Virus record (IMG/VR): IMGVR_UViG_3300036766_002288
Span: 1 to 64,000 of that record
DNA length: 64,000 nt
Reading direction: 5' to 3' (one strand)
DNA from: a virus
Shown: positions 1 to 64,000 of the stretch, one piece after another
Position numbering within the stretch: position 1 is the stretch's first letter
Layout: each line of letters starts with the position of its first letter
Notes under the pieces: generated by a model
Databases searched by the model: none
Told to the model about the DNA's origin: nothing
What the model saw: the letters and a program-made list of their open reading frames with translations, nothing else
Program-made: the position numbers and the translations under genes

Positions 1-372
1 TGCTCTGAATCCTAGATTCTTAAGGAAAAGTTGTGTTGTAAGGTCACTTTCTCTTATGTTCATGCTCAACAAGCTTCTACGTGTGGGATTGAGTCTAGAT
101 TGCAGAAGCCCTACTAAATGAGTGCCGTATTTATGTCTTCTTTTGGATTCGACTACTGCTAAGTTGGTGATATAGAAATTCCCTTTATACAATTCGTAGA
201 TCATGTACCCTACGAATTCTCCATCAACTTCTGCTATCATGCCTATGCAGTTAGTTTTAACTAGTGCTTCAAGAAACTCATCTTCGGTCCAAGGATATTG
301 GAGACTTTCTTGAAGTTTGTAGACACTTGGCATGTCTCTTTTTATCATCCACCTTATATTGACCTTACCCAT
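1..372 (-). CDS. GNAT N-acetyltransferase, RimI-like (3' end off the window)
   Basis: The frame is open from an ATG at 372 to the window edge, giving 124 residues without the C-terminus. It reads like a RimI-type GNAT acetyltransferase: an acidic/aromatic segment (YPWTEDEFLEAL), a GMIAEVDGEFVGYMIYEL strand pair, then the acetyl-CoA loop region ESKRRHKYGTHLV and a C-terminal ESDLTTQLFLKNLGF segment. It matches the protein at 1706-2173 along its length, so the two are paralogues. The ATG directly follows the stop of the gene at 373-666, which suggests translational coupling. The substrate is unknown. A ribosomal protein or other N-terminal amine is the family norm. Confidence 0.85.
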   Translation of the reverse strand, partial: MGKVNIRWMIKRDMPSVYKLQESLQYPWTEDEFLEALVKTNCIGMIAEVDGEFVGYMIYELYKGNFYITNLAVVESKRRHKYGTHLVGLLQSRLNPTRRSLLSMNIRESDLTTQLFLKNLGFRA

Positions 373-666
373 TTAAAGTTCTTTCCCACATATATTACAT
401 TCATAAAATGAATCATTATTGCCAGAAGGGTCTGGGTGATAAGTTTTAGACCAATGCTCGCATTTCTTTTGCCAATCTTTTATGCAACCTTTTAACTCTT
501 TGACTGTTTTATCGTATTTTATATTTTCGTCATTAATTAATTTACGTGTAATTTTGAGACCAGCCTGTACTTCTTCTATTAATTTGAGCTTTCTATACAG
601 ATGGTCAGCTATATCAGAGCCTTTGTAATCATCTACGATTTGTTTGATTAATTCTTTTGTAATCAT
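373..666 (-). CDS. Hypothetical protein with C-terminal CxxC
   Basis: A 97-residue lysine-rich protein, mostly predicted helical or coiled (residues about 5-70), ending in a single Cys pair (ECNICGKEL) preceded by a His (EHW) that could bind zinc. The start overlaps the stop of the upstream gene by four bases (ATGA at 663-666), the usual operon pattern here. No family was recognised. Confidence 0.6.
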   Translation of the reverse strand: MITKELIKQIVDDYKGSDIADHLYRKLKLIEEVQAGLKITRKLINDENIKYDKTVKELKGCIKDWQKKCEHWSKTYHPDPSGNNDSFYECNICGKEL

Positions 667-896
667 TTTCCAGCCAATCTCTTTCTAACATATTGGGTAA
701 CTTCGGGGTCAGTGAACCCAAGTTGACCACACGCCATCATATACTTAATCTCAAAATTAGCTTCTTTAATTTGGTAATTTAGTTTGGCATCTAGGTCGCT
801 TATGTATTTATAAGTTGGACCGCTTAACTCACCTTCTTTAGGATTGAGTTGAATTTTACTTGCCAATTGTAACGCTTCTACTATTTGTGGATTCAT
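663..896 (-). CDS. Hypothetical protein
   Basis: A 77-residue protein, predicted all-helical, with no recognised motif. Both ends overlap neighbouring genes by four bases, so it is read as the middle gene of a three-gene coupled set (893-1150, 663-896, 373-666). Confidence 0.6.
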   Translation of the reverse strand: MNPQIVEALQLASKIQLNPKEGELSGPTYKYISDLDAKLNYQIKEANFEIKYMMACGQLGFTDPEVTQYVRKRLAGK

Positions 897-1150
897 ATTT
901 TACACTCCTTACAAGGTAATTCGCTATAGTCATTCCTACCGTAATAATCGCCCCCACAACATTCCCTAATTTTTCCTGTACTTTTACAGGTTTTGCACCA
1001 AGGCTTAAGATTAAGCAACTTTTTTTCTATAACTTTGTTTATAATTAGTATTTGGCATATTGAGCAAATGTCTAGTTCACTGAGTCTATCAAGTTGGGTT
1101 TTCTCTCTTTGCTTACTGCAAATGTCACAGTAATGCGTTGTCTTTTTCAT
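893..1150 (-). CDS. Small zinc-finger-like protein
   Basis: An 85-residue protein with four Cys clusters: CDIC near the N-terminus, CSIC at about 31-34, CKTCKSTGKI at about 54-63 and CC/CKEC at the end. The CxxCxxxGxI form resembles DnaJ-type zinc modules, so zinc binding is likely. Partner and role are unknown. It is the first gene of a minus-strand set, divergent from the small membrane gene at 1209. Confidence 0.65.
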   Translation of the reverse strand: MKKTTHYCDICSKQREKTQLDRLSELDICSICQILIINKVIEKKLLNLKPWCKTCKSTGKIRECCGGDYYGRNDYSELPCKECKI

Positions 1151-1208
1151 TATGACTCCTCAAATATTTAGTCATTCGTGCATATATATTATAACACAGG
1201 AGGTTAGT

Positions 1209-1367
1209 ATGTTAGACGGATGGAAGACGTATATTGCCGCTGTAGGTCTATTTGGCTTAGCCATTTACAACTTCAGCATGGGCGATTACACCACAGGCAT
1301 GACGAATCTTATGGCCGCTCTAGCCGCTTTCGGTATCCGAAATGCAATGGCTCGCTCGGGCATGTAA
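1209..1367 (+). CDS. Small one-helix membrane protein
   Basis: A 52-residue protein. The ATG at 1209 is chosen over the upstream in-frame start because AGGAGG lies 6 bases before it. It has a hydrophobic core (residues about 6-20 and 30-42) and a short charged C-terminus. Similar tiny proteins occur in many phages and are sometimes called holin-like, but nothing here proves that. It is isolated on the plus strand between two minus-strand operons and is followed by a strong hairpin terminator. Confidence 0.65.
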   Translation: MLDGWKTYIAAVGLFGLAIYNFSMGDYTTGMTNLMAALAAFGIRNAMARSGM

Positions 1368-1373
1368 CGAAAC

Positions 1374-1402
1374 AAAAAGGGCCGTCCGAAAGACGGCCTT
1401 TT
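1374..1402. terminator. Bidirectional hairpin terminator
   Basis: GGCCGTC and GACGGCC arms around CGAAA, flanked by A-run and T-run, lie between genes converging from 1367 (+) and 1408 (-). It can end transcription in both directions. Confidence 0.85.
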
Positions 1403-1407
1403 GTATT

Positions 1408-1704
1408 TCAGTCGTCTTCTCCACCAACAACTTTGAGTCCACTCCCTGCCAAAACTAATCCTGAGCCAAACTTTGAATTATAGGCATTGAAAACTTCTTC
1501 AGCTACTTCGCCGTAGAAAATTATGTTTGAAGGATGAATAATGATTTTCTCATCCTTCAACAAGGGAGCGTAAGGTGCCATTGCTACGCCTTGTTGCGTA
1601 AATGCAAGTCTTACTGGATTTTCCAGTTCCCAATGTCCCCCTACATCCCTAGCTTTTGCCAAGATTTCTTCGCCAGTGATTAACTTAAAAAATTGTACGT
1701 TCAT
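1408..1704 (-). CDS. Sm-like fold phage protein (putative)
   Basis: A 98-residue protein opening with MNVQFFKLITGEEILAKA, followed by a strand-rich body with APYAPLL and IIIHPSNIIFYGEV segments. This pattern (FxxLxTGEE at the start, a polar central turn, then hIxPxxIhhxxE) recalls the small Sm/LSM-like proteins of T4-like marine phages, for which RNA binding has been suggested. That assignment is from memory. It lies one base after the GNAT gene and shares its transcript. Confidence 0.55.
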   Translation of the reverse strand: MNVQFFKLITGEEILAKARDVGGHWELENPVRLAFTQQGVAMAPYAPLLKDEKIIIHPSNIIFYGEVAEEVFNAYNSKFGSGLVLAGSGLKVVGGEDD

Positions 1705-1705
1705 A

Positions 1706-2173
1706 TTATTTATCCTCTAATTTATATTTAAAACAATACGCTGTTTCCCCATCATCATAATAGTTATCTTTGACTTTAAATGCCACAAATCCATTTGCTT
1801 TAAAGAAAAGTTGTGCTATTAAGTTGCTTTCTCTAGTCTCTAAGAATATCTTATTCCGCATTGCAGAAGATAGTTTCAATTTTAGTCTATCAATTAATTG
1901 GGTGCCAACACTGCACCCTTGATATTTAGGAAGCACTGCGAAGTTAAGGAGGTGCAGTTTTTCCTTATGTAACTCGTAAATTACGAACCCAGCTATTTCC
2001 TCACCTATTTCCGCAATCATTCCTATAACATTGCGATCTCTTAATGCATGTAGAAAGTTTTCTTCGCTCCAAGGTATTTCAAAACAAACCTGCTCCATCG
2101 CTAGCACTTCTTCCATGTCACGTCGGATAAGCCAGCGAATATGTGCAGAAACTTTTTCTTTAGTGACATTCAT
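1706..2173 (-). CDS. GNAT N-acetyltransferase, RimI-like
   Basis: A 155-residue acetyltransferase. The start at 2173 is chosen because it forms an ATGA overlap with the upstream stop. An upstream in-frame ATG at 2215 would intrude deep into that gene. Family features are the MEQVCFEIPWSEENFLHAL segment, the GMIAEIGEEIAGFVIYEL strands, the acetyl-CoA motif YQGCSVGTQL and the closing NLIAQLFFKANGF. RimI transfers acetyl from acetyl-CoA to the N-terminus of ribosomal protein S18, but the phage substrate is unknown. It is a paralogue of the truncated gene at 1-372. Confidence 0.85.
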   Translation of the reverse strand: MNVTKEKVSAHIRWLIRRDMEEVLAMEQVCFEIPWSEENFLHALRDRNVIGMIAEIGEEIAGFVIYELHKEKLHLLNFAVLPKYQGCSVGTQLIDRLKLKLSSAMRNKIFLETRESNLIAQLFFKANGFVAFKVKDNYYDDGETAYCFKYKLEDK

Positions 2174-2400
2174 GGCTTTTTGAATCTCCACTTTTGGGTT
2201 TTCCCTAAACTGCAATTACCTACGTGCAAACAACGCTCGAACTTCTTCAGCTTACCACGTTCATCACGAAATTCAAGTGAAACTGTGGGCAATCGTCCTT
2301 CGGCATGGTAAGGATTTGTTGGTAGACCGTAAATGGTGGCTTCATATTCTCTATTACTAGCAGAAGTGTAAATTACTTTCAAGCCTATTAAATCATTCAT
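2170..2400 (-). CDS. Hypothetical protein
   Basis: A 76-residue basic, strand-rich protein, possibly a small SH3-like barrel judging from the alternating hydrophobic pattern (LKVIYTS, EATIYGLP, TVSLEFRD). It overlaps the gene upstream by eight bases and the GNAT gene downstream by four. No family was recognised. Confidence 0.6.
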   Translation of the reverse strand: MNDLIGLKVIYTSASNREYEATIYGLPTNPYHAEGRLPTVSLEFRDERGKLKKFERCLHVGNCSLGKTQKWRFKKP

Positions 2401-2608
2401 TTTTGGCCTTTTTCACTTGAGACAATTTTTCTGGGAGACTTCCATTTTGAGCAAGCCATTCGTCATCCGCCTCAACATGTTTGTACTTAAAACCAACAGC
2501 TTTCAAAACGTCATGAATTTCTAAACGATGATTTTCCATAACAAGTTTGCCATCAATATACAAACCTTCCCAATCGCCACAATCGCTATCAACAAAAGTA
2601 ATCTTCAT
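2393..2608 (-). CDS. Hypothetical protein, GLYIDGKL family
   Basis: A 71-residue protein with WEGLYIDGKLVMENHRLEIH followed by a helix and KYKHVEAD. The same layout appears in the protein at 6600-6863 (KGLFVDGELL, then EYKKLALAD), so this seems to be a small phage family present twice. Function is unknown. It overlaps its upstream neighbour by 20 bases. Confidence 0.6.
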   Translation of the reverse strand: MKITFVDSDCGDWEGLYIDGKLVMENHRLEIHDVLKAVGFKYKHVEADDEWLAQNGSLPEKLSQVKKAKNE

Positions 2609-2867
2609 TATAAACCTCTATTTCTGATGGGTCGAACCACATAATGGCATTTCCAGGGTCGTTTTTATTGATATCTAGTATGGCACCGATCCACGCTATT
2701 GAAGTACCATAGATGTGGTAGTCAACAATAGTACCTATTTCTCCTAGATATTTATAATAAAGAACATCGTTAAGTTTGTCAGGTAAAAAGGGACCAGTAA
2801 CCCTTATGCGACTTCCAATAGGAAATGCGTTTTTGAAATCTTTCCTAAACAACCAGACATTTCTCAT
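2589..2867 (-). CDS. Hypothetical protein
   Basis: A 92-residue, strand-rich protein (GSRIRVTGPF, GEIGTIVDYHIYG, IAWIGAILD, AIMWFDPSEIEVY). The order of strands and the closing P-S-E-I-E-V resemble small beta-barrel (KOW/SH3-like) proteins. It lies in the minus-strand operon with overlaps on both sides. Confidence 0.55.
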   Translation of the reverse strand: MRNVWLFRKDFKNAFPIGSRIRVTGPFLPDKLNDVLYYKYLGEIGTIVDYHIYGTSIAWIGAILDINKNDPGNAIMWFDPSEIEVYNEDYFC

Positions 2868-3255
2868 TGAACCCCTTTATCAATAATTCCCTAACTCGTT
2901 CATAAACGCTATTTTTCAACACCCTGTAGGCTGGATGTGGTGTTATAATTAAAGGGCCACTCCACAATTCACTCAATATTTTTTCTGCTTGTTTGCCACA
3001 TGCTACAATGGCTTCTGGCTCCCTTTTATTTATAATACTCTTTATATATTCAATATCTGGTGGTATTACAGAATTCGGTGTCTCCCCAACTATTGGAGTT
3101 GTATTTTCACATAAATCAAACTCATCTTTAACTATAATCCTAAGTCTCTGACCAGACCTTGACCTAGCCAAGGCTTTAAGCCAGCTTCTTCTTGGCCATG
3201 TTCCGCCAGCATATAGTGGCGACCATGCATTTTGTAAGAAAACAATAAATTTCAT
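2845..3255 (-). CDS. Uracil-DNA-glycosylase-fold protein (putative)
   Basis: A 136-residue protein. The segment EAIVACGKQAEKIL followed by LIITPHPAYR looks like the central strand and the HPS/HPA loop of the uracil-DNA-glycosylase superfamily, and the N-terminus (FLQNAWSPLYAGGTWPRRSW) fits a substrate-pocket loop. It lacks the Fe-S cysteines seen in the family-4 enzyme at 33556-34131. Base excision or nucleotide binding is possible, and activity cannot be judged. It overlaps 3252-3608 by four bases. Confidence 0.5.
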   Translation of the reverse strand: MKFIVFLQNAWSPLYAGGTWPRRSWLKALARSRSGQRLRIIVKDEFDLCENTTPIVGETPNSVIPPDIEYIKSIINKREPEAIVACGKQAEKILSELWSGPLIITPHPAYRVLKNSVYERVRELLIKGFNEKCLVV

Positions 3256-3608
3256 TTTTTGTTCTCGTATCGAAGATCGCTATTAAACAAACATGCTATG
3301 AAAACAACCACGCAATATAATGCACTTATTCCAAGTAAAATCCAGTTAAACCATTGATGCCAGGAATTACCATACATAATAAGTGCTTCATAATAACCCA
3401 TATGTGGGCTTCCGCCATGAAAGACTGAATGTAAATTAGCCCGATTGTAATAATGGCCTACATGCATAAGGATAAGAAACAATAATGGTGCTGGCCAAAG
3501 CCACTTGCAATCTGAATACTCCTTAATCAGAGGTGCAAGTGACGCAATAAACCATGTTGCGAATAAAAATAACACAGGAGTAACCCAAAATACAGAAAAA
3601 TCAGTCAT
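3252..3608 (-). CDS. Multi-pass membrane protein
   Basis: A 118-residue protein with about three hydrophobic segments (residues about 7-25, 35-52 and 88-108), joined by a His-rich loop (HVGHYYNRANLHSVFHGGSPH). The histidines could bind metal. No family was recognised. It overlaps the ADP-ribosylglycohydrolase gene by eight bases and is therefore read from the same message. Confidence 0.6.
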   Translation of the reverse strand: MTDFSVFWVTPVLFLFATWFIASLAPLIKEYSDCKWLWPAPLLFLILMHVGHYYNRANLHSVFHGGSPHMGYYEALIMYGNSWHQWFNWILLGISALYCVVVFIACLFNSDLRYENKK

Positions 3609-4449
3609 AGGCCACCATAAGTTTTTTGTCTAGTTCAATAATATAATCACGTCCATACTCACCATTTTCCAAACCGTCCACTAGGTTCTGGGGTAAGTCC
3701 TGTTTGATTTCTTTGCAAAAGCTAGCTGGACCCATTGCAATAGCACAGATTGTGTCAGTATCTCCAGCAAAGTTCACGCTGTTGACTAACACTTCCGATA
3801 GGCTATCACTGCGAAGTATAGCATCAAGTGCTGCAATAACACAAGGCCAACCTTCAACTGGAATATGGGTTTTATGCTTTTCCAAAATACCTAAATTAAT
3901 GTTTACGAATTGGTTTAACCAGCCTGGCAAATCTTTTTTCCCACCTAAATTAAATCTAAAATAATGAGTCATCAACGCTGCGCATAAAGCCGAATCTCTG
4001 CCTTCTTGTGTATTGTGAGTCAAAGTGCTTTGTATGGCAGACTTAGCCTTTAATTCATCAATGTTTTCAATTAATCCTAATGGGGCGGCTCTCATTGCCG
4101 CACCAGAACGATTGCTATTGCCTTTAATGTCTCTTACAAAATCAGCACCGTTTTTGTGGTCCAGCAAGAATAAATAAAAGCCTGGGGCGTAGCCACGTCT
4201 TGGATCACGATGGAAACATTCAGTAAATTTTTCGGCAAGTCCGTAATGGTCCCACTTTTTATCTTCTAACATGAACTCAGCAACACCTAGCGTCATCTGG
4301 GTGTCGTCAGTGTAATTTCCTGGCTTGATTAGAGATGGGTTTTCCTCAAGCGTGATATAGTGCAATTTGTTCTTATTTCGAATAATCCATTTGTCGCACC
4401 ATTCGTAACAACTTCCGTATGCGTCTCCGACAGCAATTTCTAGTAGCAT
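3601..4449 (-). CDS. ADP-ribosylglycohydrolase (DraG family)
   Basis: A 282-residue protein that removes ADP-ribose from proteins or small molecules in the cytosol. The metal-binding signatures of the family are intact: YTDDT at about 46-50 and GDTDT at about 229-233. The ATG at 4449 is preceded by AGGAG, and the longer in-frame start lacks a ribosome-binding site. It heads a minus-strand operon of at least seven genes running to about 1706. T4-type phages modify host proteins by ADP-ribosylation, so an eraser could tune this or counter a host ADP-ribosylating defence. Both ideas are inference. Confidence 0.85.
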   Translation of the reverse strand: MLLEIAVGDAYGSCYEWCDKWIIRNKNKLHYITLEENPSLIKPGNYTDDTQMTLGVAEFMLEDKKWDHYGLAEKFTECFHRDPRRGYAPGFYLFLLDHKNGADFVRDIKGNSNRSGAAMRAAPLGLIENIDELKAKSAIQSTLTHNTQEGRDSALCAALMTHYFRFNLGGKKDLPGWLNQFVNINLGILEKHKTHIPVEGWPCVIAALDAILRSDSLSEVLVNSVNFAGDTDTICAIAMGPASFCKEIKQDLPQNLVDGLENGEYGRDYIIELDKKLMVAYD

Positions 4450-4478
4450 AAATTTCTCCTTTGTTCTATTATAGAAGC

Positions 4479-4972
4479 ATGAATACAAAATTCAGTCTTG
4501 TAAATGGTGCAATGATTCTAGAAATAGATCGTTTTGACGATGACCGTGGATTTTTTGAAGAATTGTATTCAAAAAAATGGAATTTAGACTTTCAATGTAT
4601 GCAAGTCAATTGCTCTCATTCTAAGAAGAATGTTCTACGTGGTATGCACGTTGCACCTTTTGCAAAACTCGTAAACTGCATTAAAGGTGCAATATTTGAT
4701 GTTGTTGTAGATGTGCGGCAAGATTCGACCACCTATTTAAAATGGTTTTACATTATACTAAATGAGGATAACCAGCGTTCATTCTACATTCCTGCTAATT
4801 GCGCGCATGGTTTTCTGGCACTAGAAGAATCTCATGTGGTTTATGCACAAGATGGCCTTTATGACCCAAAAATGGAAGCTCAATTCATTATGATTCACTA
4901 GGAATAGATTGGCCTGTTAAGGACGTGATATTATCTGAGAAAGATAAGAATGCACCTAAATTGGGTAATTAA
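4479..4972 (+). pseudogene. RmlC-like dTDP-sugar 3,5-epimerase, frameshifted near the 3' end
   Basis: From ATG 4479 the protein reads FDDDRGFFEELY, then VLRGMHV and a cupin body ending IPANCAHGFLAL, typical of dTDP-4-dehydrorhamnose 3,5-epimerase. The frame hits TAG at 4899-4901. The -1 frame, joined at about 4884-4888, continues HYDSLGIDWPVKDVILSEKD to a stop at 4970-4972, which is the expected RmlC C-terminus. A single missing base (for example TTT read as TT at 4884-4885) explains it. It is either a consensus error or a true indel. It diverges from the ADP-ribosylglycohydrolase gene, and sugar neighbours are close by. Confidence 0.75.
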
Positions 4973-5354
4973 ACAAATTTAAAATAGACAATTTGTCCTT
5001 ACCACAAATAAGAATTTGATTTTTGGGTGCAGTGTGATCTTGATAAACTTCAAATCCCCTTATCCCTGAATGAACATGACCATAGTGCAATACGTCTTCA
5101 ACAGTATTTTCTTGCTTAGAAAATTCAAAAATTATTTTCCTTCCCTGTCCTATGTCCATGCCGTCTAATACAACAAGTGCAGAAATAATCTCAAAGTTTC
5201 CTATGATATAAGGCTTATCTTCTTTTGCTCTAGTAAAAGCAACTATAGAATCTAGTGTTTTATACAGAGTTACATACTTCTCTTTAATCGTATCACCTTC
5301 CGCGAAAACAAAATCCCAAGAAAAAAATTCAATATGCTCATAGAATGATTTCAT
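4956..5354 (-). CDS. Hypothetical protein
   Basis: A 132-residue protein, mixed alpha/beta, starting MKSFYEHIEFFSWDFVFAEGD. The N-terminus vaguely recalls the capsid-targeting-like peptides elsewhere in this window, but too loosely to count. The start overlaps the stop of the aminotransferase gene by four bases, so the two are coupled. The 3' end overlaps that of the RmlC-like gene on the other strand. Confidence 0.6.
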   Translation of the reverse strand: MKSFYEHIEFFSWDFVFAEGDTIKEKYVTLYKTLDSIVAFTRAKEDKPYIIGNFEIISALVVLDGMDIGQGRKIIFEFSKQENTVEDVLHYGHVHSGIRGFEVYQDHTAPKNQILICGKDKLSILNLFNYPI

Positions 5355-6598
5355 AATATCCTTTTTATATGTTCGACAGCAAAATCTACTTCTTCTTTAT
5401 TCAGGGTAAGGTGTGGACGCAATCTAATAGATTTCTCCCCTGATTTAAGGCAAAAGAGTTTCTCATTCATTTTTCCAAGGAATGTATCTCTAACACGGGT
5501 ATCTAAAAGATCAAAAGCTATCATTAGGCCACGACCACGAACATTTTTAAGTGGTAATTCTTTCAACTGTTCCAAGAAATATTCGCCCACCACTCTTGCA
5601 TTATCAACGAGGTTATCTTCTTCAATAATTTTCAAGTATATGGTGCTACGGATCATATCGACTAAATTGCCGCCCCATGTTGAATTGATACGACCAGAAA
5701 TGTTGAAGACATTGTTTGGGATTTCGTCTATTTTGTTTGTTGTGCAAAACCCACAAACCTGTGTCTTTTTCCCGAAGCAAATCATATCTGGAATAACATT
5801 GGAATGTTGGTACGCCCACATCTTGCCTGTTAGTCCTAAGCCACATTGGACTTCATCTAGAATAAACATTGCTTCATGTTCAGTGGCTAATCGCTTGAGC
5901 GCCTGAAGATATTCAGGTCTGAAGTGGTTGTCACCCCCTTCGCCTTGGATAGTCTCAAGGATTATTGCTGCCACCTTATTAGACTTTAATGCTTCATATG
6001 CCTGATTTAAGCTAACTTGCTCAAGCCTTTCATGGTCGTATCCTTCAACAATCTTAGGATTAGCTATCCTAGTCCACCTGAACTGTGGATACCACTTAGT
6101 TTTAGTCACACCTGTATTAGTTAAAGATAATGTATAGCCACTTCTTCCATGAAAGGCTTCTGTCAAATGTATTACATCTAAGTCATTAACCTTAGAAAAA
6201 TCGTGGTAATCGTCCCAACCTAACTTCTGGGCCTTCCAGTCAAATGCGGCTTTTAAAGCATTCTCAACACCTAAAGTACCACCAGATATGAAGAAATAAT
6301 GTTTGAAATCAGAAGTGACCTTGGCAAATTCTTCTACAAACTCAAGATAAGGTTCAGTGTATACATCACTGTTTGCAATAGGATTTAGTAGTGCATAGCC
6401 AAATTTAGTTATATTTTGTTTAATTTTAGGATGATTCCAGCCCAGAGGCTGACTAGCAAATTGCGAATAAAGGTCAAGGTATTCTTTGCCTGTAACTGCG
6501 TCCACAAACCAAGAACCATGACTATTTTTAAGGTCAGCAACGTGATGGAAACCATCAACTAGGATATAGTTTTTAAGTTTTTCGTGAATTATTGACAT
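5351..6598 (-). CDS. lat: L-lysine 6-aminotransferase (class III, PLP-dependent)
   Basis: A 415-residue protein of normal length for the family. It transfers the epsilon-amino group of lysine to 2-oxoglutarate using PLP. Blocks typical of Lat rather than generic class III enzymes are present: EAFHGRSGYTLSLTNT (147-162), QGEGGDNHFRPEY (218-230), LDEVQCG (247-253), FGKKTQVCG (275-283, with the PLP lysine in the KK pair) and INSTWGGN. Nothing is missing. Lat normally feeds beta-lactam or L-homoglutamate pathways in bacteria. In a phage it may modify a sugar, a polyamine or the cell's lysine pool. A glycosyltransferase and an RmlC-like gene flank it. Confidence 0.85.
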   Translation of the reverse strand: MSIIHEKLKNYILVDGFHHVADLKNSHGSWFVDAVTGKEYLDLYSQFASQPLGWNHPKIKQNITKFGYALLNPIANSDVYTEPYLEFVEEFAKVTSDFKHYFFISGGTLGVENALKAAFDWKAQKLGWDDYHDFSKVNDLDVIHLTEAFHGRSGYTLSLTNTGVTKTKWYPQFRWTRIANPKIVEGYDHERLEQVSLNQAYEALKSNKVAAIILETIQGEGGDNHFRPEYLQALKRLATEHEAMFILDEVQCGLGLTGKMWAYQHSNVIPDMICFGKKTQVCGFCTTNKIDEIPNNVFNISGRINSTWGGNLVDMIRSTIYLKIIEEDNLVDNARVVGEYFLEQLKELPLKNVRGRGLMIAFDLLDTRVRDTFLGKMNEKLFCLKSGEKSIRLRPHLTLNKEEVDFAVEHIKRIL

Positions 6599-6599
6599 A

Positions 6600-6863
6600 T
6601 TAAATCCAACCAGTTCTGAAGGCTTGGTCTATTTCTTGTTTGGTTAAATGTCGGCCCACAAACTCAGAAAGACACTCGCAAAAATGTTTTTCTATATCTG
6701 CTAATGCCAACTTTTTATATTCCACTCCTAGTGCTGATATTTTCCTTAATGCTTCAACGTCTATACTATAATCTAGTAATTCTCCATCAACAAACAATCC
6801 TTTTACTATTTTACCATACTTATCTTTGGTTATCCTGGATTCGAACTTCTTTTTGTCTTCCAT
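6600..6863 (-). CDS. Hypothetical protein, GLFVDGEL family
   Basis: An 87-residue protein. The start at 6863 (MEDKKKFES) is preferred to 6959 or 6986, which would run into the opposite glycosyltransferase gene. It also lies in a perfect inverted repeat that carries both divergent starts. KGLFVDGELL followed by EYKKLALAD matches the layout of the protein at 2393-2608. Function is unknown. It is one base upstream of the lysine aminotransferase gene and probably co-transcribed with it. Confidence 0.6.
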   Translation of the reverse strand: MEDKKKFESRITKDKYGKIVKGLFVDGELLDYSIDVEALRKISALGVEYKKLALADIEKHFCECLSEFVGRHLTKQEIDQAFRTGWI

Positions 6864-6895
6864 TAAATAATAAAGTAAAACTCTATTATTTAATG
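6861..6895. repeat. 12-bp inverted repeat holding two divergent start codons
   Basis: CATTAAATAATA (6861-6872) and TATTATTTAATG (6884-6895) are perfect reverse complements around an 11-base spacer. The outer ends are the start codons of the minus gene (6863) and the plus gene (6893). Neither has a Shine-Dalgarno site. It may be a shared promoter or operator, or a pair of short-leader starts. Confidence 0.6.
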
Positions 6896-7942
6896 ACAAA
6901 AATATTTCTTCACATCCCCAATGATACCGCGTGCAGTCTTTATAGGGGAATACTTCCATTAGCACATTGCTATAGTGAATTAACAAAGCATGATATTTGG
7001 CTTATTGGTGACAAAGCCCCTATGAAAGAAGAAGAATTCACCCATTACATATTTAATCGCATTATTAACAAAGATTTCTTTGCCCAGCATGTTGAGCAGT
7101 ATATCAGAGAAGATAAGAAATTAATATGGCAAACTGACGACGATATATGGAATATACCGCCTTGGAATCCAAGTTCCAAGTTAGTAACTCGTGACCTTAT
7201 CGAGTCAACCACTTATTTCATGCATAAATCTAAGAAAATTATTGTTAGTACAGAGCCGCTTGCTCGTTTGATAAACATGCCAGATAAAACAATTGTTTTA
7301 CCCAACTTGATTGACAAGTCCTACTTTAATATGAACTTAGAAAAAGAAGAAGGTCCAGTTAAGATAGTTTGGGCAGGGTCAGTGTCTCATGCAGATGATT
7401 TGGAAGAGATTATTGAGCCGATGATTAAGATATTGGAGAAATATAAAGAAAAGGTGTTTGCTATATTTTGGGGATATCTCCCAACTGGATTGTCGTATTT
7501 TGAACGTGAGCCTGGATTCCCACACGCAAATATAGTGCCTAAATTTCCTAATTTGTTTTATGGGGAATGGTTTGCTGGTAGGGTTTACTATCAAAAACTT
7601 ATGCAGCTTCAGACTGATATAGCTATAATGCCTATTAGTGACTGCCAATTTAACTACTCTAAGAGTAACCTAAAATATCTAGAAATGTCTATGAGTGGGG
7701 CAGCATGTATAGCCACTAAATTACCACCATATGAATGCATTAAACACAATGAAACTGGCTTATTAGTTAATCCTGGAGATAAAGACGCTTGGTTCAATTA
7801 TATGGAAGAATTGATTGAGAATAAAGATTTAAGACTTAAATTAGCTAGGAATGCACGTCAACATGCAATAGAAGAATATTCTTGGCAATGTTCTAAAAGG
7901 GACAAGTGGGTTGAAGCTTTCTTAGAAATTAGTAAATTATAA
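6893..7942 (+). CDS. Glycosyltransferase, GT-B fold, GT4-like
   Basis: A 349-residue protein. The N-terminus MTKIFLHIPNDTACSLYRGI is the usual first strand and loop of phage GT4-like enzymes, which fixes the start at 6893. The C-terminal nucleotide-sugar domain has VKIVWAGSVSH, IMPISDCQFNYSKSNLKYLEMSMSG and an acceptor-side ETGLLVNP loop. It adds a sugar from an NDP-sugar to an unknown acceptor (DNA, virion protein or host glycan). It sits next to an RmlC-like gene and an aminotransferase, which fits a small glycan-tailoring set, though that link is inference. Confidence 0.8.
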   Translation: MTKIFLHIPNDTACSLYRGILPLAHCYSELTKHDIWLIGDKAPMKEEEFTHYIFNRIINKDFFAQHVEQYIREDKKLIWQTDDDIWNIPPWNPSSKLVTRDLIESTTYFMHKSKKIIVSTEPLARLINMPDKTIVLPNLIDKSYFNMNLEKEEGPVKIVWAGSVSHADDLEEIIEPMIKILEKYKEKVFAIFWGYLPTGLSYFEREPGFPHANIVPKFPNLFYGEWFAGRVYYQKLMQLQTDIAIMPISDCQFNYSKSNLKYLEMSMSGAACIATKLPPYECIKHNETGLLVNPGDKDAWFNYMEELIENKDLRLKLARNARQHAIEEYSWQCSKRDKWVEAFLEISKL

Positions 7943-8218
7943 GGATTTGTGAATCTTAACAGGGTCTTTCTGAGTTTGTTCTTTAGCGGATTCTTCACCA
8001 TCCTGCCAGAAGTATGGCTTGAAAGTCCCCCAATTTGAATATGGTTTGTTTGGGCTTACATCCTTTTCGCTCATGTATGTAATAGCGTCAGCGCCCCAGG
8101 TAATAACATCTTGTGGGCAATAATTAAATATCTGGGTATACAAAGGCGGATATAAACCCGCCTTTGCTCTTGTGGACGTAGAACTATGTTCGACAAACCA
8201 TTCTTTGAAATTTAGCAT
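7937..8218 (-). CDS. Small late protein with capsid-targeting-like N-terminus
   Basis: A 93-residue protein beginning MLNFKEWFVEH, close to the T4 internal-protein peptide MKTYQEFIAEA, with FVE at positions 8-10 where T4 has the protease site IAE. The body (PLYTQIFNYCPQDVITWGADAITYM, NKPYSNWGTFKPYFWQDGEE) is not recognised. Its ATG shares one base with the stop of the frameshifted gene just upstream (TAATG at 8216-8220). It converges on the glycosyltransferase gene with a six-base overlap. Confidence 0.65.
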   Translation of the reverse strand: MLNFKEWFVEHSSTSTRAKAGLYPPLYTQIFNYCPQDVITWGADAITYMSEKDVSPNKPYSNWGTFKPYFWQDGEESAKEQTQKDPVKIHKSL

Positions 8219-8410
8219 TACTTTTTTTCATTATCCTTGTGAATATCACCCTTCTTAAATCTCATTGCTAAAGCCTTACGCCGTGGTGTACAAGTAGACT
8301 TCGTTATAGGGGTGCAAAAACCCTTTATGGGCTGGGTTCACAGCTTTCTGAATCCAATTCTTTTCGTCCAAAGCTATCTTCGCATCATAAAATTCTTTAA
8401 AAGTTATCAT
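8218..8410 (-). pseudogene. Small CTS-like phage protein split by one extra base in an A5 run
   Basis: The ATG at 8410, with AGGAG before it, starts MITFKEFYDAKIALDEKNW and continues to NPAHKGF, where the frame fails and stops early. If one base of the homopolymer at 8316-8320 is removed, the reading becomes KGFCTPITKSTCTPRRKALAM and runs to TAA at 8218-8220, the C-terminal motif (CTPxTKxTCTPRRKAL) of a common small phage protein. So the gene is complete apart from a single-base insertion. The N-terminus is capsid-targeting-like. Confidence 0.7.
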
Positions 8411-8437
8411 TGATTACTCCTATACTTGCACATATAT

Positions 8438-8653
8438 ATGCTTAAAAAATTCATAATTAAAGCTCTGGTGTTCATAAATTTGGGCGAAGGTATTATTCAT
8501 TTAGTAGTTTCCGCTGTATCCTTATGGGGAATTTATGATCTAGGAGTGTTTGATTGGCGCGTTCTCACAGCCCCAATTACTGATTTATTTTTAGGATTAG
8601 CTTCTTTATTCACAAGCTATGTTTTGAGAGATTTTGCTAATCATCAGCATTAA
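8438..8653 (+). CDS. Small membrane protein
   Basis: A 71-residue protein, with the ATG at 8438 inside ATATATATG and no Shine-Dalgarno site. Two hydrophobic helices (about 5-30 and 38-62) flank the short polar stretch GIYDLGVFDWR. It is divergent from the frameshifted CTS-like gene across a 27-base gap. Membrane location is predicted, and a holin-like role is possible but unproven. Confidence 0.55.
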   Translation: MLKKFIIKALVFINLGEGIIHLVVSAVSLWGIYDLGVFDWRVLTAPITDLFLGLASLFTSYVLRDFANHQH

Positions 8654-8693
8654 ATTTAATAACGATGCATATATAACTAAAATTGGAGGTTCT

Positions 8694-8897
8694 ATGTTAA
8701 GTTGGAATAAATTTGTTGAATCTAAGATGAAAGATTTAGAAGATAAAGAAGAGAAACTTGGTAAGGACTTAGATGGGGATAATGAAGAAGGTGAATCCAA
8801 AGAACACAAGAAGAAGGTTTTTGGGAAAATCTTCGGGAAAGAAAAAGTCGCTCCTGATGAAAAAGAACAGGAAGAAGACGACGAAGAAGAAGAGTAA
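8694..8897 (+). CDS. Acidic late protein with CTS-like N-terminus
   Basis: A 67-residue, very acidic protein. GGAGG precedes the ATG at 8694, and CATATATA lies further upstream. It starts MLSWNKFVESKMKDLED, and the rest is a charged helix ending in a run of acidic residues (EQEEDDEEEE). Acidic, highly charged core proteins are typical of T4-type proheads, so an internal or scaffold role fits. This is inference from composition and the N-terminal peptide. Confidence 0.65.
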   Translation: MLSWNKFVESKMKDLEDKEEKLGKDLDGDNEEGESKEHKKKVFGKIFGKEKVAPDEKEQEEDDEEEE

Positions 8898-8918
8898 TTT
8901 CATAAGTCCATACATATC

Positions 8919-8983
8919 AGCAGGTTAAAAACAATGGCGTTTATTCTATTTTTTGGAATAAACGCCATTGTTTTTAACCTGCT
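8919..8983. terminator. Perfect 28-bp inverted repeat, 9-base loop
   Basis: Arms 8919-8946 and 8956-8983 pair without a mismatch, with loop TATTTTTTG. The arms contain AACAATGGCGTT and its complement. It lies between convergent genes ending at 8897 and 9061, so it can act as a terminator in both directions. The stem is far longer than the other terminators here and could be an RNase III target. Confidence 0.7.
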
Positions 8984-8986
8984 TAA

Positions 8987-9031
8987 TAACAAAATGCTTA
9001 CTACACATACGATGTAATAAGCATTTTGTTA
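8987..9031. terminator. Second hairpin, 14-bp perfect arms
   Basis: TAACAAAATGCTTA (8987-9000) pairs with TAAGCATTTTGTTA (9018-9031) around a 17-base loop. It directly follows the 28-bp hairpin in the same convergent gap and probably ends leftward transcription of the 9061-9435 gene. Confidence 0.6.
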
Positions 9032-9060
9032 ATTAGAAAGGCTATCATTCATTCAATTCA

Positions 9061-9435
9061 TTAAGTATTTGCTATGATAGAAGAAGAACCATCGTTCTCA
9101 AGAGAACCCCAAATGCCCTTCTTGACTAATTCCCAGCAAACATCGTCAGCAGCTGCACCCGTGATGTGGAAAGAACTTGCTGTGAAGGCTCCAACATAAG
9201 GATAAGTTGCGTGCGTTCCCTGTAAAAATGCGCAATATAGAGTCGCGCCACCTGGAAGAATTGGATAATAGACAGTAGCGTGACCGCTAGCGTCTAAAAT
9301 AACGTCTCCGCAAGCTACTACTCTTGGGCCAATCAAACGATGGACACCAAGGGACATACGTTCGGAACCTTTATTACCAGCACCATAATTATCGGCTGCG
9401 CCTGTTCCGACGCCTGTTACTGAAGTTGCACCCAT
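9061..9435 (-). CDS. Putative virion-associated protein
   Basis: A 124-residue protein beginning MGATSVTGVGTGAADNYGAG. The ATG at 9435 is preceded by GGAGG and, further up, by an exact TATAAATA. The body is strand-rich, with Gly/Ser/Ala loops (ATVYYPILPGG, SFHITGAAADD), like a small beta-sandwich decoration or minor virion protein. The strong late promoter supports a structural role. No family name was recalled. Confidence 0.6.
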   Translation of the reverse strand: MGATSVTGVGTGAADNYGAGNKGSERMSLGVHRLIGPRVVACGDVILDASGHATVYYPILPGGATLYCAFLQGTHATYPYVGAFTASSFHITGAAADDVCWELVKKGIWGSLENDGSSSIIANT

Positions 9436-9470
9436 ATAGAAATACCTCCATTGTAAAATTATTTCTACCA

Positions 9471-9478
9471 TATTTATA
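9471..9478 (-). promoter_or_regulatory. Late promoter octamer TATAAATA
   Basis: Exact match to the T4 late -10 element, read on the minus strand. It lies 35 bases upstream of the ATG at 9435, leaving a leader that holds a GGAGG ribosome-binding site. Confidence 0.7.
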
Positions 9479-9547
9479 TATCACATAAATTTTTTATAAG
9501 TAGATTGGTAAAATTTAATATATATACAATATACAAGGAGGGTAAAT

Positions 9548-10123
9548 ATGACCTATTATGATAATCCAAGCGTAGTTGACTGGCACCGCCAAATAATTAT
9601 GGGGACTGTTTTAGGCGGTTCCTCCTTAGTAAAGCCTAAAAAAGGCAAGAATTGTTACCTTTTCATGAGGTCCGCCAACAAGAGATGGTTAGAGTATAAG
9701 GCTTATGAATTAAGCATTCTAGCTTCGCAAAGACCTTTTACTAAGGAAGGCAATACCATAAGATGGCATTCTAACTGCTATCCGATTTTCACCAATTATT
9801 ATGAAGTGTTCTACGATGAGAACAAAAAATCAGTAAAAATGGATATTTTGGATTCATTGCGTGATATTGGATTGGCTATCTGGTATGTCGATTGTGGCAA
9901 ACTAACTAAAAATAGAATAATCTTAAATACTAATAAGTTCGGTGAAGAAGGTACAGAAATAATAGCCAAATATTTTCAAGAAGTGGGAGTTGGGGAGACT
10001 AATTTGATAAGAGAAAGAAAGTATGTGAGGCTTCAATTTTCCTCAGAGGCTACGACCAAGTTTTTGCTAATTGTTGCGAATCGTATTCCAGATTTCATGC
10101 ACAGTAAGCTATTGCCAAAATAA
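9548..10123 (+). CDS. Free-standing LAGLIDADG-type homing endonuclease (possibly impaired)
   Basis: A 191-residue protein with two LAGLIDADG helices: IIMGTVLGGSSL (16-27) and GLAIWYVDCGKL (108-119). Between and after them is the alpha/beta saddle typical of intron-type DNA endonucleases (NSxCYPIFxxYYEVF). The second helix keeps its catalytic Asp, but in the first the usual GDG reads GGS, so one active-site acid is missing and cutting may be weak or limited to one strand. AAGGAGG precedes the ATG. It is a mobile gene inserted between unrelated phage genes. Confidence 0.8.
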   Translation: MTYYDNPSVVDWHRQIIMGTVLGGSSLVKPKKGKNCYLFMRSANKRWLEYKAYELSILASQRPFTKEGNTIRWHSNCYPIFTNYYEVFYDENKKSVKMDILDSLRDIGLAIWYVDCGKLTKNRIILNTNKFGEEGTEIIAKYFQEVGVGETNLIRERKYVRLQFSSEATTKFLLIVANRIPDFMHSKLLPK

Positions 10124-10145
10124 TTTTCATTGTTACAATTGGGAC

Positions 10146-10532
10146 ATGTTCTCACTCAACATCGAACAGTCCAAAGCACTGGAAGTCGGAATTGACGTTC
10201 ATAAGCTACCTGCTGGAACGACAGTTCTGGTAATAACCAAAAACAATCTGTACAAACTGGTTAAAGCGGCAGAAAGGAAGCATGTTATTGCCCAAGGTGG
10301 CAAATATTTGCTTGAGCCAACTGAAGTAGTTTTTACTGGCTCCACCTTTGGTGGGTCAATGCTCAAAATAGGTTGGATTGGTTATGGCATGTTGATGGAG
10401 ATGTTTCTTTTAGACCAAAACAAAAGAATCAAAACTTCTCCAGTGAACGCTGCAAGAGTCATTGGTGATGGTTGGGAGTATGATCTAGATTGGGCGAATA
10501 TGGGAACGGCAAAGGTAATACGGGAAACTTAA
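10146..10532 (+). CDS. Hypothetical protein
   Basis: A 128-residue protein from ATG 10146. It has strands (GTTVLVITKNNLYKLV, KYLLEPTEVVFTGS), a Gly-rich turn (STFGGSMLKIGWIGYG) and a basic C-terminus. It is small and compact with no recognised family. It sits just after the homing endonuclease gene and ends in a hairpin. Confidence 0.55.
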   Translation: MFSLNIEQSKALEVGIDVHKLPAGTTVLVITKNNLYKLVKAAERKHVIAQGGKYLLEPTEVVFTGSTFGGSMLKIGWIGYGMLMEMFLLDQNKRIKTSPVNAARVIGDGWEYDLDWANMGTAKVIRET

Positions 10533-10548
10533 TTGCTTCCCGTATTAC
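10515..10548. terminator. 12-bp hairpin over the stop codon
   Basis: GTAATACGGGAA (10515-10526) and TTCCCGTATTAC (10537-10548) flank a 10-base loop containing the stop of the plus gene. It lies between convergent genes ending at 10532 and 10556. Confidence 0.65.
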
Positions 10549-10555
10549 TCAAATT

Positions 10556-10951
10556 TCAAGGCAATGTATAAACACCACGTTCGGTATTCTTAATAGCCCC
10601 TTCAGCTACGAGCCGACCCAGAGCGACCCCTGGATTAGTATTTCTGCCTAGCCCTAAAAGGAATTTTCTGATTTCCCTTGGACGGGCAGGCCCGTTCTTT
10701 TCTAAAAATTCACGAATTAGCTGTGGGACAGTAAGTTCTTTTCTAGCAAATGTAGGGACTACATTACACTGTTTCTGAATTTGTTGTAGGGTTTCAGTCA
10801 TTTTACTTTGAAGTTGGCGTTTTCGTTCTTGCCAGAGATTAGATTGTTCCTGACAATGATTGATTTCGGAAACAAAGTCCTGCATGATCGTTTCCAGTTT
10901 TATTGAAAACTTACTAGGTTCATTTGCTGTTGTTTCCTGAATGGTTTCCAT
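10556..10951 (-). CDS. Coiled-coil plus winged-helix DNA-binding regulator (putative)
   Basis: A 131-residue protein. Residues about 15-60 form a coiled coil (FVSEINHCQEQ, KRQLQSKMTETLQQIQ). Residues about 74-131 look like a winged helix: TVPQLIREFLEKNGPARPREI, then a recognition-helix region, then EGAIKNTERGVYTLP as the wing. This resembles HTH/HARE-HTH modules in bacterial regulators. A consensus sigma70-type promoter reads into it, so it is probably an early gene. Confidence 0.65.
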   Translation of the reverse strand: METIQETTANEPSKFSIKLETIMQDFVSEINHCQEQSNLWQERKRQLQSKMTETLQQIQKQCNVVPTFARKELTVPQLIREFLEKNGPARPREIRKFLLGLGRNTNPGVALGRLVAEGAIKNTERGVYTLP

Positions 10952-10996
10952 GAAATACTCCCAAAAAAACGTGATACAGTTCTAAGACACAATTGA

Positions 10997-11024
10997 TTAA
11001 TACCACGAAGTTTCACATTGTCAA
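10997..11024 (-). promoter_or_regulatory. Sigma70-type promoter for the 10951 gene
   Basis: On the minus strand TTGACA (11019-11024), a 16-base spacer and TATTAA (10997-11002). It reads toward the ATG at 10951 and is likely used early by host RNA polymerase. Confidence 0.6.
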
Positions 11025-11043
11025 GTAATTTTACCTACTGACG

Positions 11044-11051
11044 GGTAAATA
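11044..11051 (+). promoter_or_regulatory. Late-promoter-like GGTAAATA next to a start codon
   Basis: The octamer ends at 11051 and six bases (CTCTTG) separate it from the ATG at 11058. By T4 spacing, transcription would begin one base before the ATG. There is no Shine-Dalgarno site. Confidence 0.5.
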
Positions 11052-11057
11052 CTCTTG

Positions 11058-11273
11058 ATGCTTACATTTCAAGAATTTATGAAACTAAAAGAAGAGAATG
11101 GGTTATTCTCACAAGGCCAGGAAACTGGAAACACTAAAAAAAATAAAAAAGACCCCAATCTTGTTCGTGGCGGTGCTAGTGGATTCACAGGCAGCGGCAG
11201 TAGTGGACAAGGGATGTATACAGGTTCAGGCCCAGGTTTAGGTGGAATGCAACCAGTTCGTATGAAAAAATAA
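11058..11273 (+). CDS. Small late protein with CTS-like N-terminus
   Basis: A 71-residue protein starting MLTFQEFMKLKEENGLFSQG, which aligns with T4 MKTYQEFIAEA and has LKE at positions 10-12. The rest is Gly/Ser-rich and unstructured (SGFTGSGSSGQGMYTGSG) with a basic tail. A late-like octamer lies six bases upstream. It is probably a packaged or processed protein. Confidence 0.65.
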   Translation: MLTFQEFMKLKEENGLFSQGQETGNTKKNKKDPNLVRGGASGFTGSGSSGQGMYTGSGPGLGGMQPVRMKK

Positions 11274-11280
11274 AATCTTC

Positions 11281-11308
11281 TTGACAAAATATATTGAAAT
11301 ACTATAAT
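11281..11308 (+). promoter_or_regulatory. Consensus sigma70 promoter
   Basis: TTGACA (11281-11286), a 16-base spacer and TATAAT (11303-11308) match both hexamers exactly. The transcript would carry a leader of about 60 bases with two small hairpins (GATGGC/GGCCATC and GCAGC/GCTGC) and then AAGGAG before the ATG at 11376. Confidence 0.8.
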
Positions 11309-11375
11309 AGATAGTGTTGATGGCAATAGGGCCATCGCAAGTTGCAGCAATTCGGCTGCGAAGAAGGAGAATGTT

Positions 11376-12361
11376 ATGACAATTCAAGAAATGTATGATA
11401 CTGCGCTCGCAGTCATCAAAGAACACAATTCTATCGTTGGTGAAGGTCACTCGGGTTATATCAATCAGGATAAATTCTTAGTAAATGTCAAAGCAAGTGG
11501 CGGCACTACGTTGGATAGGTTAAAAGCCCTATCTTACGAGGATATCCTGGCGTGTATGCCAGTTATAGTTGGCCTAGAAGCAGTAAAGCCAATTGCTATC
11601 GCCAAAGATATCGCCAAAATCTTCCGTGGTAAAGAAGAAACTAAGATTGAAGATATGAACCACCACAAAGTCTTTTCCGCTAAGAAAGCGGATAAAATGA
11701 CTTTACTAGAATTAGTTCAAAATTATGATCCAGAAGAAGACAATGCGGTTTCTAAGAGACTTAAGGACATATCTCGCAATGAACCGTTTATCGTGTTCTC
11801 ATCGGGCAGAACAGTGAATGTTGACCTTACTTTGAAACTCTTGCAGGAAGTCAAGCAAGGCTACGAAGGTCGCAAATCTACAGATGTGAACGGTGAGCCA
11901 CAGGAAGTTTACACCATTGGTAGTTTGCCTGACAATTTTGTAGAAGAAAACCCATTATATCGTAATCGTCCATTACGTCCAGATGGCACCTGTGACCAAA
12001 CTGGCCGCTCATGGAATGGCGTCCCTACGAATGTTCGACAACTCATTCGTCTAGCGATAGAGACTAATGAACTTGAAGTATCCATTGATAAGGCCAACGA
12101 TGTATTGGACTTAGTAATGGCTGATGAACCTTGGAAAAAATTAGTTTCAAGGTACCGTAAAGCCGCGATTGAGTTCAAGAAATTGGATGGAATGGGTAAG
12201 TTACCATTGCTTAAGTTAGTTTTAAGTAAAGGGGGCTGCGAAAGCAAAAACCCTTTTCAGCAGGCAAGAAAGTAGAAGTTAAAGGGATACAAATAAGAAG
12301 TGTATCAGGTCATTCACTTCAAATGAATGATTACGACAGATATTGGAATAAAGGACAGTAA
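11376..12361 (+). CDS. Early-type hypothetical protein, frameshifted near the C-terminus
   Basis: Frame 0 gives 299 residues and stops at 12273-12275. The -1 frame, joined in the AAAAACCC stretch near 12249, reads NPFSAGKKVEVKGIQIRSVS and on to YDRYWNKGQ, ending at 12361, which looks like the real C-terminus (about 328 residues). One missing A would explain it. The body is mixed alpha/beta with no recognised domain. Its consensus sigma70 promoter and strong ribosome-binding site suggest early, abundant expression. A terminator follows at once. Confidence 0.7.
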
Positions 12362-12371
12362 AGATAAACTT

Positions 12372-12400
12372 AAGAGTGCAGGAAATTCCTGCACTCTTTT
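12372..12400 (+). terminator. Rho-independent terminator
   Basis: AAGAGTGCAGG (12372-12382) and CCTGCACTCTT (12388-12398) with a T-run follow the frameshifted gene. This placement supports the restored stop at 12361. Confidence 0.8.
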
Positions 12401-12423
12401 CTCAATTTAAAAAAGGAAAAATA

Positions 12424-13335
12424 ATGAAACCAATTACACATGTAGCAATGATATTGGACCAGTCAGGTTCAATGTGTGACACACGGTCTGCCGCTGTAAA
12501 GAACTACAATGAGCAGATACAACAAGCAAAATTAAATTCTAAGGAACAAGATATATTCTGTTCTCTAGTCACCTTCAACGGTGAAGTTTTTGAACACGTA
12601 TGGGCCGAATCACCTGAAAAGATGAATGAAGCCAATGAAGCAGATTATGTAACTGAAGGTGCTACCGCTATGCGTGACGCAATTGGCTACACTGTTAAAA
12701 GGCTATTAGAAACCACTGATAGCAAGAATGAAAACGTATCTTATTTGGTCGTTATCATATCTGATGGCGAAGAAAATTCTTCTAAACATTTCAAGGCTTT
12801 GAACGAATATGATATTCGTGCAGGCAAAACTGATGAGCTTAAGGCTTTACTACAAGAAGTGCAAGCAACAAAAAGATGGACCTTCACATACATGGGTTGC
12901 GATGAACGTTATATCAAGAAGGTTTCGGAGGAAACTTCCATTCCACTTGCTAATTGTGCAGCGTGGAGTAACGCAACCCCAGCAATGGCTGCTCGCGGCT
13001 TGCACCATAATAGGAACAAACTAAATGAATTTTACGCTTGTAGGTCTAGTGGAGAGTCGGGGTCGGCTAATGTATACTCCCCAGATTCTCTGAAGTGTGC
13101 TGATTTCACAGAAGATATAATTGATTCAGCTTTGCCTGATGCCATTAAACTAACAGTGCCACCAGGAGGTCCAACAGCTATTAATTTAACTGGTCTTTGG
13201 GCACCACCCAACGTCCTTAATGGGCCAAATACTTTTGGTATAGTAGATTCGGTGAATCCTATTAACGTGGTTGCTACGAACACAGGTTCTGCAACACCTT
13301 TCTCTAATCGTTCTCCAGTAAGTTGGAAACAATAA
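12424..13335 (+). CDS. von Willebrand factor A domain protein
   Basis: A 303-residue protein. Residues about 3-200 form a vWA domain with a complete metal-ion-dependent adhesion site: DQSGS at 12-16, Thr in EGATAM at about 81 and SDGEE at about 113-117. Such domains bind a protein partner through Mg2+. The C-terminal third is Pro/Gly/Asn-rich (VPPGGPTAINLTGLWAPP) and probably extended. There is no signal peptide, so it is cytosolic or virion-bound. AAAGGAAAAATA precedes the ATG. It is separated from the upstream gene by a terminator. Confidence 0.8.
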   Translation: MKPITHVAMILDQSGSMCDTRSAAVKNYNEQIQQAKLNSKEQDIFCSLVTFNGEVFEHVWAESPEKMNEANEADYVTEGATAMRDAIGYTVKRLLETTDSKNENVSYLVVIISDGEENSSKHFKALNEYDIRAGKTDELKALLQEVQATKRWTFTYMGCDERYIKKVSEETSIPLANCAAWSNATPAMAARGLHHNRNKLNEFYACRSSGESGSANVYSPDSLKCADFTEDIIDSALPDAIKLTVPPGGPTAINLTGLWAPPNVLNGPNTFGIVDSVNPINVVATNTGSATPFSNRSPVSWKQ

Positions 13336-13344
13336 GCTGACGCT

Positions 13345-13376
13345 AATAAAGGCCACTAACAGTGGCCTTTATTTTT
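13345..13376. terminator. Bidirectional terminator
   Basis: AATAAAGGCCACT (13345-13357) and AGTGGCCTTTATT (13361-13373) with a three-base loop, lying between the converging vWA and protease genes. Confidence 0.85.
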
Positions 13377-14136
13377 TCACTTCATATTCTCTCAACTTCA
13401 AATAGTAAAAGGGCAATTTTGGCAATTCTTTATTTGTCCATGCAAAGTCTAAATTATTGTTATTGTCTTTGCTCCATACTTTAAATCGTTCTACTGGAAT
13501 TGCGTATGAAATGCCAAAAACGGGTGTATTCTTATATGAGCGAATAGATACCATAATAGCGATTAATTTGTACTCATGAAACAATGGAGACCCAGAATCT
13601 CCTGGTACTGTATGCACTGAAGTTCGAATGAATTGTTTTAATATGTTCTTTTTATATTGTGTTACTTTGCCATAGTCCAATCTTGGTTCATCTCCTAAAC
13701 CACAGCCAATTCTAAAAACTTCATTTCCAATAAATAGTTTTGGCTCAAAATCAATTTTGGCAACAGGCATTTCTTCTTCTGAGTAGAACATTCCAATTGA
13801 TAAGTCCAAGTCTCTGTTAACTCCATAAAAAAACGCTGGATAGATTTTGGTCTCTTTAATGTCCGACCAATTTTCATATACAACTTGTTTTACTTCATAA
13901 TCAAAATAATTTGGAGATTCCAAATGGGCACAACTCATAAAGACATTTTTGTATGTTTTATCATCGACTTTATCACTTCTGACTATGACCCCACTGCCAT
14001 AACTAGTCTTATCCGAACGACCAACATAAATGGTTGGATACAAGCATTTATGATGAAGTTCTTTGTCTGGCGTGCCAGCAAACGAAGATGTGAAGAATAG
14101 AAAAAGAGCAAATGAAGAGATTAGGAAATTTTTCAT
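13369..14136 (-). CDS. Exported trypsin-like serine protease
   Basis: A 255-residue protein with a signal peptide (residues about 1-20, MKNFLISSFALFLFFTSSFA), so it acts outside the cytoplasm or in the envelope. The catalytic triad is visible: His71 in SCAH, Asp at 109 or 111 in NRDLDLSIG, and Ser181 in VPGDSGSPLF. It may cut envelope or host surface proteins. An exact TATAAATA lies four bases before the ATG, so it is a late gene with a probably leaderless message. A host-derived gene is possible, since the fold is common in bacteria. Confidence 0.85.
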   Translation of the reverse strand: MKNFLISSFALFLFFTSSFAGTPDKELHHKCLYPTIYVGRSDKTSYGSGVIVRSDKVDDKTYKNVFMSCAHLESPNYFDYEVKQVVYENWSDIKETKIYPAFFYGVNRDLDLSIGMFYSEEEMPVAKIDFEPKLFIGNEVFRIGCGLGDEPRLDYGKVTQYKKNILKQFIRTSVHTVPGDSGSPLFHEYKLIAIMVSIRSYKNTPVFGISYAIPVERFKVWSKDNNNNLDFAWTNKELPKLPFYYLKLREYEVKK

Positions 14137-14140
14137 ACTT

Positions 14141-14148
14141 TATTTATA
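14141..14148 (-). promoter_or_regulatory. Late promoter octamer TATAAATA abutting a start codon
   Basis: Exact octamer on the minus strand, with four bases (AAGT) between it and the ATG at 14136. By T4 geometry transcription starts at the ATG itself, and no Shine-Dalgarno site exists. Confidence 0.65.
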
Positions 14149-14186
14149 TAATTTTTAAGTGAATCTGGCTAGATTAAATTAATAAT

Positions 14187-14414
14187 ATGGCAAAAAACCC
14201 TTGTTACATATATTGGGATGACACCTCCGTAGCCGAGGAGGAGCGTAGGATATACATCCTGTGCGAACTTTGTTTCAATAAAACCAAAAAAGGCTTTAGG
14301 TGGCCTTCCAAAATGTTAAACGGCAAAAATATCATAAAATGCACTTCATGTGACACTATAATATACGAGAAGACAAAGAAAAAAAAGAATAATGAGCCAA
14401 AAAATAAAGATTAG
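14187..14414 (+). CDS. Small zinc-ribbon protein
   Basis: A 75-residue protein with CELC and CTSC pairs about 30 residues apart and a Lys-rich tail, the layout of a zinc ribbon. It overlaps the start of the DNA methylase gene by 23 bases and is probably co-translated with it. Its role is unknown, though nucleic-acid binding is plausible. Confidence 0.6.
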   Translation: MAKNPCYIYWDDTSVAEEERRIYILCELCFNKTKKGFRWPSKMLNGKNIIKCTSCDTIIYEKTKKKKNNEPKNKD

Positions 14415-15198
14415 GCCACCATTCAAATGCCACGGTGGGAAATTTTATCTTAACCAGTGGATTATTGAGCAATTTCCAAAAGAATATGAGTCGATGAGCT
14501 ACATCGAACCTTTCTGTGGCGGGGCAAACGTCCTATTGCATAAAACACCATCAAAGGAAGAACTTATTAATGATCTGGACAGTAGCATAGCGATTATTAT
14601 GCGTATCCTAAGAGATCAAGTCGAAGATTTTGTCAAAAACATCAAAAAGGTAAAATACAAAGAAGAAACTTTCAAAGCAGCTTTAGATAAAACAGAGTTT
14701 GATGACGAGATGGATAAAGCCATCAATGAATTTATATTGAGAAGGATGAGTAGGGGTGGCATGAAAAAGGCTTTTGCTTGGTCTAAAAGACTAAGGGGCA
14801 ATCAGCCTGGAGACCTAAATGCCTGGAAAACAATAATATCTCAATTGCCTAAAATCAGCGAGAGACTTCAAAATGTTTTTATTATAAATCGCTCAGCAAT
14901 GGAAGTACTAAAAATCTTTGATAACGTTAATGTTTTGGCTTATATTGACCCGCCATATCTTCCAGAAACAAGGGAATCTCCTCAAGTATATGACTTTGAG
15001 ATGAATATAGAGGGTCATATGGAATTAGCAGAAGTCCTTAACAATTTTAAAGGTAAAGTATTAATAAGTGCTTATCCTTCACGTCTATACAACAGGCTTT
15101 ATAAAGGCTGGACTTGCGAAAGTAAGAAAATAGTCAATCATTCATCTCAGCAAAAAATAAAACCAACTAAAGTGGAACTATTGTGGCGAAACTTCTAA
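14392..15198 (+). CDS. DNA N6-adenine methyltransferase, Dam type (D12 class)
   Basis: A 268-residue protein that methylates adenine N6 with S-adenosylmethionine. Motif X is PPFKCHGGK (9-17), motif I YIEPFCGGANVLL (37-49) and motif IV DPPY (186-189), in the alpha-group order. The length matches T4 Dam. The target is probably GATC but cannot be read from sequence. It likely protects phage DNA from restriction, or marks it. It is one of two DNA methyltransferases in this window, the other being at 56859-57515. Confidence 0.9.
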   Translation: MSQKIKIRPPFKCHGGKFYLNQWIIEQFPKEYESMSYIEPFCGGANVLLHKTPSKEELINDLDSSIAIIMRILRDQVEDFVKNIKKVKYKEETFKAALDKTEFDDEMDKAINEFILRRMSRGGMKKAFAWSKRLRGNQPGDLNAWKTIISQLPKISERLQNVFIINRSAMEVLKIFDNVNVLAYIDPPYLPETRESPQVYDFEMNIEGHMELAEVLNNFKGKVLISAYPSRLYNRLYKGWTCESKKIVNHSSQQKIKPTKVELLWRNF

Positions 15199-15228
15199 TG
15201 AATTTGTTAACTCACTAGAAGTAAATCG

Positions 15229-16260
15229 CTATAGGCTATCCACAATTGTCTTGGCTTTTTCATCAAGTAGCTCTTTGAGTTTCCCGTGAAAATATTTGCC
15301 ATAATCAAAAGATTTTGGAGACCTTAGTGGCTCAGCCTTACAATATACAGGGTCAGAAGCGATGGGAGAAACAGATTTTGGAGGCTCCGATGGGCAAATC
15401 CGAGCATGGTTTTTGGCCTTCATGTCGCGGAATTTTTCACTATTTTTTAGTAAATTACTAATCTCCAAACCAATGCTAGAAATATATTTCTCAATATTTG
15501 GATGATTAATACGAGCAAAACTCATGGTTTGATTCTTTTTCCTCTGAACAGGAAGGTTGCCATAAGGCGCACTTTCCTCTTTATACACGGAGAATAACTT
15601 TCCAATTTCTTCATCACTACGCTTTAATAGACTTACAAATTCATTAGTTATTTTCACTTCACCACGGTTAACTCGAACAAAAAATCCCATGTTATTCAAC
15701 AATGAAATGGATATTGTTATAAAAGATTTTTCAAAAGACAAATGTTTACATAATTCCTCTATTGCGGCGGTTTTAAATATCTCATTTATGTTCGTATTTT
15801 TAAGGCTACGAACAAACTTTGTAAATTTAATTGCTTCATTCATTTTTTTATCTCCTGTTAATTTCGTGTGTAACTTTTTAATAGCCTTTTTTATGCTATC
15901 GCCATGCTTGTGTCGATGACAGCCACGATGTATTGCTTCTAAATTACTTAGTTTGAGGTCAAAGTAATGACCTCTACCATTATCTTTATGATGGAGGTCG
16001 AATCTTTCATGTAGTGGCTTCCTGCATATTTCGCAGGTATCAGATTGAAGGTCGTTTACAAAATGTCTAGCAAATGCCCACTTCTCACTTTTGTAGCGAT
16101 AATCCTCTCTTATTTCCGCGTTCTTAGCTCGGGGGTCTCCACGCTTAATATCATCCCAAGGTTCAGGAGGAAGTCCAGCTAAAACCTCGTCTAAAATTGC
16201 TTGATTATTCCCCTGGTAATTACTAATTGCCTTCTCTAGTAATTCTTCAATATCCATCAT
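15229..16260 (-). CDS. HNH endonuclease with long C-terminal domain
   Basis: A 343-residue protein. The HNH module spans residues about 76-120: CEIC and CHRH hold the structural zinc, DLHHKD (88-93) is the first catalytic strand, then N106 and H111. Residues about 150-343 are a Lys/Ser-rich helical part, perhaps DNA-recognising. The start may be 16260 or 16257 (ATGATG). It is flanked by unrelated genes and separated from them, as expected for a free-standing homing endonuclease. The gene appears intact. Confidence 0.75.
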   Translation of the reverse strand: MMDIEELLEKAISNYQGNNQAILDEVLAGLPPEPWDDIKRGDPRAKNAEIREDYRYKSEKWAFARHFVNDLQSDTCEICRKPLHERFDLHHKDNGRGHYFDLKLSNLEAIHRGCHRHKHGDSIKKAIKKLHTKLTGDKKMNEAIKFTKFVRSLKNTNINEIFKTAAIEELCKHLSFEKSFITISISLLNNMGFFVRVNRGEVKITNEFVSLLKRSDEEIGKLFSVYKEESAPYGNLPVQRKKNQTMSFARINHPNIEKYISSIGLEISNLLKNSEKFRDMKAKNHARICPSEPPKSVSPIASDPVYCKAEPLRSPKSFDYGKYFHGKLKELLDEKAKTIVDSL

Positions 16261-16335
16261 TCAAACATGATAGTGTAATACCTCTGAAAGATCAATAGGA
16301 ATTCGCAAAAAATTTTGATTTCATCTAGATAATAC

Positions 16336-16620
16336 ATGGATTTCAGGAAGTTTTGTGAAGAAGAGTGGGGCGGTGCTGGATTTATAGGCACCGCAGACAC
16401 GATCTTAAACACACCAGATTATTGGCCTAACAGTCGATATTTAGGTCCAGGCGACAATAAGGAAAAAGACAATATGCCTAAAGTGAACAAGTTGTTCACT
16501 GGTAAAACTGGTAATAAAAAGAAATATATGGGCAAGGATGGAGACGAATTAAGCAAAGTGGAAAAATTATTCAAACTTGCACCGACTTATGTGATTAAAA
16601 ACATGAAGAAAAAGGATTGA
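16336..16620 (+). CDS. Small late protein with CTS-like N-terminus
   Basis: A 94-residue protein starting MDFRKFCEEEWGGAGFIG, a looser member of the capsid-targeting-like set. The rest is basic (KLFTGKTGNKKKYMGKDGD) and ends KNMKKKD, so DNA binding inside a head is conceivable. A one-mismatch late octamer (TCTAGATA, 16324-16331) lies four bases from the ATG, and no Shine-Dalgarno site is seen. Confidence 0.6.
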   Translation: MDFRKFCEEEWGGAGFIGTADTILNTPDYWPNSRYLGPGDNKEKDNMPKVNKLFTGKTGNKKKYMGKDGDELSKVEKLFKLAPTYVIKNMKKKD

Positions 16621-16623
16621 TAG

Positions 16624-16631
16624 GATAAATA
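16624..16631 (+). promoter_or_regulatory. Late promoter octamer GATAAATA
   Basis: The octamer lies directly after the stop at 16620, 17 bases before the ATG at 16649, with AGGAGG in between. Confidence 0.6.
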
Positions 16632-16648
16632 TAATAGGAGGTTAGTAT

Positions 16649-16939
16649 ATGAATAATCCAACATGGCCGATCTACACGTTTAAGGTTAATTTGATCGACC
16701 CACGAAGAAATTCTTGGTCTTTGCCTAATAATACACAACCAGAAGGCAATGAAACCGTTTCAGAAGCAAGTGTAATCCCAACTACTTTCACAGGTTGGTT
16801 GGCGCAAATGCTTCCAGGGTTTGAGTTTATAACTCTACACCAGGATGGTACATTCACAGCTTACGGTCAACAGGCAGCGTATTTAAAGAAGACTTACGTT
16901 CTTGCGGACGGAACTGGCGCACTATCAATAGTGAGTTAA
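16649..16939 (+). CDS. Hypothetical late protein
   Basis: A 96-residue, strand-rich protein (YTFKVNLIDPRRNSWSL, FEFITLHQDGTFTAYGQQAAYL) with a strong AGGAGG site and a late octamer. The sequence suggests a small beta-sandwich virion protein. No family is known. It is followed three bases later by the next CTS-like gene. Confidence 0.6.
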   Translation: MNNPTWPIYTFKVNLIDPRRNSWSLPNNTQPEGNETVSEASVIPTTFTGWLAQMLPGFEFITLHQDGTFTAYGQQAAYLKKTYVLADGTGALSIVS

Positions 16940-16942
16940 ATT

Positions 16943-17230
16943 ATGAGATTTTTAGAAGCTTGGGACAGAGTGCAGGGATTCGTCGAGAATGACGATACTG
17001 CACTCTCGGCTATTACTACTGGACAAAATGTCGCTAGCGACTTTTGGGATAATTTCATAATGGTATGCAATAACAAAGAAGGCGTAGCTGCGCTTCTAGG
17101 TGTTTCGCCAGATAAAGTTGCAACATGGCCGACGATGATTAAAGAAAAATTAGACCAAGCAGAACCAGAAGATTCAGACCCAACTAAAACTAGTCTAATC
17201 CACACTGGCGACCATGAAGGAGAAGTTTGA
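16943..17230 (+). CDS. Small late protein with CTS-like N-terminus
   Basis: A 95-residue protein starting MRFLEAWDRVQGFVENDD, a weaker match to the capsid-targeting-like peptide. It is predicted helical with an acidic C-terminus (DQAEPEDSDP). It is coupled on both sides: three bases after the upstream stop and overlapping the TTG start of the next gene at 17227. Confidence 0.6.
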   Translation: MRFLEAWDRVQGFVENDDTALSAITTGQNVASDFWDNFIMVCNNKEGVAALLGVSPDKVATWPTMIKEKLDQAEPEDSDPTKTSLIHTGDHEGEV

Positions 17231-17403
17231 AAAGTCTGAGTTACAAACAATGGAAAGAGGCATTAGGTGGAGTCGGTGAGCCAAGCCAACCGCCAATTAA
17301 CCCAAATGAACCTTCCCGAAATCCCAATGCAATGTTTACAAACCGTCCATTAGACATAAGAGCAAAAATGCAAAAACTTAAAATAAATAAGCCAATGCAA
17401 TGA
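17227..17403 (+). CDS. Very small late protein with CTS-like N-terminus, TTG start
   Basis: A 58-residue protein from TTG 17227, preceded by AAGGAG and overlapping the previous stop. It reads KSLSYKQWKEALGG, then Pro/Asn-rich sequence, then RAKMQKLKINKPMQ. The stop overlaps the ATG of the next gene (ATGA at 17400-17403). Coupling on both sides and the shared N-terminal pattern make it convincing despite its size. Confidence 0.65.
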   Translation: MKSLSYKQWKEALGGVGEPSQPPINPNEPSRNPNAMFTNRPLDIRAKMQKLKINKPMQ

Positions 17404-18416
17404 AAAAGGTTACTCAACAGCACACAAGGGACAATTATAAACCCCCATCTGTAAATTTGAAAATAGAGCCTAACAAAGTCGTTAGACAAGAATTTAAAAG
17501 AGATTTGCCTAAAATTGCACCCGCCAATCTTCCATATCTTATGGATAAAGTAAGAGCGTTCATTAATCCACAAGCAAATTACTACTTAGGATTTGGCGGC
17601 TTGGGAGATGCACTACTCTTATTAGCTACTTGCTGGGATGATCCTAAAGCAAGAGTTGTATATTTTGCCAATCAAACACCATTTGTAAAACAGTTCTTCG
17701 AGTTGTTCAAAGTACCAGTCTTTTTAGAAAAAAACATCATGGGTACTAAGTTGGCTGGCCAGATATTCGACCTAATGACCCACAACCACAATTTCAAACA
17801 GTCTGCACATCTGGCAGACGGTTTATATTTTGAAGATTGGCGAAATGAAGACAAATATATCAAAAGAATAAGAAATTATGTGCCTTGGTCTAATTATCTT
17901 GGTGCAATGAAAACCAATCTTCCCACCTTAATTGTCTGTCCTTCTGGGTCTCACAAAGACCCACATAGACAGCGTTATCTAAATCAAGAAGAATACAAGT
18001 CAATTGTCAACAAAGGTTTAGATGAAGGTTATAATGTTTTTGCATCAGGTTCCATATCAGATTTGCATTACTATAAACTGATTCAAAGAGAAAACTTTCA
18101 TTGGTTAACCTCTGACAAAATATATAACTGGAATAATACTAGCGAAGATATTAATTTAAGAAAAATGCTCCAAATAATCAATGGAGCAGAAAAAGTAATT
18201 AGTATGGATACATGGCTTAAGACTTATACTTTGTTATGCAACATAAATACAGTTGTTATAAAAACAAGGTGGGACAATAATTACATCGCATATGGCAATG
18301 ATGTAACTGATTGGATATTTTTGAATAATAAAATTTGGCCTAATTTAGAACTAGACCAAGTAGAAAACTACTCTAATTTTTTGAGTTCGTCCCTTAACTT
18401 AGCAGCAAGTTCATAG
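17400..18416 (+). CDS. Glycosyltransferase, GT9 (heptosyltransferase)-like
   Basis: A 338-residue protein. After a basic N-terminal tail (1-55) it reads YYLGFGGLGDALLLLATCWDD, the first strand and glycine loop of GT9/GT-B enzymes, and later TLIVCPSGSHKDPHRQRYL and VFASGSISD, the second nucleotide-sugar domain. GT9 enzymes add heptose or GlcNAc to surface glycans. The acceptor here is unknown. It overlaps the CTS-like gene upstream by four bases and the opposing gene at its 3' end by 49. Confidence 0.65.
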   Translation: MKKVTQQHTRDNYKPPSVNLKIEPNKVVRQEFKRDLPKIAPANLPYLMDKVRAFINPQANYYLGFGGLGDALLLLATCWDDPKARVVYFANQTPFVKQFFELFKVPVFLEKNIMGTKLAGQIFDLMTHNHNFKQSAHLADGLYFEDWRNEDKYIKRIRNYVPWSNYLGAMKTNLPTLIVCPSGSHKDPHRQRYLNQEEYKSIVNKGLDEGYNVFASGSISDLHYYKLIQRENFHWLTSDKIYNWNNTSEDINLRKMLQIINGAEKVISMDTWLKTYTLLCNINTVVIKTRWDNNYIAYGNDVTDWIFLNNKIWPNLELDQVENYSNFLSSSLNLAASS

Positions 18417-18901
18417 TCTTCCTTCTTAATGGCCTCCGCTAAATTTTTCTTTATTGTTTCTAGGTCTGGCTTTTTTTCTTCTACTATTACTGTCTTTTTG
18501 TTTTTAGGGGACTTGCCTACATGCTTTAACGATTGATGATAGCCAAGCATGAAAGGCTCTAAATCCTTGCCGAAACATGTATAGCATTCTCCACAGCCTA
18601 CCCTACTTGTATTAGCAATGTCTTGAATGGTAAATCCACAACCTGTGCAGGTTTTAGTAGTTTTTTTAACTTCCACTGGTTGTGGATTTACAGCTGCTTT
18701 TTCTTTTATTAAGTTACTAATTATATCAAACATACTGCTAACTTCTGGTGGCATTTTGGGCGTGGGCAAACCAGTAGCTACCAGACCACACTGCACGCAC
18801 ATGCTTTTAAAGCTTTGTGCAGTAAGGTCTGGGTTTACTTCAGTAACATGTATGCACTTTTTGTGTGGACAAGGCAAACCACTTAAAGGACAATTTTCCA
18901 T
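18368..18901 (-). CDS. McsA-like protein: zinc fingers plus UVR motif
   Basis: A 177-residue protein. The N-terminal part has CPLSGLPCPHKKC and CVQC, the middle CTGCGF and CGECYTC, and residues about 147-177 form a UVR helix pair (KKNLAEAIKKEDYELAAKLRDEL). Zinc fingers followed by a UVR motif are the plan of McsA, the partner of the McsB arginine kinase in stress response. It may bait or mimic host McsA, but this is inference. It overlaps the exported gene upstream by one base. Confidence 0.7.
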   Translation of the reverse strand: MENCPLSGLPCPHKKCIHVTEVNPDLTAQSFKSMCVQCGLVATGLPTPKMPPEVSSMFDIISNLIKEKAAVNPQPVEVKKTTKTCTGCGFTIQDIANTSRVGCGECYTCFGKDLEPFMLGYHQSLKHVGKSPKNKKTVIVEEKKPDLETIKKNLAEAIKKEDYELAAKLRDELKKLE

Positions 18902-19434
18902 TACTTGTCTCTCTTAATTAACTTGTTTTTATCGTTATAAGATTTGACATTTTTCATAAAGAATTCTTTTTCTTCATCAGTAAACTTATCAGAATACTTC
19001 TTAAATAGACCTTCCAACATCCCCTCTAACTTAACGGCATTTTTCTGTCTTAGTTCAAACAGTTTTTTAGAAAATTCTTCTACATCCTTTTTACTTGCTT
19101 CATCCGCATCGTCTGGAGATTCCTCTGAGTTTTTCAATTCTTCTTTCCACTTATCCTGTACATCACCAAGGTCTATTGCTAGGGTTTGGCCATGAAAGAC
19201 CTTTAAGAAGGCACGTTCCATTTCACTAAAATCTGTGAATTTCTTTTTTTCATTTGTACTCTTATTTGTAAATTCCTGATTTTCGAAATATTTGTCTGTT
19301 GAATATTGGTCAACAATTTTTTCAACCTTTTTTAAATAGGTTTCAAAATCCTTTTTTTCTCTAGCTTGTGCCAAATTTGCAAATAGGCATAAAAAGGCTA
19401 TCGCAGCTACGGAAGCTTTCAATATGGTTCTCAT
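18901..19434 (-). CDS. Exported helical protein
   Basis: A 177-residue protein with a clear signal peptide (MRTILKASVAAIAFLCLFAN, cut after LAQA). The mature part is charged and helical (FSEMERAFLKVFHG, ELKNSEESPDDADEASKKDV, EGLFKKYSDKFTDEEKEFF). It acts in the periplasm or outside the cell. No family was recognised. It heads a two-gene set with the McsA-like gene. Confidence 0.65.
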   Translation of the reverse strand: MRTILKASVAAIAFLCLFANLAQAREKKDFETYLKKVEKIVDQYSTDKYFENQEFTNKSTNEKKKFTDFSEMERAFLKVFHGQTLAIDLGDVQDKWKEELKNSEESPDDADEASKKDVEEFSKKLFELRQKNAVKLEGMLEGLFKKYSDKFTDEEKEFFMKNVKSYNDKNKLIKRDK

Positions 19435-19472
19435 GTTTTTCCTTTTGTTGGAGACATACTAAGATAGTAGCA

Positions 19473-20414
19473 TCATGGGTAAGTTGCATCAATAGTAATT
19501 TGGAAATCATCCAAAAGTTTTGCCATTTGTCCCTGTCTTGCCAAAGCACCAAATGCTGGGTCTGGGAATGGTAAAGTTCGTCTGATCCACAATGGAACAA
19601 AGTCTCCTGGTCGCAAATCCCCTACTCTTACAGGATTGCCCCTAAGATAATAATTAAATGGAATCCCATCTGGTGGTGTAATTTCATCTGGTATTGTGGT
19701 TGCGACTGTGTTAACTGGACTCCCATCCTGAACTGGAAACGGCGTTACAGTACATCCTTGCAGATTATTGCTTACAACTGTAATTAAGTCTATTAGGCGA
19801 TGACTAGCCTGCGTCCACCTAAAATGATCTTGTGTTCCATGTTCTCCAGCATTAGTGGTTTCATGACCACCATAATCAATTGTAAATGTAACATTTGGCA
19901 CTATTCCTACTGCTTTCACAACTACTTCTGGCATACCTTCCACTGCTCGTATTGCTGTTTGGAAATTGCCAACCCACTCAGTTATATTAGGCGAATAGAA
20001 GACTTTAAATGTTGAAGGATAGCCTGGAACCTGTAATTCGAAATATTCACCTTCAAAAGGTGGTGACAGGCCATTAACTACAACCTGCTGGATTTCATTT
20101 TTAAGTAAAACACCAATAGCAACATAAGTCCCTCCAAGATGCCCAGGCACACCACTGCCTGTGCCACTTAGGTATATAATAGCATTTCTTAACGTGTAAG
20201 TATCTGAGATGTTTTTAATATAAAAACATCTATAATCTTCGTGTCCCTTGCGACTAAGTTTGGGACCGATGGAATGAAATAGGTTATCAAGCTCATCGCA
20301 AGTAATATCACAACTAGATATTACGCCGCCTAAGTCATTACATGGGTCGCAATTTGATGGACCCGCTGAATGTTTAAAAGCAATACAACCACAACTGGCT
20401 GGCGTGCATGTCAT
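19473..20414 (-). CDS. Putative virion structural protein (paralogue of 20425-21636)
   Basis: A 313-residue, strand-rich protein. It shares with its neighbour the blocks NDLGG, EDYRCFYIKNISDTYTLRNA, GSPVNTVATTIPDEITPP and VGDLRPGDFVPLWIRRTLP, in the same order. The series of beta segments and the WIRRT end look like a phage virion surface or fibre-type protein seen in large phages. Cys-rich start: CTPASCGC. AGGTG precedes the ATG. Its role in the particle is unknown. Confidence 0.6.
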   Translation of the reverse strand: MTCTPASCGCIAFKHSAGPSNCDPCNDLGGVISSCDITCDELDNLFHSIGPKLSRKGHEDYRCFYIKNISDTYTLRNAIIYLSGTGSGVPGHLGGTYVAIGVLLKNEIQQVVVNGLSPPFEGEYFELQVPGYPSTFKVFYSPNITEWVGNFQTAIRAVEGMPEVVVKAVGIVPNVTFTIDYGGHETTNAGEHGTQDHFRWTQASHRLIDLITVVSNNLQGCTVTPFPVQDGSPVNTVATTIPDEITPPDGIPFNYYLRGNPVRVGDLRPGDFVPLWIRRTLPFPDPAFGALARQGQMAKLLDDFQITIDATYP

Positions 20415-20424
20415 ATTTCACCTC

Positions 20425-21636
20425 TTATGATAAAGGCCAATTTACAGCTGTGGCCACTAGTCTTAAACTAAAAAAGACTTGTAAGCATGGACCTGCACCT
20501 GCTGGCGTAATTCTTTCAACCCATATATAAAACCCTTCGTTGGGTTTTAAATTTCCAATATATTTGGCATTCATGTCTAAGCCAGTCGTTTCTGGCACTT
20601 CTATGTCTGTTTTAATTGGCTTTGCATAGGTGTTTATTGGGCTACCTTGTGTTTGCTTATAAATACATACCTGACAATTTTTATCACGTATAGGAGCTTC
20701 TATTACGCCCCAAGGCACAGCTAGTGTTGTGTCGGTTACTGGACTGTTGACAGTTCCTCTTTGCCAGTTTTGTGGATCATCAATATTGCCCCAAGGTGGA
20801 CAATTACCAATAAATCCTACCATATTAAACAACAAAGGCGTTGTTAGAGTGAATATGTCGCCACTATAACCACTATAGGGGTATACATCCCATAAGCCAG
20901 TTAATGGATTATAAATTCTTAAATCCCCAGAGGGTTGTACATAATGACTTATTGGGTACACAGTCTTAACTTGGAAGTCTCCATAACCATTCCAAGGGTC
21001 ACATGAGAAATAGGTAACTGTATTATATCTTCCAACGCCTTTGATTAATAAGTCATTTTGGATAACACGCATAGTTTGCACGTTTCTATGCCCAGCTTCA
21101 CCAGTGAACGTAACGGTATATGGGTTAGCGCCAACCACAGTAACTGCACTACACCAAGGAAGTTCATTTAATCTTGCTTGTAGATCAACTCCAAATTGAA
21201 CAAAATCAGTCCAGTAGACGGTAAAAGGAGGACCAAATTCAGTGTCAAATATTATAAAACCACCTGGGTCAGGTTGCATTTCAAACCCAACACAATTGAT
21301 TTGTACAATTTGCACATCATCGACTAATTTTGACCCAAAATTAACAACAGGTCCAGTTTCTGGGACACCCGAGCATGGGGGTGGACATTCAGTAATTGTC
21401 ATGCTAGCATTTTCTATTGCTGTGGTTGGGCTTGGATTCCAGATATAGAAACAACGATAATCAGTCATTCCGATTTGGGCTTCTTCTGGCATCACGTCAT
21501 CGAACAAGTTATTCATGACATTAGGCTCGCCTGGCGGCTCACCTGATATCTCAAACTTGGAGGGGAAAGCTCCTAAATCATTGGAAGGTTCTTTGTTGAA
21601 AGAACCGCCTGAATGTAACCATTGTAAATCAGCCAT
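20425..21636 (-). CDS. Putative virion structural protein (larger paralogue)
   Basis: A 403-residue protein with the same end blocks as its neighbour (TDYRCFYIWNPSPTTAIENA near the start, GNLKPNEGFYIWVERITP at the end) and an extra central beta region of about 90 residues. Tandem paralogues of unequal length suggest duplication and insertion of a domain. Its start overlaps the HTH gene by eight bases. Confidence 0.6.
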   Translation of the reverse strand: MADLQWLHSGGSFNKEPSNDLGAFPSKFEISGEPPGEPNVMNNLFDDVMPEEAQIGMTDYRCFYIWNPSPTTAIENASMTITECPPPCSGVPETGPVVNFGSKLVDDVQIVQINCVGFEMQPDPGGFIIFDTEFGPPFTVYWTDFVQFGVDLQARLNELPWCSAVTVVGANPYTVTFTGEAGHRNVQTMRVIQNDLLIKGVGRYNTVTYFSCDPWNGYGDFQVKTVYPISHYVQPSGDLRIYNPLTGLWDVYPYSGYSGDIFTLTTPLLFNMVGFIGNCPPWGNIDDPQNWQRGTVNSPVTDTTLAVPWGVIEAPIRDKNCQVCIYKQTQGSPINTYAKPIKTDIEVPETTGLDMNAKYIGNLKPNEGFYIWVERITPAGAGPCLQVFFSLRLVATAVNWPLS

Positions 21637-21934
21637 TTTTCACTTTAGACAAAATATATCTGACATTTCTTGGAGTATAACCAGTCAATTCCGCGATTTG
21701 CTGTATGCTCATACCATAATTGAAAAACTCAACAACATTTTTGTGATTAGCTTTTAACCTGTTAGGGATTACGTTGAAACTATGTATTGTTCGGTAAATT
21801 TCACCAATAGATTTGCCTGTAATCTCTGCAATCTCCTTCATTTTCATGTCAGGAGAATGCATATACAAACTCACAAGTTCCTGATCGGAATAATCATTTT
21901 CCTTGTGGGTAAAAAATTCTTTAAAACTTTCCAT
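21629..21934 (-). CDS. Double helix-turn-helix protein with CTS-like N-terminus
   Basis: A 101-residue protein. It begins MESFKEFFTHKEND, a good capsid-targeting-like peptide, followed by two HTH motifs: MKEIAEITGKSIGEIYRTIH (about 32-51) and SIQQIAELTGYTPRNVRYIL (about 75-94). Such paired HTHs occur in resolvase or sigma-like DNA-binding proteins. A packaged, sequence-specific DNA binder would be unusual. Late octamer TCTAAATA ends six bases before the ATG, and no Shine-Dalgarno site is seen. Confidence 0.7.
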   Translation of the reverse strand: MESFKEFFTHKENDYSDQELVSLYMHSPDMKMKEIAEITGKSIGEIYRTIHSFNVIPNRLKANHKNVVEFFNYGMSIQQIAELTGYTPRNVRYILSKVKNG

Positions 21935-21940
21935 ACAATC

Positions 21941-21948
21941 TATTTAGA
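21941..21948 (-). promoter_or_regulatory. Late promoter octamer TCTAAATA
   Basis: Read on the minus strand, six bases (GATTGT) before the ATG at 21934. It implies a message starting about one base before the start codon. Confidence 0.55.
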
Positions 21949-21997
21949 GATTGATTAAGAAAGAAATGGTGAAAAATGGGTGTTACTTTTCTTCTTT

Positions 21998-22117
21998 TAG
22001 AGCAAGAGCCATATCTTGTTGACTCAACAACTCCACTTTTTTGTTATTCTTTTGTGCCCAATTTATCACTCTTAACATTAATTTTTCTTTTATTTTTAGA
22101 AGCCAAAAATTTTTCAT
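21998..22117 (-). CDS. Possible 39-residue peptide (weak)
   Basis: The ATG at 22117 reads MKNFWLLKIKEKLMLRVINW and continues to AQKNNKKVELLSHK. It sits 7 bases downstream of a sigma70-like promoter. One extra T near 22019-22021 would change the end to SQQDMALALKEEK, which looks more natural, so another indel is possible. Otherwise the 268-base gap from 21935 to 22202 holds only the promoter and a terminator. Confidence 0.35.
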
Positions 22118-22123
22118 GGGCAC

Positions 22124-22152
22124 ATTATAATAAAGATAAATTTAAAAAGCAA
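22124..22152 (-). promoter_or_regulatory. Sigma70-like promoter
   Basis: On the minus strand TTGCTT (22147-22152), a 17-base spacer and TATAAT (22124-22129). Transcription would begin about at the ATG at 22117. Confidence 0.5.
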
Positions 22153-22158
22153 TATACA

Positions 22159-22189
22159 AAAAAAGGCACTCATTTCGAGTGCCTTTTTT
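22159..22189. terminator. Bidirectional hairpin terminator
   Basis: AAAAAAGGCACTC and GAGTGCCTTTTTT arms around a five-base loop, just after the stop of the acidic gene at 22203 on the minus strand. Confidence 0.8.
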
Positions 22190-22202
22190 ACTTACTTATT
22201 TG

Positions 22203-23015
22203 TTACTTTTTCCTGGTCTTATTCACATGCTTGGTCGCCCATTCATTAAAACTTCCTGGACCACCGATTTTCTGAGTAGGTGCATAACCAACTTCGCCTG
22301 GTGCAGGCTCAGTGTTTGCTGACTTGTTAGTGTCTTCTGGTGCAATTAAAGTATCTTCATCAACTGGAACCCAATAACCCTCTTCGTCCTTAGCAAACTT
22401 AGTTCCACCTGTCATATCCCTTAATTTAGCAAGGAAGCTGTTCTCTTCCTTTTCTTCTTTCGCCATCATATTACACTTGGAACATTTACCCTTTTGCTTA
22501 TACTTGAGCATGTCCGCACCGTTAGCAGAATTCTGTTTCTTGTCTTTCTCATCAACGGCATCTTTGCCTTCTTTTTTCATCATCATTGGTGGCTTTGCGC
22601 CCATGTCACCGCCTCCAAATGGTGGCTTTTTCTTCTTATCCATAGGTGGTGGTGGACCTTCTTCTCCATCGCCTTCATCACCCATATCATCATGGTCCTC
22701 ACCGTCTTCATCATGGTCATGATCTTCTTCATCGCCGTCTTCATCATGGTCCTCACCGTCTTCATCATCACCCATATCATCATGGTCATGATCTTCTTCA
22801 TCGCCGCCCATATCATCATCATCGGTGGCATCGGCACCGCCCATATCTGGGGCCATACCTGGGTCTTCACCTGGCATAGGCTTCTTGGCTTTTTTCATCA
22901 TGCCAAAAAGTCCAGGGGCTTCGTTTACTGAACCAACAATATTTGCAGACTTGACACCTAGATTTGTATAGCCAAGATTTTCCTGCAAAATTTTCCAAGT
23001 CTTATATGATATCAT
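22203..23015 (-). CDS. Asp/His/Glu-rich repeat protein with CTS-like N-terminus
   Basis: A 270-residue protein starting MISYKTWKILQENLGYTN, with LQE at 10-12. Residues about 55-120 are imperfect acidic repeats (DDMGDDEDGEDHDEDGDEED-type), which could bind divalent metal. Then come Met/Pro/Lys-rich linkers, a CSKCNMM pair and an ordered tail ending GSFNEWATKHVNKTRKK. It resembles a prohead core or scaffold protein in composition. CATAAATA and GGAG lie upstream. Confidence 0.65.
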   Translation of the reverse strand: MISYKTWKILQENLGYTNLGVKSANIVGSVNEAPGLFGMMKKAKKPMPGEDPGMAPDMGGADATDDDDMGGDEEDHDHDDMGDDEDGEDHDEDGDEEDHDHDEDGEDHDDMGDEGDGEEGPPPPMDKKKKPPFGGGDMGAKPPMMMKKEGKDAVDEKDKKQNSANGADMLKYKQKGKCSKCNMMAKEEKEENSFLAKLRDMTGGTKFAKDEEGYWVPVDEDTLIAPEDTNKSANTEPAPGEVGYAPTQKIGGPGSFNEWATKHVNKTRKK

Positions 23016-23040
23016 ATTTTGTCTCCATTAATCCTTATTC

Positions 23041-23048
23041 TATTTATG
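23041..23048 (-). promoter_or_regulatory. Late promoter octamer CATAAATA
   Basis: Lies 25 bases upstream of the ATG at 23015, with GGAGAC as ribosome-binding site in the leader. Confidence 0.6.
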
Positions 23049-23065
23049 CTTTAGTCCTAATTATT

Positions 23066-23257
23066 TTAAGGTCTTGTCAGCGCTTTTAGCAAATGTTCTC
23101 TACGAAGCCTTTCTACCTTTCGTCTTTCCTCTGCCAGTTTTTGGACGTTTTGCATCGCAACAACATTAGGATGTAATTGTGCCTGATTTACAATATTGTT
23201 TTGCAAGTGTGGCACTTGTACAGGTCTATTCGCTTTTGCTCCGCATCCACATCCCAT
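23066..23257 (-). CDS. Small Cys-rich phage protein (MGCGCG type)
   Basis: A 63-residue protein starting MGCGCGAKANRP and continuing as a basic coiled helix (NVQKLAEERRKVERLRREHLLK). Small MGCGCG proteins occur in many large phages without known function. The Cys pair may bind metal or a lipid. GGGG and CATAAATA lie upstream. Confidence 0.65.
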   Translation of the reverse strand: MGCGCGAKANRPVQVPHLQNNIVNQAQLHPNVVAMQNVQKLAEERRKVERLRREHLLKALTRP

Positions 23258-23273
23258 AAATCCCCTTATCTTT

Positions 23274-23281
23274 TATTTATG
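23274..23281 (-). promoter_or_regulatory. Late promoter octamer CATAAATA
   Basis: On the minus strand, 16 bases before the ATG at 23257, with AAGGGG between as ribosome-binding site. Confidence 0.6.
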
Positions 23282-23315
23282 TAGTTAACACTCTTATTTA
23301 GTAATACAAATAAAA

Positions 23316-23346
23316 AAAACTCCGCTATGATTTATAGCGGAGTTTT
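23316..23346. terminator. Bidirectional hairpin terminator
   Basis: AAAACTCCGCTAT and ATAGCGGAGTTTT around GATTT, just beyond the stop of the gene at 23365. Confidence 0.85.
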
Positions 23347-23364
23347 ACACCAATTAAGAATTAA

Positions 23365-23604
23365 TTACTTTTTGGCAGTTTTCTTTGCTGCGAACCTGGG
23401 CTTCGGAAAAGCCGCTCGCTCAACTGATAATACACAATTGTATTTTCGGGCGATTTGACGCGCCGCTTGTTCCAAATTAGAAGCGTTTTCATACATTGTA
23501 TTGCCATCTTTCTTCTTAAGCCTAGTCAGGGCGAAATTTGGCATGTTTACCAACCCTTCAAAGCCGTATGGCGTCGAAGTAACTAACAGTTTCATAACTT
23601 GCAT
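23365..23604 (-). CDS. Hypothetical small basic protein
   Basis: A 79-residue protein. The ATG at 23604 is chosen because GAAAGGTG lies six bases before it. It reads MKLLVTSTPYGFEGLVNMPN, then a helix (NLEQAARQIARKYNCVLSVE) and a Lys/Ala tail typical of DNA-binding or disordered ends. No family was recognised. Confidence 0.6.
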   Translation of the reverse strand: MQVMKLLVTSTPYGFEGLVNMPNFALTRLKKKDGNTMYENASNLEQAARQIARKYNCVLSVERAAFPKPRFAAKKTAKK

Positions 23605-23684
23605 AAAATACACCTTTCTCAAAGAGATGATGGTAAATTACCCTAATCACAGATTAATTTCAAGATCAAATTTTTTAAAAATAG

Positions 23685-23692
23685 GATAAATA
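23685..23692 (+). promoter_or_regulatory. Late promoter octamer GATAAATA
   Basis: Lies 46 bases before the ATG at 23739, with AGGAG near the end of the leader. Confidence 0.5.
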
Positions 23693-23738
23693 TTTGTCTA
23701 CAACCCTATATAATCTAAGGTTATAGTTCAGGAGACAT

Positions 23739-23957
23739 ATGAAAACATTTTTCCAGTGGGCAAAAGATAAGAAATATGAGATTCCAGTAATGGAAAAAAC
23801 ATTGAGAACGGGTATCCACACGGCAATGCCAAGAGGCTATATTAGAAGTCAATATCCTGACGGTTACTTTGCTCCAGTAATTGGAACATGGGAACTAGAC
23901 TTGAAGAATCAGGATAAATTTGTCAAAGACAAGGCACCGTCAGATGGCGCACCTTAA
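23739..23957 (+). CDS. Small late protein with CTS-like N-terminus
   Basis: A 72-residue protein starting MKTFFQWAKDKKYEIP, a clear capsid-targeting-like peptide. The rest (TLRTGIHTAMPRGYIRSQYP, FAPVIGTWELDLKNQDKF) is compact and basic. It has a CAGGAG site. The terminator that follows is shared with the opposing gene. Confidence 0.65.
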   Translation: MKTFFQWAKDKKYEIPVMEKTLRTGIHTAMPRGYIRSQYPDGYFAPVIGTWELDLKNQDKFVKDKAPSDGAP

Positions 23958-23983
23958 TAAATTTTCCCCCTCATCTCGAAGAT

Positions 23984-24012
23984 AAAAAGGCCCAATAATT
24001 TTGGGCCTTTTT
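23984..24012. terminator. Bidirectional hairpin terminator
   Basis: AAAAAGGCCCAA and TTGGGCCTTTTT around TAATT, between the genes ending at 23957 and 24011. Confidence 0.85.
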
Positions 24013-24337
24013 ATTTGTCTGTAGACTTTTTTATTCTCTGTTTGTGATCCTTGTCTACTAGACTTTGCGGTTTTTTAGGTAGAAGATCAGGCGGCACATT
24101 CCCCCAATAACCCCAACTATCATCGTTTTTAGGATGTGCAAAGATCATTCCCAACTTAAAATACTTATCAATAATTTCTTCAACTCGATCTTTAGGTAAG
24201 CCAGAATCCGTCGAAATACCAGTTGTTGAACGCCATATATATTTTGGATTTCGTGCCAAAGATACAAAGAAAGCAAATTCTTCATCACCTTCCTTAGTGC
24301 CTATTGGATAAACTTCTGTCCATTTTTTTGGTTTCAT
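24011..24337 (-). CDS. Hypothetical protein, winged-helix-like
   Basis: A 108-residue protein. The middle part WRSTTGISTDSGLPKDRVEE followed by a helix and GMIFAHPKNDDSWGYWG looks like a small winged helix with its wing. The C-terminus is basic. DNA binding is plausible but unproven. It is a single gene with terminators at both ends. Confidence 0.5.
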   Translation of the reverse strand: MKPKKWTEVYPIGTKEGDEEFAFFVSLARNPKYIWRSTTGISTDSGLPKDRVEEIIDKYFKLGMIFAHPKNDDSWGYWGNVPPDLLPKKPQSLVDKDHKQRIKKSTDK

Positions 24338-24401
24338 TTTTCTCCTAAAATTTGAGTCTAAGCTATTATATAGATATAGGTTATATTAGTAAAGGCCATA
24401 T

Positions 24402-24896
24402 ATGAAAAAAAATAAATTAAACAAATTGAACAGGCTGCACCATTCACAGGTGTTAGACATGAAGCGTAAAAAAGCTGCGAACGCAGTCAAAGGTGATGGT
24501 GTATATCTCTTTGTCAACAATACTAGAGGCGATTTAAGTTTGCCTAAACCACCTTTAAAAGGCCCAAATCCAGTACCGCCAGGTAGAACTTTTGAGGGTG
24601 ATAGCTATTTTATGTGCTTATTAAAAACTAATGACGTGAGGTTAATAGAAGTCATTAAACCAGCAGCGAATACTGTTCCTAATGCTGCACCAGTTCTTAT
24701 TAATGAAAGGATAGAAAACATGCCACAGAAATTGATTCTAGATCAACCAGAAACATTTGGCCATCAAGGTAAGATTGAACATGTTGTTCCAGACGGTCAA
24801 AATGTTAAGTTGAATGAAACCCAACCAGCGGAAAAACCAGTTGACAAACTTCTAACAGAAGACCCATTGGCAGGCGTTGAAATCATTCTAAACTAA
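24402..24896 (+). CDS. Hypothetical protein, possibly virion-associated
   Basis: A 164-residue protein. A basic N-terminus (MKKNKLNKLNRLHHSQVLDM) is followed by a small beta unit (GVYLFVNNTRGDLSLPKP, GRTFEGDSYFMCLL) and a long extended Pro/Asn/Glu tail. Phage virion proteins often show this mix. No family is known. A terminator follows. Confidence 0.55.
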   Translation: MKKNKLNKLNRLHHSQVLDMKRKKAANAVKGDGVYLFVNNTRGDLSLPKPPLKGPNPVPPGRTFEGDSYFMCLLKTNDVRLIEVIKPAANTVPNAAPVLINERIENMPQKLILDQPETFGHQGKIEHVVPDGQNVKLNETQPAEKPVDKLLTEDPLAGVEIILN

Positions 24897-24908
24897 ACAA
24901 ATTCAAAT

Positions 24909-24943
24909 AAAAAACCCATTGTAAAAATACAATGGGTTTTTTT
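24909..24943. terminator. Bidirectional hairpin terminator
   Basis: AAAAAACCCATTGTA and TACAATGGGTTTTTT, between the plus gene ending at 24896 and the exported-protein block ending at 24959. Confidence 0.85.
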
Positions 24944-24958
24944 CATGCCTATTATCTA

Positions 24959-25681
24959 TTAACGACGAACAATCACTCTATTGCCAAAGAGTCCGTTTCT
25001 TACTACTATGTTAGCTCTGCCATTGTTTACAATAACTCTGCTACCAAATAAACCACCAAATAGACCGTTATTGACGACAACAGTATTGTTAAAACCAAAG
25101 CGATTTACTCCAAAAGTATTGAATCCAAAGCGATTGAATCCAACATGGTTAAAACCAACTCCGTAGCCAACACCAAAAGCTGGTGTGTAGGCAAGTGCTG
25201 GAGCTACTGCGCCGACTGGTGCAAAAGCAACAGGGGCAGGACAAGGATCAGCTACTGGTGCTGCAAAAGCAACAGGGGCAGCTTGGCAAGGTGCCGCGAC
25301 TGCATATGAAGCTGCTACTGGATAAGCAACAGGAACGGCCACAGTTACAGGAACAGGAACGGCATAACCAACGCCTACTCCATGAACACCGAAACCAAAT
25401 CCATGATTTACAAATCCGAAATTGTTAAATCCGAAACCAAATCCATGATTTACAAATCCGAAATTGTTAAATCCGAAACCAAATCCATGATTTACAAATC
25501 CGAAATTGTTAAATCCGAAACCAAATCCACGATTGACTACAACTACGTTACGATTGAATCCACGATTGACTACAACTGCATTGCGTCCGAGACCACGACG
25601 AACAACTACTGCGGCATCAGCTACTGGTGCTGCACTAAACAGCATGGCTGCGCCTAAAATCAAACTAGTTAACCACTTCAT
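24959..25681 (-). CDS. Exported Gly/Phe/Asn repeat protein, planctomycete-like
   Basis: A 240-residue protein with signal peptide MKWLTSLILGAAMLFSAAPV (cut after ADA). The mature part is low complexity: 14-residue units GFGFNNFGFVNHGF repeated about three times, an Ala/Val/Pro middle and a VNRFGF / RVIVNNG end. Surface proteins of this style are common in Gemmata-like planctomycetes. It may coat the cell or a particle. It is the last gene of the exported block, with AGGAGG before the ATG. Confidence 0.65.
   Translation of the reverse strand: MKWLTSLILGAAMLFSAAPVADAAVVVRRGLGRNAVVVNRGFNRNVVVVNRGFGFGFNNFGFVNHGFGFGFNNFGFVNHGFGFGFNNFGFVNHGFGFGVHGVGVGYAVPVPVTVAVPVAYPVAASYAVAAPCQAAPVAFAAPVADPCPAPVAFAPVGAVAPALAYTPAFGVGYGVGFNHVGFNRFGFNTFGVNRFGFNNTVVVNNGLFGGLFGSRVIVNNGRANIVVRNGLFGNRVIVRR
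25390..25530. repeat. Three exact 42-bp tandem repeats
   Basis: Units at 25390-25431, 25432-25473 and 25474-25515, with a partial fourth. Each encodes GFGFNNFGFVNHGF-type sequence of the exported protein. DNA identity of the copies suggests recent expansion. Confidence 0.85.
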
Positions 25682-25749
25682 AATCCTCCTATAATTTAAG
25701 ACACTTTATATATGCCTTCAATACCGCAAAAATTTAATCAATTCACAAA

Positions 25750-26613
25750 TTAATTTACACCAATTTGCCTTAGCCATTCTAAAATACTCTGTCTTTCATA
25801 CACTGAAAGCTGAAATTGCGTTTCTTTTGGGGGCATATGGCCCCTAGCAACTTCTTCTTTAACTTTTAACCAATTAACATTTTGGTTCAAATGTCCAATC
25901 TGAGTATAGATTTGGAACTCCTTTTTAGCTCCTACCCCCGTATGGCATTGGGCACATGTCCTACCAAATGCGTTAAAAACCACCTGCGTTAATTGTTGAT
26001 CGGGTTGCCTGGGAGCCTGTGATTGTTGTGGTTGTGGTTGTGGTTGTGGTTGTGGTTGTGGCGTACCAGGAACGGGTGGAGGGCCACCATCAGAAGTTCC
26101 ATCTGCCATCTTATTCATTTCCTCCAACAACGCTTTAGCAAGTTCTCTAATTTGATCTTTCCTGCTAAGACCCAGCTGTTGTTGCTGTTGTTGCTGTTGT
26201 TGCATGTTATATGCATTGGGTTGCTGATATCCGTATGGTTGTGTTTGCATCCCATAACCATATGGTTGAACTGCCGCTGGATAAGCACCCTGCTGCACGA
26301 CAGGATAAGCTTGTGGGTATCCTGTTACAGGCACGGTCGGCACTGCATATGTGGTTGGGACATATTGAAACTGAAATGCTGGAACCAAAACAGGATATGC
26401 AAAAGTTGGTGTGCATATTGTTTCTACTACGGGGGCGCATACTGTAGTGCAGACGGTATTGCAAACTGGCGCACATACTGTTCCGCAACTCACTGGCGCG
26501 CAGCGACCTCTAAATATTCCACACCTTCTTCCGAAGGCAAAGGCATCGCTGCTTGCAAAAAATAGACTAATCGCTCCTACTGCTAATAATGTTATAAGTA
26601 CCCATTTTCTCAT
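25750..26613 (-). CDS. Exported protein with C-terminal c-type cytochrome domain
   Basis: A 287-residue protein. It has a signal peptide (about 1-26, MRKWVLITLLAVGAISLFFA), then a Cys-rich stretch (CGTVCAPVCNTVC), a Tyr/Pro/Gln-rich linker with poly-Q and (PQ)n, and a C-terminal domain at about 218-287. That domain has the haem motif CAQCH (220-224) and a likely axial Met in RGHMPPK (Met260), the usual cytochrome c order. It probably binds haem outside the cytoplasm. Phage cytochromes are hardly known. It resembles planctomycete c-type proteins, so recent acquisition is likely. Confidence 0.75.
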   Translation of the reverse strand: MRKWVLITLLAVGAISLFFASSDAFAFGRRCGIFRGRCAPVSCGTVCAPVCNTVCTTVCAPVVETICTPTFAYPVLVPAFQFQYVPTTYAVPTVPVTGYPQAYPVVQQGAYPAAVQPYGYGMQTQPYGYQQPNAYNMQQQQQQQQQLGLSRKDQIRELAKALLEEMNKMADGTSDGGPPPVPGTPQPQPQPQPQPQQSQAPRQPDQQLTQVVFNAFGRTCAQCHTGVGAKKEFQIYTQIGHLNQNVNWLKVKEEVARGHMPPKETQFQLSVYERQSILEWLRQIGVN

Positions 26614-26632
26614 ATCACTCCTTCTTAGTTAA

Positions 26633-28486
26633 TTATGGCTTCGGTATAGGAATAAGTGGTCCAGGTGGGAACTGATCCGCATGATCTAATCCTTGCTTCC
26701 TTGCCATAATTAAAATCATAAATCTCTGGAATGAATGCTCCCATTGGTCACGTTTAATGGGGCGGATCGGGCTACGCAATAACCCTAGAACCAAATTGTC
26801 CTTACTAGCCTTTATATATCCATCTAATTGGTTAAATTCTACACCAATATCTCTGGAAACCTCTTCATGTGTTAAAAGGTTCTCAATATAATTGTTGTAT
26901 ATCTCGCTCATGACTCTGGATACAACTTCTGATTGCAAACCAGTTGACCTAGAAACAGCATCACGATACAGATTTTGGTCTGCAACTATTTGCCTATCTA
27001 AGTCGGAACCAAATAAATCTTCAATCTTATAAAAATCTTCTTTCCTAGTTACCAATAACTTAAGTTCTCTAGGATTCTTTAATTTGTTTGTCAATGCGCG
27101 AACTTCGTCATTAATTGGTCTAATACCATCAGCATGACAAATCATACAACTTCTTCCTGGTCGTACCAGTCTGTCAACTGAACCATTATCAAGAGCAATT
27201 TCAGGATTAGCAAAATCAACTCTTTTCCCTTTACCATCCGTTAATAAATAAGCTTGCAGTCCATTTGGCAACGTTCCTATTTCTTCGGTTGCATCAAATT
27301 GCTCACGCAATAAGAATTGAACGTAATTCCTATCATCTACTGATTTTAATGAATCATGGCTTCTCCAGATATAGCCGCCCGTAAAAGTAGGGCTTCTATT
27401 TAGAGTCCTATTGTTTCTTGCAACCATTGAAGTTACAACAACAGCTTTATCCTGTGATCTTGCTTTTTCAGCAAGTTTTTCATCTGCAAAAATTAACTTG
27501 TCAAAATCTTCTGCTTTATCTCCTAGTTTCAAGAAATCATAGTAGGCTGGAGGGACTATAACATTTGACATAAACCAATCTCCTCTATAGATTGGAAAGT
27601 CAGAATGTGTGTTGCTCATCAATGTTTGATAACCTAACGGGTCTAACCAAGGCACCTTACAATCAATTACAAACTTTCTTTTATTAGAAACTGTTTCTTC
27701 TACTTCTACGTCCTCTAGAGTGACTACTTCTTTAAAAATCTGCTGACCACGTTGGTCATATTGATTAGTAGGAACTTTCTTAACTTTTTCTACCTGCTTC
27801 TTAACCTTTACCTTTTCAAAAACAGGTTGTTCTACGAACATATGGAAATAAGGTTCTGGCTGTGGATGGACTCCACTACCTTTAAGACCTAATTTCTCCC
27901 ATGCTTCAGGGGTCCATTCATAATCATTGATATTTAAACGAATCAAGGTTTCATCACTAGCCCCTACAAATTCTGGGATGTACATCTGTCTTCGTGTACT
28001 TAGAGAATTACACACGAAGGATAAGGCGGCAGCATATTCTTTCCTTTTGGCTTTTGGTATGTTATAGAGAGATATATAACGTATGTAAGGTCGCATTTCT
28101 ACTGGCAGTGATAATAAGTCACCAGTAGCAAATACAACTGCACTATTAGGCCCATATAAAATTTCAGGTGGTGGATTTAAATTAGGTGGCCCAACATTAG
28201 GCAGAGAATTAACCTGCTGATTAACAGGTGGTGTATCACTCACTTGTGGTGGCGGCGTTGGCGGCTCCACAAGTTTAGGCGGACCATTGTTAACTAATTG
28301 ACTATTTTTAGGCAACGAAACATCAACCCGTGGTGACGTAGTATTAATCACAGGTTGCGTTTTAACTTGCAAATCAGGAGTAGAAGTCTCAACTTTACGG
28401 TCTGCGTTGCGTGATGCTGCTGTTACGAATACTAAGACAGCAGCAACAATCGCTACACACGACATAATAACACTAAATTTTTTCAT
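26633..28486 (-). CDS. Large exported protein with a CxxCH haem motif, planctomycete-like
   Basis: A 617-residue protein. It has an N-terminal signal or anchor (MKKFSVIMSCVAIVAAVLVF), a Pro/Val-rich linker (about 30-110), then a folded body. One CMICH motif lies at 447-451 in GRSCMICHADGIRPIND, so covalent haem binding is likely, though the distal ligand is unclear. The body contains GGYIWRSHDSLKSVDDRNYV and similar blocks that I associate with planctomycete proteins. It lies 19 bases upstream of the smaller cytochrome-like gene, so the two may act together. Confidence 0.65.
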   Translation of the reverse strand: MKKFSVIMSCVAIVAAVLVFVTAASRNADRKVETSTPDLQVKTQPVINTTSPRVDVSLPKNSQLVNNGPPKLVEPPTPPPQVSDTPPVNQQVNSLPNVGPPNLNPPPEILYGPNSAVVFATGDLLSLPVEMRPYIRYISLYNIPKAKRKEYAAALSFVCNSLSTRRQMYIPEFVGASDETLIRLNINDYEWTPEAWEKLGLKGSGVHPQPEPYFHMFVEQPVFEKVKVKKQVEKVKKVPTNQYDQRGQQIFKEVVTLEDVEVEETVSNKRKFVIDCKVPWLDPLGYQTLMSNTHSDFPIYRGDWFMSNVIVPPAYYDFLKLGDKAEDFDKLIFADEKLAEKARSQDKAVVVTSMVARNNRTLNRSPTFTGGYIWRSHDSLKSVDDRNYVQFLLREQFDATEEIGTLPNGLQAYLLTDGKGKRVDFANPEIALDNGSVDRLVRPGRSCMICHADGIRPINDEVRALTNKLKNPRELKLLVTRKEDFYKIEDLFGSDLDRQIVADQNLYRDAVSRSTGLQSEVVSRVMSEIYNNYIENLLTHEEVSRDIGVEFNQLDGYIKASKDNLVLGLLRSPIRPIKRDQWEHSFQRFMILIMARKQGLDHADQFPPGPLIPIPKP

Positions 28487-28492
28487 TCGGCA

Positions 28493-29158
28493 TCACTTCA
28501 CTGTTGGTTTAGGCTGCAAAGCATTTAAAATCATTTGAACAAGGAACTGCATAATCTGATCTCCGTACTGCTGCTCCAACACAGGAAGATAAGTCGTAAT
28601 CATCTGAACTATGTACTGAACTAATTGCTCTCCATATTGCTGTCCTAATGTAGGGAGAAAATTCGTAATTTCCTGAATAATAAATTGAACGATCTGACTC
28701 CCATATTTTTGTTGTAATGTTGGAAGTATGTTTAATATTGCTTGGACAATAAATTGTATAACTTGGTTCCCATATTTTTGTTCCAAAATAGGGAGGAAGT
28801 TTTTAATAAGTTGTGGTAGATAATTTTCAATAAGAGCTTCTATAAAACTAATATCAATTCCACCAACATTTCCAGTAACACTACTGGTAATATCATTGCC
28901 GACAACAATGTTTCCAGGCACAACTACGTTAGCAGCGGCGAAATTTGCCTGCTTCTTAGCAAATAGGGACACCAAGAACTGTAGTAGTCCAGGACCAAAT
29001 TTATTCATTACCTCAACAATTAAACCAACACTAAATCCATTGCGTGCTGCTTCCACTACAAGGGCGAGTATATCAGCCCCATATTTTTCCAGTATATCAG
29101 TTATCCATGTGGCATCAAAGCCAAAATTTTCTGCACTAATCTTTAATTCTTCCGACAT
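28493..29158 (-). CDS. Protein with four tandem 23-residue helical repeats
   Basis: A 221-residue protein without a signal peptide. Residues about 1-70 are helical with a glycine-rich loop. Residues about 124-215 hold four copies of LPxLxQxYGxQxxQFIVQxI, each 23 residues, which would make an amphipathic solenoid or pore-like bundle. The repeats differ at the DNA level, so they are old. It sits between the papain-like protease and the cytochrome-like gene with 6-9 base gaps. Function is unknown. Confidence 0.65.
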   Translation of the reverse strand: MSEELKISAENFGFDATWITDILEKYGADILALVVEAARNGFSVGLIVEVMNKFGPGLLQFLVSLFAKKQANFAAANVVVPGNIVVGNDITSSVTGNVGGIDISFIEALIENYLPQLIKNFLPILEQKYGNQVIQFIVQAILNILPTLQQKYGSQIVQFIIQEITNFLPTLGQQYGEQLVQYIVQMITTYLPVLEQQYGDQIMQFLVQMILNALQPKPTVK

Positions 29159-29167
29159 TTTTGCTCC

Positions 29168-30004
29168 TTAATTAGGTACAATAGGCACTTCATCAGCTGG
29201 GGTATTATCTTGTGGGTCATCTATAATTGCTTGAATTGCAAAAGCGTCTGGGTTCATCATGTTGAAATGACCCCTTTGCAAATAACAATGTCCATTCTTA
29301 CCAAAATTACTACCCCAACTATTCTGTATCTTAATTAGCCAGCCATATTTAGCTGATTTCTTGAGGCCCATGCCCAATACACAATGACCACCACCACCAC
29401 CTGCTGGCAACGGGGCAACACCTTCACTATCTAAATTTGGGAAATTATTGCCAACATATAATCCAAGAGGACATACAAAACCCAACGTAATTGCAGAACA
29501 AATGTCCTCGAAAGTCTGACAATGATAAGCCTGAGCCAGCTTAAATCTCTTAGCAATTTCAAAAGCGGTTGGCGGGAATTGATTTTGGAACATCGTTCCT
29601 GCTGGTATATCCCCTAATCGACAGATTCCATATTGCATTAAAGCTTTTAACGCATCGGAGATTTGTGCCCCTGCATCCCTTCCACCATTAATTAACCCAT
29701 ATGCAAAGAATGGCGTAAATGGAACCAATGGTCTTCCAGATTGCTTATAGCACATCTCCATACCCGAACATGTCCCATGTCCTACACAACTACTAGTCAT
29801 GCCCTGATTTAGAATCGGTAAGTTGTACCATTCTAAATCAATTTCCTGCCATTGCGATGGATCAAGGGTCGTAGCCATTGCTGACCCAAATTTTGGAAAC
29901 TCCTTTATGGACTCAGAAGTTTCGGGGATACATGCTAAAACTCTATAAAATCCATCGAATTTAATAGAAGGTAAATTACTAATTGAATACTTGCCTATAT
30001 GCAT
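29168..30004 (-). CDS. Papain-like cysteine protease (C1A family)
   Basis: A 278-residue protein. The active-site plan is complete: Gln67 and Cys73 in LNQGMTSSCVGHG, His207 in GGGGGHCVLGMG and Asn228 in IQNSWGSNFG. There is no signal peptide and no long propeptide, so it would be active in the cytosol unless exported another way. Proteins of this subtype (WYNLPILNQ...FAYGLINGGRDAG) are, as I recall, frequent in planctomycetes next to Ig-like exported proteins, as here. The start overlaps the upstream stop (TAATG). Confidence 0.8.
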   Translation of the reverse strand: MHIGKYSISNLPSIKFDGFYRVLACIPETSESIKEFPKFGSAMATTLDPSQWQEIDLEWYNLPILNQGMTSSCVGHGTCSGMEMCYKQSGRPLVPFTPFFAYGLINGGRDAGAQISDALKALMQYGICRLGDIPAGTMFQNQFPPTAFEIAKRFKLAQAYHCQTFEDICSAITLGFVCPLGLYVGNNFPNLDSEGVAPLPAGGGGGHCVLGMGLKKSAKYGWLIKIQNSWGSNFGKNGHCYLQRGHFNMMNPDAFAIQAIIDDPQDNTPADEVPIVPN

Positions 30005-30747
30005 TATTGTCCCCCTAAAACTGAATTTAAATAAGCTAAAACTTCTGCCTCTGTCCTTGGTACGCGAATTGGCTGACCTTTGATGCTACCATTGTTTTCT
30101 TGTATTATTATTATTGGTATGCCGCCCCACTTAGCCACTATTTTATCAAGCCCTTTTTCTTTTAATAAAGGATTGGCAACATCATACACTCTATAAAAAG
30201 CATTTTTGGAAGTAGCCGCGTCCCTAACCTTTTGAGAATTAAGAACTTGGCCTAATTCAGGTGTACTATTGTTCATATCATATACAAAAGTAACATGGAA
30301 AGGCGCACCTCCAACACCAGGAGTTGGCACAGGTGGAGGATTAGGGCCTGGCGGAATAGGAGTTCCACCAACCGTTATATTGGTCCTTGCAAACTCCGTC
30401 ATTTTGCCACCGACTGAGCCGACAGCAAAAATGTTAATTAGCCCACCTTGGGGTGGGATTGAAATAACAATTGTGTTACCTTGGGGTAACGTAAAATACT
30501 TAATCTTAACCGCACTGACTACAAGCCATTTCACATCACCATTGCACTTGGCCTGGATTGTGATAAAGCCTTCATCATTTTTTACTGTCTGGTCTTCAGG
30601 GAGTTCTATCCCTTCTACTTTATTTCCAGACGCTGCAATAGGAGTTACCGTTGGAACTGTTGCCGTTGGAGGTGCTGGATTCTGCGATAAAGCAGGGGAT
30701 ATTAAGCCAAGAAGGAGAACACTACAAAGTAATTTTTTATATACCAT
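30004..30747 (-). CDS. Exported protein: Ig-like domain, Pro linker, thioredoxin-like C-terminus
   Basis: A 247-residue protein. The ATG at 30747 has CAGGTGAAT before it, and the longer TTG start lacks a site. The signal peptide is MVYKKLLCSVLLLGLISPAL. Residues about 50-135 form an Ig-like sandwich (GFITIQAKCNGDVKWLVVSA), then PPGPNPPPVPTP, then an alpha/beta domain (FHVTFVYDMNN, AFYRVYDV, GGIPIIIIQENNG) like a thioredoxin fold without CxxC. It is the first gene of the exported block. Confidence 0.65.
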   Translation of the reverse strand: MVYKKLLCSVLLLGLISPALSQNPAPPTATVPTVTPIAASGNKVEGIELPEDQTVKNDEGFITIQAKCNGDVKWLVVSAVKIKYFTLPQGNTIVISIPPQGGLINIFAVGSVGGKMTEFARTNITVGGTPIPPGPNPPPVPTPGVGGAPFHVTFVYDMNNSTPELGQVLNSQKVRDAATSKNAFYRVYDVANPLLKEKGLDKIVAKWGGIPIIIIQENNGSIKGQPIRVPRTEAEVLAYLNSVLGGQ

Positions 30748-30818
30748 ATTCACCTGTTGTTTAATAATCAAAATTTAAGATAGTAATTTTTTAAAAATTA
30801 AGCAAGAAAAAAATTTTC

Positions 30819-30846
30819 TTTACGGGACAGAAATTCGTGCTATGAT
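30819..30846 (+). promoter_or_regulatory. Sigma70-like promoter for the RNA ligase
   Basis: TTTACG (30819-30824), a 16-base spacer and TATGAT (30841-30846). A leader of about 50 bases ends in GAGGAGGTG before the ATG at 30903. One mismatch in the -10 hexamer. Confidence 0.45.
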
Positions 30847-30902
30847 ACCTTAGTTGTACCAGCCAAGCTGTGTCAATTTATTAGTAATTGAGGAGGTGAA
30901 TT

Positions 30903-31901
30903 ATGTCCACTCACACTTGTCCAGTTGTACCAATTGTGCTGGAAAAACACGATAATGCTGATTCCTTGTCCATTGTTAGGGTCAAGGGCTTTATCTATGT
31001 TGCTCGCACACAGGATTGGGTCAATCATCCGCTTGGCGTTTGGATTGAACCAGATATGGTTGTGCCCGCTGATCGTCCAGAATTTGCTTGGCTGGAAAAA
31101 TCTCATAAACTCATTGAGAACAATGGGGTTAAAGGCTACCGTATTAAGGTTAAGCAGCTTCGTGGCGTTATGTCTATGGGTCTAATGACTCCTGCACCAG
31201 AAGGTACTAAGGAAGGCGACGACCTTATGTCGCATTTTGGTATCGTTCGATACGAACCACCGATGCCGCTTTCCACTTACGGAGAAGCTACTAAACCGCC
31301 GCCAGGTGTCCGCTACTCTTACGACGTGGAAAATGCTTACAACTTCTCTCACCTCTTTACTGATGAGGAAGAGATTGTTGCCACGGAGAAAGTGCATGGT
31401 GCCAACGGTCGGTTTGCTTATGTGCCCGATATTGGAATGTTTGCAGGGAGCAGAACCGAATGGAAGCGACAGAATGATACTAACCTTTGGTGGAAAGCAT
31501 TAGAGAATAACCCAGAAGTTGTAGAGTTCTGTAAAGCTAATCCCGAAATCACCGTATATGGCGAAGTATACGGTCAAGTGCAAGACCTTACCTATGGTTT
31601 TGAAAAAGGCAAGGTTGCTATCATTGTATTCGACCTTCTTCGTAATGGCGAATGGATCAACCACGACGAAGCTAGGGAAATTGGTAAAACTCTTCCTTGG
31701 GTACCGATTATTTACCGTGGGCCTTGGAACAAAGAAAAAATCTTTGCTATTGCAGACGGTAAGTCTGAGGTCGCTAAAGTAAAGGGGAAAGACCAAATTC
31801 GTGAAGGTATTGTTGTTAAACCGCTCAAGGAACGTAGCAATCTTGAAATTGGTCGGACTCAAATTAAGATTGTTTCCAATGCTTACCTTGAACGGGCGTA
31901 A
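30903..31901 (+). CDS. RNA ligase (nucleotidyltransferase superfamily)
   Basis: A 332-residue protein that seals RNA ends through lysyl-AMP. The adenylation motif is EKVHGANGRF with Lys163. Then follow GEVYGQVQDL, FDLLRNG, REGIVVKP (motif IV) and IKIVSNAYL (motif V). An N-terminal domain of about 130 residues precedes it, as in the Deinococcus RnlA/Rnl5-like subgroup rather than T4 Rnl1 or Rnl2. It is followed by a Thg1-like gene, suggesting tRNA repair. Its strong ribosome-binding site suggests early expression. Confidence 0.85.
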   Translation: MSTHTCPVVPIVLEKHDNADSLSIVRVKGFIYVARTQDWVNHPLGVWIEPDMVVPADRPEFAWLEKSHKLIENNGVKGYRIKVKQLRGVMSMGLMTPAPEGTKEGDDLMSHFGIVRYEPPMPLSTYGEATKPPPGVRYSYDVENAYNFSHLFTDEEEIVATEKVHGANGRFAYVPDIGMFAGSRTEWKRQNDTNLWWKALENNPEVVEFCKANPEITVYGEVYGQVQDLTYGFEKGKVAIIVFDLLRNGEWINHDEAREIGKTLPWVPIIYRGPWNKEKIFAIADGKSEVAKVKGKDQIREGIVVKPLKERSNLEIGRTQIKIVSNAYLERA

Positions 31902-31903
31902 TT

Positions 31904-31936
31904 ACATGGCACTGACCTAATAGGTCAGTGCCATGT
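31904..31936 (+). terminator. Near-perfect palindrome after the RNA ligase
   Basis: ACATGGCACTGACCTA (31904-31919) and TAGGTCAGTGCCATGT (31921-31936) are exact complements with one central base. There is only a short T-stretch, so it may attenuate or protect the message rather than fully stop it before the Thg1-like gene. Confidence 0.6.
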
Positions 31937-31951
31937 TTATGGAGTATATAA

Positions 31952-32770
31952 ATGGCATCTGATAAGACTGAAATTGGAAATCGCATGAAATACTATGAAG
32001 GGTTTGAAACTCGTCGTAGACTTATGCCTTTAAATCCTGCTGTCTGCCGTTTAGATGGTAAGAATTTCCACAATTTTTGTCGTGGTTTAGAAAGACCTTA
32101 CGATGAACGCCTATCATCATTAATGTGTGACCTTACTACTTTCCTTGCCAAGGAGTTTTGCGCAGTTGCCGCCTATACTCAAAGTGATGAAATTACTCTT
32201 GTGTGGAATCAGGAAAGGTTTGATTCTGAAATCTTCTGTGATGGCAAGATTCAGAAAATGAATTCTTTATTGGCAGCTAGAACTTCTGTCAAATTTAATT
32301 CATTACTGTCCCAATACATTCCAGAAAAAGTCAGTATGGAACCGATCTTTGACTGCCGAATTTTCTCTTTGCCGAACACTACGGAAGCTGCCAACGTGTT
32401 CTTGTGGAGAGAAATTGATGCTGCGCGTAACAGCGTTCAAATGGCAGGGCGTGCTTATTTTTCTCATAATGAAGTGCAGGATAAGAATGGTTCAGAAATT
32501 CAGGAAATGCTTTTCTCAAAAAAGAACATTAACTGGAATGATTATCCTGCGTTTTTTCGCAGAGGTAGATATATATTACGGAGAATTAAAAAAGGAATAT
32601 TGAAATTTGAAGAAATAGAAACACTGCCACTAAAACACCACGCCCGCAGTAATCCAGAATTAGTTTGTGAACGAAATGTTTATGAAGAAGTTCATTTACC
32701 ACCGTTAAGGAAAATAGTCAATCGAGAAAGAGTTTTATTTTATAATGAGGAACCTAAAACAAAGGAATAG
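31952..32770 (+). CDS. Thg1-like 3'-5' RNA polymerase (tRNA-His guanylyltransferase family)
   Basis: A 272-residue protein that adds nucleotides to RNA 5' ends in the reverse direction. The palm motif RLDGKNFH (33-40) carries one metal-binding Asp, and TQSDEITLVW (76-85) the second acidic pair. The later HNEVQDKNG-type region is also typical of Thg1. Bacterial and phage members (TLPs) repair 5'-truncated tRNAs rather than adding G-1. An RNA ligase directly upstream supports a tRNA repair pathway against anticodon or acceptor nucleases. Confidence 0.85.
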   Translation: MASDKTEIGNRMKYYEGFETRRRLMPLNPAVCRLDGKNFHNFCRGLERPYDERLSSLMCDLTTFLAKEFCAVAAYTQSDEITLVWNQERFDSEIFCDGKIQKMNSLLAARTSVKFNSLLSQYIPEKVSMEPIFDCRIFSLPNTTEAANVFLWREIDAARNSVQMAGRAYFSHNEVQDKNGSEIQEMLFSKKNINWNDYPAFFRRGRYILRRIKKGILKFEEIETLPLKHHARSNPELVCERNVYEEVHLPPLRKIVNRERVLFYNEEPKTKE

Positions 32771-32772
32771 AA

Positions 32773-33324
32773 TTGAGTAAAATCAAAGTAACATGCAATT
32801 TTTGTAAAAAAAGGGTCATTAAGAATGCAGCAATTGTCAAATACCAACAAAAAAGAAATAAACCTTTTTATTGCGGATACAGTTGTTCTAACAAATCAAG
32901 AACTGAAGTCATCATAACAATATGTCAATGGTGTAAAAAATCTTATTCCCCAAAATGGAACAAAGCATCGTCTACTTTCTGTTCCATTAAATGCGGGAGT
33001 TTGTATAGTTCCCATCAAAGACATGTGAAGTATATAGAAAGATGGAAATTAGGATTAGAAAACGGAAATACTAGTAAGAATGGCGTCATGGTATCGTCCC
33101 ACATTCGCAAATATTTGTTTAAAAAATACAAAAGCAAATGCAGCGAATGCGGCTGGCATAAAATTCATCCTATAACGAGGCGAATACCTTTAGAAATTGA
33201 CCATTTGGATGGAAATTGGAAAAATAATTGTGAGAGCAACTTACGTTTAATTTGTCCTAATTGCCATTCACTATCCCCTAATTTTCGAGCATTGAACAAA
33301 GGCAGGGGAAGAAAAAACAATTAA
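32773..33324 (+). CDS. HNH homing endonuclease with zinc fingers, TTG start
   Basis: A 183-residue protein from TTG 32773, two bases after the Thg1-like stop. Zinc pairs CNFC, CGYSC, CQWC and CSIKC lie in the first 75 residues. The HNH module (about 122-166) is CSECGW, then EIDHLDGN, NLRLICPNCHS. This arrangement is typical of free-standing phage homing nucleases. It appears intact. It sits between repair genes with no shared function, as a mobile insertion would. Confidence 0.75.
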   Translation: MSKIKVTCNFCKKRVIKNAAIVKYQQKRNKPFYCGYSCSNKSRTEVIITICQWCKKSYSPKWNKASSTFCSIKCGSLYSSHQRHVKYIERWKLGLENGNTSKNGVMVSSHIRKYLFKKYKSKCSECGWHKIHPITRRIPLEIDHLDGNWKNNCESNLRLICPNCHSLSPNFRALNKGRGRKNN

Positions 33325-33353
33325 CCCAGATTTAGTAAGCATAGGTTAAAATT

Positions 33354-33566
33354 ATGGATGTAGCATTTTTTATGGGACTTGTTTCTGGAGTCTTTATAGG
33401 TTTAGGCTTCAGTCTATTTGTGTGCAAACACGTTAAGAAGGCAGTCTACGAGGCTATAGTGGAAGCCTTAAATACCAAAAAGACGAAACGAAAAGAAGAT
33501 ATTCTTAACGAAGACGAAGAAGAAGATTGGTGGAAGCCGAAAGGCTGGAGACCAGATGATGAATAA
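33354..33566 (+). CDS. Small single-pass membrane protein
   Basis: A 70-residue protein. One hydrophobic helix (about 4-26, VAFFMGLVSGVFIGLGFSLF) is followed by a charged cytosolic tail ending in an acidic/Trp segment (EDEEEDWWKPKGW). It overlaps the UDG start by 11 bases. No function was recognised. Confidence 0.6.
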   Translation: MDVAFFMGLVSGVFIGLGFSLFVCKHVKKAVYEAIVEALNTKKTKRKEDILNEDEEEDWWKPKGWRPDDE

Positions 33567-34131
33567 GTCGCAGATGCTAAGTCTGTTGGATGAGGAGGTT
33601 TGCAAATGTACTAAATGCCCAGAGTTAGTGACAAATCGCACACAAACAGTCCTAGACTCAGGCAATCCTGAGTCTAGGATTTTATTTGTTGGTGAAGCTC
33701 CTGGCCAGTCAGAAGATGAAAAAGGTGAAGTTTTTATAGGCAAAGCTGGGGAACTTCTAACCAATATTATAACTGCTTGTGGTCTCGATAGGGATCAAGA
33801 CACATATCTCATCAATCCCGTAAAATGTCGTCCACCGAATAATCGCAAGCCTTCCAAAATTGAACTGAGTAACTGTGCCCCGTTCTTTAAGTTGCAGATT
33901 AAGATTGCAAACCCAAAGTTTATAGTATGTCTAGGAGCAGTCGCTGCTAAGGCCATCCTTGATGTGGAAGAATCTGTTGGTATGTTGAGGGGGCGTTGGT
34001 TCAAATATGAGGACGGCATAGTAAACGCGGAAGTCCTAGTAACTTATCATCCAAGTTTTCTTCTAAGAAATCCTACCGCAAAAAAGGATGTTGCAGAAGA
34101 TATGCAGTTGTTGTTAGAGAAAATTAAATAG
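33556..34131 (+). CDS. Uracil-DNA glycosylase, family 4 type (Fe-S)
   Basis: A 191-residue protein that cuts uracil from DNA. Cysteines for a 4Fe-4S cluster are at 18 and 21 (CTKC), with further candidates at about 91 and 107. The active-site block GEAPGQSEDEKGEVFIGKAG lies at 46-65, NPVKCRPPNNRKP at 87-99, and the HPS loop reads YHPSFLLRNP. Length and order match family 4 or 5. Its 3' end forms one arm of a long hairpin element. Confidence 0.85.
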   Translation: MMNKSQMLSLLDEEVCKCTKCPELVTNRTQTVLDSGNPESRILFVGEAPGQSEDEKGEVFIGKAGELLTNIITACGLDRDQDTYLINPVKCRPPNNRKPSKIELSNCAPFFKLQIKIANPKFIVCLGAVAAKAILDVEESVGMLRGRWFKYEDGIVNAEVLVTYHPSFLLRNPTAKKDVAEDMQLLLEKIK

Positions 34132-34235
34132 TATGGCTCTGCTAGTAGTTCGGCTACCTTCGGTACTAGCCCCGTAACGGAGTCATCATTATGCTGTGGC
34201 ACCATTCGTCCGCTCGTCAACTGACCATACTATTT
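34126..34235. ncRNA. Structured 110-base intergenic element (RNA or complex terminator)
   Basis: An 11-bp closing stem, AAATAGTATGG (34126-34136) with CCATACTATTT (34225-34235), encloses a hairpin GCTAGTA/TACTAGC (34141-34147, 34164-34170) and CCG/CGG (34172-34180). UUCG-like loops are visible. The two closing arms overlap the stop codons of the converging genes. It is much more elaborate than the other terminators in the window. No tRNA pattern fits. Confidence 0.45.
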
Positions 34236-34744
34236 TAACTCTTCGGTCCTCTCTTCAAAGGCACAGGCTTCAGCTTTTCCATGTGACGGTCTGGTTTACC
34301 TTTAAGTTCGTGCATCATATTATAGACTTGTTTTGTAATTTCGAAAGCGTTCTCGCCTTTGCACTTCTCACTTGATTGCACACTAATTGTTTTTCTGTCT
34401 TTATTATAGAAGCCTTTGGACACTACGAAGCATTTGTGGGCAGGATTCCATGATACCACACAGACCCATTCGCCATCGTCCCAATTCCTGCTAGAGACCA
34501 ATACTCTTATTGGATTTTCGCCATAAACATGTTTAATATGGAAATTATGCTGTTTCAAGCCCGCCGAAACATACCCCAAAGCGATTTTGGCAAAACCATC
34601 TAGCACTTCATCTGGTTTGCTGCGGAAATTGACTTCGATGCTATATCTGGTGGCATTTGAACTCTCATTTAGCTCATCAGCCTGGACCATTAATAAAATA
34701 TCACCGACAGCGTGTTCATCAATATAATCTCTGAAATTTAGCAT
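34235..34744 (-). CDS. Late protein with CTS-like N-terminus
   Basis: A 169-residue protein. The ATG at 34744 starts MLNFRDYIDEHAVGD, an excellent capsid-targeting-like peptide with IDE at positions 8-10, exactly where T4 internal proteins have IAE. The remainder is an alpha/beta domain (RYSIEVNFRSKPDEVLDG, GEWVCVVSWNPAHKCFVV, FEITKQVYNMMHELKG) of unknown family. It is divergent from another CTS-like gene across a shared TATATATA. Confidence 0.7.
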   Translation of the reverse strand: MLNFRDYIDEHAVGDILLMVQADELNESSNATRYSIEVNFRSKPDEVLDGFAKIALGYVSAGLKQHNFHIKHVYGENPIRVLVSSRNWDDGEWVCVVSWNPAHKCFVVSKGFYNKDRKTISVQSSEKCKGENAFEITKQVYNMMHELKGKPDRHMEKLKPVPLKRGPKS

Positions 34745-34752
34745 ATCCACAT

Positions 34753-34760
34753 TATATATA
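34753..34760. promoter_or_regulatory. Palindromic TATATATA between two divergent CTS-like genes
   Basis: It ends five bases before the plus ATG (34766) and eight bases before the minus ATG (34744). Neither gene has a Shine-Dalgarno site. As a self-complementary late-like octamer it could serve both strands. Confidence 0.5.
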
Positions 34761-34765
34761 TCTTC

Positions 34766-35080
34766 ATGAAGACTTTTAGAGAATGGGTTAAAAAAAGAAT
34801 TGATGAAGATGGGACTTTTACGAATCCTATGGATATTCAGCAAGCTGTAGGTAATGCTTTGAACCCCACTCCTGGTGGTAATCTTAACCCAAACTTAATA
34901 GCTACACAATTCGTGCAGAAAATGAGTAAACCTGTTCTACAAGCTATTGCAAACAATCCTGTAATGCAGAAGCTCCAAGCTGCACAAACACTAGCCAATA
35001 AGAAGGCAACTCCAAACCAAGTAGTTGCGCCGACTACAATGGCAAATCCAGTCACCCCAGGCGGACTGAACTATAATTAG
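34766..35080 (+). CDS. Late protein with CTS-like N-terminus
   Basis: A 104-residue protein starting MKTFREWVKKRIDEDGTF, nearly the T4 peptide, with IDE at 12-14. The rest is Ala/Pro/Gln-rich and disordered (ATPNQVVAPTTMANPVTPGG). The start is only five bases from TATATATA. Its stop overlaps that of the opposing gene by four bases. Confidence 0.65.
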   Translation: MKTFREWVKKRIDEDGTFTNPMDIQQAVGNALNPTPGGNLNPNLIATQFVQKMSKPVLQAIANNPVMQKLQAAQTLANKKATPNQVVAPTTMANPVTPGGLNYN

Positions 35081-35979
35081 TCCATAGTAATTCCTAGAGT
35101 TGGTCCGTCTCCCCATCTGTAGATTAGGTCTTGACGCCAATCTTTAAGTCCCTCTTTGGATTCCTGTAGTAAAGCGGGACCGTCTAGTTGAACACCGCCA
35201 TTAGGCCCTGGAATGTTAGTCCATTTGCCACGAACACGTCCCAACATCGCCATAGCGTGATAAAAAGAACCAGTTATCATGGCGGTTGTAACCTGTTTAA
35301 AATCTGGTTTTTTCTGTAAGTAGTGAACCATTACGGCATTACATCCACACGGGGTAGGGTATAGTTTGATATTACAATAGCCATCAACCCATTCCCAGCC
35401 ACCTAACTGACTTGCCAATCTGTTATACATCTGTTCATACTGCTTATAAAGCACCCATTCTCCTGCTCTACCATAGATTGGAGTATTAGGGTCCATTAAA
35501 CCGCCCTGTATACTTGAATAAGCACCACCTGGGTAGTAGTATTCTATGGGAAGTACGCCGCCGATATCTGAGCCATTGAATGTAATATTAGGTTGTTCAC
35601 GGTAGTATACCATACGAATGAAGCCAACATCGGGGGGCATTGTATAAACGCTCTTGCCAGGTTGCGTATTGAATACATAATAGGTGAAATATTCACGACC
35701 TGCATATTCTTCAAACTCTAATAAGGCAAGGTCAACTGCTGCGTCTAATTGTTGGTCGTCTAATTCTATCTTAATGACTGGCGCACCTAATTGAAGAAGC
35801 ACTAAGTCTTTGATTTGCTCACGTACAATTTCACGACATGGACGCTTACCTATTTTACCACAACAGGCTGGCCCTGTTAAACCATTAGGGAACCCAGAGC
35901 CGTTGCCACTACATTGGTTGGCCTGAGATTGGCTAGGTCGGTTAATAAACAAAGTATTGTTGTTACAACTATTTGACAT
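35077..35979 (-). CDS. Putative virion structural protein (neck/connector type)
   Basis: A 300-residue protein. A Cys/Gly/Asn N-terminal arm (1-50) is followed by LGAPVIKIELDDQQLDAAVD and FEEYAGREYFTYYVF, a pattern I associate with T4-like phage head-to-tail connector or neck proteins. The later part (GSFYHAMAMLGRVRGKW) is helical. It lies divergently from the 1182-residue gene, upstream of the neck and sheath genes. The exact T4 counterpart is not assigned. Confidence 0.5.
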   Translation of the reverse strand: MSNSCNNNTLFINRPSQSQANQCSGNGSGFPNGLTGPACCGKIGKRPCREIVREQIKDLVLLQLGAPVIKIELDDQQLDAAVDLALLEFEEYAGREYFTYYVFNTQPGKSVYTMPPDVGFIRMVYYREQPNITFNGSDIGGVLPIEYYYPGGAYSSIQGGLMDPNTPIYGRAGEWVLYKQYEQMYNRLASQLGGWEWVDGYCNIKLYPTPCGCNAVMVHYLQKKPDFKQVTTAMITGSFYHAMAMLGRVRGKWTNIPGPNGGVQLDGPALLQESKEGLKDWRQDLIYRWGDGPTLGITMD

Positions 35980-36029
35980 TAACTGTATATATAATTGTTA
36001 AGAGGAAATATAGAATAGGGAGAGATAAA

Positions 36030-39000
36030 TTGTTTATTAAACCTTTTGAATTTGAGAGTTTTTTCAATAAAGACTGGAAGAAATTTATAGAGTCAGCCCT
36101 TTTTGAGGCACATCACAAGGCAAAAGAAGCCCTAAGTATGGGTGGTGGTGAAGTTCCAAAGATGCATTTCTTACCAGGAGACTATACAAAAGACCAAAAA
36201 TATTTTACACAATTCCATCCAGAGGCACTTGGTCATGCAGCAAAACAGAGATATGCGGATGACTTACTCAAGATGGGACAACATTGGGACGTAACTGGTA
36301 AGTTACCAGAAGACATGGATCGGGCGGAAGGTGGTTTTAGAACAATTATCAAAAAACCAGGGAGAAAAAGTGCAGAGGAAAGTGGTATTGACCGTTTTCG
36401 CGTCTATAAGCATGTATTAAGTGATATTCTAACTCCTGAAGAATACGCTGATTTGGATGACGAACAAAAAAAGGCATATGATGAAGCACCAACTGAAAAA
36501 GTGAAAGACGAAGAAAGCGGAGAAATGGTGCCAAAGAAGTTATTAAAGATTTACACAGGGCATTCACATCTTGCTAAAGCTCTAAGTGCGCCTGCAAAAA
36601 TAATTTCCAACCAACACGAATACGAAGGCAATACAAAATTCAAGCCAGGCATAGGCTTAAATGATATTAAAATGCACGATGCAGAAGGAAATGTAATAGA
36701 ACCAGACCCACAGCATGTTAAAGATTATTTGGCATCGGGTCATGGCCCATATGATTATGATCTTGGTAAGGTTCGCATGGTTCCAAAAGAACTTTATGAA
36801 AAATTATCTGACGATGAAATTATTGAAAGAATGCATCCAAAATGGAAGTCTTTATATGCACATATTGCAAAAGACCCAAATTGGACTAATATGCGTGATT
36901 CACTAAGGCACGGCGATAAGAAAATCGTTCGTGAAATCATGAGTAAAAACAAAAGTTTCAAAGAACTAAGTAACGCTATTGACAAAACAAAAAAGAAGAT
37001 GCAGGAAGAACCTGGACATAGCATGGCTGGTTTTGAGCCAATTAAGACCGAAAAAGCAACTTCTTTCATGAGTGATTGGATGCGAGCTAGTGCATTGGGC
37101 CTTTTGGGGCCTAGATTAAAAGAAGGAGAAATGGTAAAAGACCCTGTAACTGGAAAGAAAGTTCCAGTGCATCTAATGCCATCTGAAGAAGCTAGTAAAT
37201 ATTTTGGTGGTAGGAATTTTACAGCTGGTTTTCATGCTGGTTTATCGAGAGGCAGCAAAGATGGCAAAAAAGCACATCCAGGCGAACACATTAATCTAGA
37301 AATCCCTGTAATCCCAAGAATGGTTTCTTGGGAAGACCAAAGTGTGAGTGGTGCATCTTTAGGACATGAGCAGAAAAAGATATGGGTTCCTTATTTGTAT
37401 GATGCTAAAACTATACCACATATTCCTTGGAATACAGAACAAAAGGCTATAATGGCACACCGCAAAAATCCAGATTTGTTGCCTGGATTCGGTGATTCAG
37501 ACAAACCATTAACGCCCGAAGAGAAAGAAAAATTAACGGCAGCTTATGAAGACGCCATTAATAATAAAAATTCTAAAGGTGAGCCAACTGCCCAAGCATC
37601 AAAACTAAAACAAGACTCTACGTCCATTGATATTACTAATATAATGAATAATTGGGATTTGTTAACTCCAGAACAAAGAGAGCATGTCGTCAAGAATTCT
37701 AGGAGCTTATTGCAACACGCAAAAGCCATGCATGGAAAATTTGACACAGCGTCAGCTTCCGATAAGTATTCCCACTCAAACTACAGTCACGGACTTGGAT
37801 ATGACGTAAACAAAAGCAGTATAGGTTCTGCATACTTGCATTTAAATGAAGCTCATAGGAAAGCAGTTATAGATAAATATAGCAAGCAAATGGCTGAAGA
37901 AGCAACCAAGGGTGTTTATGGTTGGTTATATGGTTCTAAAGCCGCTGGCGCTATTATGCAAGGTGGAAAACAAGGAGATGAACAAAAACTATCTCAATCT
38001 GCACTTGTGCCGCAATATATTAAGGCCGCGATGGAAAACGTTACTCCAGAACTTATTGAGATTTCCAAATATTATCTCATGACATGGTTAAACGACTATT
38101 GGGTTGGTATTGACGATTCATCTGTAGGTTTAAATGCGGTCAAAGCACCTGCAATTATAGCCAATCCAGAGATTGCAACTAAAGAAAGAATAAATAAAGT
38201 TATATCACTAATGGCCACTCTATCACAAGGAGCAATTAGTAATGCACCACCAAGAAGGGCAAGAACAAAATTTGGCCATCAGACAGGTGCGACTTCTGAC
38301 ATTGGTGGGGATACAGACATTACTAATTTAACTTCTAAAGAAGATCAACAAAAGAAATATGGTCAGTGGCAACAAGATTGGTGGACAAATCGTCTCGCTA
38401 AGCATCCTGGGGAAAAAGTTGGAATGTCATGGAAAGGCAACTTAGGTGAATTCACGTTGCCTAAAATTGCCGAAGGTATCCGCCAAAGAGTTAAAGATTC
38501 CTTGGGCGGTGCTGCTAGCGCAGAAGTTGATAAAGCTATGGCAAAAGCTACAAAAAGAATGCAAATTGCTATTGAGGCAGCACAAGCTTTAACAGGTTAT
38601 TATGATAACGAATATTCGTTAGAAAAAAACGAAAAAGGTGAGCCAAAATATACAGAGGAAGAATTGGAAAAAATAGTAGACGAGCGTGTTAAAAAAGAAC
38701 TTCCAGAAACATTGGCAAAACAAGCGCCAGAACTATTCGCAAATATGAGTAAAGATGAAAAAGAAGATTTAGAAACAAGATTGAGAGAAAAACAACAATC
38801 TGCTGGCTCAATGTATCTGCATCACGATTCTGAAAAAGAAACTCCAGAATATATTAAAGAATTTGAAGAAGCTATGAATGAATTCTGGAGTAATGTTGCC
38901 ACAGAAGAATCAGCATACATGCCAAAATACGATGAAACTAATAAAAAGTTTATAGATGATACTTATAAGATTTACTTACCAGATTTTTGGAAAAGAGGTG

Positions 39001-39578
39001 AGACAGTAAACGCGGCGGACATTATTAAAAAAATAAGTGCCGTATACAGTGCTGTTTCACCTAATCCAGGGTCGAAAATGAAGGCAGTCATTAATAAAAA
39101 CTTAATGGCTAACGCATTTGATATTTATAAGCAAATTCTTCTTGACGCACACCAGGCTTCAGGCAAAACTGATGAACAAATGAAGCAAGAACTACAACAG
39201 GCTGGCTTAGGTACGGCGCATGATGAACCTGTTAAGGCCCCTCTACAAGCCCAGCCAATGCAGCAACAACCACAAGTAGCGGCTGTTGCTGCTAATGAGG
39301 TAGATGCTGTATTGGTTAATCTAGCTAAATATGATAGTGCAGCAGAATTCATAAAATTAGCTAATCAAATATTGACGAATGCAGATGAATTAAAGCAAAG
39401 TCCTAATCATGCTCTAATCGCGGACAAAATATTCCAGGCATTAGAAAAATGGAAAATCCGTAGAAATGAAAAAATGATTCAAAACTCTAAAGCAGGAATA
39501 CTGCCTGATATGGCAGAAACAAATGCTGTAAATACAGCATACAAGAAATTGAGAGACCTACATCAAACTTTGGCATAA
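36030..39578 (+). CDS. Unknown 1182-residue protein, probably virion-associated
   Basis: The start is put at TTG 36030 because GGGAGAG lies before it. The earlier in-frame TTG at 35973 has no site and overlaps the divergent gene. It starts with KPFEFESFFNKDWKKFIESA. The body is hydrophilic and Lys/Glu-rich, with long helical runs (for example about 870-950) and an acidic Pro/Gln linker near 1090. There are no transmembrane segments and no signal peptide. It is the largest uninterrupted gene here and is surrounded by virion genes. I do not recognise a domain; an internal head enzyme or tail protein is possible. Confidence 0.6.
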   Translation: MFIKPFEFESFFNKDWKKFIESALFEAHHKAKEALSMGGGEVPKMHFLPGDYTKDQKYFTQFHPEALGHAAKQRYADDLLKMGQHWDVTGKLPEDMDRAEGGFRTIIKKPGRKSAEESGIDRFRVYKHVLSDILTPEEYADLDDEQKKAYDEAPTEKVKDEESGEMVPKKLLKIYTGHSHLAKALSAPAKIISNQHEYEGNTKFKPGIGLNDIKMHDAEGNVIEPDPQHVKDYLASGHGPYDYDLGKVRMVPKELYEKLSDDEIIERMHPKWKSLYAHIAKDPNWTNMRDSLRHGDKKIVREIMSKNKSFKELSNAIDKTKKKMQEEPGHSMAGFEPIKTEKATSFMSDWMRASALGLLGPRLKEGEMVKDPVTGKKVPVHLMPSEEASKYFGGRNFTAGFHAGLSRGSKDGKKAHPGEHINLEIPVIPRMVSWEDQSVSGASLGHEQKKIWVPYLYDAKTIPHIPWNTEQKAIMAHRKNPDLLPGFGDSDKPLTPEEKEKLTAAYEDAINNKNSKGEPTAQASKLKQDSTSIDITNIMNNWDLLTPEQREHVVKNSRSLLQHAKAMHGKFDTASASDKYSHSNYSHGLGYDVNKSSIGSAYLHLNEAHRKAVIDKYSKQMAEEATKGVYGWLYGSKAAGAIMQGGKQGDEQKLSQSALVPQYIKAAMENVTPELIEISKYYLMTWLNDYWVGIDDSSVGLNAVKAPAIIANPEIATKERINKVISLMATLSQGAISNAPPRRARTKFGHQTGATSDIGGDTDITNLTSKEDQQKKYGQWQQDWWTNRLAKHPGEKVGMSWKGNLGEFTLPKIAEGIRQRVKDSLGGAASAEVDKAMAKATKRMQIAIEAAQALTGYYDNEYSLEKNEKGEPKYTEEELEKIVDERVKKELPETLAKQAPELFANMSKDEKEDLETRLREKQQSAGSMYLHHDSEKETPEYIKEFEEAMNEFWSNVATEESAYMPKYDETNKKFIDDTYKIYLPDFWKRGETVNAADIIKKISAVYSAVSPNPGSKMKAVINKNLMANAFDIYKQILLDAHQASGKTDEQMKQELQQAGLGTAHDEPVKAPLQAQPMQQQPQVAAVAANEVDAVLVNLAKYDSAAEFIKLANQILTNADELKQSPNHALIADKIFQALEKWKIRRNEKMIQNSKAGILPDMAETNAVNTAYKKLRDLHQTLA

Positions 39579-39579
39579 T

Positions 39580-39759
39580 ATGGAAGAATTATCTTTTAAA
39601 AAATGGTTGATGGAGATGGGTGGCGCAACCGATGCCATAGTCGGCAGTTGCGCCTCAACTGCTGACTACCAAGTTCAAGGTGCGTGTAGTGATTTAAAAG
39701 CAAGAAAACCCAAGAGAAAAAAGAATGAACAATCTATCCCAGATGCTACAAAATCCTAA
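39580..39759 (+). CDS. Very small late protein with CTS-like N-terminus
   Basis: A 59-residue protein whose ATG lies one base after the stop of the 1182-residue gene. It starts MEELSFKKWLMEMGGATD, with LME at 10-12, a CTS-like peptide shifted by two residues. It is then Cys/Ser-rich (VGSCASTADYQVQGACSD), with a basic tail (KARKPKRKKNEQ). It overlaps the next gene by 35 bases. Confidence 0.6.
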   Translation: MEELSFKKWLMEMGGATDAIVGSCASTADYQVQGACSDLKARKPKRKKNEQSIPDATKS

Positions 39760-39982
39760 AACAATGGTTTTGAGAAAATTCATGGTAGAGGTTTTAGGTA
39801 ATAAAATCGTAAATTATGAAGACTTGTTAACTAGAATTGGGGTTAATTTGGTTACGGAGAGTGACCTTCAAGCATTTACACACATGATTAATGACATATT
39901 GGGCGTGGGTTATCTAAAAGCAGTCACGGATTACAGGACTCAATTAAACGATATGGGTATTGAAGTTACTATCAAGGAATAA
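39725..39982 (+). CDS. Hypothetical helical protein
   Basis: An 85-residue, mostly helical protein (TMVLRKFMVEVLGNKIV, LQAFTHMINDILGVGYLKAV). It follows the CTS-like gene with overlap, so it shares its message. No family was recognised. Its 3' end overlaps the opposing gene by 11 bases. Confidence 0.6.
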   Translation: MNNLSQMLQNPKTMVLRKFMVEVLGNKIVNYEDLLTRIGVNLVTESDLQAFTHMINDILGVGYLKAVTDYRTQLNDMGIEVTIKE

Positions 39983-40493
39983 AGTTCGGCTGATAATCAC
40001 TTATCTGTGACGTAACTATCCAGAAATTACTATCTCCATAACTTTCATTACTTTTAATTCTCCACCATCTCCTATCTGTATTCAGTGGAAAAATAACAGA
40101 GTTTTCAGGAACTTCCTGTTTGGTGATTAGTTTTAAATAAAGGTCCGTTGTTTCGTAAACTTTAGCTTCAAAAGTAAACTTATCACCATATTTTATTCTA
40201 TTGTAGTTGGACCCATAAAGCGGATCAACTTTGGTAATAACGGTAGCAGGAAGACACCACACATCAAATACGTCCACATCCTTTTCAGTACTTTCTTTAG
40301 ACTTTTCTATTACTATCCCAGCTTCTTTGATTTCGACCTTAATTTTTTCTGGTTCGGGTTGACTATAGGTTCTTTGCCCAAATTTGTTGTGGAACTTAAT
40401 CTCTTCGCTTTTCGGCCATAGCGATTGGGAATTCATTACAGGATTTGGCTTGCTGTAGCAGTATATGCTACCGTCCTTATTTTTGATGGCCAT
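39972..40493 (-). CDS. Putative virion protein
   Basis: A 173-residue protein starting MAIKNKDGSIYCYSKPNPVM, similar in style to MTIKNCDGTPYQLSG of the plus gene at 41154. The C-terminal half is a beta domain (DKFTFEAKVYETTDLYLKLI, WWRIKSNE, FWIVTSQISDYQPNF). T4-like marine phages have similar proteins near neck genes. Role unknown. Confidence 0.5.
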   Translation of the reverse strand: MAIKNKDGSIYCYSKPNPVMNSQSLWPKSEEIKFHNKFGQRTYSQPEPEKIKVEIKEAGIVIEKSKESTEKDVDVFDVWCLPATVITKVDPLYGSNYNRIKYGDKFTFEAKVYETTDLYLKLITKQEVPENSVIFPLNTDRRWWRIKSNESYGDSNFWIVTSQISDYQPNFIP

Positions 40494-40532
40494 AATTTAA
40501 CACTTTTATAGGAATATAACTAAGCTATATGT

Positions 40533-41144
40533 ATGTATGATCCTAATTATCATAAAAACCGAGCCGAAAAACGTAAACTAAGAGGCCAATGCAGATATTG
40601 TGACAGCACAATATGTGCTAATTCCACAGTATCATGTAGTGCTTGTCTTAAAAGGTATAATAACTATAAGAAAAGAAGAAGGGTATTCGAGATATGCAGA
40701 AATTGCCCCAATAAAATCAGTAAAAGATCAAGTTGCCTATGTGATATGTGTCTCGATAAAAATAAGACAAGGATACACGGTTATGTGACAGATATAGACG
40801 AAACTTCTATAGCTAGAAGAAAATATGCTTCAATCAAGTCAAGTGCCAAAAAAAGAGATATTGATTTATCATTAAACATTAGTGAATTTATTGACTGGTA
40901 TATATCGCAACCTCCTGAATGTTATTATTGCGAAATACAGATCAACGAACTTAAAAAAATAAAAAGAAAAAAATCAATAATGACAATAGACAGAAAAGAA
41001 AACTCTCTTGGCTACACTTTGGACAATATTTGTCTGGCTTGTTTTCGCTGTAATAATATGAAAAGCAATTTTTTCAAGAGTAATGAGTGGAAAGAAATAG
41101 CATCCAAATACATTGTGCCAAGAATCAATGAGTATCATGCATAA
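40533..41144 (+). CDS. HNH endonuclease with N-terminal zinc fingers
   Basis: A 203-residue protein. Cys pairs CRYC, CSAC, CRNC and CDMC fill the first 75 residues. The catalytic end has CYYC (130-133), then TIDRKENSLGYTLDNICLAC (151-170) and CNNMKSNFFKSNEW, a well-known phage HNH pattern with N165 and the D-x-x-x-E/N strand. It is inserted between virion genes, as expected for a homing endonuclease. Looks intact. Confidence 0.75.
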   Translation: MYDPNYHKNRAEKRKLRGQCRYCDSTICANSTVSCSACLKRYNNYKKRRRVFEICRNCPNKISKRSSCLCDMCLDKNKTRIHGYVTDIDETSIARRKYASIKSSAKKRDIDLSLNISEFIDWYISQPPECYYCEIQINELKKIKRKKSIMTIDRKENSLGYTLDNICLACFRCNNMKSNFFKSNEWKEIASKYIVPRINEYHA

Positions 41145-41147
41145 ATA
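41140..41147 (+). promoter_or_regulatory. Late promoter octamer CATAAATA abutting a start codon
   Basis: Six bases (ACTTAT) separate the octamer from the ATG at 41154, so transcription would start about one base before the ATG. No Shine-Dalgarno site is present. Confidence 0.6.
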
Positions 41148-41153
41148 ACTTAT

Positions 41154-41741
41154 ATGACTATTAAAAATTGCGACGGAACGCCTTATCAACTTTCTGGTTC
41201 ATTAGACCTTTTCGACCCAACAAGTCCAGATCATGCGCTTGTAAGTTCTTTTGATTCCCAGCTTATTGATATAGCAGGCTCACCTATATTTTACTACGAA
41301 GTCTTTATACAGACTCATAATACTTTAGATAGGTTATATCGTGAAGATCGCGGAAAGATTTTCTCTAACAACCCAATACAACTAAAAGGCTACTACGAAC
41401 CTATACCTTCTCAGAACTTCATCAACCAGTTTGGTATTGATGCACCAGATGAATTAAAGATTCAATTTAATTACAATGACGTGCTTAAAGCCATAGGTCA
41501 TCCGCCAAAGGTTGGGTCTAGAATTTTTACACCACTTAAATCTGAAAATTGGGTTGTTATTCAGAGAAATGCAGGGGACTTCTTCTTATATGACCAGTTA
41601 AGATTAACGCTTATAGTTCAGAGATTCCAGGAATCTGTTTCTACTGGCGAAGGTCGTGTTACTCAGAAACGACCCGACATTAACTTAAATACAGGTAGTG
41701 CAATAGTGGACAATAATAGCAACAATATAAAATGCAAATAA
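41154..41741 (+). CDS. Putative neck / tail-completion protein
   Basis: A 195-residue protein. The blocks RGKIFSNNPIQLKGYYEP, NFINQFGIDAPDELKIQFNY and GHPPKVGSRIFTP recall a T4-like marine phage virion protein that sits between neck and tail-sheath genes. Here it is the first gene of the sheath-tube cluster. A late octamer is directly upstream. The exact T4 counterpart (13, 14 or 3) is uncertain. Confidence 0.6.
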   Translation: MTIKNCDGTPYQLSGSLDLFDPTSPDHALVSSFDSQLIDIAGSPIFYYEVFIQTHNTLDRLYREDRGKIFSNNPIQLKGYYEPIPSQNFINQFGIDAPDELKIQFNYNDVLKAIGHPPKVGSRIFTPLKSENWVVIQRNAGDFFLYDQLRLTLIVQRFQESVSTGEGRVTQKRPDINLNTGSAIVDNNSNNIKCK

Positions 41742-41750
41742 GGATAAGTT

Positions 41751-42857
41751 ATGACGAACATGAAAGATGTAAATGCAGAGAAGTCTCTAGTCGAATGCCA
41801 AGATAGAGACAACGTAAACTCTGTAAACATTGATCCAGTTCCAAAACAATGTGACGATAATTGGCCTTCTCAGAAAAGAGTCCCAAGGAATCCACCTTTA
41901 GATTGGCGTCAAGTGCCCAAAATACCTGATACCAAACTAGGACAAACTGGAAACTGTGACCCTATTCAAACTGGTCAAATCGTAAATGATCTAGACACAC
42001 CAAACAGAGAAGTGGTTTATCGTTATGCTCGTGGCATACGTGCTAATGATGAAGCAATGTTGGATACATTTAGAAATATAAAAGTAATTGATGACCAAGG
42101 CCAGCAACACACTATTCCAATTATATGGGCCAGTCAAGAAAAAGCAGTAGATATGATACTGCAAGATAACGTTAGAAAAGATAATTCTTTAGTAGTTGAC
42201 AGAATCAGGCTCCCAATCATGGCGATTTGGAATAATGGCATGACTCCAGACCTAAAAAGATTTACTTACCAAAAAGCATACTCAATATTGCCTTGGTTAA
42301 GCATGGACGGGCATAGTCCTGGGTTTACTCAGCAAGAAAAATATCAGAAAGATACTTTTTTCGGGGTTACTAGAGGTTGGCCAGTAGACATAAGTTATGT
42401 TTTATACATATGGACTCTTTACGAAGAGGACATGAATCAAATTTTGGAACAATGTTTCTTAAAATTTTCTTCTGTTGCGTATCTACAAGTGAAGGGCGTT
42501 TATTGGGAAGTTATTGTTACACTGGATAGTACAGCCAACAATATTGACTTAGAACCAGGGGATGCCAAGGTCAGAGTTCTTAAATATCAACTCAACATGA
42601 CAGCAAAAAGTTACATTCCGCAGCCAATTTATAGGCTCAAGCATCTTCCACCGTCTATATGTTCAGACCCAACGGCCAAACCTGATGACTTAGTATTTCC
42701 AAGAACTCCTATGGCTCCTGACCTGGAAAATCCAGAAATGCCAGCAGGCGTCCCGATGAATACTATGGAAGTGATGACAGATGAAGAAATGAGAAAGGCT
42801 ATTGCGGAAGTCCGCAATAACTTAGCAGAACTTGAAAAATCTTTAATACAGAAATAA
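41751..42857 (+). CDS. Tail sheath stabiliser / completion protein (T4 gp15-like)
   Basis: A 368-residue protein. The central part (VVDRIRLPIMAIWNNG, RFTYQKAYSILPWL, GWPVDISYVLYIWTLYEEDM, LEQCFLKFSSVAYL) has the order of the gp15-type family, which caps the tail and meets the head. Length exceeds T4 gp15 by about 100 residues, owing to N- and C-terminal arms. It lies directly before the sheath gene, the position expected for such a protein. Confidence 0.6.
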   Translation: MTNMKDVNAEKSLVECQDRDNVNSVNIDPVPKQCDDNWPSQKRVPRNPPLDWRQVPKIPDTKLGQTGNCDPIQTGQIVNDLDTPNREVVYRYARGIRANDEAMLDTFRNIKVIDDQGQQHTIPIIWASQEKAVDMILQDNVRKDNSLVVDRIRLPIMAIWNNGMTPDLKRFTYQKAYSILPWLSMDGHSPGFTQQEKYQKDTFFGVTRGWPVDISYVLYIWTLYEEDMNQILEQCFLKFSSVAYLQVKGVYWEVIVTLDSTANNIDLEPGDAKVRVLKYQLNMTAKSYIPQPIYRLKHLPPSICSDPTAKPDDLVFPRTPMAPDLENPEMPAGVPMNTMEVMTDEEMRKAIAEVRNNLAELEKSLIQK

Positions 42858-42859
42858 TT

Positions 42860-44116
42860 ATGAAAAAAACAGCACTAATAGGTCCAGCGGGCAAAGGCCC
42901 GATAAACACTCCAATATATGTTCACAACATACAAGAACTAGTTGATAATTTTGGGAGTCATTCAGACTTGGTAAGTACTGCTCAACATCTAATATTTTCT
43001 GGGCATACTCCTTTGATAGTAAGGGTGGCGGGGCCTCAATCTTTACAAACACCGTATGTGAGAATAAAAGACAAAAATCAAAAACTATGCATGGTTATTG
43101 GTGCTGACTCCCCAGGTTCAGAAGGCATCTTAACCAGCATAGATGTGAGTCATAATCAAGACGATACATTCAATTTAGAAGTTTATAACAGCGGTCAACG
43201 AGTAGAGTTTTGGGGTAATCTAAATTTACAGTCCGTCGAAGAGACAATTAATCTAGCTTCCAAGTGGATTAATTTAAAAATAGTAAACAAATCTTTACCC
43301 CCTCCTAAACTCTACCAATTAAAATGTGAAGAAAACTTATTCAACCCTCGCAAGGAAGATGAGCCTCACATATATTTAAATGGCCTAAGAACTTTAGAAG
43401 ATTTTGATATAGAATTTATTTCGATGCCAGGCTGTAGTTCAATCAAGGCTATTAATTTCGCCATAGAGCATTGTGAAGAAAGGGATCGAATTTTAGTAAT
43501 AGACTCCCCAAAAGGCTATAAGCTTTTGGAGACCTATAAATACTGCAAATATTTGACGCCATCGGACAACGCAATGATTGCATGGCCTTGGGTTCTTAAC
43601 AATAAATCATTCGCACCGCCTTCTGGGGTGATTCTATCCAATTTATTAAGTTGGTCCTTTGTGTGGCAACCTGGAAAATTAAAACTAACTGGCATTACTG
43701 GTACAGAGTTCGAGGCATTCTCAGATGAACTATCTTACATATCAAAAGAAAAACACATTATAAATATAATCAAAACAAACCCAGATTCTGTGATTAATAA
43801 CGTATTAAAAACACTGGATGGAAACAAAGTTTCAAAAAGAAGGCTATTAGCTGGTGTAAAGAGAGATATCAAGAAGGCGACCGTCGATTTGTTGCAGAAC
43901 TATAAGCCCACAGACCCTATCTTCAGGGGTAAATTTATGAGTGTAACCGAGTATATACTTAACCAGATCAGGGAGGATCAAGGAATTAATAATTCCTTGA
44001 TCCAGGTGAACGAATTGACAAAAGAGGAAGAATTTTCAGTAAGTATAGGGGTTCAACTAATAGATACTCTAGAATTTATAAATATCGAGTTTAAATTTCT
44101 TGATATAGGGGGATAA
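42860..44116 (+). CDS. Contractile tail sheath protein (short form)
   Basis: A 418-residue protein that forms the contracting outer tail tube. It begins KKTALIGPAGKGPINTPIYV with NIQELVDNFG, the classic sheath N-terminus, then TPLIVRVAG. The C-terminal part (KKATVDLLQNYKPTDPIFRG, SIGVQLIDTLEFINIEF) fits the conserved sheath core. It is about 240 residues shorter than T4 gp18, so it lacks the outer protrusion domains. It is followed by two tube-like genes. A 13-bp hairpin lies in the coding sequence at 43975-44003. Confidence 0.8.
   Translation: MKKTALIGPAGKGPINTPIYVHNIQELVDNFGSHSDLVSTAQHLIFSGHTPLIVRVAGPQSLQTPYVRIKDKNQKLCMVIGADSPGSEGILTSIDVSHNQDDTFNLEVYNSGQRVEFWGNLNLQSVEETINLASKWINLKIVNKSLPPPKLYQLKCEENLFNPRKEDEPHIYLNGLRTLEDFDIEFISMPGCSSIKAINFAIEHCEERDRILVIDSPKGYKLLETYKYCKYLTPSDNAMIAWPWVLNNKSFAPPSGVILSNLLSWSFVWQPGKLKLTGITGTEFEAFSDELSYISKEKHIINIIKTNPDSVINNVLKTLDGNKVSKRRLLAGVKRDIKKATVDLLQNYKPTDPIFRGKFMSVTEYILNQIREDQGINNSLIQVNELTKEEEFSVSIGVQLIDTLEFINIEFKFLDIGG
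43975..44003. repeat. Perfect 13-bp inverted repeat inside the sheath gene
   Basis: GGATCAAGGAATT (43975-43987) and AATTCCTTGATCC (43991-44003) around AAT. In frame it encodes EDQGINNSLIQ. It may be chance or an RNA processing site between sheath and tube messages. Confidence 0.7.
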
Positions 44117-44119
44117 ATA
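44112..44119 (+). promoter_or_regulatory. Late promoter octamer GATAAATA
   Basis: Overlaps the end of the sheath gene, 19 bases before the tube ATG at 44139, with AAGGAG between. It would boost tube mRNA over sheath mRNA. Confidence 0.6.
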
Positions 44120-44138
44120 AAGATTAAGGAGATTCAAA

Positions 44139-44804
44139 ATGGCATGTGATATTGATACGTTAGACGAAGCTGCCGTAAGAACCGCTGCCGACCCGAATGA
44201 TTTATGCGGTGGTAATAAGCCTATGGGTCTTGGTGCATTGGGTAACGGAAGTATTATATTCAAACGAAAATTTCGTTGGACTTTGGAAATAGAATATTGC
44301 TGTAATAGTGATGGACCCCCTAAAGTCGTAGCTAAAGAATTCGTTAAAACTGGCAATAGACCACAAATTGAGTTTGATGAAGTTCAAATTGATTACTTGA
44401 ACGCCAGAACGTGGATTCCAGGCAAAGGCGTCTGGCAACCAATAGAGTTCACTTATTATGACGTTGCTGGGAACACAGCTGGAGTTGGTATTAATACAAG
44501 TTCCATTTTAGGTTGGATTGCAAGTATTTATGATTTCAATGAACCAGTATGTTTACCAATGAATAGTGCATTGCAAGCATATGAAGGTATCGGAAGACTT
44601 ATTCTATGGGATGGTTGCGGCAATCCTTTGGAAGGTTGGATATTAAGACATATGTGGCCAAAAACAGTTAATTGGGGTGATTTGGATATGACTAGCAATG
44701 ATGAATGCACAATCACATTGACGATGAGATATAGTGATGTATCCTACATTAGTTATTGCCCAGCACAAACTCTGGACAAGTGCCCATGCATTCCATGTCC
44801 ATAA
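44139..44804 (+). CDS. Tail tube protein (T4 gp19-like)
   Basis: A 221-residue protein forming the inner tail tube. Features: FKRKFRWTLEIEYCC strand, NRPQIEFDEVQIDYLNARTW, WQPIEFTYYDV, LILWDGCGNPLEGWIL and WGDLDMTSNDECTITLTMRY, the usual order in tube proteins. The N-terminus and the tail end (CPAQTLDKCPCIPCP) are Cys-rich. Own late promoter and strong ribosome-binding site. It is one of three tube-fold proteins in the window. Confidence 0.75.
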   Translation: MACDIDTLDEAAVRTAADPNDLCGGNKPMGLGALGNGSIIFKRKFRWTLEIEYCCNSDGPPKVVAKEFVKTGNRPQIEFDEVQIDYLNARTWIPGKGVWQPIEFTYYDVAGNTAGVGINTSSILGWIASIYDFNEPVCLPMNSALQAYEGIGRLILWDGCGNPLEGWILRHMWPKTVNWGDLDMTSNDECTITLTMRYSDVSYISYCPAQTLDKCPCIPCP

Positions 44805-44821
44805 TTTCATTAAGTTTCGAA

Positions 44822-44850
44822 GAGGGGCGAATTTTCGTCCCTCTTTTTTT
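44822..44850 (+). terminator. Rho-independent terminator
   Basis: GAGGGGCGAA and TTCGTCCCTC (one G-U pair), loop TT and seven Ts. It ends the sheath-tube message before the second tube gene. Confidence 0.8.
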
Positions 44851-44873
44851 ATATATAAACAAAGAGGTATTAT

Positions 44874-45671
44874 ATGGTATGTCAAGGTCAGCCAATGGGC
44901 TTTTATCGTGGTGAATGGGGTTCAGATGGCACCACGTTAAATTTCAACCCAAAACAGAAATCCAGATGGCTATTTCAAATACAAAATATTACAAGCGGTG
45001 ATGCTGGGTCTGGGCCATTACCTTGCATTAGAGCATCACGACCTAAACTACAATTCCGCCAAATGCAAGCAGAACACTTAAATGAGACAATATCTTATCC
45101 AAGTAAACCAGATTGGCAACCAATTCAAATTGTAATCTACGATAGATGTATATCATTTGAACACCCAATTATGACATGGTTGAGACAGCAATATGATCCT
45201 AGTCCTGTTGGTTGCAGTGCTTGGTATCCCTGCATTGATCCTTTGTCTTTTAAGACCTGTGCGCAGTTACTTTTGCTAGATGGATGTGGTAATATTGTTG
45301 AATCATGGACATTGGAACATTGCTATCCAGAAAATGTTGATTTTGGTGAACTTGACATGTCAAACATGGAAATTATTACAGCTGATGTGACACTAAGATA
45401 TGACCGTGCATTTCAAACGTTTCCAGTTGAGCCACATCCTTTATACCCAAGTGAGCCACATCCTTTATACCCAAGCACTACTTGTACATCCTGTGTTGAT
45501 CCAACATGTGATGAGTCTGAAGAAGGCGGCAGTGGCGGTGTTGATAACTCTGGTGGTAGTCAAAATCAACCTTCCAATGATACTAATGTATTCCCACCTG
45601 GCCCTGGAGGGGTCCAGACTAATCCTGGTTTTGCCCCTAGAATTGTGATTCCTGATTTTAGTATGATTTAA
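44874..45671 (+). CDS. Second tail tube-fold protein with C-terminal tail
   Basis: A 265-residue protein. Residues about 25-180 repeat the tube pattern: SRWLFQIQNI, RPKLQFRQMQAEHLNETISY, WQPIQIVIYD, LLLLDGCGNIVESWTL, FGELDMSNMEIITADVTLRY. An added tail (about 180-265) has a duplicated EPHPLYPS unit (24-bp tandem repeat at 45428-45475) and Gly/Pro/Asn-rich sequence. The tail may decorate the tube lumen or end. AAAGAGG precedes the ATG. Confidence 0.7.
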   Translation: MVCQGQPMGFYRGEWGSDGTTLNFNPKQKSRWLFQIQNITSGDAGSGPLPCIRASRPKLQFRQMQAEHLNETISYPSKPDWQPIQIVIYDRCISFEHPIMTWLRQQYDPSPVGCSAWYPCIDPLSFKTCAQLLLLDGCGNIVESWTLEHCYPENVDFGELDMSNMEIITADVTLRYDRAFQTFPVEPHPLYPSEPHPLYPSTTCTSCVDPTCDESEEGGSGGVDNSGGSQNQPSNDTNVFPPGPGGVQTNPGFAPRIVIPDFSMI

Positions 45672-45901
45672 TATTCAAACAATCCAGGAAAAAGACTTTT
45701 ACATTCTTCAATAATGTCTTCCAATTGTTTTGTTCTACAGTCCAAAACTCGACAAGCCCCGCTTTTGTTTAGTCTGCCTTTTTTTGTATAAACTTTAGAT
45801 TCATTTGTTAATAAAGCATCTATAATTTTACCATAACCCTTATCTATCAGTATTTGAATGATCTCTTGTTGTTCAATCGCTTCAAGCGAATTTTTCGACA
45901 T
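45668..45901 (-). CDS. Small phage protein, YTKKGRLNKS family
   Basis: A 77-residue protein with VYTKKGRLNKSGACRVLDCR, then a short helix. Small proteins with the same central motif occur in other T4-like phages, and an HTH-like DNA-binding part is likely. TTTAAATA and GGGGG lie before the ATG. Confidence 0.6.
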   Translation of the reverse strand: MSKNSLEAIEQQEIIQILIDKGYGKIIDALLTNESKVYTKKGRLNKSGACRVLDCRTKQLEDIIEECKSLFPGLFEY

Positions 45902-45911
45902 AAAAACCCCC

Positions 45912-45919
45912 TATTTAAA
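45912..45919 (-). promoter_or_regulatory. Late-like octamer TTTAAATA
   Basis: Read on the minus strand, 10 bases before the ATG at 45901. Confidence 0.45.
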
Positions 45920-45964
45920 TTAGAATTGATTATATATTAAAATTACAGTGTTGCAACATTAATC

Positions 45965-46381
45965 TTATGGATCAAGGTCGGGACTGTCATCCCAATTATA
46001 AACTCCATATGGGCAATAAGTTACAGGATACCAGCATTCATCAGGCTGACACCAGTAATACCATCCGCCAATATGTGGATTCCAATAGCAGAATGTGCCG
46101 AAATTCACAAACCACTTATGATGGGTCCAATGATTCCATTTAAAACCTTTATAACTATAGCCCCAATTATACTTTACGACTCCGACTTGTTTGAAATGAG
46201 GGTGATTATGATTAATAATAACCGTTGTGTTGTTGTTGTTAATGGTGTTGTTGTGGTTATGATTTGGTGGGGTGTTTGGTTTTTTTGGTGGATTTGGTGG
46301 GGTTGGAACAGGGACAGGAAGGGCCGCACTTAAAGGAATGGAAACTACAAACGCTAAAACTAAACCTAATATATATTTCAT
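45965..46381 (-). CDS. Exported Asn/His/Trp-rich protein, planctomycete-like
   Basis: A 138-residue protein with a signal peptide (about 1-19, MKYILGLVLAFVVSIPLSAA), a Pro linker, an Asn/His run and an aromatic C-terminal domain (GGWYYWCQPDECWYPVTYCP). This last pattern is, as I recall, common in planctomycete exported proteins. It would act at the cell surface. A late octamer and AAGGAG precede it, so it is expressed late. Confidence 0.6.
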   Translation of the reverse strand: MKYILGLVLAFVVSIPLSAALPVPVPTPPNPPKKPNTPPNHNHNNTINNNNTTVIINHNHPHFKQVGVVKYNWGYSYKGFKWNHWTHHKWFVNFGTFCYWNPHIGGWYYWCQPDECWYPVTYCPYGVYNWDDSPDLDP

Positions 46382-46398
46382 AAAATCTCCTTAATTTT

Positions 46399-46406
46399 TA
46401 TTTAGA
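46399..46406 (-). promoter_or_regulatory. Late promoter octamer TCTAAATA
   Basis: On the minus strand, 17 bases before the ATG at 46381 and overlapping the stop of the sigma factor gene, with AAGGAG in the leader. Confidence 0.55.
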
Positions 46407-46932
46407 ACTGACCTTTGGCAACGTAATTATTGGGATTGTTAGGTTTGTGTTTTAGTAGAACTTTTTCAACTTGGCTTTGTAAGAAATCGTGATATTTTTT
46501 CTTCAATTCGTTATAATTACGGGCAGTACGGTACAATTGTCGATAATGGTTTAGTATGCAAGTAGTCATATAATTGAATGCTTTGCCTTTAAGAGGGTCA
46601 AAACGATCAATTTTTTCAAAACAAATCATTACGCCTTCTTGTATAGCATCATCCATGTCTATCAAGTTAAATTTTCTTACAATGTTCTCCGATAAAGTTA
46701 AGAAAGCAACAGCTAATTGTGTCTGGGAGTCACTATAGGATTGTTTGGCTGTTGAATACAAGTCAGTTAAATTTTTCAATTTTTGATGAATTACAACGTT
46801 CTTATTCCCTCGCTTCTTTGACGCCTCTAAATCTTCAATACATATCTCGTATTTGATCTTTTCCCTTTTAGACTGTTGAAACCTATTAATAACTTCCTCA
46901 AATATTCTGTTATTAAGATATTCTGTACTCAA
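46402..46932 (-). CDS. Late sigma factor (T4 gp55-like)
   Basis: A 176-residue protein that directs host RNA polymerase to late promoters. Residues about 93-135 form the region-2-like core: DMDDAIQEGVMICFEKIDRF followed by DPLKGKAFNYMTTCILNHYRQ, aligned with gp55 and sigma70 region 2. The N-terminal half is a charged helix. It lacks regions 3 and 4, as expected for gp55. NNTAAATA octamers across the window are the likely targets. Confidence 0.8.
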   Translation of the reverse strand: MSTEYLNNRIFEEVINRFQQSKREKIKYEICIEDLEASKKRGNKNVVIHQKLKNLTDLYSTAKQSYSDSQTQLAVAFLTLSENIVRKFNLIDMDDAIQEGVMICFEKIDRFDPLKGKAFNYMTTCILNHYRQLYRTARNYNELKKKYHDFLQSQVEKVLLKHKPNNPNNYVAKGQF

Positions 46933-46966
46933 ATGCCTCCTAGAAGAAAAATTAAAGCCTATCTAT

Positions 46967-47833
46967 CTATGTCATATCACACGTTTTTCTTACTTTCTTC
47001 CATTCAGTCATTCTTTCGAGTGCCTCTAATTTAGCTTCTTCAAACCATTCTTGCGCCTGTTTATAATAGTCTGGACTGTATAGTTTGCCAGAAGTATAAC
47101 TCCTAATGTGGTCTATATTATCATCTGTTTGTCTGCTGAAATTTTCTTCATGCCCTATTAAATGAGGTTTAATCTTAAATTGTCTTAGGATCATATTGCC
47201 TAAGATTTCTGTATCTGGCCAATTTGGACGTAACGGACTAGGCTTATAATCTACGATATCATGCATATTACAGAGTCTTCTCAAACTCCAACCAAATCCT
47301 ATTTTGTCCATTACTGGCATGTGGTATATGGTTGCAGTGTGAGACACCATGCCACGCCAGTCGTTGTGCATTCTAGGGGACATTTCGTAGCCTACGACAG
47401 GTGAAACTGTGCTGGCCAATTGAACTAATTCTTTAATAAACCCTTGATTTCTTAGGAAACAATCTGCATGAGTAGCAAATAGAAACTCTGTCCTACATAA
47501 AGCAAAAGCAGTGTCCATCGCCATAGCTGGAAAATCACTTGGATGTTGCACCCCATTTAACTGAAAAAAATGCACTTCTAAATCATCCGCTTGCAAGCTA
47601 CGTATTCTTTCTAATTGCTTTCCCCTACTTCCAGTGTCAATAATCATTATGTAAGGCTGTTCTGTTTGGAGTCTCAACAATGCAATACATATTTCTAAAG
47701 TCTCAAAGGTATCCATCACAGGGATAACCGCAGTAACCTTATATTCCCAAGGTTTTTTAGGGGAATTTCCTTCCCACGGTGAAGTGGTTGTATTTATCCC
47801 AAAACCTCTTAATGGAGCAATGTCTTCTTTCAT
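46967..47833 (-). CDS. Glycosyltransferase, GT2-like
   Basis: A 288-residue protein with a GT-A fold: YKVTAVIPVMDTFETLEICI is the first strand and helix, MIIDTGSRGKQLE the second, and FATHADCFLRNQGF occupies the DxD position (HAD). A C-terminal part with HEENFSRQTDDNIDHI follows. It probably moves a sugar to a phage or host acceptor. Divergent from a TPR-glycosyltransferase pair. Confidence 0.7.
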   Translation of the reverse strand: MKEDIAPLRGFGINTTTSPWEGNSPKKPWEYKVTAVIPVMDTFETLEICIALLRLQTEQPYIMIIDTGSRGKQLERIRSLQADDLEVHFFQLNGVQHPSDFPAMAMDTAFALCRTEFLFATHADCFLRNQGFIKELVQLASTVSPVVGYEMSPRMHNDWRGMVSHTATIYHMPVMDKIGFGWSLRRLCNMHDIVDYKPSPLRPNWPDTEILGNMILRQFKIKPHLIGHEENFSRQTDDNIDHIRSYTSGKLYSPDYYKQAQEWFEEAKLEALERMTEWKKVRKTCDMT

Positions 47834-47852
47834 TTATTTACTCATTTAATTC

Positions 47853-48032
47853 ATGCAGTTAATCGAAGCACTCTATAAAATAGTAGAAAACCCTAGTTCT
47901 TTACAGAATTATAAAAACATCCAGGAATATTATCAAGAAAAAGGCATGGAAAATATTGCCGCAGCCTTCAGTAACCTCATAGAAGTGAGATATGCTAACA
48001 GTCCTAATATTGAACAAGACAAACAAGATTGA
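47853..48032 (+). CDS. Small helical protein
   Basis: A 59-residue protein (MQLIEALYKIVENPSSLQNY, GMENIAAAFSNLIEVRY). It overlaps the start of the glycosyltransferase-TPR gene by 41 bases. The same layout (short helix-rich gene just before a larger one) argues for a real gene. No family was recognised. Confidence 0.5.
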   Translation: MQLIEALYKIVENPSSLQNYKNIQEYYQEKGMENIAAAFSNLIEVRYANSPNIEQDKQD

Positions 48033-48912
48033 AAGAACTTTGCAATCTGCATTAAGTTTGAATCCAAAACAAATTTTAATTGGAACATACGTACCTATTA
48101 ATTCAAAATGGGAAGTCGTTGATCTGCACAATAACAACAATTACAGTGCAGATTTAAATAAATTAATAGAACGAACCAAGACGGACTGGATTTTTTATAT
48201 CAAAGAAAACGAGGTTGTTTTACAGACCGATGATATATCATGTCTAGATGAAAATGCAGCTTATGGTGTGCAAATATTACAAGACGATATCATTACAAAA
48301 GAACCTCGATTATGGAATAAGCGCAAGAAAGCTAATTTCAAAAATCCAGTTTTCGAAAAACTAAATATTAGCCCAACAAAATTCCTAGATATTATCCTTT
48401 ATCAAGAAAAATCCAACGACGAAAAAGAATCAAAAATACTAGAAGGCTGGAAAAAATCAAATCCTCTAGCTTTAGACCCGTACTATTACAAGGCTTTTTA
48501 TTCGTTAAGTAACAAAAATTTTAAAGAATTCAAGTCATTAATTACCTATTATCTATTTAATTCAAGACACAACGATACATCGTGTGTAATAGCCAGATAT
48601 TATCTGGCTTTTGTACAAGGTTTAATAGGAAATGAGACGGACGAAGCCATCAATAATTTGGTACTTTGTCTTGCTGAAAATCCATTAATGGCAGAATTTT
48701 GGTGTTTGTTGGGAGATATATTCGTCAAATCTAACAATTTCGAAAAAGCTAATATTTTTTATCAAAATGCAATTTTACTAGGCGGTAGGCGATTGAAACT
48801 GGACGAATGGCCAATGCACATCTCAAAATATCAAGATTATCCCAAAGAAATGATTGAAAAATGCACCAAACTAGTTGATACAGCCCAGCAAATAACAATT
48901 AAGCCTGGCTAA
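47992..48912 (+). CDS. Glycosyltransferase-like protein with C-terminal TPR repeats
   Basis: A 306-residue protein. Residues about 1-120 have a GT2-like first half (MLTVLILNKTNKIERTLQSA, DWIFYIKENEVVLQ, YGVQILQDD). Residues about 190-290 are TPR-like helix pairs (YYLAFVQGLIGNETDEAINN, FWCLLGDIFVKSNNFEKANI). Enzymes of this build modify proteins or sugars. The DxD motif is not obvious, so activity is unsure. Confidence 0.6.
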   Translation: MLTVLILNKTNKIERTLQSALSLNPKQILIGTYVPINSKWEVVDLHNNNNYSADLNKLIERTKTDWIFYIKENEVVLQTDDISCLDENAAYGVQILQDDIITKEPRLWNKRKKANFKNPVFEKLNISPTKFLDIILYQEKSNDEKESKILEGWKKSNPLALDPYYYKAFYSLSNKNFKEFKSLITYYLFNSRHNDTSCVIARYYLAFVQGLIGNETDEAINNLVLCLAENPLMAEFWCLLGDIFVKSNNFEKANIFYQNAILLGGRRLKLDEWPMHISKYQDYPKEMIEKCTKLVDTAQQITIKPG

Positions 48913-49279
48913 AATCTAATTCATTTACAATGACCGTAACTTGGTCTTCCCATCTACTAACAGCTATAGATTTTGTCCCAGGTGCAAGTTCTTTCAACTT
49001 GCTTTCTAGTTGGTCAACATGACAGTTAATAACAGTCCAGTTGTTTTTTACCAATGGTGGCAATTCAAAGTCTGGATTAACTACTTCTTGATTAGGATAC
49101 CGATCTCTTAATTGCTGCGATGCGTATTTAAGGATGTTTCTATAAATAGGCAGATTGCATGGGCAACTTGGGTTTTTCTCGTACTTAATAATGTCTTCGT
49201 GAAGCTCAGGGGGCAGGCTTTGTCTAAAGTTGGTATCTTTCAAAGCCTCCTGCACCTCTTTTATTGATATCTTGTTCAT
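48899..49279 (-). CDS. Hypothetical protein
   Basis: A 126-residue protein. The start at 49279 (MNKISIKEVQ) is inferred, as the longer frame overlaps the zinc-ribbon gene heavily. The C-terminal half (NWTVINCHVDQLESKLKEL, SIAVSRWEDQVTVIVNEL) shows the same closing pattern as the protein at 49861-50229, so a small shared family is likely. A CPC triplet lies in the middle (NPSCPCNLP). Confidence 0.55.
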   Translation of the reverse strand: MNKISIKEVQEALKDTNFRQSLPPELHEDIIKYEKNPSCPCNLPIYRNILKYASQQLRDRYPNQEVVNPDFELPPLVKNNWTVINCHVDQLESKLKELAPGTKSIAVSRWEDQVTVIVNELDFSQA

Positions 49280-49529
49280 TATCATTCTTGGTTTCAAGTT
49301 CTTTTTCCTTAATTTTTTTGGCGGAAAGAAGTCGGCCACATTTTGGGCATTTATATTTCTTTGGCAAAGAAATTAGCGGTGATGGCTTCGAAGTTCTGCC
49401 AGTTTCTGGGTCTAATTTGGGTATCCCGCCTTGTATCTTACTTCTTTTATACTCAACTAATTTTATATTAGCCCCATCTGAATAGAGATTAAACCCACAA
49501 ATTTCACAGTTCAATCTATAGTAAGCCAT
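49224..49529 (-). CDS. Zinc-ribbon protein
   Basis: A 101-residue protein with CEIC near the N-terminus and CPKC at about 61-64 (YKCPKCGRLLSA), which can form a zinc ribbon. Its C-terminus is charged and disordered. Its start shares one base with the stop of the upstream membrane gene. Nucleic-acid binding is plausible. Confidence 0.6.
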   Translation of the reverse strand: MAYYRLNCEICGFNLYSDGANIKLVEYKRSKIQGGIPKLDPETGRTSKPSPLISLPKKYKCPKCGRLLSAKKIKEKELETKNDNEQDINKRGAGGFERYQL

Positions 49530-49846
49530 TATTTCCCTTCTTCACTAGGCGGCATATTTATAAATGTTGCTGCTTCTAAATAATTCATAAATACTGCAAC
49601 AAAATTTGCTATGAAACTAGACGCAAACCCGCCTACTATGATCTGCCAAGGTGCGATAGTGGGAAATGCCGCCCAAGCACAAAATAATCCACACCAAAAC
49701 CCAGAACATTGGTAACAATGAATTAATTTTGCAATTTTTTCTGGAAGGTGTTTATCAAAACCATCTCTTATTGGCTGCATAATCGTGCTGTCCACGACAA
49801 TATGAGTCAACCCAATAGACCCAAAAATAAACAAAATAATTTCCAT
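49529..49846 (-). CDS. Membrane protein, DUF1360-like
   Basis: A 105-residue protein with about three hydrophobic segments. The motif HCYQCSGFWCGLFCAWAAF matches the Cys-x-x-Cys-x-x-[FW]-W pattern of DUF1360-type membrane proteins found in phages and bacilli. AGGAG lies before the ATG. Function is unknown. Confidence 0.6.
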   Translation of the reverse strand: MEIILFIFGSIGLTHIVVDSTIMQPIRDGFDKHLPEKIAKLIHCYQCSGFWCGLFCAWAAFPTIAPWQIIVGGFASSFIANFVAVFMNYLEAATFINMPPSEEGK

Positions 49847-49860
49847 AAAATCTCCTAAGA

Positions 49861-50229
49861 TTAACGTATTAGAGTAATAGATAATTTATCTGCATTTCTG
49901 CTAATAGCAATATTATTGTATCCATTACAATTAGTCAATGCGCTTTCGAGCGGACCCACTAGAGATAACTCTAAATTTTTCACAATATGGTGGTCTAAAC
50001 GTTCAATGAATACCATGTGATTAAATAACCTCGCCAGTTTCTCTACGTGGGTTCCATCGAGAGCATTCAGCAGATCAAGAAGTGCCTGCTTTCTCATGTG
50101 TGTGAGAGCAGGAAATCGGTAGCTTAAAAGCCATTGGTCAAAGATATGTCTAAGGTCTGGAAGGGCTATTTTTACCTTGGAATTTTTAAACAACAATGTT
50201 TCTACATTTTGCAGATTTATAGTTATCAT
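49861..50229 (-). CDS. Hypothetical protein
   Basis: A 122-residue helical protein, ending in NNIAISRNADKLSITLI, like the protein at 48899-49279. ACTAAATA lies seven bases before the ATG at 50229, and there is no Shine-Dalgarno site. It is divergent from the baseplate gene at 50258. Confidence 0.55.
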   Translation of the reverse strand: MITINLQNVETLLFKNSKVKIALPDLRHIFDQWLLSYRFPALTHMRKQALLDLLNALDGTHVEKLARLFNHMVFIERLDHHIVKNLELSLVGPLESALTNCNGYNNIAISRNADKLSITLIR

Positions 50230-50236
50230 ACTACTT

Positions 50237-50244
50237 TATTTAGT
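50237..50244 (-). promoter_or_regulatory. Late-like octamer ACTAAATA
   Basis: Read on the minus strand, seven bases (AAGTAGT) before the ATG at 50229. Confidence 0.45.
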
Positions 50245-50257
50245 AAAAGGAGATTAT

Positions 50258-51349
50258 ATGACAGACATGAATAGAGGTCAAGAGAATAATCCAGAGTCCC
50301 CAATACAGTTTAAGGGAAAGGCACCTCCACAATTTTTCAAAGCTTTAAAACAGTTAAAAGAAGAAAAAAACGACTCTGATATTTCTCGTGGCAAAGACCC
50401 ATATGCGGACATAAGTGCTGCGGCTCCCGCTCCCGAAGAAATGCCAACAGCACCTACCCCACCGCCTGTGCAAAAGAAGCAATATACACCACCAAAACAG
50501 CATCAAACCAAAGCTCGTGTAACTGGTAGTCCCCAATTAGAAGACTTACTAGCTAATTTGATTGACCAAGGCGTGACATATGATGAAATCACGCTCCCAT
50601 CTAGGGGTGTTTTCTATAGCGGCAATGATGGCCCAGCCAATGGTGTATTGCATGTCAGGTCGATGACAGGTGAAGAAGAACAGATTTTATCTACACCTCG
50701 ATATGTTAAAAGGGGTACAGCTATTAATATGATCTTTCAGCGATGTGTTAAGGAAAATATCAAAGCTGATACACTATTAACGGTAGACAGAACTTACTTA
50801 CTAATTTGGTTGAGAGGTATATCTTATGGACATGAATATGAAGTGGAAATTAAATGCCCTGATTGCGATAAGAAATTCAACCATACGATCAATTTAAGTG
50901 AATTAATGGTAAATTACTGCCCAGCGGACATGTCTCCTCCATTAATGGACGTATTGCCCAAGTGTGGATATAAATTCATTTGGCATTTGCCAAAAGGCAT
51001 GGATGAAAATAAAGTTCAAGACTACAGAGATAAAAGGTTAAAGGAATTTGGTGATTCTGGAACCGATGATAGCTTAATATATAGAATGTCTTTAATGTTG
51101 GACGAGATAGAAGGCGTTAAAGATAAGACGGAATTGATGCTTCTTTTAAAAAAGCTGCCAATTCAGGATGTTTCATACTTAAGGAGTTTAACCCTGGACC
51201 CACCTTTTGGCGTTGATACGAAGTGCCAGATTACCTGTGCTTCTTGCTATCACGACTTTGAGGTTGAGTTACCATTGGAGGCAGGTTTTTTCTTCCCACG
51301 GCACAAACGGAAGAAGGAGGGGACATCCTCGGATTCTGGAAATATCTGA
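50258..51349 (+). CDS. Baseplate hub assembly protein (T4 gp26/gp28-like)
   Basis: A 363-residue protein. Residues about 100-330 have the T4 baseplate pattern: LPSRGVFYSGNDG, VRSMTGEEEQILSTPRYVKR, DRTYLLIWLRGISYGHEYEV and CPDCDKKFNHTINL, with a second Cys pair CASCYHDFEV near the end, probably a zinc site. The N-terminus is a long Pro/Gln-rich arm. AAAAGGAG precedes the ATG. It is the first gene of a baseplate-tail set. Confidence 0.75.
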   Translation: MTDMNRGQENNPESPIQFKGKAPPQFFKALKQLKEEKNDSDISRGKDPYADISAAAPAPEEMPTAPTPPPVQKKQYTPPKQHQTKARVTGSPQLEDLLANLIDQGVTYDEITLPSRGVFYSGNDGPANGVLHVRSMTGEEEQILSTPRYVKRGTAINMIFQRCVKENIKADTLLTVDRTYLLIWLRGISYGHEYEVEIKCPDCDKKFNHTINLSELMVNYCPADMSPPLMDVLPKCGYKFIWHLPKGMDENKVQDYRDKRLKEFGDSGTDDSLIYRMSLMLDEIEGVKDKTELMLLLKKLPIQDVSYLRSLTLDPPFGVDTKCQITCASCYHDFEVELPLEAGFFFPRHKRKKEGTSSDSGNI

Positions 51350-51504
51350 TGGATGAGCAATTCTTTTTCTTATATCATCTAAATACTTCTAGGACGGATT
51401 TTTTGAAGTATCCTATAAATGAGAGAAAGTATTTAATAGCTAAATTTATTGAGCAGAAAGAAAAAGAACATGAGTATATGGAAAAAGCGAGAAGGAAGAC
51501 TTAA
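51349..51504 (+). CDS. Small baseplate-assembly-type protein
   Basis: A 51-residue protein whose ATG overlaps the previous stop (TGATG). It reads MDEQFFFLYHLNTSRTDFLK and then YPINERKYLIAKFIEQ. Small proteins with the FFLYH...S..D....P..ER..LI pattern follow the hub-assembly gene in other T4-like phages, where they act as assembly factors or chaperones. That role is inferred from context. Confidence 0.6.
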   Translation: MDEQFFFLYHLNTSRTDFLKYPINERKYLIAKFIEQKEKEHEYMEKARRKT

Positions 51505-51616
51505 TTTCAAGAATTATTGGCTTCAGAAAAGCGAACAGAAAAGAGAAGAAAAAGAATGGAATACAAAATTAGAAGAAATCGCCAAAACAGTCACTAAATT
51601 CATCAGGAGTAATTAA
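51470..51616 (+). CDS. Very small basic helical protein
   Basis: A 48-residue protein (MSIWKKREGRLNFKNYWLQK, then a charged helix). It overlaps the previous gene by 35 bases and the next gene by one (TAATG). Coupling on both sides suggests a real gene, but the short length leaves doubt. Confidence 0.5.
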   Translation: MSIWKKREGRLNFKNYWLQKSEQKREEKEWNTKLEEIAKTVTKFIRSN

Positions 51617-52362
51617 TGGGCGTAATCAAAGATCGTTATCAAAATCCTGTAATCGGTGACACGGTAATTTTAAAACTATTTGTTTTAAATTCCAACATGA
51701 GTGCCGAAGTACAGACCATAAACAATGTCAAAATATTTTATTTAGACCGTGCTTCAGTAACACCTTTGAACCCTGACGGTCGTGTATTAATACAGACCAT
51801 ACCAGGAACAGATGTAACAAATCCTGCTCAAGGCGAATATAATCTAAGTTTGTATTTAGACCCTCTTATCTACGTCAATACTGGTCGCTATATCGACGAA
51901 TGGGAAGTGGTATTCAATCCTGGGGATTTACCAGCGACCCTAGATCACCTTTTCCAAGTATACCCTGACTTATGGTTCACTACTCCGATACCTATAGTCT
52001 ATGATTTCAGTTTTTATTTCCAGCCAAATAAAATCAGGCAGGGAAGTAAAAAGTTTATTGAAATCGAAATCATTCCGAATGTGCCGCGTGCAACCGATTT
52101 GCAGGCTTATTATGAAAACTTGGCAATCTCCGCGCAATTATTTGTCTACATAGAACAACAATGCGGAGATTGCCTTCCTTGTGAACAAGATTTAAGAACT
52201 GTGGTTGATGGACAACCCGCACAATATAGAGAGAAAAATAGAGGTTACTACTTCATAGACACTGAGAATTTTGACTGCGGAATTTATGATATGTGGTTTA
52301 AATTAGATTTTGGCGGAAGTGTGTATGTGGGGGATCGAAATCAATTACAAATATACAGTTAA
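51616..52362 (+). CDS. Putative baseplate/tail structural protein
   Basis: A 248-residue, beta-rich protein (GDTVILKLFVLNSN, IFYLDRASVTPLN, YIDEWEVVFNPGD, KFIEIEIIPNVPRA), with CGDCLPC in the second half. It resembles an Ig-like or beta-sandwich tail protein. Its place between baseplate and tube genes supports a tail role. No T4 counterpart was recognised. Confidence 0.55.
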   Translation: MGVIKDRYQNPVIGDTVILKLFVLNSNMSAEVQTINNVKIFYLDRASVTPLNPDGRVLIQTIPGTDVTNPAQGEYNLSLYLDPLIYVNTGRYIDEWEVVFNPGDLPATLDHLFQVYPDLWFTTPIPIVYDFSFYFQPNKIRQGSKKFIEIEIIPNVPRATDLQAYYENLAISAQLFVYIEQQCGDCLPCEQDLRTVVDGQPAQYREKNRGYYFIDTENFDCGIYDMWFKLDFGGSVYVGDRNQLQIYS

Positions 52363-52370
52363 GGAGACAA

Positions 52371-52853
52371 ATGAAAAATGAAGCAAGAAAAGATTTTACT
52401 AGAAGGGTTACAACTAAGGAAAGTAATGTAAAACAAAACCCTATGGGGTTCGCTGGTCATCCAGTTACATCACCATCTATAGTAGTGCCAAGAAAATCAA
52501 GATGGCTCTTAACAAATAAAGAACATCCAAATTTTCACTGGTGGATGAAGTCACTAATAACTGATTACGTAAACAAAAAAATTAAAATTGAAGTATATGA
52601 TGATTCGAAAGGCGACGTTTTTAATTGGAGTCAAGACATACTAAATACACCAAAAACACATGGACCTTTACACCTAGCTCACCTAGACGGCCACGGAACA
52701 ACAATTTCATCTATTACATTTTCAGATTTAAAATTAGTTGAACACTTAACCGAATATGAGTATGGCACAAACGATGTGCTATTGCATAAAGTCACCGTTG
52801 GCTACTCCAAAGTTGAACGACAAAATGAAATTAAAGAAGCTTCCAAGTCGTAA
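52371..52853 (+). CDS. Third tail tube-fold protein (putative)
   Basis: A 160-residue protein. PRKSRWLLTNKEHPNFHWWM resembles the SRWLF strand of the other tube proteins, and the DVLLHKVTVGYSKVER end their closing strand. It lacks the WDGCG motif. T4 gp54 and gp19 share this fold, so it may be a tube initiator. AAGGAG precedes the ATG. Confidence 0.5.
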   Translation: MKNEARKDFTRRVTTKESNVKQNPMGFAGHPVTSPSIVVPRKSRWLLTNKEHPNFHWWMKSLITDYVNKKIKIEVYDDSKGDVFNWSQDILNTPKTHGPLHLAHLDGHGTTISSITFSDLKLVEHLTEYEYGTNDVLLHKVTVGYSKVERQNEIKEASKS

Positions 52854-52869
52854 CAATAAAGATTGATTG

Positions 52870-52902
52870 ACGCCTTACTATACTAATTGTATAGTGAGGC
52901 GT
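52870..52902 (+). promoter_or_regulatory. Hairpin that hides the ribosome-binding site of the nuclease gene
   Basis: ACGCCTTACTATAC (52870-52883) and GTATAGTGAGGCGT (52889-52902) with a five-base loop, one G-U pair. GAGG (52896-52899), the only Shine-Dalgarno-like site for the ATG at 52904, is in the right arm. Confidence 0.55.
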
Positions 52903-52903
52903 T

Positions 52904-53566
52904 ATGGAAGAATTACTCTACGAATTAGCATATCAGTTATTCAAGGTGGACAACAGTGAGCATACTGTCGAACTCCTAAAAAAAGTCAAAAAACTAGACA
53001 AGAGCAAATTCCAAGAAGCTATTAGCGGCATGGATGTAGAAGATTTAGTAGGCAAAAAGCCTAAAAAGAAAAGACTTAATTCTGGAGTAAAAGGTAAGTC
53101 TGGAGAACGTTCATTAGTCAAATTGTTCAATGAGCGATTCACTGAATTACTAAGTAAAAATAAGAGTTGGGGAGAATTTCATAGGGTGGTTGGTTCTGGG
53201 AATCTTTGGAGCCAAGCAAACTTATCACAAAGATCAGAAGAAATGCATAGCGGTGATGTAGTCTGTGAGAATCTTAAATTTGTAATCGAATCTAAAAATG
53301 GCTATGATGATATCGACCTAATTTCCTTACTTGAAGAAGGCAATAAAGACATAGATTCATTCCTGCAACAAGTAACCAATGATAGTGTGAGAAGTGGAAA
53401 GAAACCACTGCTCATATGGAAGAAGGCAAGGAGACCTAGACTCGCATTTATAAAGGACTTAGGTGAACATGCAGACAAGTTTAAAGGGGCTATGATGCAA
53501 TACAAAGAATGGACCATTATATGCTTAGAAGACTTGTTAAAATTACCAGATGAGTTTTTCTTTTAA
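52904..53566 (+). CDS. PD-(D/E)xK nuclease, Holliday-junction-resolvase-like
   Basis: A 220-residue protein. A helical N-terminal part (1-58) precedes the nuclease core GVKGKSGERSLVKLFN, RVVGSGNLWSQANL, HSGDVVCENLKFVIESKNGY. Catalytic residues are likely E68, D118, E129 and K131 (D-x10-E-x-K). The order fits resolvase-like enzymes of large phages. It probably acts in recombination or DNA processing before packaging. The start is covered by a hairpin. Confidence 0.65.
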   Translation: MEELLYELAYQLFKVDNSEHTVELLKKVKKLDKSKFQEAISGMDVEDLVGKKPKKKRLNSGVKGKSGERSLVKLFNERFTELLSKNKSWGEFHRVVGSGNLWSQANLSQRSEEMHSGDVVCENLKFVIESKNGYDDIDLISLLEEGNKDIDSFLQQVTNDSVRSGKKPLLIWKKARRPRLAFIKDLGEHADKFKGAMMQYKEWTIICLEDLLKLPDEFFF

Positions 53567-54099
53567 AGTGCAAATCTAAAACCAAAACTATATCGGTCAC
53601 ATTCTGTGTAAACACAATGCCAGTAAGGTTGTCCCTTGATTACTTGGAATGCTCTAAAATTCCATCCTTTATTCTCCCATTCAGTGTGGACTTTATTGTT
53701 CTTGTAATAGCGGAAAAAACTCTTTTTGTTCTCTTCCGCTTTAGTTGCATATACTCTCCAACCAACCATATTTGAGTTAGTATGCCAGCCCATATATCCT
53801 TTAGGGGTATAGTGAAACCTCCCTGATATAGAAATCAGTTCACTATTTGGGAATAATGCCTGTGCAAGCTGTTTTAATTTGGTCTCATCCTTCAAGTGTT
53901 CCATGTAATACATGTGAACATTAGGAGCAATTAATACGTCACTTTTTGAATTGATAGTTTCCAGCAAATCTTGCTCGGAAAGTTTAGGGTCAGGATCAGG
54001 AGAGCCAACAATCTTCCCAAGTGGTTTATAGGCAGCAATTACCTTATCAAGCTCTGAAGCTAAATTAAGTAGTCTTTGATTGACTGGCATTTTTATCAT
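53563..54099 (-). CDS. 2-oxoglutarate/Fe(II)-oxygenase-like protein
   Basis: A 178-residue protein. GRFHYTPKGYMGWHTNSN has a His106-x-Asn108 site, where canonical enzymes have His-x-Asp, and YWHCVYTECDRYSFGFRF gives the distal His161 and the Arg169-x-Ser171 site for 2-oxoglutarate. Cyanophage proteins of this kind are frequent. The unusual Asn means activity is uncertain. AAGGAAAA precedes the ATG. Confidence 0.65.
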   Translation of the reverse strand: MIKMPVNQRLLNLASELDKVIAAYKPLGKIVGSPDPDPKLSEQDLLETINSKSDVLIAPNVHMYYMEHLKDETKLKQLAQALFPNSELISISGRFHYTPKGYMGWHTNSNMVGWRVYATKAEENKKSFFRYYKNNKVHTEWENKGWNFRAFQVIKGQPYWHCVYTECDRYSFGFRFAL

Positions 54100-54553
54100 A
54101 ATTATTTTCCTTCAATCTCTTTTCATACCACACTTCAAGTCTTTTCATACAGTCTGGATAGTCCTCAGAAAACACTATGGACAATACTCTTTCCATATCA
54201 TTATATTGTTCTTTTATTTCTTCCAATTCAGGTACAGGAGTAGGACCGAATACATCTTCCAAAATTTTCATACATGCTGCTTTTTCTTCAATTGTTTTTG
54301 GAGTCAATTCTGTTACAGGTTTTCCAGTTTCTTGTAGGTGGTAGTCTTTTTCAAAGTCTTCAAATATAATATCTGATAAAGCAAAATCTAGTGAATTAAG
54401 ATCATGTAATAACCCACAATCGCAAAATGCGCCTCTTTGACCATGCTTATTGGAAGCATAAATTCTACAGTCACAATGATGCCTGACGGCACCACCGCAA
54501 AAATATCGACGACGGATATGTAATAACTTATTTATTTCTGAATGAATACTCAT
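54065..54553 (-). CDS. Hypothetical Cys/His-rich protein
   Basis: A 162-residue protein. The N-terminal part (RRYFCGGAVRHHCDCRIYAS, GAFCDCGLLHDL) has several Cys/His pairs, probably zinc. The rest is acidic and helical. It overlaps the CTS-like gene upstream by four bases and the oxygenase gene downstream by 35. No family was recognised. Confidence 0.55.
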   Translation of the reverse strand: MSIHSEINKLLHIRRRYFCGGAVRHHCDCRIYASNKHGQRGAFCDCGLLHDLNSLDFALSDIIFEDFEKDYHLQETGKPVTELTPKTIEEKAACMKILEDVFGPTPVPELEEIKEQYNDMERVLSIVFSEDYPDCMKRLEVWYEKRLKENNYDKNASQSKTT

Positions 54554-55014
54554 TGTTGTCCCGTTGTTTGCTGGGCCATATTTGTAGGCGGTGTTGGCAT
54601 TTGTTGCACAGGGCCTGTAGGTTGACCTGGCGGCGGCGGTTCAGGAGCTTTTGGTTTTTCCTCTTCGCCAGTACCAAGTTTATTAACAGGAGTCCTTAAC
54701 TTGCCAGAAAGTTTCTCTAATTCTGCTCTTACACCATTGAAAACTTCTGGCAGATCACCTTTTTCTTCAATGGCTTTCATTAGGGCTACGCCGCATTTCT
54801 GCAATACTTTAAGGTATTTGTGTTCTGAGCGGGGCCAACTTCCATGAAGAATTCTACGAATCTGGCCCGCAATCTCTTCACTATTCTTTACTTGTTGCCT
54901 TGCACCCATCTGTTTGCCAGCTTGCAATAACTCATGAATTCCAGTTAATATATCATTTATTCTATCACCCAGATATTCTTTTTGTTCTGTAAGCAAAAAT
55001 TGTTTGAATCGCAT
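54550..55014 (-). CDS. Late protein with CTS-like N-terminus
   Basis: A 154-residue protein starting MRFKQFLLTEQKEYLGDRIN. LTE at positions 8-10 is at the same place as the T4 IAE processing site. Then comes a helical domain (LLQAGKQMGARQQVKNSEEI, HKYLKVLQKCGVALMKAI) and a Pro/Gln-rich tail. Similar proteins occur in other large T4-like phages. It follows the CTP synthase gene after five bases. Confidence 0.7.
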   Translation of the reverse strand: MRFKQFLLTEQKEYLGDRINDILTGIHELLQAGKQMGARQQVKNSEEIAGQIRRILHGSWPRSEHKYLKVLQKCGVALMKAIEEKGDLPEVFNGVRAELEKLSGKLRTPVNKLGTGEEEKPKAPEPPPPGQPTGPVQQMPTPPTNMAQQTTGQQ

Positions 55015-55019
55015 ATTAC

Positions 55020-56657
55020 TTATGTAGTAATCAACGATTCAGATTTGTGCTTCATACTAGCTTTAATTAAGCCATCAAACAAAGGTGCAGGTGCATTCAA
55101 GCGACTCTTAAATTCTGGGTGCGCTTGAGTTCCAACAAAGAAAGGATGTGATTCAGACTCTAATTCCATCATTTCCACTAAGTTAGTCACAGGATTAGTC
55201 CCAGAAACTTTAAACTTACCTAACGTGGCAAGTGAAGAAACATATTCAGAATTAACCTCATAACGATGGCGATGCCGTTCACTTATTAACTTCTTTTTAT
55301 ATAAACACTGGACAATACTATCTTTGACTAAATCACACTCATACGCACCCAATCGCATTGTTCCAGATTTCTTTTTAATGCTCTCTTGCCCTTCTACAAA
55401 GTGAATTACAGGATGCTTGGCATCTTTATCAAACTCTATACTGTTCGCACCTTCTAGCATACAAATATTACGTGCAACCTCAATTACGGCACATTGTAAG
55501 CCAAGACAAATGCCTAAGAAAGGTATTTTTTTCTCTCTTACATACTTAATTGCTCTGATCTTACCTTCAATACCAGAAGAATCAAACCCACCTGGAACTA
55601 TTATGCCATCTACATCTTCGAAATATTTCCAGACACCACGCATGTCTTTGGGTTGTTCAAGTTCCTTTGAGTTAATCCAACCAATTGTTACTTTTACTTC
55701 ATTTGCAACGGCAGCATGATATATGGCTTCTTTCAACGACAGATAAGCTTCGTCACAATTATCGTATTTGCCTACAATGGCTATATTAATGGTTGGCATG
55801 TCTACGTTGCCAACATACTTCTCAACCAAGTCACGATACTTGTGTATTCTGCATCCGTTTCTTTTCAGATGGAATTTGTCTACGATTAAATCATCAATGT
55901 GCCTTTCATAAAACTCAATTGGCACTTGATAAATTGTCTTAACATCTGGTGCGTCAAATACAGCTTCTCTAGGCACGTTAGTTAAATGTGAAATCTTATC
56001 CAGAATCTTTGGTGGAATTTCCCTGTCTATTCTGCAAAGAAGGATATCAGGCTGAATACCAAAAGATTGTAATTCTTTAATACTATTCTGCAATGGTTTG
56101 GTTTTAAATTCCTTGATGGTAGGAATCCACAAAATTGGGGCTACCATAACAACCAATACGTCATTCCAGTTTTTTTGCTTAAATTGCCTGATGGCTTCAA
56201 GATAAGGCCCGCTTTCAAGATCACCAACAGTACCACCTATTTCGCATATAACAATATCCGATTCCTTTCCTAACTGTGTAAGTCTATCCTGAATCTTATC
56301 TGTGAGATGTGGAATGATTTGTACAGTCTGTCCTAAATATTTTCCATCTTCTTCTTCAGTTAGCAACTCTTTGTATAAAGTCCCACTTGTGAGAATGTTT
56401 TTTGATGAAACTTCGATGCCTATAATACGTTCATAATGACCTAAATCGAGGTCAGTTTCGGTACCATCATCACATAGGAAACATTCCCCATGTTCACGGG
56501 GCGCAAGAACCCCAGCGTTGGTATTGAAATAAGGATCAAATTTGATTGGCTGCACTTTAAGTCCTCTTAAACTTAAGAGAAACCCAATAGATGCAGCAGC
56601 AATTCCCTTACCACCACCAGATATTACACCGCCAAGAACAATAATATACTTACACAT
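55020..56657 (-). CDS. pyrG: CTP synthase
   Basis: A 545-residue full-length enzyme converting UTP to CTP with glutamine and ATP. The synthase domain has GGVISGGGKGIAAASIG (9-25) and ICEIGGTVGDLES (138-149). The glutaminase domain has Cys384 in FLGICLGLQ, and His513 and Glu515 in GTQAHPEF. Nothing is missing. Phages rarely carry this gene. It should raise CTP, and with the nearby ribonucleotide reductase dCTP, during replication. Confidence 0.9.
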   Translation of the reverse strand: MCKYIIVLGGVISGGGKGIAAASIGFLLSLRGLKVQPIKFDPYFNTNAGVLAPREHGECFLCDDGTETDLDLGHYERIIGIEVSSKNILTSGTLYKELLTEEEDGKYLGQTVQIIPHLTDKIQDRLTQLGKESDIVICEIGGTVGDLESGPYLEAIRQFKQKNWNDVLVVMVAPILWIPTIKEFKTKPLQNSIKELQSFGIQPDILLCRIDREIPPKILDKISHLTNVPREAVFDAPDVKTIYQVPIEFYERHIDDLIVDKFHLKRNGCRIHKYRDLVEKYVGNVDMPTINIAIVGKYDNCDEAYLSLKEAIYHAAVANEVKVTIGWINSKELEQPKDMRGVWKYFEDVDGIIVPGGFDSSGIEGKIRAIKYVREKKIPFLGICLGLQCAVIEVARNICMLEGANSIEFDKDAKHPVIHFVEGQESIKKKSGTMRLGAYECDLVKDSIVQCLYKKKLISERHRHRYEVNSEYVSSLATLGKFKVSGTNPVTNLVEMMELESESHPFFVGTQAHPEFKSRLNAPAPLFDGLIKASMKHKSESLITT

Positions 56658-56661
56658 ATCA

Positions 56662-56862
56662 TCAATAACTCCATTTACTATCGTTTCTTAGGGTTTTAAT
56701 TTGATTCACGGTAATAGGTTTATCTGCACAGGAAGAACAAAAACTTAACCCGAAGTTAAGTTCTACAAATCCTAAAAGTCTTTTCAACTGGATTAGCTCA
56801 ATAAGGCTTTCAGTACTAGGAGTTTCTCTTAGGCACATGCAACATATTGTTTGATAGGTCAT
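56662..56862 (-). CDS. Small zinc-finger-like protein
   Basis: A 66-residue protein with CCMC near the N-terminus and CSSC at about 42-45, a likely zinc pair. It overlaps the methyltransferase stop by four bases (ATGA) and precedes pyrG by four bases, so all three share a message. Confidence 0.55.
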   Translation of the reverse strand: MTYQTICCMCLRETPSTESLIELIQLKRLLGFVELNFGLSFCSSCADKPITVNQIKTLRNDSKWSY

Positions 56863-57515
56863 GTATTTATACTAGTAAGTTCCAGTACTCTTTGCTGTGC
56901 AATGTCCACATAGTCTGGATTCATGTCCGCAATTATATACTTTCTATTTTCTTTTAGAGCCGCCACTGCTGTTGTGCCACTTCCAGCACATGGATCGAAA
57001 ACAATATCTCCGACATTAGAACTTACTCTAACCAAATACTGAAATAGTTCAAGTGGTTTCTGCGTAGGATGTTGCTGATTTCTCACAACAGGATACTTCC
57101 ATACAGTATTTTTACAATGTTCATTAAAAACTGCCTTTTTCTTTTTGCCATAAACACAACACTCAACCCCAGAAAGCCATATGTACTGACCATTCATTGG
57201 GCTAGGATTTGCTTTTTCCCAAATACACAATCTAGTAGATAACTTAGCGGATACCATCTCTGCCCTTAAAAAACTGACTTGTTCTGTTGAACAAAAAACA
57301 TAAATGCTTCCTTTTGTAACTCTAATTACATCTTTCAAAAAGACCTCTAAATCAAAAGTCTCAGTATCCGCAGCCTGCTTATCCAAATCTCTTAGCCCAT
57401 TTGAACTCCGATTAATGACACCATACGGTATATCCGTTAGTGTCATTTCAACACTATTGTCCGCCATTGTCTTCATCAAACCTATACAATCGCCACTAAT
57501 AATTTTGTTTGTCAT
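56859..57515 (-). CDS. DNA methyltransferase, beta class (N6-A or N4-C)
   Basis: A 218-residue protein from ATG 57515. The order is motif IV TDIPYG (27-32), then motif I DPCAGSGTT (174-182), which is the beta group. The catalytic tetrad reads DIPY, consistent with adenine or cytosine amino methylation. HPTQKPLELFQYLV is the usual motif X region. It is intact. Its target differs from that of the Dam-type enzyme. Confidence 0.85.
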   Translation of the reverse strand: MTNKIISGDCIGLMKTMADNSVEMTLTDIPYGVINRSSNGLRDLDKQAADTETFDLEVFLKDVIRVTKGSIYVFCSTEQVSFLRAEMVSAKLSTRLCIWEKANPSPMNGQYIWLSGVECCVYGKKKKAVFNEHCKNTVWKYPVVRNQQHPTQKPLELFQYLVRVSSNVGDIVFDPCAGSGTTAVAALKENRKYIIADMNPDYVDIAQQRVLELTSINT

Positions 57516-57565
57516 GTTTTGGAAAAACCAAGCTAACAACAGTAGATACTAGCAAAAGGAGAAAT

Positions 57566-58339
57566 ATGACACAAATACTTCAGACTAAAACAAAATGGGG
57601 CGGTCTTGGATGGCACCCAGGTTTACCAAAATTCGGTTCAGCACAATATATCCCACAGGTTGCAACGCTTCCTGTATCAGTTGATCTAAGGCCAAACTGC
57701 CCAGCAGTCTATGACCAAGGACAACTAGGCTCATGCACGGCCAATGCCGTAGGTGGTTTAGCACAATTCCTGATGATGAAGGAACAGCATACTTCATTTG
57801 TTCCTTCTAGGCTAGCAATTTATTATTGGGAAAGAGTCATTGAAAACAGTGTAAGTCAAGACAGCGGAGCTTCTATTTCTGATAGTCTAGCTGTCGTCAG
57901 CAACACTGGTTGCCCACACGAATCGCTTTGGTGGTACAATATCAATAAATTTGCAGTCCGTCCAAACAATAAAGTAGTCGCAGACGCCAATAAGCACAAG
58001 ATCACAAGTGCTATGCAAGTTAACAACACTAGCTTGGCAACGATGCAATCCTGTCTAAGCAGTGGATTCCCAATTACAATTGGCTTCACTGTATACTCAA
58101 GTTTCGAATCAAGCCAAGTTGCAAGAACAGGCATTGTCCCAATGCCAAATTCGCATGAACAAATTCTTGGTGGTCACGCAGTCCTAATTGTAGGCTATGA
58201 CAATACTCGTAATTGGTTCATTGTTCGCAATTCATGGGGCGCGGGTTGGGGTGCCGCTGGTTATTTCTATATGCCTTACCAATATTTCACAAATTCTAAT
58301 TTGGCATCCGATGCATGGACAGCCAGATTAATAGCGTAA
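57566..58339 (+). CDS. Papain-like cysteine protease (second copy of the fold)
   Basis: A 257-residue protein from ATG 57566 (AAAGGAG). Active site: Gln51 and Cys57 in DQGQLGSCTANA, His204 in GGHAVLIVGYD and Asn222 in VRNSWGAGWG. There is no signal peptide, and the short N-terminus suggests no propeptide. It is divergent from the methyltransferase operon and only distantly similar to the 29168-30004 enzyme. Possible roles are virion maturation or host-protein cleavage. Confidence 0.8.
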   Translation: MTQILQTKTKWGGLGWHPGLPKFGSAQYIPQVATLPVSVDLRPNCPAVYDQGQLGSCTANAVGGLAQFLMMKEQHTSFVPSRLAIYYWERVIENSVSQDSGASISDSLAVVSNTGCPHESLWWYNINKFAVRPNNKVVADANKHKITSAMQVNNTSLATMQSCLSSGFPITIGFTVYSSFESSQVARTGIVPMPNSHEQILGGHAVLIVGYDNTRNWFIVRNSWGAGWGAAGYFYMPYQYFTNSNLASDAWTARLIA

Positions 58340-58343
58340 CATA

Positions 58344-58373
58344 AAAAAAGGGGGTTTTAAAACCCCCTTTTTT
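58344..58373. terminator. Bidirectional hairpin terminator
   Basis: AAAAAAGGGGGTTTT and AAAACCCCCTTTTTT arms between the converging protease and ribonucleotide reductase genes. Confidence 0.85.
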
Positions 58374-58376
58374 CTT

Positions 58377-61300
58377 TCATATCGCTTTTTTGAAATCAAC
58401 TGGACACGCACCACCTGCACATTCAACATGCGCAAAATCTACGTCTTCTTCTAAAACCTTCTTGATCTTGTTCAAGGTATCTTCATATTCTGCCTTTGTA
58501 ACAGGTTGTTCTGGAAGATACTCATAACTAGATTTTTCTTCTTGGGGCATGATTGAACAACACTTAACCAATGGCTGATACTTCTGCACCGTCTTTGCAA
58601 AGTCCCTATAGCATACCTTGGCAGGCAAATACTTCAAAGTATAAGATATTTGATTAGCGGTATCCTTTTTCAAAAGCACGCCATTCTCATCGACACCATA
58701 CAACCAATACTTTTCCCCTAACATTATCCATTGATATTGTTCTTCTGGTGTAGCTTCTGCCGCTGTAACTAACTTGTTGCCCATGCCTAATTCAACAATG
58801 ATAGGCATTGTCGGAAAGCCTACTATAGTTGTATTCTGGTACTTTTTAAGTTCTCTAATTGGATATCCAGCCTTCTTGTATGTCTGAATGAGTGGGTCAT
58901 TACTACTGAATTGCACCCATCTCATGAACCATAACATTGAAGGTAAGTGCCACGCCTCTGTAAGCCCGAATAATTTTGAATTAGTTCCTGCTGGCTTTAA
59001 GGTTGTGTCTGTATGTGGCGGGGACATACCATATTTCTTTGAGTAAATCTCTGCCTCTTCCTGAACTGCCCTTTTGAATCTGGCCAAAGTCATCCAGAAG
59101 GCTTTAGATTTTTCCTCATCAATTAAATCTCTAAATCCTAACTTAAAGAACTTCCATGCAAATTCATGAATGCCAGTCATGCCAACACCAATTCTGTTGG
59201 TACGTAGTACCTCTTTCTTGTAAAGAGCATCCATTGTATTAACGCGAATAAGTGCCCTGGCAACTGCTCTAAACGCTTCTTCAGCTTCATCTAGACTGTC
59301 GGCATGGAATGGCACCAAATCACCAATGGTACAGTATGCTCCAAATAATGCGATTGCTATCTCGCCACAGTTATGTGCCCTTATGCCATTTGCATCAAAT
59401 TCATGCACAGTTTCAACACCACAGTCATAAACATCTTCATCGCCAATATGTTCAATAGATTCAATCTTGGCAACAAAGTTTTCCTTATAAATACCACGCT
59501 CAATAGAATTGATAGCAGCATTCAAAGCCGATGCTTTATCAGGCTCACGAAACCCTATTAAATCTGAAAACTGCAAAAGATTATCTTTACTAATGTGCAA
59601 TTCGTGAGACGGTTGGCACCAATACAATTTTTCTCCACCATTACCATCAGGCATTTTCTTGTAACCAGCTTCTTTTCTATCTTTGTAAACAGAAGATATA
59701 ATGCCCAATCTTGAAAGCATTCTTTGTATCGTATAGAGTCTTGGTAAATTAGACTGTGAAAGGCGCACACTTATACCTTTGTTTTTATTTTTACAAACAG
59801 TACCGTCCGCGTCGAACAATCCACCTAGCAATCCGCAGTAAAAATTACTGCCCATTTCTTCAACGGATTTCAACAGATTTTTAGTCAATGGCTCTAGCAA
59901 TGGTTCAGCTAACTTGTTTAATGCAACACAACTAATCGTTCTGCTGTCGTTAATTTCGTTTAATTGACCGCCTTCAAAATTAGCCTTAACCTTCATGTCT
60001 AGCGACTCAATACATTTCAAGGTCGCATCTATCATGTGATCTTTATTCTCACCCCAGAATCTTAAATAAGTGCAATATTTTTCTGGATTAAATCCACCAT
60101 CACCAATTATTTCACCAATCAACCACCCTTCGCCAAAAGTGCCATTGCCATCCCATCGAACATTACGCTGATTGGCAAGAACTAAATGATCGCCTATATT
60201 CAAATCTTTTACTTCAACCCATGAATGCTCATAGTTATAGCCACCATGCAATTTTGAACGTTTGTTTTTCTCAACCAATAATGGATGATTATCAGTTGCC
60301 TTCAAAGTATAGCCACGATTCGTCTTAATCAGATACACGGGCTTGCGACCTGTCTTCCAAAATCCAGAGGCATTGAATGATTTGCCATTGACGATAGCAT
60401 TAAATGGCTTGTTGATTAAATCAGCAACTTGTCTTGGACCATCAGATGTTTGCACCCATGTATCTGCTGTGACACAAGGATTACAGATCATGTAATACTG
60501 TTTTTTCAATGCTTTGCGTAGCAGCCGATTCATGTAAAGATTGGTATCGTCATTAAGCTGATACTTCTTACTACCAATTAAATCACCTTTAGAAAGTTCT
60601 TCTAACCCTTCACGATTCTCATTTAATTTATCGACGTTAATTAGTCCAGGCTCACCAGTGCTGTCTGCATAAGCTGCTGATGTAACTAATTTGAAAACTT
60701 TTCTGGCGTGCTTGGCAAGTGGAGTATGATAATCTGGATTGCTTCTTTTCAACTCTATTAGTTTCCAGAATTCCTTATCAACCATTACGCTGTTGTTGGA
60801 ACTCCATAAGAACCCATTGGGTTTAACAACGTAGCCTTCTCTTAGTTCTATTATTTCTTCAACACTCTTGTCGTAATATTCAATTGGACGCTTAATGGTG
60901 ATGAAGTCGAAAACTGTTACGTCTTTCCAGAACTTAGTGGACATTCTTGCCGCACGTCTTGCCCCACCTACGAGGACACATTCTGCGAAATAGTGGTCAA
61001 TATACATCGTTTGCATGAACGGCGTAAGTCCTGCGCCCTTGAGGGTCAAAGCCTTATAAAATGCATTCATTAAAGGAACGGGACCACTTGCTGGCCTATT
61101 TTGCATCCCTTTGATTGGGGTGCCCTTCGCTCTCACCTTAGAAAAATCTAGAATTAGTAGTTTATCTTTGTGTATTTTCTCAAACGCGGCATTTTCCCAT
61201 ATCTCTAATGCCTTTGCCCAACCTTCTCTAGTATCTTCAACGACATGCCATAATGTATCCTTGCCGCTACCATATTTATGTTTTGCATCCCGCACAGACT

Positions 61301-61739
61301 CATGTGCCATATAGTCATAGTCTGGGTGCGATTCATCTATTACACAACGTACATTTGGGGCATTATCCCAATTTACGAGCATGATATCATCATCATAGGA
61401 ACGGCCAACACCAGAGCCGTTCATTAACAAATAGAACAATGCAAAACTTGTAGCACTAGTAGAACAGTTTGTAAAAACTTCAATATTACGATTTGGTTGT
61501 GTTTCATCACCATGTTGCAGGTGCCTGCCGCTCATCAATATGGTGGCTTTTGATAGGTGCTTATAAAGAACTTTGTATTCTTGCTCTTGTTCTTCTTTTG
61601 TCCTGCATAATAAGGAATTGCCTAAAGCAACACGATGAGCAACGTCATCCCAACTCTCCCATTTGCCATTAGCTTTTTTTCTTAAAATGGTACGCTCTGC
61701 GACCGCCTGGCCCATACCAGGGTGAAAATTCTTCGACAT
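58377..61739 (-). CDS. nrdJ: B12-dependent (class II) ribonucleotide reductase containing an intein
   Basis: 1120 residues as translated, of which 369 are an intein (422-790), leaving a 751-residue enzyme that reduces ribonucleotides with adenosylcobalamin. Class II features: NCSTSATSF near the start, GMQNRPASGPVPLM (211-224), the active-site NP-CGEI sequence (split by the intein) and a C-terminal CAGGACPV redox pair. The gene needs B12 from the host. No separate activase is needed. GAGGAG precedes the ATG. It is expected early to mid infection. Confidence 0.85.
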   Translation of the reverse strand: MSKNFHPGMGQAVAERTILRKKANGKWESWDDVAHRVALGNSLLCRTKEEQEQEYKVLYKHLSKATILMSGRHLQHGDETQPNRNIEVFTNCSTSATSFALFYLLMNGSGVGRSYDDDIMLVNWDNAPNVRCVIDESHPDYDYMAHESVRDAKHKYGSGKDTLWHVVEDTREGWAKALEIWENAAFEKIHKDKLLILDFSKVRAKGTPIKGMQNRPASGPVPLMNAFYKALTLKGAGLTPFMQTMYIDHYFAECVLVGGARRAARMSTKFWKDVTVFDFITIKRPIEYYDKSVEEIIELREGYVVKPNGFLWSSNNSVMVDKEFWKLIELKRSNPDYHTPLAKHARKVFKLVTSAAYADSTGEPGLINVDKLNENREGLEELSKGDLIGSKKYQLNDDTNLYMNRLLRKALKKQYYMICNPCVTADTWVQTSDGPRQVADLINKPFNAIVNGKSFNASGFWKTGRKPVYLIKTNRGYTLKATDNHPLLVEKNKRSKLHGGYNYEHSWVEVKDLNIGDHLVLANQRNVRWDGNGTFGEGWLIGEIIGDGGFNPEKYCTYLRFWGENKDHMIDATLKCIESLDMKVKANFEGGQLNEINDSRTISCVALNKLAEPLLEPLTKNLLKSVEEMGSNFYCGLLGGLFDADGTVCKNKNKGISVRLSQSNLPRLYTIQRMLSRLGIISSVYKDRKEAGYKKMPDGNGGEKLYWCQPSHELHISKDNLLQFSDLIGFREPDKASALNAAINSIERGIYKENFVAKIESIEHIGDEDVYDCGVETVHEFDANGIRAHNCGEIAIALFGAYCTIGDLVPFHADSLDEAEEAFRAVARALIRVNTMDALYKKEVLRTNRIGVGMTGIHEFAWKFFKLGFRDLIDEEKSKAFWMTLARFKRAVQEEAEIYSKKYGMSPPHTDTTLKPAGTNSKLFGLTEAWHLPSMLWFMRWVQFSSNDPLIQTYKKAGYPIRELKKYQNTTIVGFPTMPIIVELGMGNKLVTAAEATPEEQYQWIMLGEKYWLYGVDENGVLLKKDTANQISYTLKYLPAKVCYRDFAKTVQKYQPLVKCCSIMPQEEKSSYEYLPEQPVTKAEYEDTLNKIKKVLEEDVDFAHVECAGGACPVDFKKAI
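59370..60476 (-). mobile_element. Intein with LAGLIDADG homing endonuclease domain
   Basis: Protein residues 422-790. The first residue is Cys (CVTADTWVQT), block B is near TLKATDNHPLLV, and the last is Asn preceded by His (GIRAHN) before Cys791 of the extein, so all splice residues are present. The endonuclease has WLIGEIIGDGGF (539-550) and FYCGLLGGLFDADGTV (633-648), both with the acid. It lies inside the conserved NPCGEI active-site loop, a favoured intein site. Confidence 0.9.
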
Positions 61740-61832
61740 ATTATCTCCTCAATTCAATCTTTAATGTTGTGGATGTATCTAAGTAGCAATGCAAAAAAAT
61801 TTCTACTATTAAAAGTTAATAATTAAAATGAA

Positions 61833-63836
61833 TCATGTAACCACTGTGCTGACTTCATCTTTCATCTCTAAACATATTGAGTCACAACCAGATAGCATTT
61901 CCAATAATGCTTCATTGTGGTCAATAACAAAAACCTGTTTTTCTTTCGCTAACTCGCAAATCATTCTGTAAATACCAAGAACCCCAATAGCATCAACATT
62001 CATTGTTACTTCGTCTAGAAATATGACCGAAGGGGACGCACCAGAATTTAAAGAAGACACAAATGCCCATGCAGCGGCAACTGTTAGATTCAGTCTTCTT
62101 CTTTGCCCGCCCGACATTCCGTGATACACGTAAGGTCTTCCATTGAATGGATAACGGTCAATTGTTTCTTCGAGTTCGTTATTAAACGTCAATTTGATTT
62201 TATTGTCAATCAAAAATTGTAACCAGTATTCAATTCTGTCATTAAGTGTGGGAATGATACCATCAATGACATATTTCCTGATACCAGTATCCCCAAATGC
62301 CTTTACCCAAAATTCGTAATAAGGTAACAAATCTTCATTTTCCTTAATTTCATCCTTTTTCTTGTTACAGTCTTGGGCTTTAGTATTCAAATCATTGATG
62401 GCAGTGAGTTTAATTGCTTCAAAAGGTGATGAGCCTTTCATCTGCTCCTGTTTCTCAGTTGCTAGTTTCTTCAAATTTTCAAATTGCTCAGCAAGCAGCA
62501 ACTCTGAAATGTTAGAATCAGGCATTGTAACCTTACACAATTCATTAATCGCAAGATGCACACTATTGATTTCTTTGTTAACGTCATTTACCTTGTTTCC
62601 ATAATCTGCGATGACTCTTTCGCCCTTATTTTTAATAGTGTCCAGGCTCGTCAAATTGAGCAACTCGGTGTCGTGTTTTGTTTTAACCTCTTGTAAAAGT
62701 GGCTCATTCTCTTCCAGAACCTTCTTTGCCTGTGTAACGACCTTCGTAAAATTGGTCTCATTAACAACACCTAAACAATAAGGACATTCTTTATTGGTCT
62801 TTTCAGCTATTTCCCTAATACACTTCTGGTTATCAGATATTAGTTTTTCTAACTCGTCTTTTTTCTTCTTAAACACACTTATTGTTTCTTTAGAAGTTTT
62901 AATACTGGCAACAAGTTCATCACAACTGTTTTTGATTGCATTCAAAGCTCGCTGATAAGCTTCTTTTTTCTCTTCCAGGGTTGGCACCTTCTGTTTTAAA
63001 TCTGCTATCTGTTCTTGGGCATCTTGATAAGATGCAAGCGCCGCCCCCGTACTAGATTGCTCCAGTTCATCCCTTTTCTTTTTGATATCAGATAATAATT
63101 CATCTAATTCCTTCTTTAACTTTTCACGCCATTCATGTTCCTGTTTCTCTATTTGAGAAATTCTCGATACACATTCATCCTTCTGCACAACTAGAAACTC
63201 ATATTCTTTGCCAAGGTCTTTGATCTTAGTTTTAAGGTTCTTCTTCAGGTCATTAGTTTTTTCGAAATGGTTTCTATATTTTTCAAGTGACAAAATATTC
63301 TCAACAATCTCGCGTTTCTTGGTACTATCACATTCCAAAAACGGATGTGTATTATCATCACTAAAAATAAATATGTTTATAAACGACTCGTAAGTGAGAC
63401 CAATTTTTGATTCTATTTCAGCTTGCGCCCCTTTGCCCTTCGAAATTTCAGTATCCTTATTCCATATCCCCTCAGCACTCTTCCAAAGTCTTAATACTTG
63501 CTTATTATCACTATTTCTTTCCCTGACAACTCTATAATCATCCCACCTTACTTCTACAACTAGCTTCTTACCATCTTTGTTATTGATGAGATTAAGATGT
63601 GTTAATTTAGTTGGCTTCTTGATGGTTCTACCATAAAGACCATAAACTATGATTTCTGGTATACTGCTTTTACCACTTCCATTAGAAGCTTTCTCACTAT
63701 CTTCATCCACTACATCTAAATTCCTGCCTTTAATGGCCACAATATTCCCGTAAGACTTGAAGTCAATTTCAATTCCATCTTCGCCAAAGCACAGAAAATT
63801 TTGTGCTTTGGCGTATTTAAAATCCAAATTTATCAT
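61833..63836 (-). CDS. Recombination endonuclease subunit, SbcC/Rad50-like (T4 gp46-like)
   Basis: A 667-residue ATPase. Walker A ASNGSGKSS (50-58) and the coiled coil (about 190-500) are interrupted by the zinc hook CPYC (351-354). The ABC signature is MSGGQRRR (574-581) and Walker B VIFLDE (604-609). With gp47 it resects DNA ends for recombination-dependent replication. Its start overlaps the upstream gene by four bases (ATGA), as T4 genes 47 and 46 lie together. Confidence 0.9.
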   Translation of the reverse strand: MINLDFKYAKAQNFLCFGEDGIEIDFKSYGNIVAIKGRNLDVVDEDSEKASNGSGKSSIPEIIVYGLYGRTIKKPTKLTHLNLINNKDGKKLVVEVRWDDYRVVRERNSDNKQVLRLWKSAEGIWNKDTEISKGKGAQAEIESKIGLTYESFINIFIFSDDNTHPFLECDSTKKREIVENILSLEKYRNHFEKTNDLKKNLKTKIKDLGKEYEFLVVQKDECVSRISQIEKQEHEWREKLKKELDELLSDIKKKRDELEQSSTGAALASYQDAQEQIADLKQKVPTLEEKKEAYQRALNAIKNSCDELVASIKTSKETISVFKKKKDELEKLISDNQKCIREIAEKTNKECPYCLGVVNETNFTKVVTQAKKVLEENEPLLQEVKTKHDTELLNLTSLDTIKNKGERVIADYGNKVNDVNKEINSVHLAINELCKVTMPDSNISELLLAEQFENLKKLATEKQEQMKGSSPFEAIKLTAINDLNTKAQDCNKKKDEIKENEDLLPYYEFWVKAFGDTGIRKYVIDGIIPTLNDRIEYWLQFLIDNKIKLTFNNELEETIDRYPFNGRPYVYHGMSGGQRRRLNLTVAAAWAFVSSLNSGASPSVIFLDEVTMNVDAIGVLGIYRMICELAKEKQVFVIDHNEALLEMLSGCDSICLEMKDEVSTVVT

Positions 63837-64000
63837 ATTAATTCCTTAATACAGGTTATGCCAATTTCAATTAATTTTGTCTTATCAAGGTCGCCTGTGT
63901 CAGACTCCTTAGCATAAGTCTCAATCATTTCATCTTCTTTGTTTAAAATTGCTTTTGCATTTTGCACGACCTGTTTTTGATCGACTTTCATTTTTGGGCG
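63833..64000 (-). CDS. Partial gene, probably the C-terminus of gp47/SbcD-like nuclease
   Basis: An open frame from the window edge to a TGA at 63833-63835, overlapping the gp46-like start. 55 residues are visible: RPK, then MKVDQKQVVQNAKAILNKED and EMIETYAKESDTGDLDKTKL, ending IGITCIKELI. An Asp-Lys-rich helical end is plausible for SbcD-type nucleases, and the position before gp46 is the T4 order. The nuclease core itself lies beyond the window. Confidence 0.5.
   Translation of the reverse strand, partial: RPKMKVDQKQVVQNAKAILNKEDEMIETYAKESDTGDLDKTKLIEIGITCIKELI

What the first reader, a model, noticed from the sequence alone, without database searches (positions are those of the whole stretch)
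21629..21934. A double HTH DNA-binding protein that carries a capsid-targeting-like tag
MESFKEFF is followed by two well-formed HTHs. A sequence-specific DNA binder delivered with the genome could act at the first moment of infection, for example on host promoters, or organise packaged DNA.
Basis: inference. Interest (0 to 1): 0.6.

Follow-up and report, generated by a model that had tools for sequence, protein, structure and literature searches.

The report
Capsid-tagged double helix-turn-helix phage protein
A small phage protein with two DNA-binding modules begins with the kind of short signal that phage T4 uses to load proteins into its head, so this giant phage may inject a DNA-binding protein along with its genome; sequence comparison supports this, but no experiment has tested it.

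Summary
It is a conserved single-copy gene of T4-related giant phages (homologues 45-66% identical, contigs up to 595 kb). Three lines support the capsid-tag reading. (1) Aromatic residues 4 and 7, the targeting determinants of T4 IPIII, are kept in the homologues; the tag is as conserved as HTH1 (52 vs 54%) across a 17%-conserved linker, and AlphaFold leaves it detached. (2) The same N-terminus occurs on about ten unrelated window proteins (9/95 genes; 0.2-0.55 expected), but not in lambda, phiKZ or SPO1 samples. (3) A T4-type late box (TAAATA) is the only conserved DNA upstream; a gp55-like late sigma lies in the window; relatives encode gp21-type protease and gp23. However, the T4 cleavage residue Glu10 is missing (His10 here, often Asp in homologues), so the tag is probably retained, or is a look-alike. 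Packaging, injection and DNA target are untested. Verdict: plausible new variant of T4-type internal head proteins.

The parts
21629..21934 (-). Tag plus tandem HTH protein (101 aa, ATG at 21934)
21911..21934 (-). N-terminal tag, residues 1-8 MESFKEFF; aromatic residues at 4 and 7 as in T4 IPIII
21779..21886 (-). HTH1, residues 17-52
21635..21763 (-). HTH2, residues 58-100; residues 84-97 (TGYTPRNVRYILSK, around the recognition helix) 85% mean pairwise identity across homologues
21941..21946 (-). TAAATA, T4-type late -10 box, 6 nt before the ATG; no good Shine-Dalgarno, so possibly a near-leaderless mRNA
21983..22117 (-). Small conserved upstream gene (ATG at 22117), adjacent in close relatives, 3-4 kb away in distant ones
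22124..22129 (-). TATAAT box (host sigma-70-type -10) just before the small gene; also present in L012 and L039
22159..22189 (-). Intrinsic terminator between the upstream tagged gene and this block
22203..23015 (-). Upstream acidic protein that also carries a tag (MISYKTWK...); its counterparts in relatives are tagged too
20425..21636 (-). Next gene, overlapping the HTH gene by 8 nt; paralogue of 19473-20414; a gene of this type directly follows in all relatives examined
19473..20414 (-). phrog_13135-type protein of unknown function, same operon
46402..46932 (-). gp55-like late sigma factor (phrog_234 4.6e-7; Sigma70_r2)

Best explanation
A late-expressed internal head protein with a T4-CTS-like tag, whose cargo is a tandem HTH. 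Made from a T4-type late promoter, it is drawn into the assembling prohead core by its N-terminal aromatic tag (F4, F7), stays in the head among the packaged DNA, probably with the tag uncleaved because position 10 is not Glu, and enters the cell with the genome, where the two HTHs bind a conserved DNA sequence and act as a transcription or genome-organising factor before phage genes are expressed. Shown by sequence: the tag, its conservation and detachment from the fold, its recurrence in the genome, the late box, the two HTHs, and T4-type protease and capsid genes in relatives. Inferred: packaging, retention, injection, DNA binding and its target.
For: Tag/linker/HTH1/HTH2 mean pairwise identity 0.52/0.17/0.54/0.61, residues 84-97 0.85; F4 invariant and aromatic 7 kept across homologues of 46-65% identity. 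T4 IPIII targeting maps to residues 4 and 7, processing to 8 and 10, and Asp10 blocks processing but still targets (PMC9026906); Asp10 is the commonest residue in the homologues. The tag recurs on unrelated proteins in the window and in LR756511 and not in lambda/phiKZ/SPO1 samples; the T4 positive control recovers IPI, IPII and IPIII. The model leaves residues 1-10 at pLDDT ~48 against 68-93 for the HTHs. TAAATA lies 4-10 nt before the ATG in 11 of 12 homologues whose upstream DNA is otherwise diverged; TAAATA precedes 21 of 95 window genes vs 4.1 expected, including tail tube and sheath stabiliser and, in LR756511, the MCP; gp55-like sigma in the window and in most relatives. gp23 and S77 protease in six relatives, gp23 24-38 kb from this gene.
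Against: No virion data. Glu10 is absent from P0001 and from most family members, and by eye only about a third of the other window tags have a T4-like xxE site, so T4-style processing is not a constant feature. The motif has false positives: T4 57B (MMEFKDF) also matches and I know of no evidence that it is a head protein. The S-PM2 sample, which includes its head genes, shows no such tags, so the signal is not universal in T4-like phages. A TATAAT box upstream could also give early expression. gp21/gp23 genes were not found on the window's own 187-kb contig, which by synteny appears to end before them.
Confidence: 0.55

Rival explanations
1. An ordinary late transcription regulator that is not packaged: the N-terminal helix docks on RNA polymerase or a partner, and the HTHs regulate its own translationally coupled operon or other late genes.
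For: Members match PHROG 'late transcriptional activator' (8 of 11) and D5-like or sigma region 4 families; the gene overlaps or abuts the next gene in the relatives; a late box lies directly in front.
Against: The same N-terminus sits on about ten unrelated window proteins, which a regulator-specific docking helix would not explain. The HTH family matches are generic and weak.
Confidence: 0.25
2. The tag resemblance is coincidental: an amphipathic first helix that belongs to this family only, with no targeting role.
For: Low-complexity four-residue core; T4 57B shows that chance matches occur; Glu10 is missing.
Against: Genome-wide excess at exactly positions 4 and 7, absent from unrelated control phages and not reproduced by N-terminal shuffles.
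Confidence: 0.12
3. A packaging-site recogniser such as a small terminase subunit, or a degenerate HNH homing-type protein that kept only its DNA-binding part.
For: Weak matches to terminase small subunit and HNH endonuclease families; HTH2 resembles the G20C small terminase HTH (Z 6.3, rmsd 1.7 over 43 residues, a common arrangement); the HATV-2 HNH protein has a similar tandem HTH before its HNH part.
Against: The large terminase is about 47 kb away in LR756511; 101 aa leaves no room for an oligomerisation or nuclease domain; single-copy and syntenic in the relatives, unlike a mobile gene.
Confidence: 0.08

Closest known systems
T4 internal proteins IPI, IPII, IPIII and their capsid targeting sequence (CTS)
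   Same: Short N-terminal signal with aromatics at residues 4 and 7 (MKTFKEF, MKTYQEF vs MESFKEF); small protein; late-type box; T4-type prohead protease and gp23 in relatives.
   Different: Cargo is a tandem HTH with no sequence similarity to the IPs found; Glu10 processing residue replaced (His here, often Asp); virion presence unknown.
Phage HTH regulators (PHROG 323 D5-like, 836 late transcriptional activator, 3855 HTH DNA-binding) and sigma region 4
   Same: HTH units with weak but significant profile matches.
   Different: Matches are partial and generic; none of the tools showed such a tag on those families.
Cbp1 CRISPR-repeat-binding protein (2lvs) and SIRV1 ORF55 (2x48)
   Same: Small tandem or single HTHs; best PDB profile matches.
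   Different: E-values 0.011 and 0.014; archaeal; a shared fold says nothing about function.

Membership tests
T4-type CTS-bearing internal head proteins | N-terminal signal with aromatic residues at positions 4 and 7 | tested here: met
   F4 and F7 here; F4 invariant and F/W7 in the homologues (one-residue insertion in L050); targeting role of 4 and 7 from PMC9026906
T4-type CTS-bearing internal head proteins | gp21-type cleavage site right after the signal (residues 8 and 10, Glu at 10) | tested here: not met
   F-T-H at 8-10 here; Asp10 in several homologues, Glu in only three
T4-type CTS-bearing internal head proteins | Phage encodes a T4-type prohead protease and gp23 capsid | tested here: inconclusive
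   present in six relatives; not found on the window's own 187-kb contig, which by synteny appears to end before that region
T4-type CTS-bearing internal head proteins | Late expression | tested here: inconclusive
   sequence only: conserved TAAATA box and gp55-like sigma; a TATAAT box upstream leaves early expression open
T4-type CTS-bearing internal head proteins | Present inside the virion head and injected | not testable with these tools
   needs virion mass spectrometry or a fusion assay
HTH DNA-binding proteins | Two helix-turn-helix units | tested here: met
   Pfam over cut-off and model
HTH DNA-binding proteins | Sequence-specific DNA binding | not testable with these tools
   inferred from 85% conservation of residues 84-97; a k-mer scan gave no candidate site
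Terminase small subunit | Gene next to the large terminase | tested here: not met
   TerL about 47 kb away in LR756511
Terminase small subunit | Match to the T4 gp16 family PF11053 | tested here: inconclusive
   no match, but nothing rang in the controls either

The most novel reading that the evidence does not exclude
Giant T4-related phages inject a sequence-specific transcription factor, pre-loaded into the head by an uncleaved CTS-like tag, so that control of host or early phage promoters begins before any phage gene is expressed; the tag census then predicts a whole set of co-injected proteins.
Probability: 0.3. Interest if true: 0.75.

Novelty: new variant of a known kind. Interest (0 to 1): 0.5.

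Why it matters
If the tag is a working CTS, N-termini give a sequence-only list of candidate head-packaged proteins in uncultured giant phages, and this one would be a packaged DNA-binding protein, a cargo type I did not find described for CTS proteins in the papers held here. It also makes a sharp prediction: targeting residues kept, processing residue lost.

Tried and rejected
Small-terminase reading: rejected mainly on location; the gp16 family search was uninformative. A search of cellular genomes with the family alignment found no relatives. A k-mer scan for an over-represented target site found nothing convincing. PDB and viral fold searches gave only generic HTH matches: no Foldseek E below 0.001; AraC-type two-HTH domains at Z about 7 over 84 residues, rmsd 3.5-4.2, within the range of common arrangements. 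Paper searches found no CTS-tagged HTH protein, in an open-access library only.

Full report
Observation. Window 21629-21934 encodes, on the minus strand, MESFKEFFTHKENDYSDQELVSLYMHSPDMKMKEIAEITGKSIGEIYRTIHSFNVIPNRLKANHKNVVEFFNYGMSIQQIAELTGYTPRNVRYILSKVKNG; the + strand is interrupted there. Pfam and NCBIfam see sigma-region-4-like HTHs in both halves. The window is the first 64 kb of a 187-kb virus record that holds one copy of the gene.

Relatives. Homologues occur in giant-phage contigs: LR756511, 595 kb, 63%, and 14 loci in viral contigs at 45-66%. None was found in one genome each of 84,980 bacterial and archaeal species at the sensitivity used. The gene is single-copy in G000, LR756511, G001, G003, G005 and G006; G007 has in addition broken remnants at its contig end. 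Order is conserved: the tag/HTH gene, then an overlapping or abutting gene of the phrog_13135 type, then, in most relatives, homologues of 18901-19434 and 18368-18901.

The tag. All homologues start M-x-x-F-[K/R/Q]-x-[F/W] (L050 has one extra residue). Mean pairwise identity is 0.52 for residues 1-8, 0.17 for 9-16, 0.54 for HTH1 and 0.61 for HTH2, and codons for the invariant residues vary. In the AlphaFold model the tag is a short helix with pLDDT about 48 while the HTH blocks reach 68-93 (pTM 0.44, so the relative placement of the two HTHs is uncertain). A conserved segment that is not part of the fold points to an interaction signal. In T4 IPIII the capsid targeting signal depends mainly on residues 4 and 7 and its processing on 8 and 10, and Asp at 10 blocks processing but not targeting (PMC9026906). 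The family keeps 4 and 7; at position 10 it has His (here), Asp (the commonest), Glu, Gln or Thr.

Is the tag a genome-wide signal? With one home-made gene caller for all genomes, 9 of 95 window genes and 11 of 171 genes from about 113 kb of LR756511 carry the pattern, against 0.2 and 0.6 expected. T4, the positive control, gives 4 of 92, including IPI, IPII and IPIII; lambda, phiKZ, SPO1 and an S-PM2 stretch give 0, and a KVP40 stretch 1. Shuffling residues 2-14 within each protein never reaches the window or LR756511 counts in 2000 rounds. The less fitted statistic, aromatic pairs at spacing 3, peaks at positions 4/7 in the window, LR756511 and T4. Caveats: the pattern was defined after seeing window examples; LR756511 shares orthologues with the window and so is only partly independent; the control stretches are samples. 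The caller itself preferred an internal start for this gene (there is no good Shine-Dalgarno), and I used the conserved start instead.

Expression. Upstream DNA of 12 homologues is diverged except for TAAATA 4-10 nt before the ATG (11 of 12; TTAATA in the other). T4 and KVP40 late promoters are TATAAATA and the S-PM2 one NATAAATA (PMC2984593). TAAATA is enriched upstream of window genes, 21 vs 4.1 expected, including tail tube and sheath stabiliser. A gp55-like late sigma lies at 46402-46932. So the gene is most likely late. The box lies so close to the ATG that the late mRNA may be nearly leaderless; this is inference. A TATAAT box before the preceding small gene in the window, L012 and L039 leaves early expression open.

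Head context. Six relatives have long gp23-type capsid matches and gp21-type (S77) protease genes, with the capsid gene 24-38 kb from the tag/HTH gene. By synteny the window's contig stops before that region. In LR756511 two further tagged proteins (1076 and 486 aa) lie next to the capsid gene.

Mechanism. Best supported: a late internal head protein loaded by an N-terminal CTS-like signal and delivered with the DNA, where the conserved HTH2 recognition region reads a specific sequence. The steps from packaging onward are inferred. Main rival: an unpackaged late regulator whose N-terminal helix does something else. The recurrence of the tag on unrelated proteins favours the first.

Verdict. 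Observation confirmed; interpretation partly supported. It may work like a T4 CTS-bearing internal protein; it is not filed as one, because the processing site is not met and virion presence is untested.

Noticed in passing
window 25750-26613 (-) and 26633-28486 (-): Two adjacent proteins with secretion-signal-like N-termini and CxxCH (cytochrome-c-like) motifs, conserved in LR756511 at 44% and 60%; the first has only a below-cut-off cytochrome match, the second none.
   Followed up: partly
window 46402-46932 (-): gp55-like late sigma factor.
   Followed up: yes
window 13369, 41154, 49861 gene starts; L034:19906, L034:48370, L035:39309: Further genes with TAAATA only 4-7 nt before the ATG, suggesting near-leaderless late mRNAs.
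   Followed up: partly
window 7937-8218 (-), 34235-34744 (-), 39580-39759 (+), 22203-23015 (-), 54550-55014 (-), 23739-23957 (+): Other tagged proteins, candidates for head packaging; 7937, 34235 and 39580 also have a T4-like xxE site right after the tag.
   Followed up: partly
L034:19906-23136 (-) and L034:23505-24965 (-): Large tagged proteins next to the capsid gene in LR756511; the second has a C-terminal phosphoribosyltransferase-like match.
   Followed up: partly
window 29168-30004 (-) and 57566-58339 (+): Two papain-family (C1) peptidase-like proteins encoded by the phage.
   Followed up: no
window 30903-31901 (+) and 31952-32770 (+): RNA ligase next to a Thg1-type tRNA-His guanylyltransferase.
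   Followed up: no
window 21983-22117 (-): Small conserved gene directly after a TATAAT box and before the tag/HTH gene in close relatives; function unknown.
   Followed up: partly
G007 C1:122470-122639 (-): Broken remnants of a second HTH copy (one in-frame TAG) at a contig end.
   Followed up: no

What the first reader, a model, noticed from the sequence alone, without database searches (positions are those of the whole stretch)
25750..28486. Two adjacent phage genes encode exported proteins with c-type haem motifs
The 287-residue protein has CAQCH and a later RGHMPP (likely axial Met). The 617-residue one has CMICH. Both start with export signals and lie in one operon. Phage c-type cytochromes are hardly known. 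They could take part in respiration, redox defence or electron transfer at the envelope during infection.
Basis: partly seen in the sequence, partly recalled or inferred. Interest (0 to 1): 0.85.

Follow-up and report, generated by a model that had tools for sequence, protein, structure and literature searches.

The report
Huge-phage pair of exported haem proteins
A very large bacterial virus carries two neighbouring genes for exported proteins that almost certainly bind haem c; relatives of the pair in bacterial cells are mostly one fused protein, so the two probably form a single electron-transfer device that related viruses have kept, although what it does is not known.

Summary
On the minus strand, 26633-28486 (617 aa, CMICH) and 25750-26613 (287 aa, CAQCH, later MPP) are adjacent exported proteins in a block of co-directed genes. 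They are not an assembly artefact: the pair sits side by side in ten distinct phage loci, including the 595-kb huge phage LR756511.1, and both genes are under purifying selection. In nine small proteins the CxxCH and the later Met-Pro are almost the only invariant residues. In 22 large proteins CxxCH is invariant, but no Met, His or Lys is conserved as a sixth ligand. The new finding is in cells: 17 of 20 bacterial homologues fuse a small-type cytochrome c domain to the large domain in one chain, typically a lipoprotein. The phage pair is therefore a split version of an unnamed cellular di-haem protein. The large domain has no Pfam or NCBIfam family and no fold match in the PDB. The phage records searched carry no cytochrome c assembly gene (PF01578), so the host must attach the haem. 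Best guess: the small protein passes electrons to a catalytic or ligand-binding haem in the large one, in the envelope of the infected cell. The reaction is unknown. The predicted models could not confirm a haem pocket.

The parts
26633..28486 (-). Large exported haem protein, 617 aa, one CxxCH; novel family
   Evidence: ORF; homologues in ten phage loci and 20 bacterial copies; no Pfam or NCBIfam family at E<=0.1
25750..26613 (-). Small exported mono-haem cytochrome c, 287 aa: signal peptide, long Pro/Gln-rich low-complexity stretch, C-terminal cytochrome c domain
   Evidence: ORF; Pfam Cytochrome_CBB3 sub-threshold for this copy (19.1 of 27 bits), just over the cut-off for relatives L008 (27.3) and G004 (30.2)
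27134..27148 (-). Haem-attachment motif CMICH (residues 447-451) of the large protein
   Evidence: invariant in 22 of 22 sequences
25942..25956 (-). Haem-attachment motif CAQCH (residues 220-224) of the small protein
   Evidence: C, C and H invariant in 9 of 9
25831..25836 (-). Met260-Pro261, predicted axial Met ligand of the small protein
   Evidence: invariant in 9 of 9; matching MPP, MPS or MPI after the first CxxCH in the cellular fusions
26536..26613 (-). Signal peptide of the small protein, MRKWVLITLLAVGAISLFFASSDAFA
   Evidence: sequence
28412..28486 (-). N-terminal hydrophobic export/anchor segment of the large protein
   Evidence: sequence; replaced by cleavable-type signals in L008 and L021
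27662..27841 (-). Predicted long beta-hairpin arm (about residues 216-275), present in the close phage group only, missing from cellular copies, L023, L034 and the paralogues
   Evidence: AlphaFold model, (strands 112-139 and 145-171 of the model); alignment gaps
24959..25681 (-). Exported Val/Asn/Phe/Gly-rich low-complexity protein downstream, 240 aa
   Evidence: ORF; homologues follow the pair in L006, L021, L022, L024; similar exported proteins follow in L023 and L034
28493..29158 (-). Protein of about 35-residue amphipathic repeats, 221 aa
   Evidence: ORF; homologues upstream of the pair in L006, L021, L022, L024; weak SapB_2 match
29168..30004 (-). Papain-like cysteine peptidase, 278 aa
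   Evidence: Pfam Peptidase_C1 21.4 bits (cut-off 20.7); phrog_16701 peptidase 7e-11; homologues in L006, L021, L024
30004..30771 (-). Exported protein, 255 aa, first gene of the block
   Evidence: ORF; homologues in L006, L021, L024; no family

Best explanation
The two genes encode an exported two-haem electron-transfer module of a huge tailed phage, and the pair is the split counterpart of a cellular di-haem protein. Steps: (1, strongly supported) both proteins carry CxxCH and are exported; (2, inferred) haem is attached in the periplasm by the host's cytochrome c assembly system; (3, inferred from invariant residues) the small protein is a His/Met mono-haem electron carrier on a long flexible tether; (4, inferred) the large protein holds a haem with a His proximal ligand and no conserved Met/His/Lys sixth ligand, with invariant Tyr315, Trp374, Tyr413 and Arg/Asp/Glu residues, and so is more likely catalytic or ligand-binding than a plain carrier; (5, inferred from the fusions) the small protein passes electrons to or from the large one in a complex at the envelope of the infected cell. 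The chemistry (for example reduction of peroxide or another oxidant, or sensing) is a guess.
For: CxxCH and Met-Pro invariant in nine small proteins. CxxCH invariant in 22 large ones, with no conserved M/H/K elsewhere but invariant Y315, W374, Y413. The two genes are adjacent in all ten phage loci examined. 17 of 20 cellular copies carry both domains in one chain, the small-type domain N-terminal; a profile of the phage small domain finds that N-terminal domain, sequence E down to 3.5e-8. In Neorhizobium the fused protein carries four CxxCH and lies next to a ferric-reductase-like transmembrane flavoprotein gene. dN/dS 0.10-0.26. No cytochrome c assembly gene (PF01578) in five phage records searched whole, while the same search rings in 11 of 14 control genomes.
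Against: No haem pocket was shown: the large model (pLDDT 81) is uncertain around CxxCH and matches no solved or viral fold at E<=0.001; the small model is poor (pLDDT 55) and matches nothing. The window's small protein is below the Pfam cut-off. Absence of a sixth ligand is read from an alignment, not from a structure. Host and reaction are unknown. Fusion suggests partnership but does not show electron flow. Three cellular copies and the phage paralogues lack the small domain.
Confidence: 0.5

Rival explanations
1. Plain respiratory support: the pair is an auxiliary metabolic set in which both proteins are ordinary electron carriers that keep the host's electron transport chain running during a long infection.
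For: c-type motifs and export. The phage record also carries other metabolic genes, such as an isocitrate lyase homologue. soxD genes with cytochrome c motifs are reported in phages (PMC8190135) and Borgs carry multihaem cytochromes (PMC9605863).
Against: The large protein has no conserved sixth ligand and no known cytochrome fold. No homologue found is a known respiratory protein. The phage copies form one old clade apart from the cellular copies (support 0.999) rather than looking like recently captured host genes.
Confidence: 0.2
2. Counter-defence or manipulation of an envelope protease system: the phage has taken a component of a host redox system linked to caspase-like proteases and uses it, with its own cysteine peptidases, to block or steer that system.
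For: A caspase-like gene lies near the cellular homologue in two unrelated bacteria (L026; Neorhizobium plasmid). Both phage copies lie near a papain- or C39-like cysteine peptidase gene, and the second arrangement recurs in LR756511.
Against: The caspase homologues were not found near the other eight cellular loci read with flanks. Caspase-like genes are common in such large genomes (established knowledge, not tested here). None of the cytochromes matches a PADLOC model. Proteases of unlike families are weak evidence of a link.
Confidence: 0.13
3. Envelope or extracellular structure: the pair is laid down, with the Val/Asn-rich exported protein made by the next gene, as a haem-bearing coat or fibre on the infected cell.
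For: The order large, small, low-complexity exported protein is kept across the phages, even at about 25-35% identity. The small protein has a long Pro/Gln-rich stretch and a conserved VPVLVPAFQFQY segment.
Against: Low-complexity exported proteins are common and no assembly was tested. Cellular copies lack the low-complexity partner in the loci read.
Confidence: 0.1
4. No haem: CxxCH is a zinc or disulphide motif, or the region is a chimeric join.
For: Short motifs occur by chance, and five other ORFs of the record carry CxxCH without export signals. Models do not show a pocket.
Against: Invariance of CxxCH together with a later Met-Pro in exported proteins; Pfam cytochrome families match relatives and cellular fusions above cut-off; synteny over about 25 kb with LR756511 and in other contigs excludes a chimera.
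Confidence: 0.05

Closest known systems
Unnamed fused di-haem lipoproteins of bacteria: large-genome relatives of G001 (probably Myxococcota, inferred; one record titled Pseudomonadota) and Neorhizobium petrolearium plasmid protein WP_227705619.1 ('c-type cytochrome')
   Same: Both domains, both CxxCH, the Met-Pro after the first haem, invariant residues of the large domain, export
   Different: One chain instead of two; mostly a lipidated N-terminus; no phage-type beta-hairpin arm; the Neorhizobium copy has two further cytochrome c motifs
Cytochrome_CBB3 (PF13442) and PSCyt1 (PF07635) mono-haem cytochrome c domains
   Same: Small protein: CxxCH plus axial Met, domain of about 70-80 residues
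   Different: Window copy scores under both cut-offs; long low-complexity N-terminal part
Di-haem cytochrome c peroxidase / MauG (as a working analogy, from general knowledge)
   Same: One electron-transfer haem serving a second haem thought to be open or Tyr-ligated
   Different: Separate genes here, no sequence similarity to solved members, large domain of unrelated sequence, no activity shown
Phage soxD auxiliary genes (PMC8190135)
   Same: Phage-encoded exported proteins with cytochrome c motifs
   Different: soxD belongs to a known sulfur oxidation pathway; some phage copies lack the motif; no pairing with a new family
Borg multihaem cytochromes (PMC9605863)
   Same: Large extrachromosomal element carrying c-type cytochromes
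   Different: Borgs are archaeal elements, not tailed phages; the proteins are multihaem

Membership tests
c-type cytochrome, His/Met mono-haem (small protein) | CxxCH haem attachment motif | tested here: met
   invariant in 9 of 9
c-type cytochrome, His/Met mono-haem (small protein) | Axial Met downstream | tested here: met
   Met260-Pro261 invariant
c-type cytochrome, His/Met mono-haem (small protein) | Score above the curated cut-off of a cytochrome c family | tested here: inconclusive
   window copy 19.1 of 27 bits; relatives 27.3 and 30.2
c-type cytochrome, His/Met mono-haem (small protein) | Cytochrome c fold | tested here: inconclusive
   low-confidence model, no match
c-type cytochrome, His/Met mono-haem (small protein) | Export to the compartment of haem attachment | tested here: met
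   signal peptide, (hydrophobicity and cleavage motif, not a trained predictor)
c-type haem protein (large protein) | CxxCH invariant across homologues | tested here: met
   22 of 22
c-type haem protein (large protein) | Match to a known cytochrome family or fold | tested here: not met
c-type haem protein (large protein) | Covalent haem c | not testable with these tools
   needs a spectrum or haem stain
Bacterial fused di-haem family found here | Homologous large domain with CxxCH | tested here: met
   E down to 1e-57 with the phage profile
Bacterial fused di-haem family found here | Small-type cytochrome c domain in the same chain | tested here: not met
   the phage encodes it as a separate adjacent gene
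Di-haem cytochrome c peroxidase / MauG | Sequence similarity to solved members | tested here: not met
Di-haem cytochrome c peroxidase / MauG | Peroxidase-type activity | not testable with these tools
   needs purified proteins
Auxiliary metabolic gene of a phage | Lies in a phage genome, between phage genes | tested here: met
   tail sheath, sheath stabiliser and baseplate hub in the same window; synteny with LR756511
Auxiliary metabolic gene of a phage | Recent origin from a host metabolic gene | tested here: inconclusive
   phage copies form their own clade; host unknown

The most novel reading that the evidence does not exclude
A previously undescribed family of haem c enzymes with a new fold, found as fused lipoproteins in bacteria and split in two by huge phages, which use it to run a specific redox reaction in the envelope of the infected cell, possibly against host defence.
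Probability: 0.3. Interest if true: 0.8.

Novelty: new variant of a known kind. Interest (0 to 1): 0.62.

Why it matters
Phage-encoded c-type cytochromes with firm evidence are few. Here a pair is kept across several distinct huge phages and has been duplicated within them, which says that envelope redox chemistry matters to these infections. The large domain is a family without a name or solved fold, so the case also points to an uncharacterised di-haem protein of bacteria that can be expressed and studied directly. The fused cellular form makes a clear prediction, that the two phage proteins work together, which is easy to test.

Tried and rejected
Chimera or contamination: rejected by synteny with LR756511 and other contigs and by host-like composition of the rest of the phage genome (GC and GC3 of both genes lie near the phage mean). 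First searches for relatives of the large protein: a single-sequence scan of viral contigs and the first scan of genome contigs found nothing; a trimmed core alignment did. Structure route: no match for either model in the PDB, none for the large model in BFVD. PHROGs, NCBIfam and PADLOC: no family for the large protein. Caspase link: followed up and found in only two cellular loci, so not made the main claim. Literature: no paper found that names LR756511 or this family; the huge-phage paper and the jumbo-phage review do not mention cytochromes in their main text.

Full report
Check of the observation. Both ORFs exist exactly as described on the minus strand. The smaller has a cleavable-type signal peptide, a long Pro/Gln-rich stretch and a C-terminal region with CAQCH and, 36 residues after the His, Met-Pro. 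The larger has an N-terminal hydrophobic segment and CMICH at residue 447. The genes lie 19 bases apart inside a block of co-directed genes from 30771 down to 24959: exported protein, papain-like peptidase, repeat protein, large haem protein, small haem protein, low-complexity exported protein.

Is it phage? The same window holds tail sheath, sheath stabiliser and baseplate hub genes. The window is the first 64 kb of a 187,011-base virus record. The cytochrome pair and its neighbours recur in IMG/VR contigs up to 340,934 bases and in LR756511.1, a 595,163-base uncultured phage record, where about 25 kb on both sides of the pair corresponds gene by gene. A chimeric join is excluded for practical purposes.

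Is it haem? In nine small proteins as divergent as 24% identity to the window copy, seven positions are invariant: two prolines, the C, C and H of CxxCH, and Met-Pro. In 22 large proteins from phages and bacteria, C447, C450, H451 and G454 are invariant, along with N160, Y315, S353, V355, W374, Y413, D503 and R579. Selection is purifying, dN/dS 0.10-0.26 where synonymous sites are not saturated. Pfam cytochrome c models match the small protein weakly in the window and over the cut-off in relatives. I take c-type haem in the small protein as nearly certain and in the large protein as very likely. Neither is proved.

What is the large domain? No Pfam or NCBIfam family, no solved relative by sequence. 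The AlphaFold model is good (pLDDT 81, pTM 0.80) but matches no solved structure or viral model at E 0.001. The region around CxxCH is among the less certain parts, as expected without haem. A long beta-hairpin (about residues 216-275) is specific to the close phage group. Across 22 sequences no Met, His or Lys other than the CxxCH His is conserved, whereas two Tyr and one Trp are invariant. That fits a haem with an open or Tyr-ligated distal side, hence a catalytic or binding role, but it is an inference from an alignment.

The cellular form. A scan of bacterial genomes found one homologue: a single lipoprotein in which a small-type cytochrome c domain (CYACH ... GTMPP) precedes the large domain (CMNCH). 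Searching 284 genomes of its phylum gave ten with a match at E 1e-5, and order- and class-level searches gave more, seven copies in one genome. Of 20 copies read, 17 have the N-terminal cytochrome domain and the other three lack it. A profile built from the phage small domain finds it (sequence E 3.5e-8 to 1e-3). A Neorhizobium plasmid protein carries two more cytochrome c motifs in front, in a run of genes with a caspase family protein, an OmpA family protein and a ferric-reductase-like flavoprotein. The rule that proteins fused in one genome and separate neighbours in another tend to work together makes a complex of the two phage proteins likely.

Evolution. All phage copies, including a second, shorter phage copy (record 151804-152952, next to a C39-like peptidase gene) and its counterparts in LR756511 and G002, group together: in the tree the twelve phage sequences form one clade with support 0.999. 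The family has been in these phages for a long time and was duplicated there.

How it most likely works. Exported by the host's Sec route, given haem by the host's assembly machinery (five phage records have no PF01578 gene, while the control search rings in 11 of 14 genomes), the small protein shuttles electrons to the haem of the large protein at the envelope. The substrate is unknown. Peroxide or another oxidant is a reasonable first guess by analogy with di-haem peroxidases, no more.

Novelty. Cytochrome motifs in phage genes are known for soxD and multihaem cytochromes for Borgs. I found no report of this pair or of the large family. I call it a new variant of a known kind.

Limits. Host unknown; no named-taxon search possible; MAG taxonomy of L026 uncertain (record title Pseudomonadota; composition and gene content suggest Myxococcota, inferred). 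Export was judged by hydrophobicity and cleavage motif. No coordinates of the models were at hand, so the haem site could not be measured.

Noticed in passing
record 102017-103306 (L011:1017-2306): Isocitrate lyase homologue (Pfam ICL, E 4e-96) in the phage record, an unusual central-metabolism gene for a phage.
   Followed up: no
record 122782-130368 (L012:2782-10368): Run of MoxR-type AAA ATPase, DUF58, and VWA-domain genes, like the bacterial MoxR/Bat aerotolerance-type operon.
   Followed up: partly
record 151193-152952 (L013:12193-13952): Second copy of the large haem family (382 aa, CVACH) directly after a C39-like peptidase gene; same arrangement in LR756511 (L025).
   Followed up: yes
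window 31952-32770: ORF that reads like a tRNA-His guanylyltransferase (Thg1-like), kept near the cytochrome block in the other phages; recognised by eye only.
   Followed up: no
window 55020-56657: ORF that reads like CTP synthase by eye; matches phrog_28378 (unknown function) at 6e-167.
   Followed up: no
window 13369-14136: Exported trypsin-like peptidase (Pfam Trypsin_2, E 4e-12).
   Followed up: no
window 22203-23015: Protein with long Asp/Glu/His/Gly repeats (HDHDDMGDDEDGEDHDED), kept as a Met/Asp/Gly-rich gene in related phages.
   Followed up: no
L084:4434-11376 (NZ_CP123001.1): Neorhizobium gene run of caspase family protein, OmpA, ferric-reductase-like flavoprotein and a four-CxxCH relative of the phage pair.
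   Followed up: partly
G410: One bacterial genome carries seven copies of the fused or large-domain family, suggesting lineage-specific expansion.
   Followed up: no
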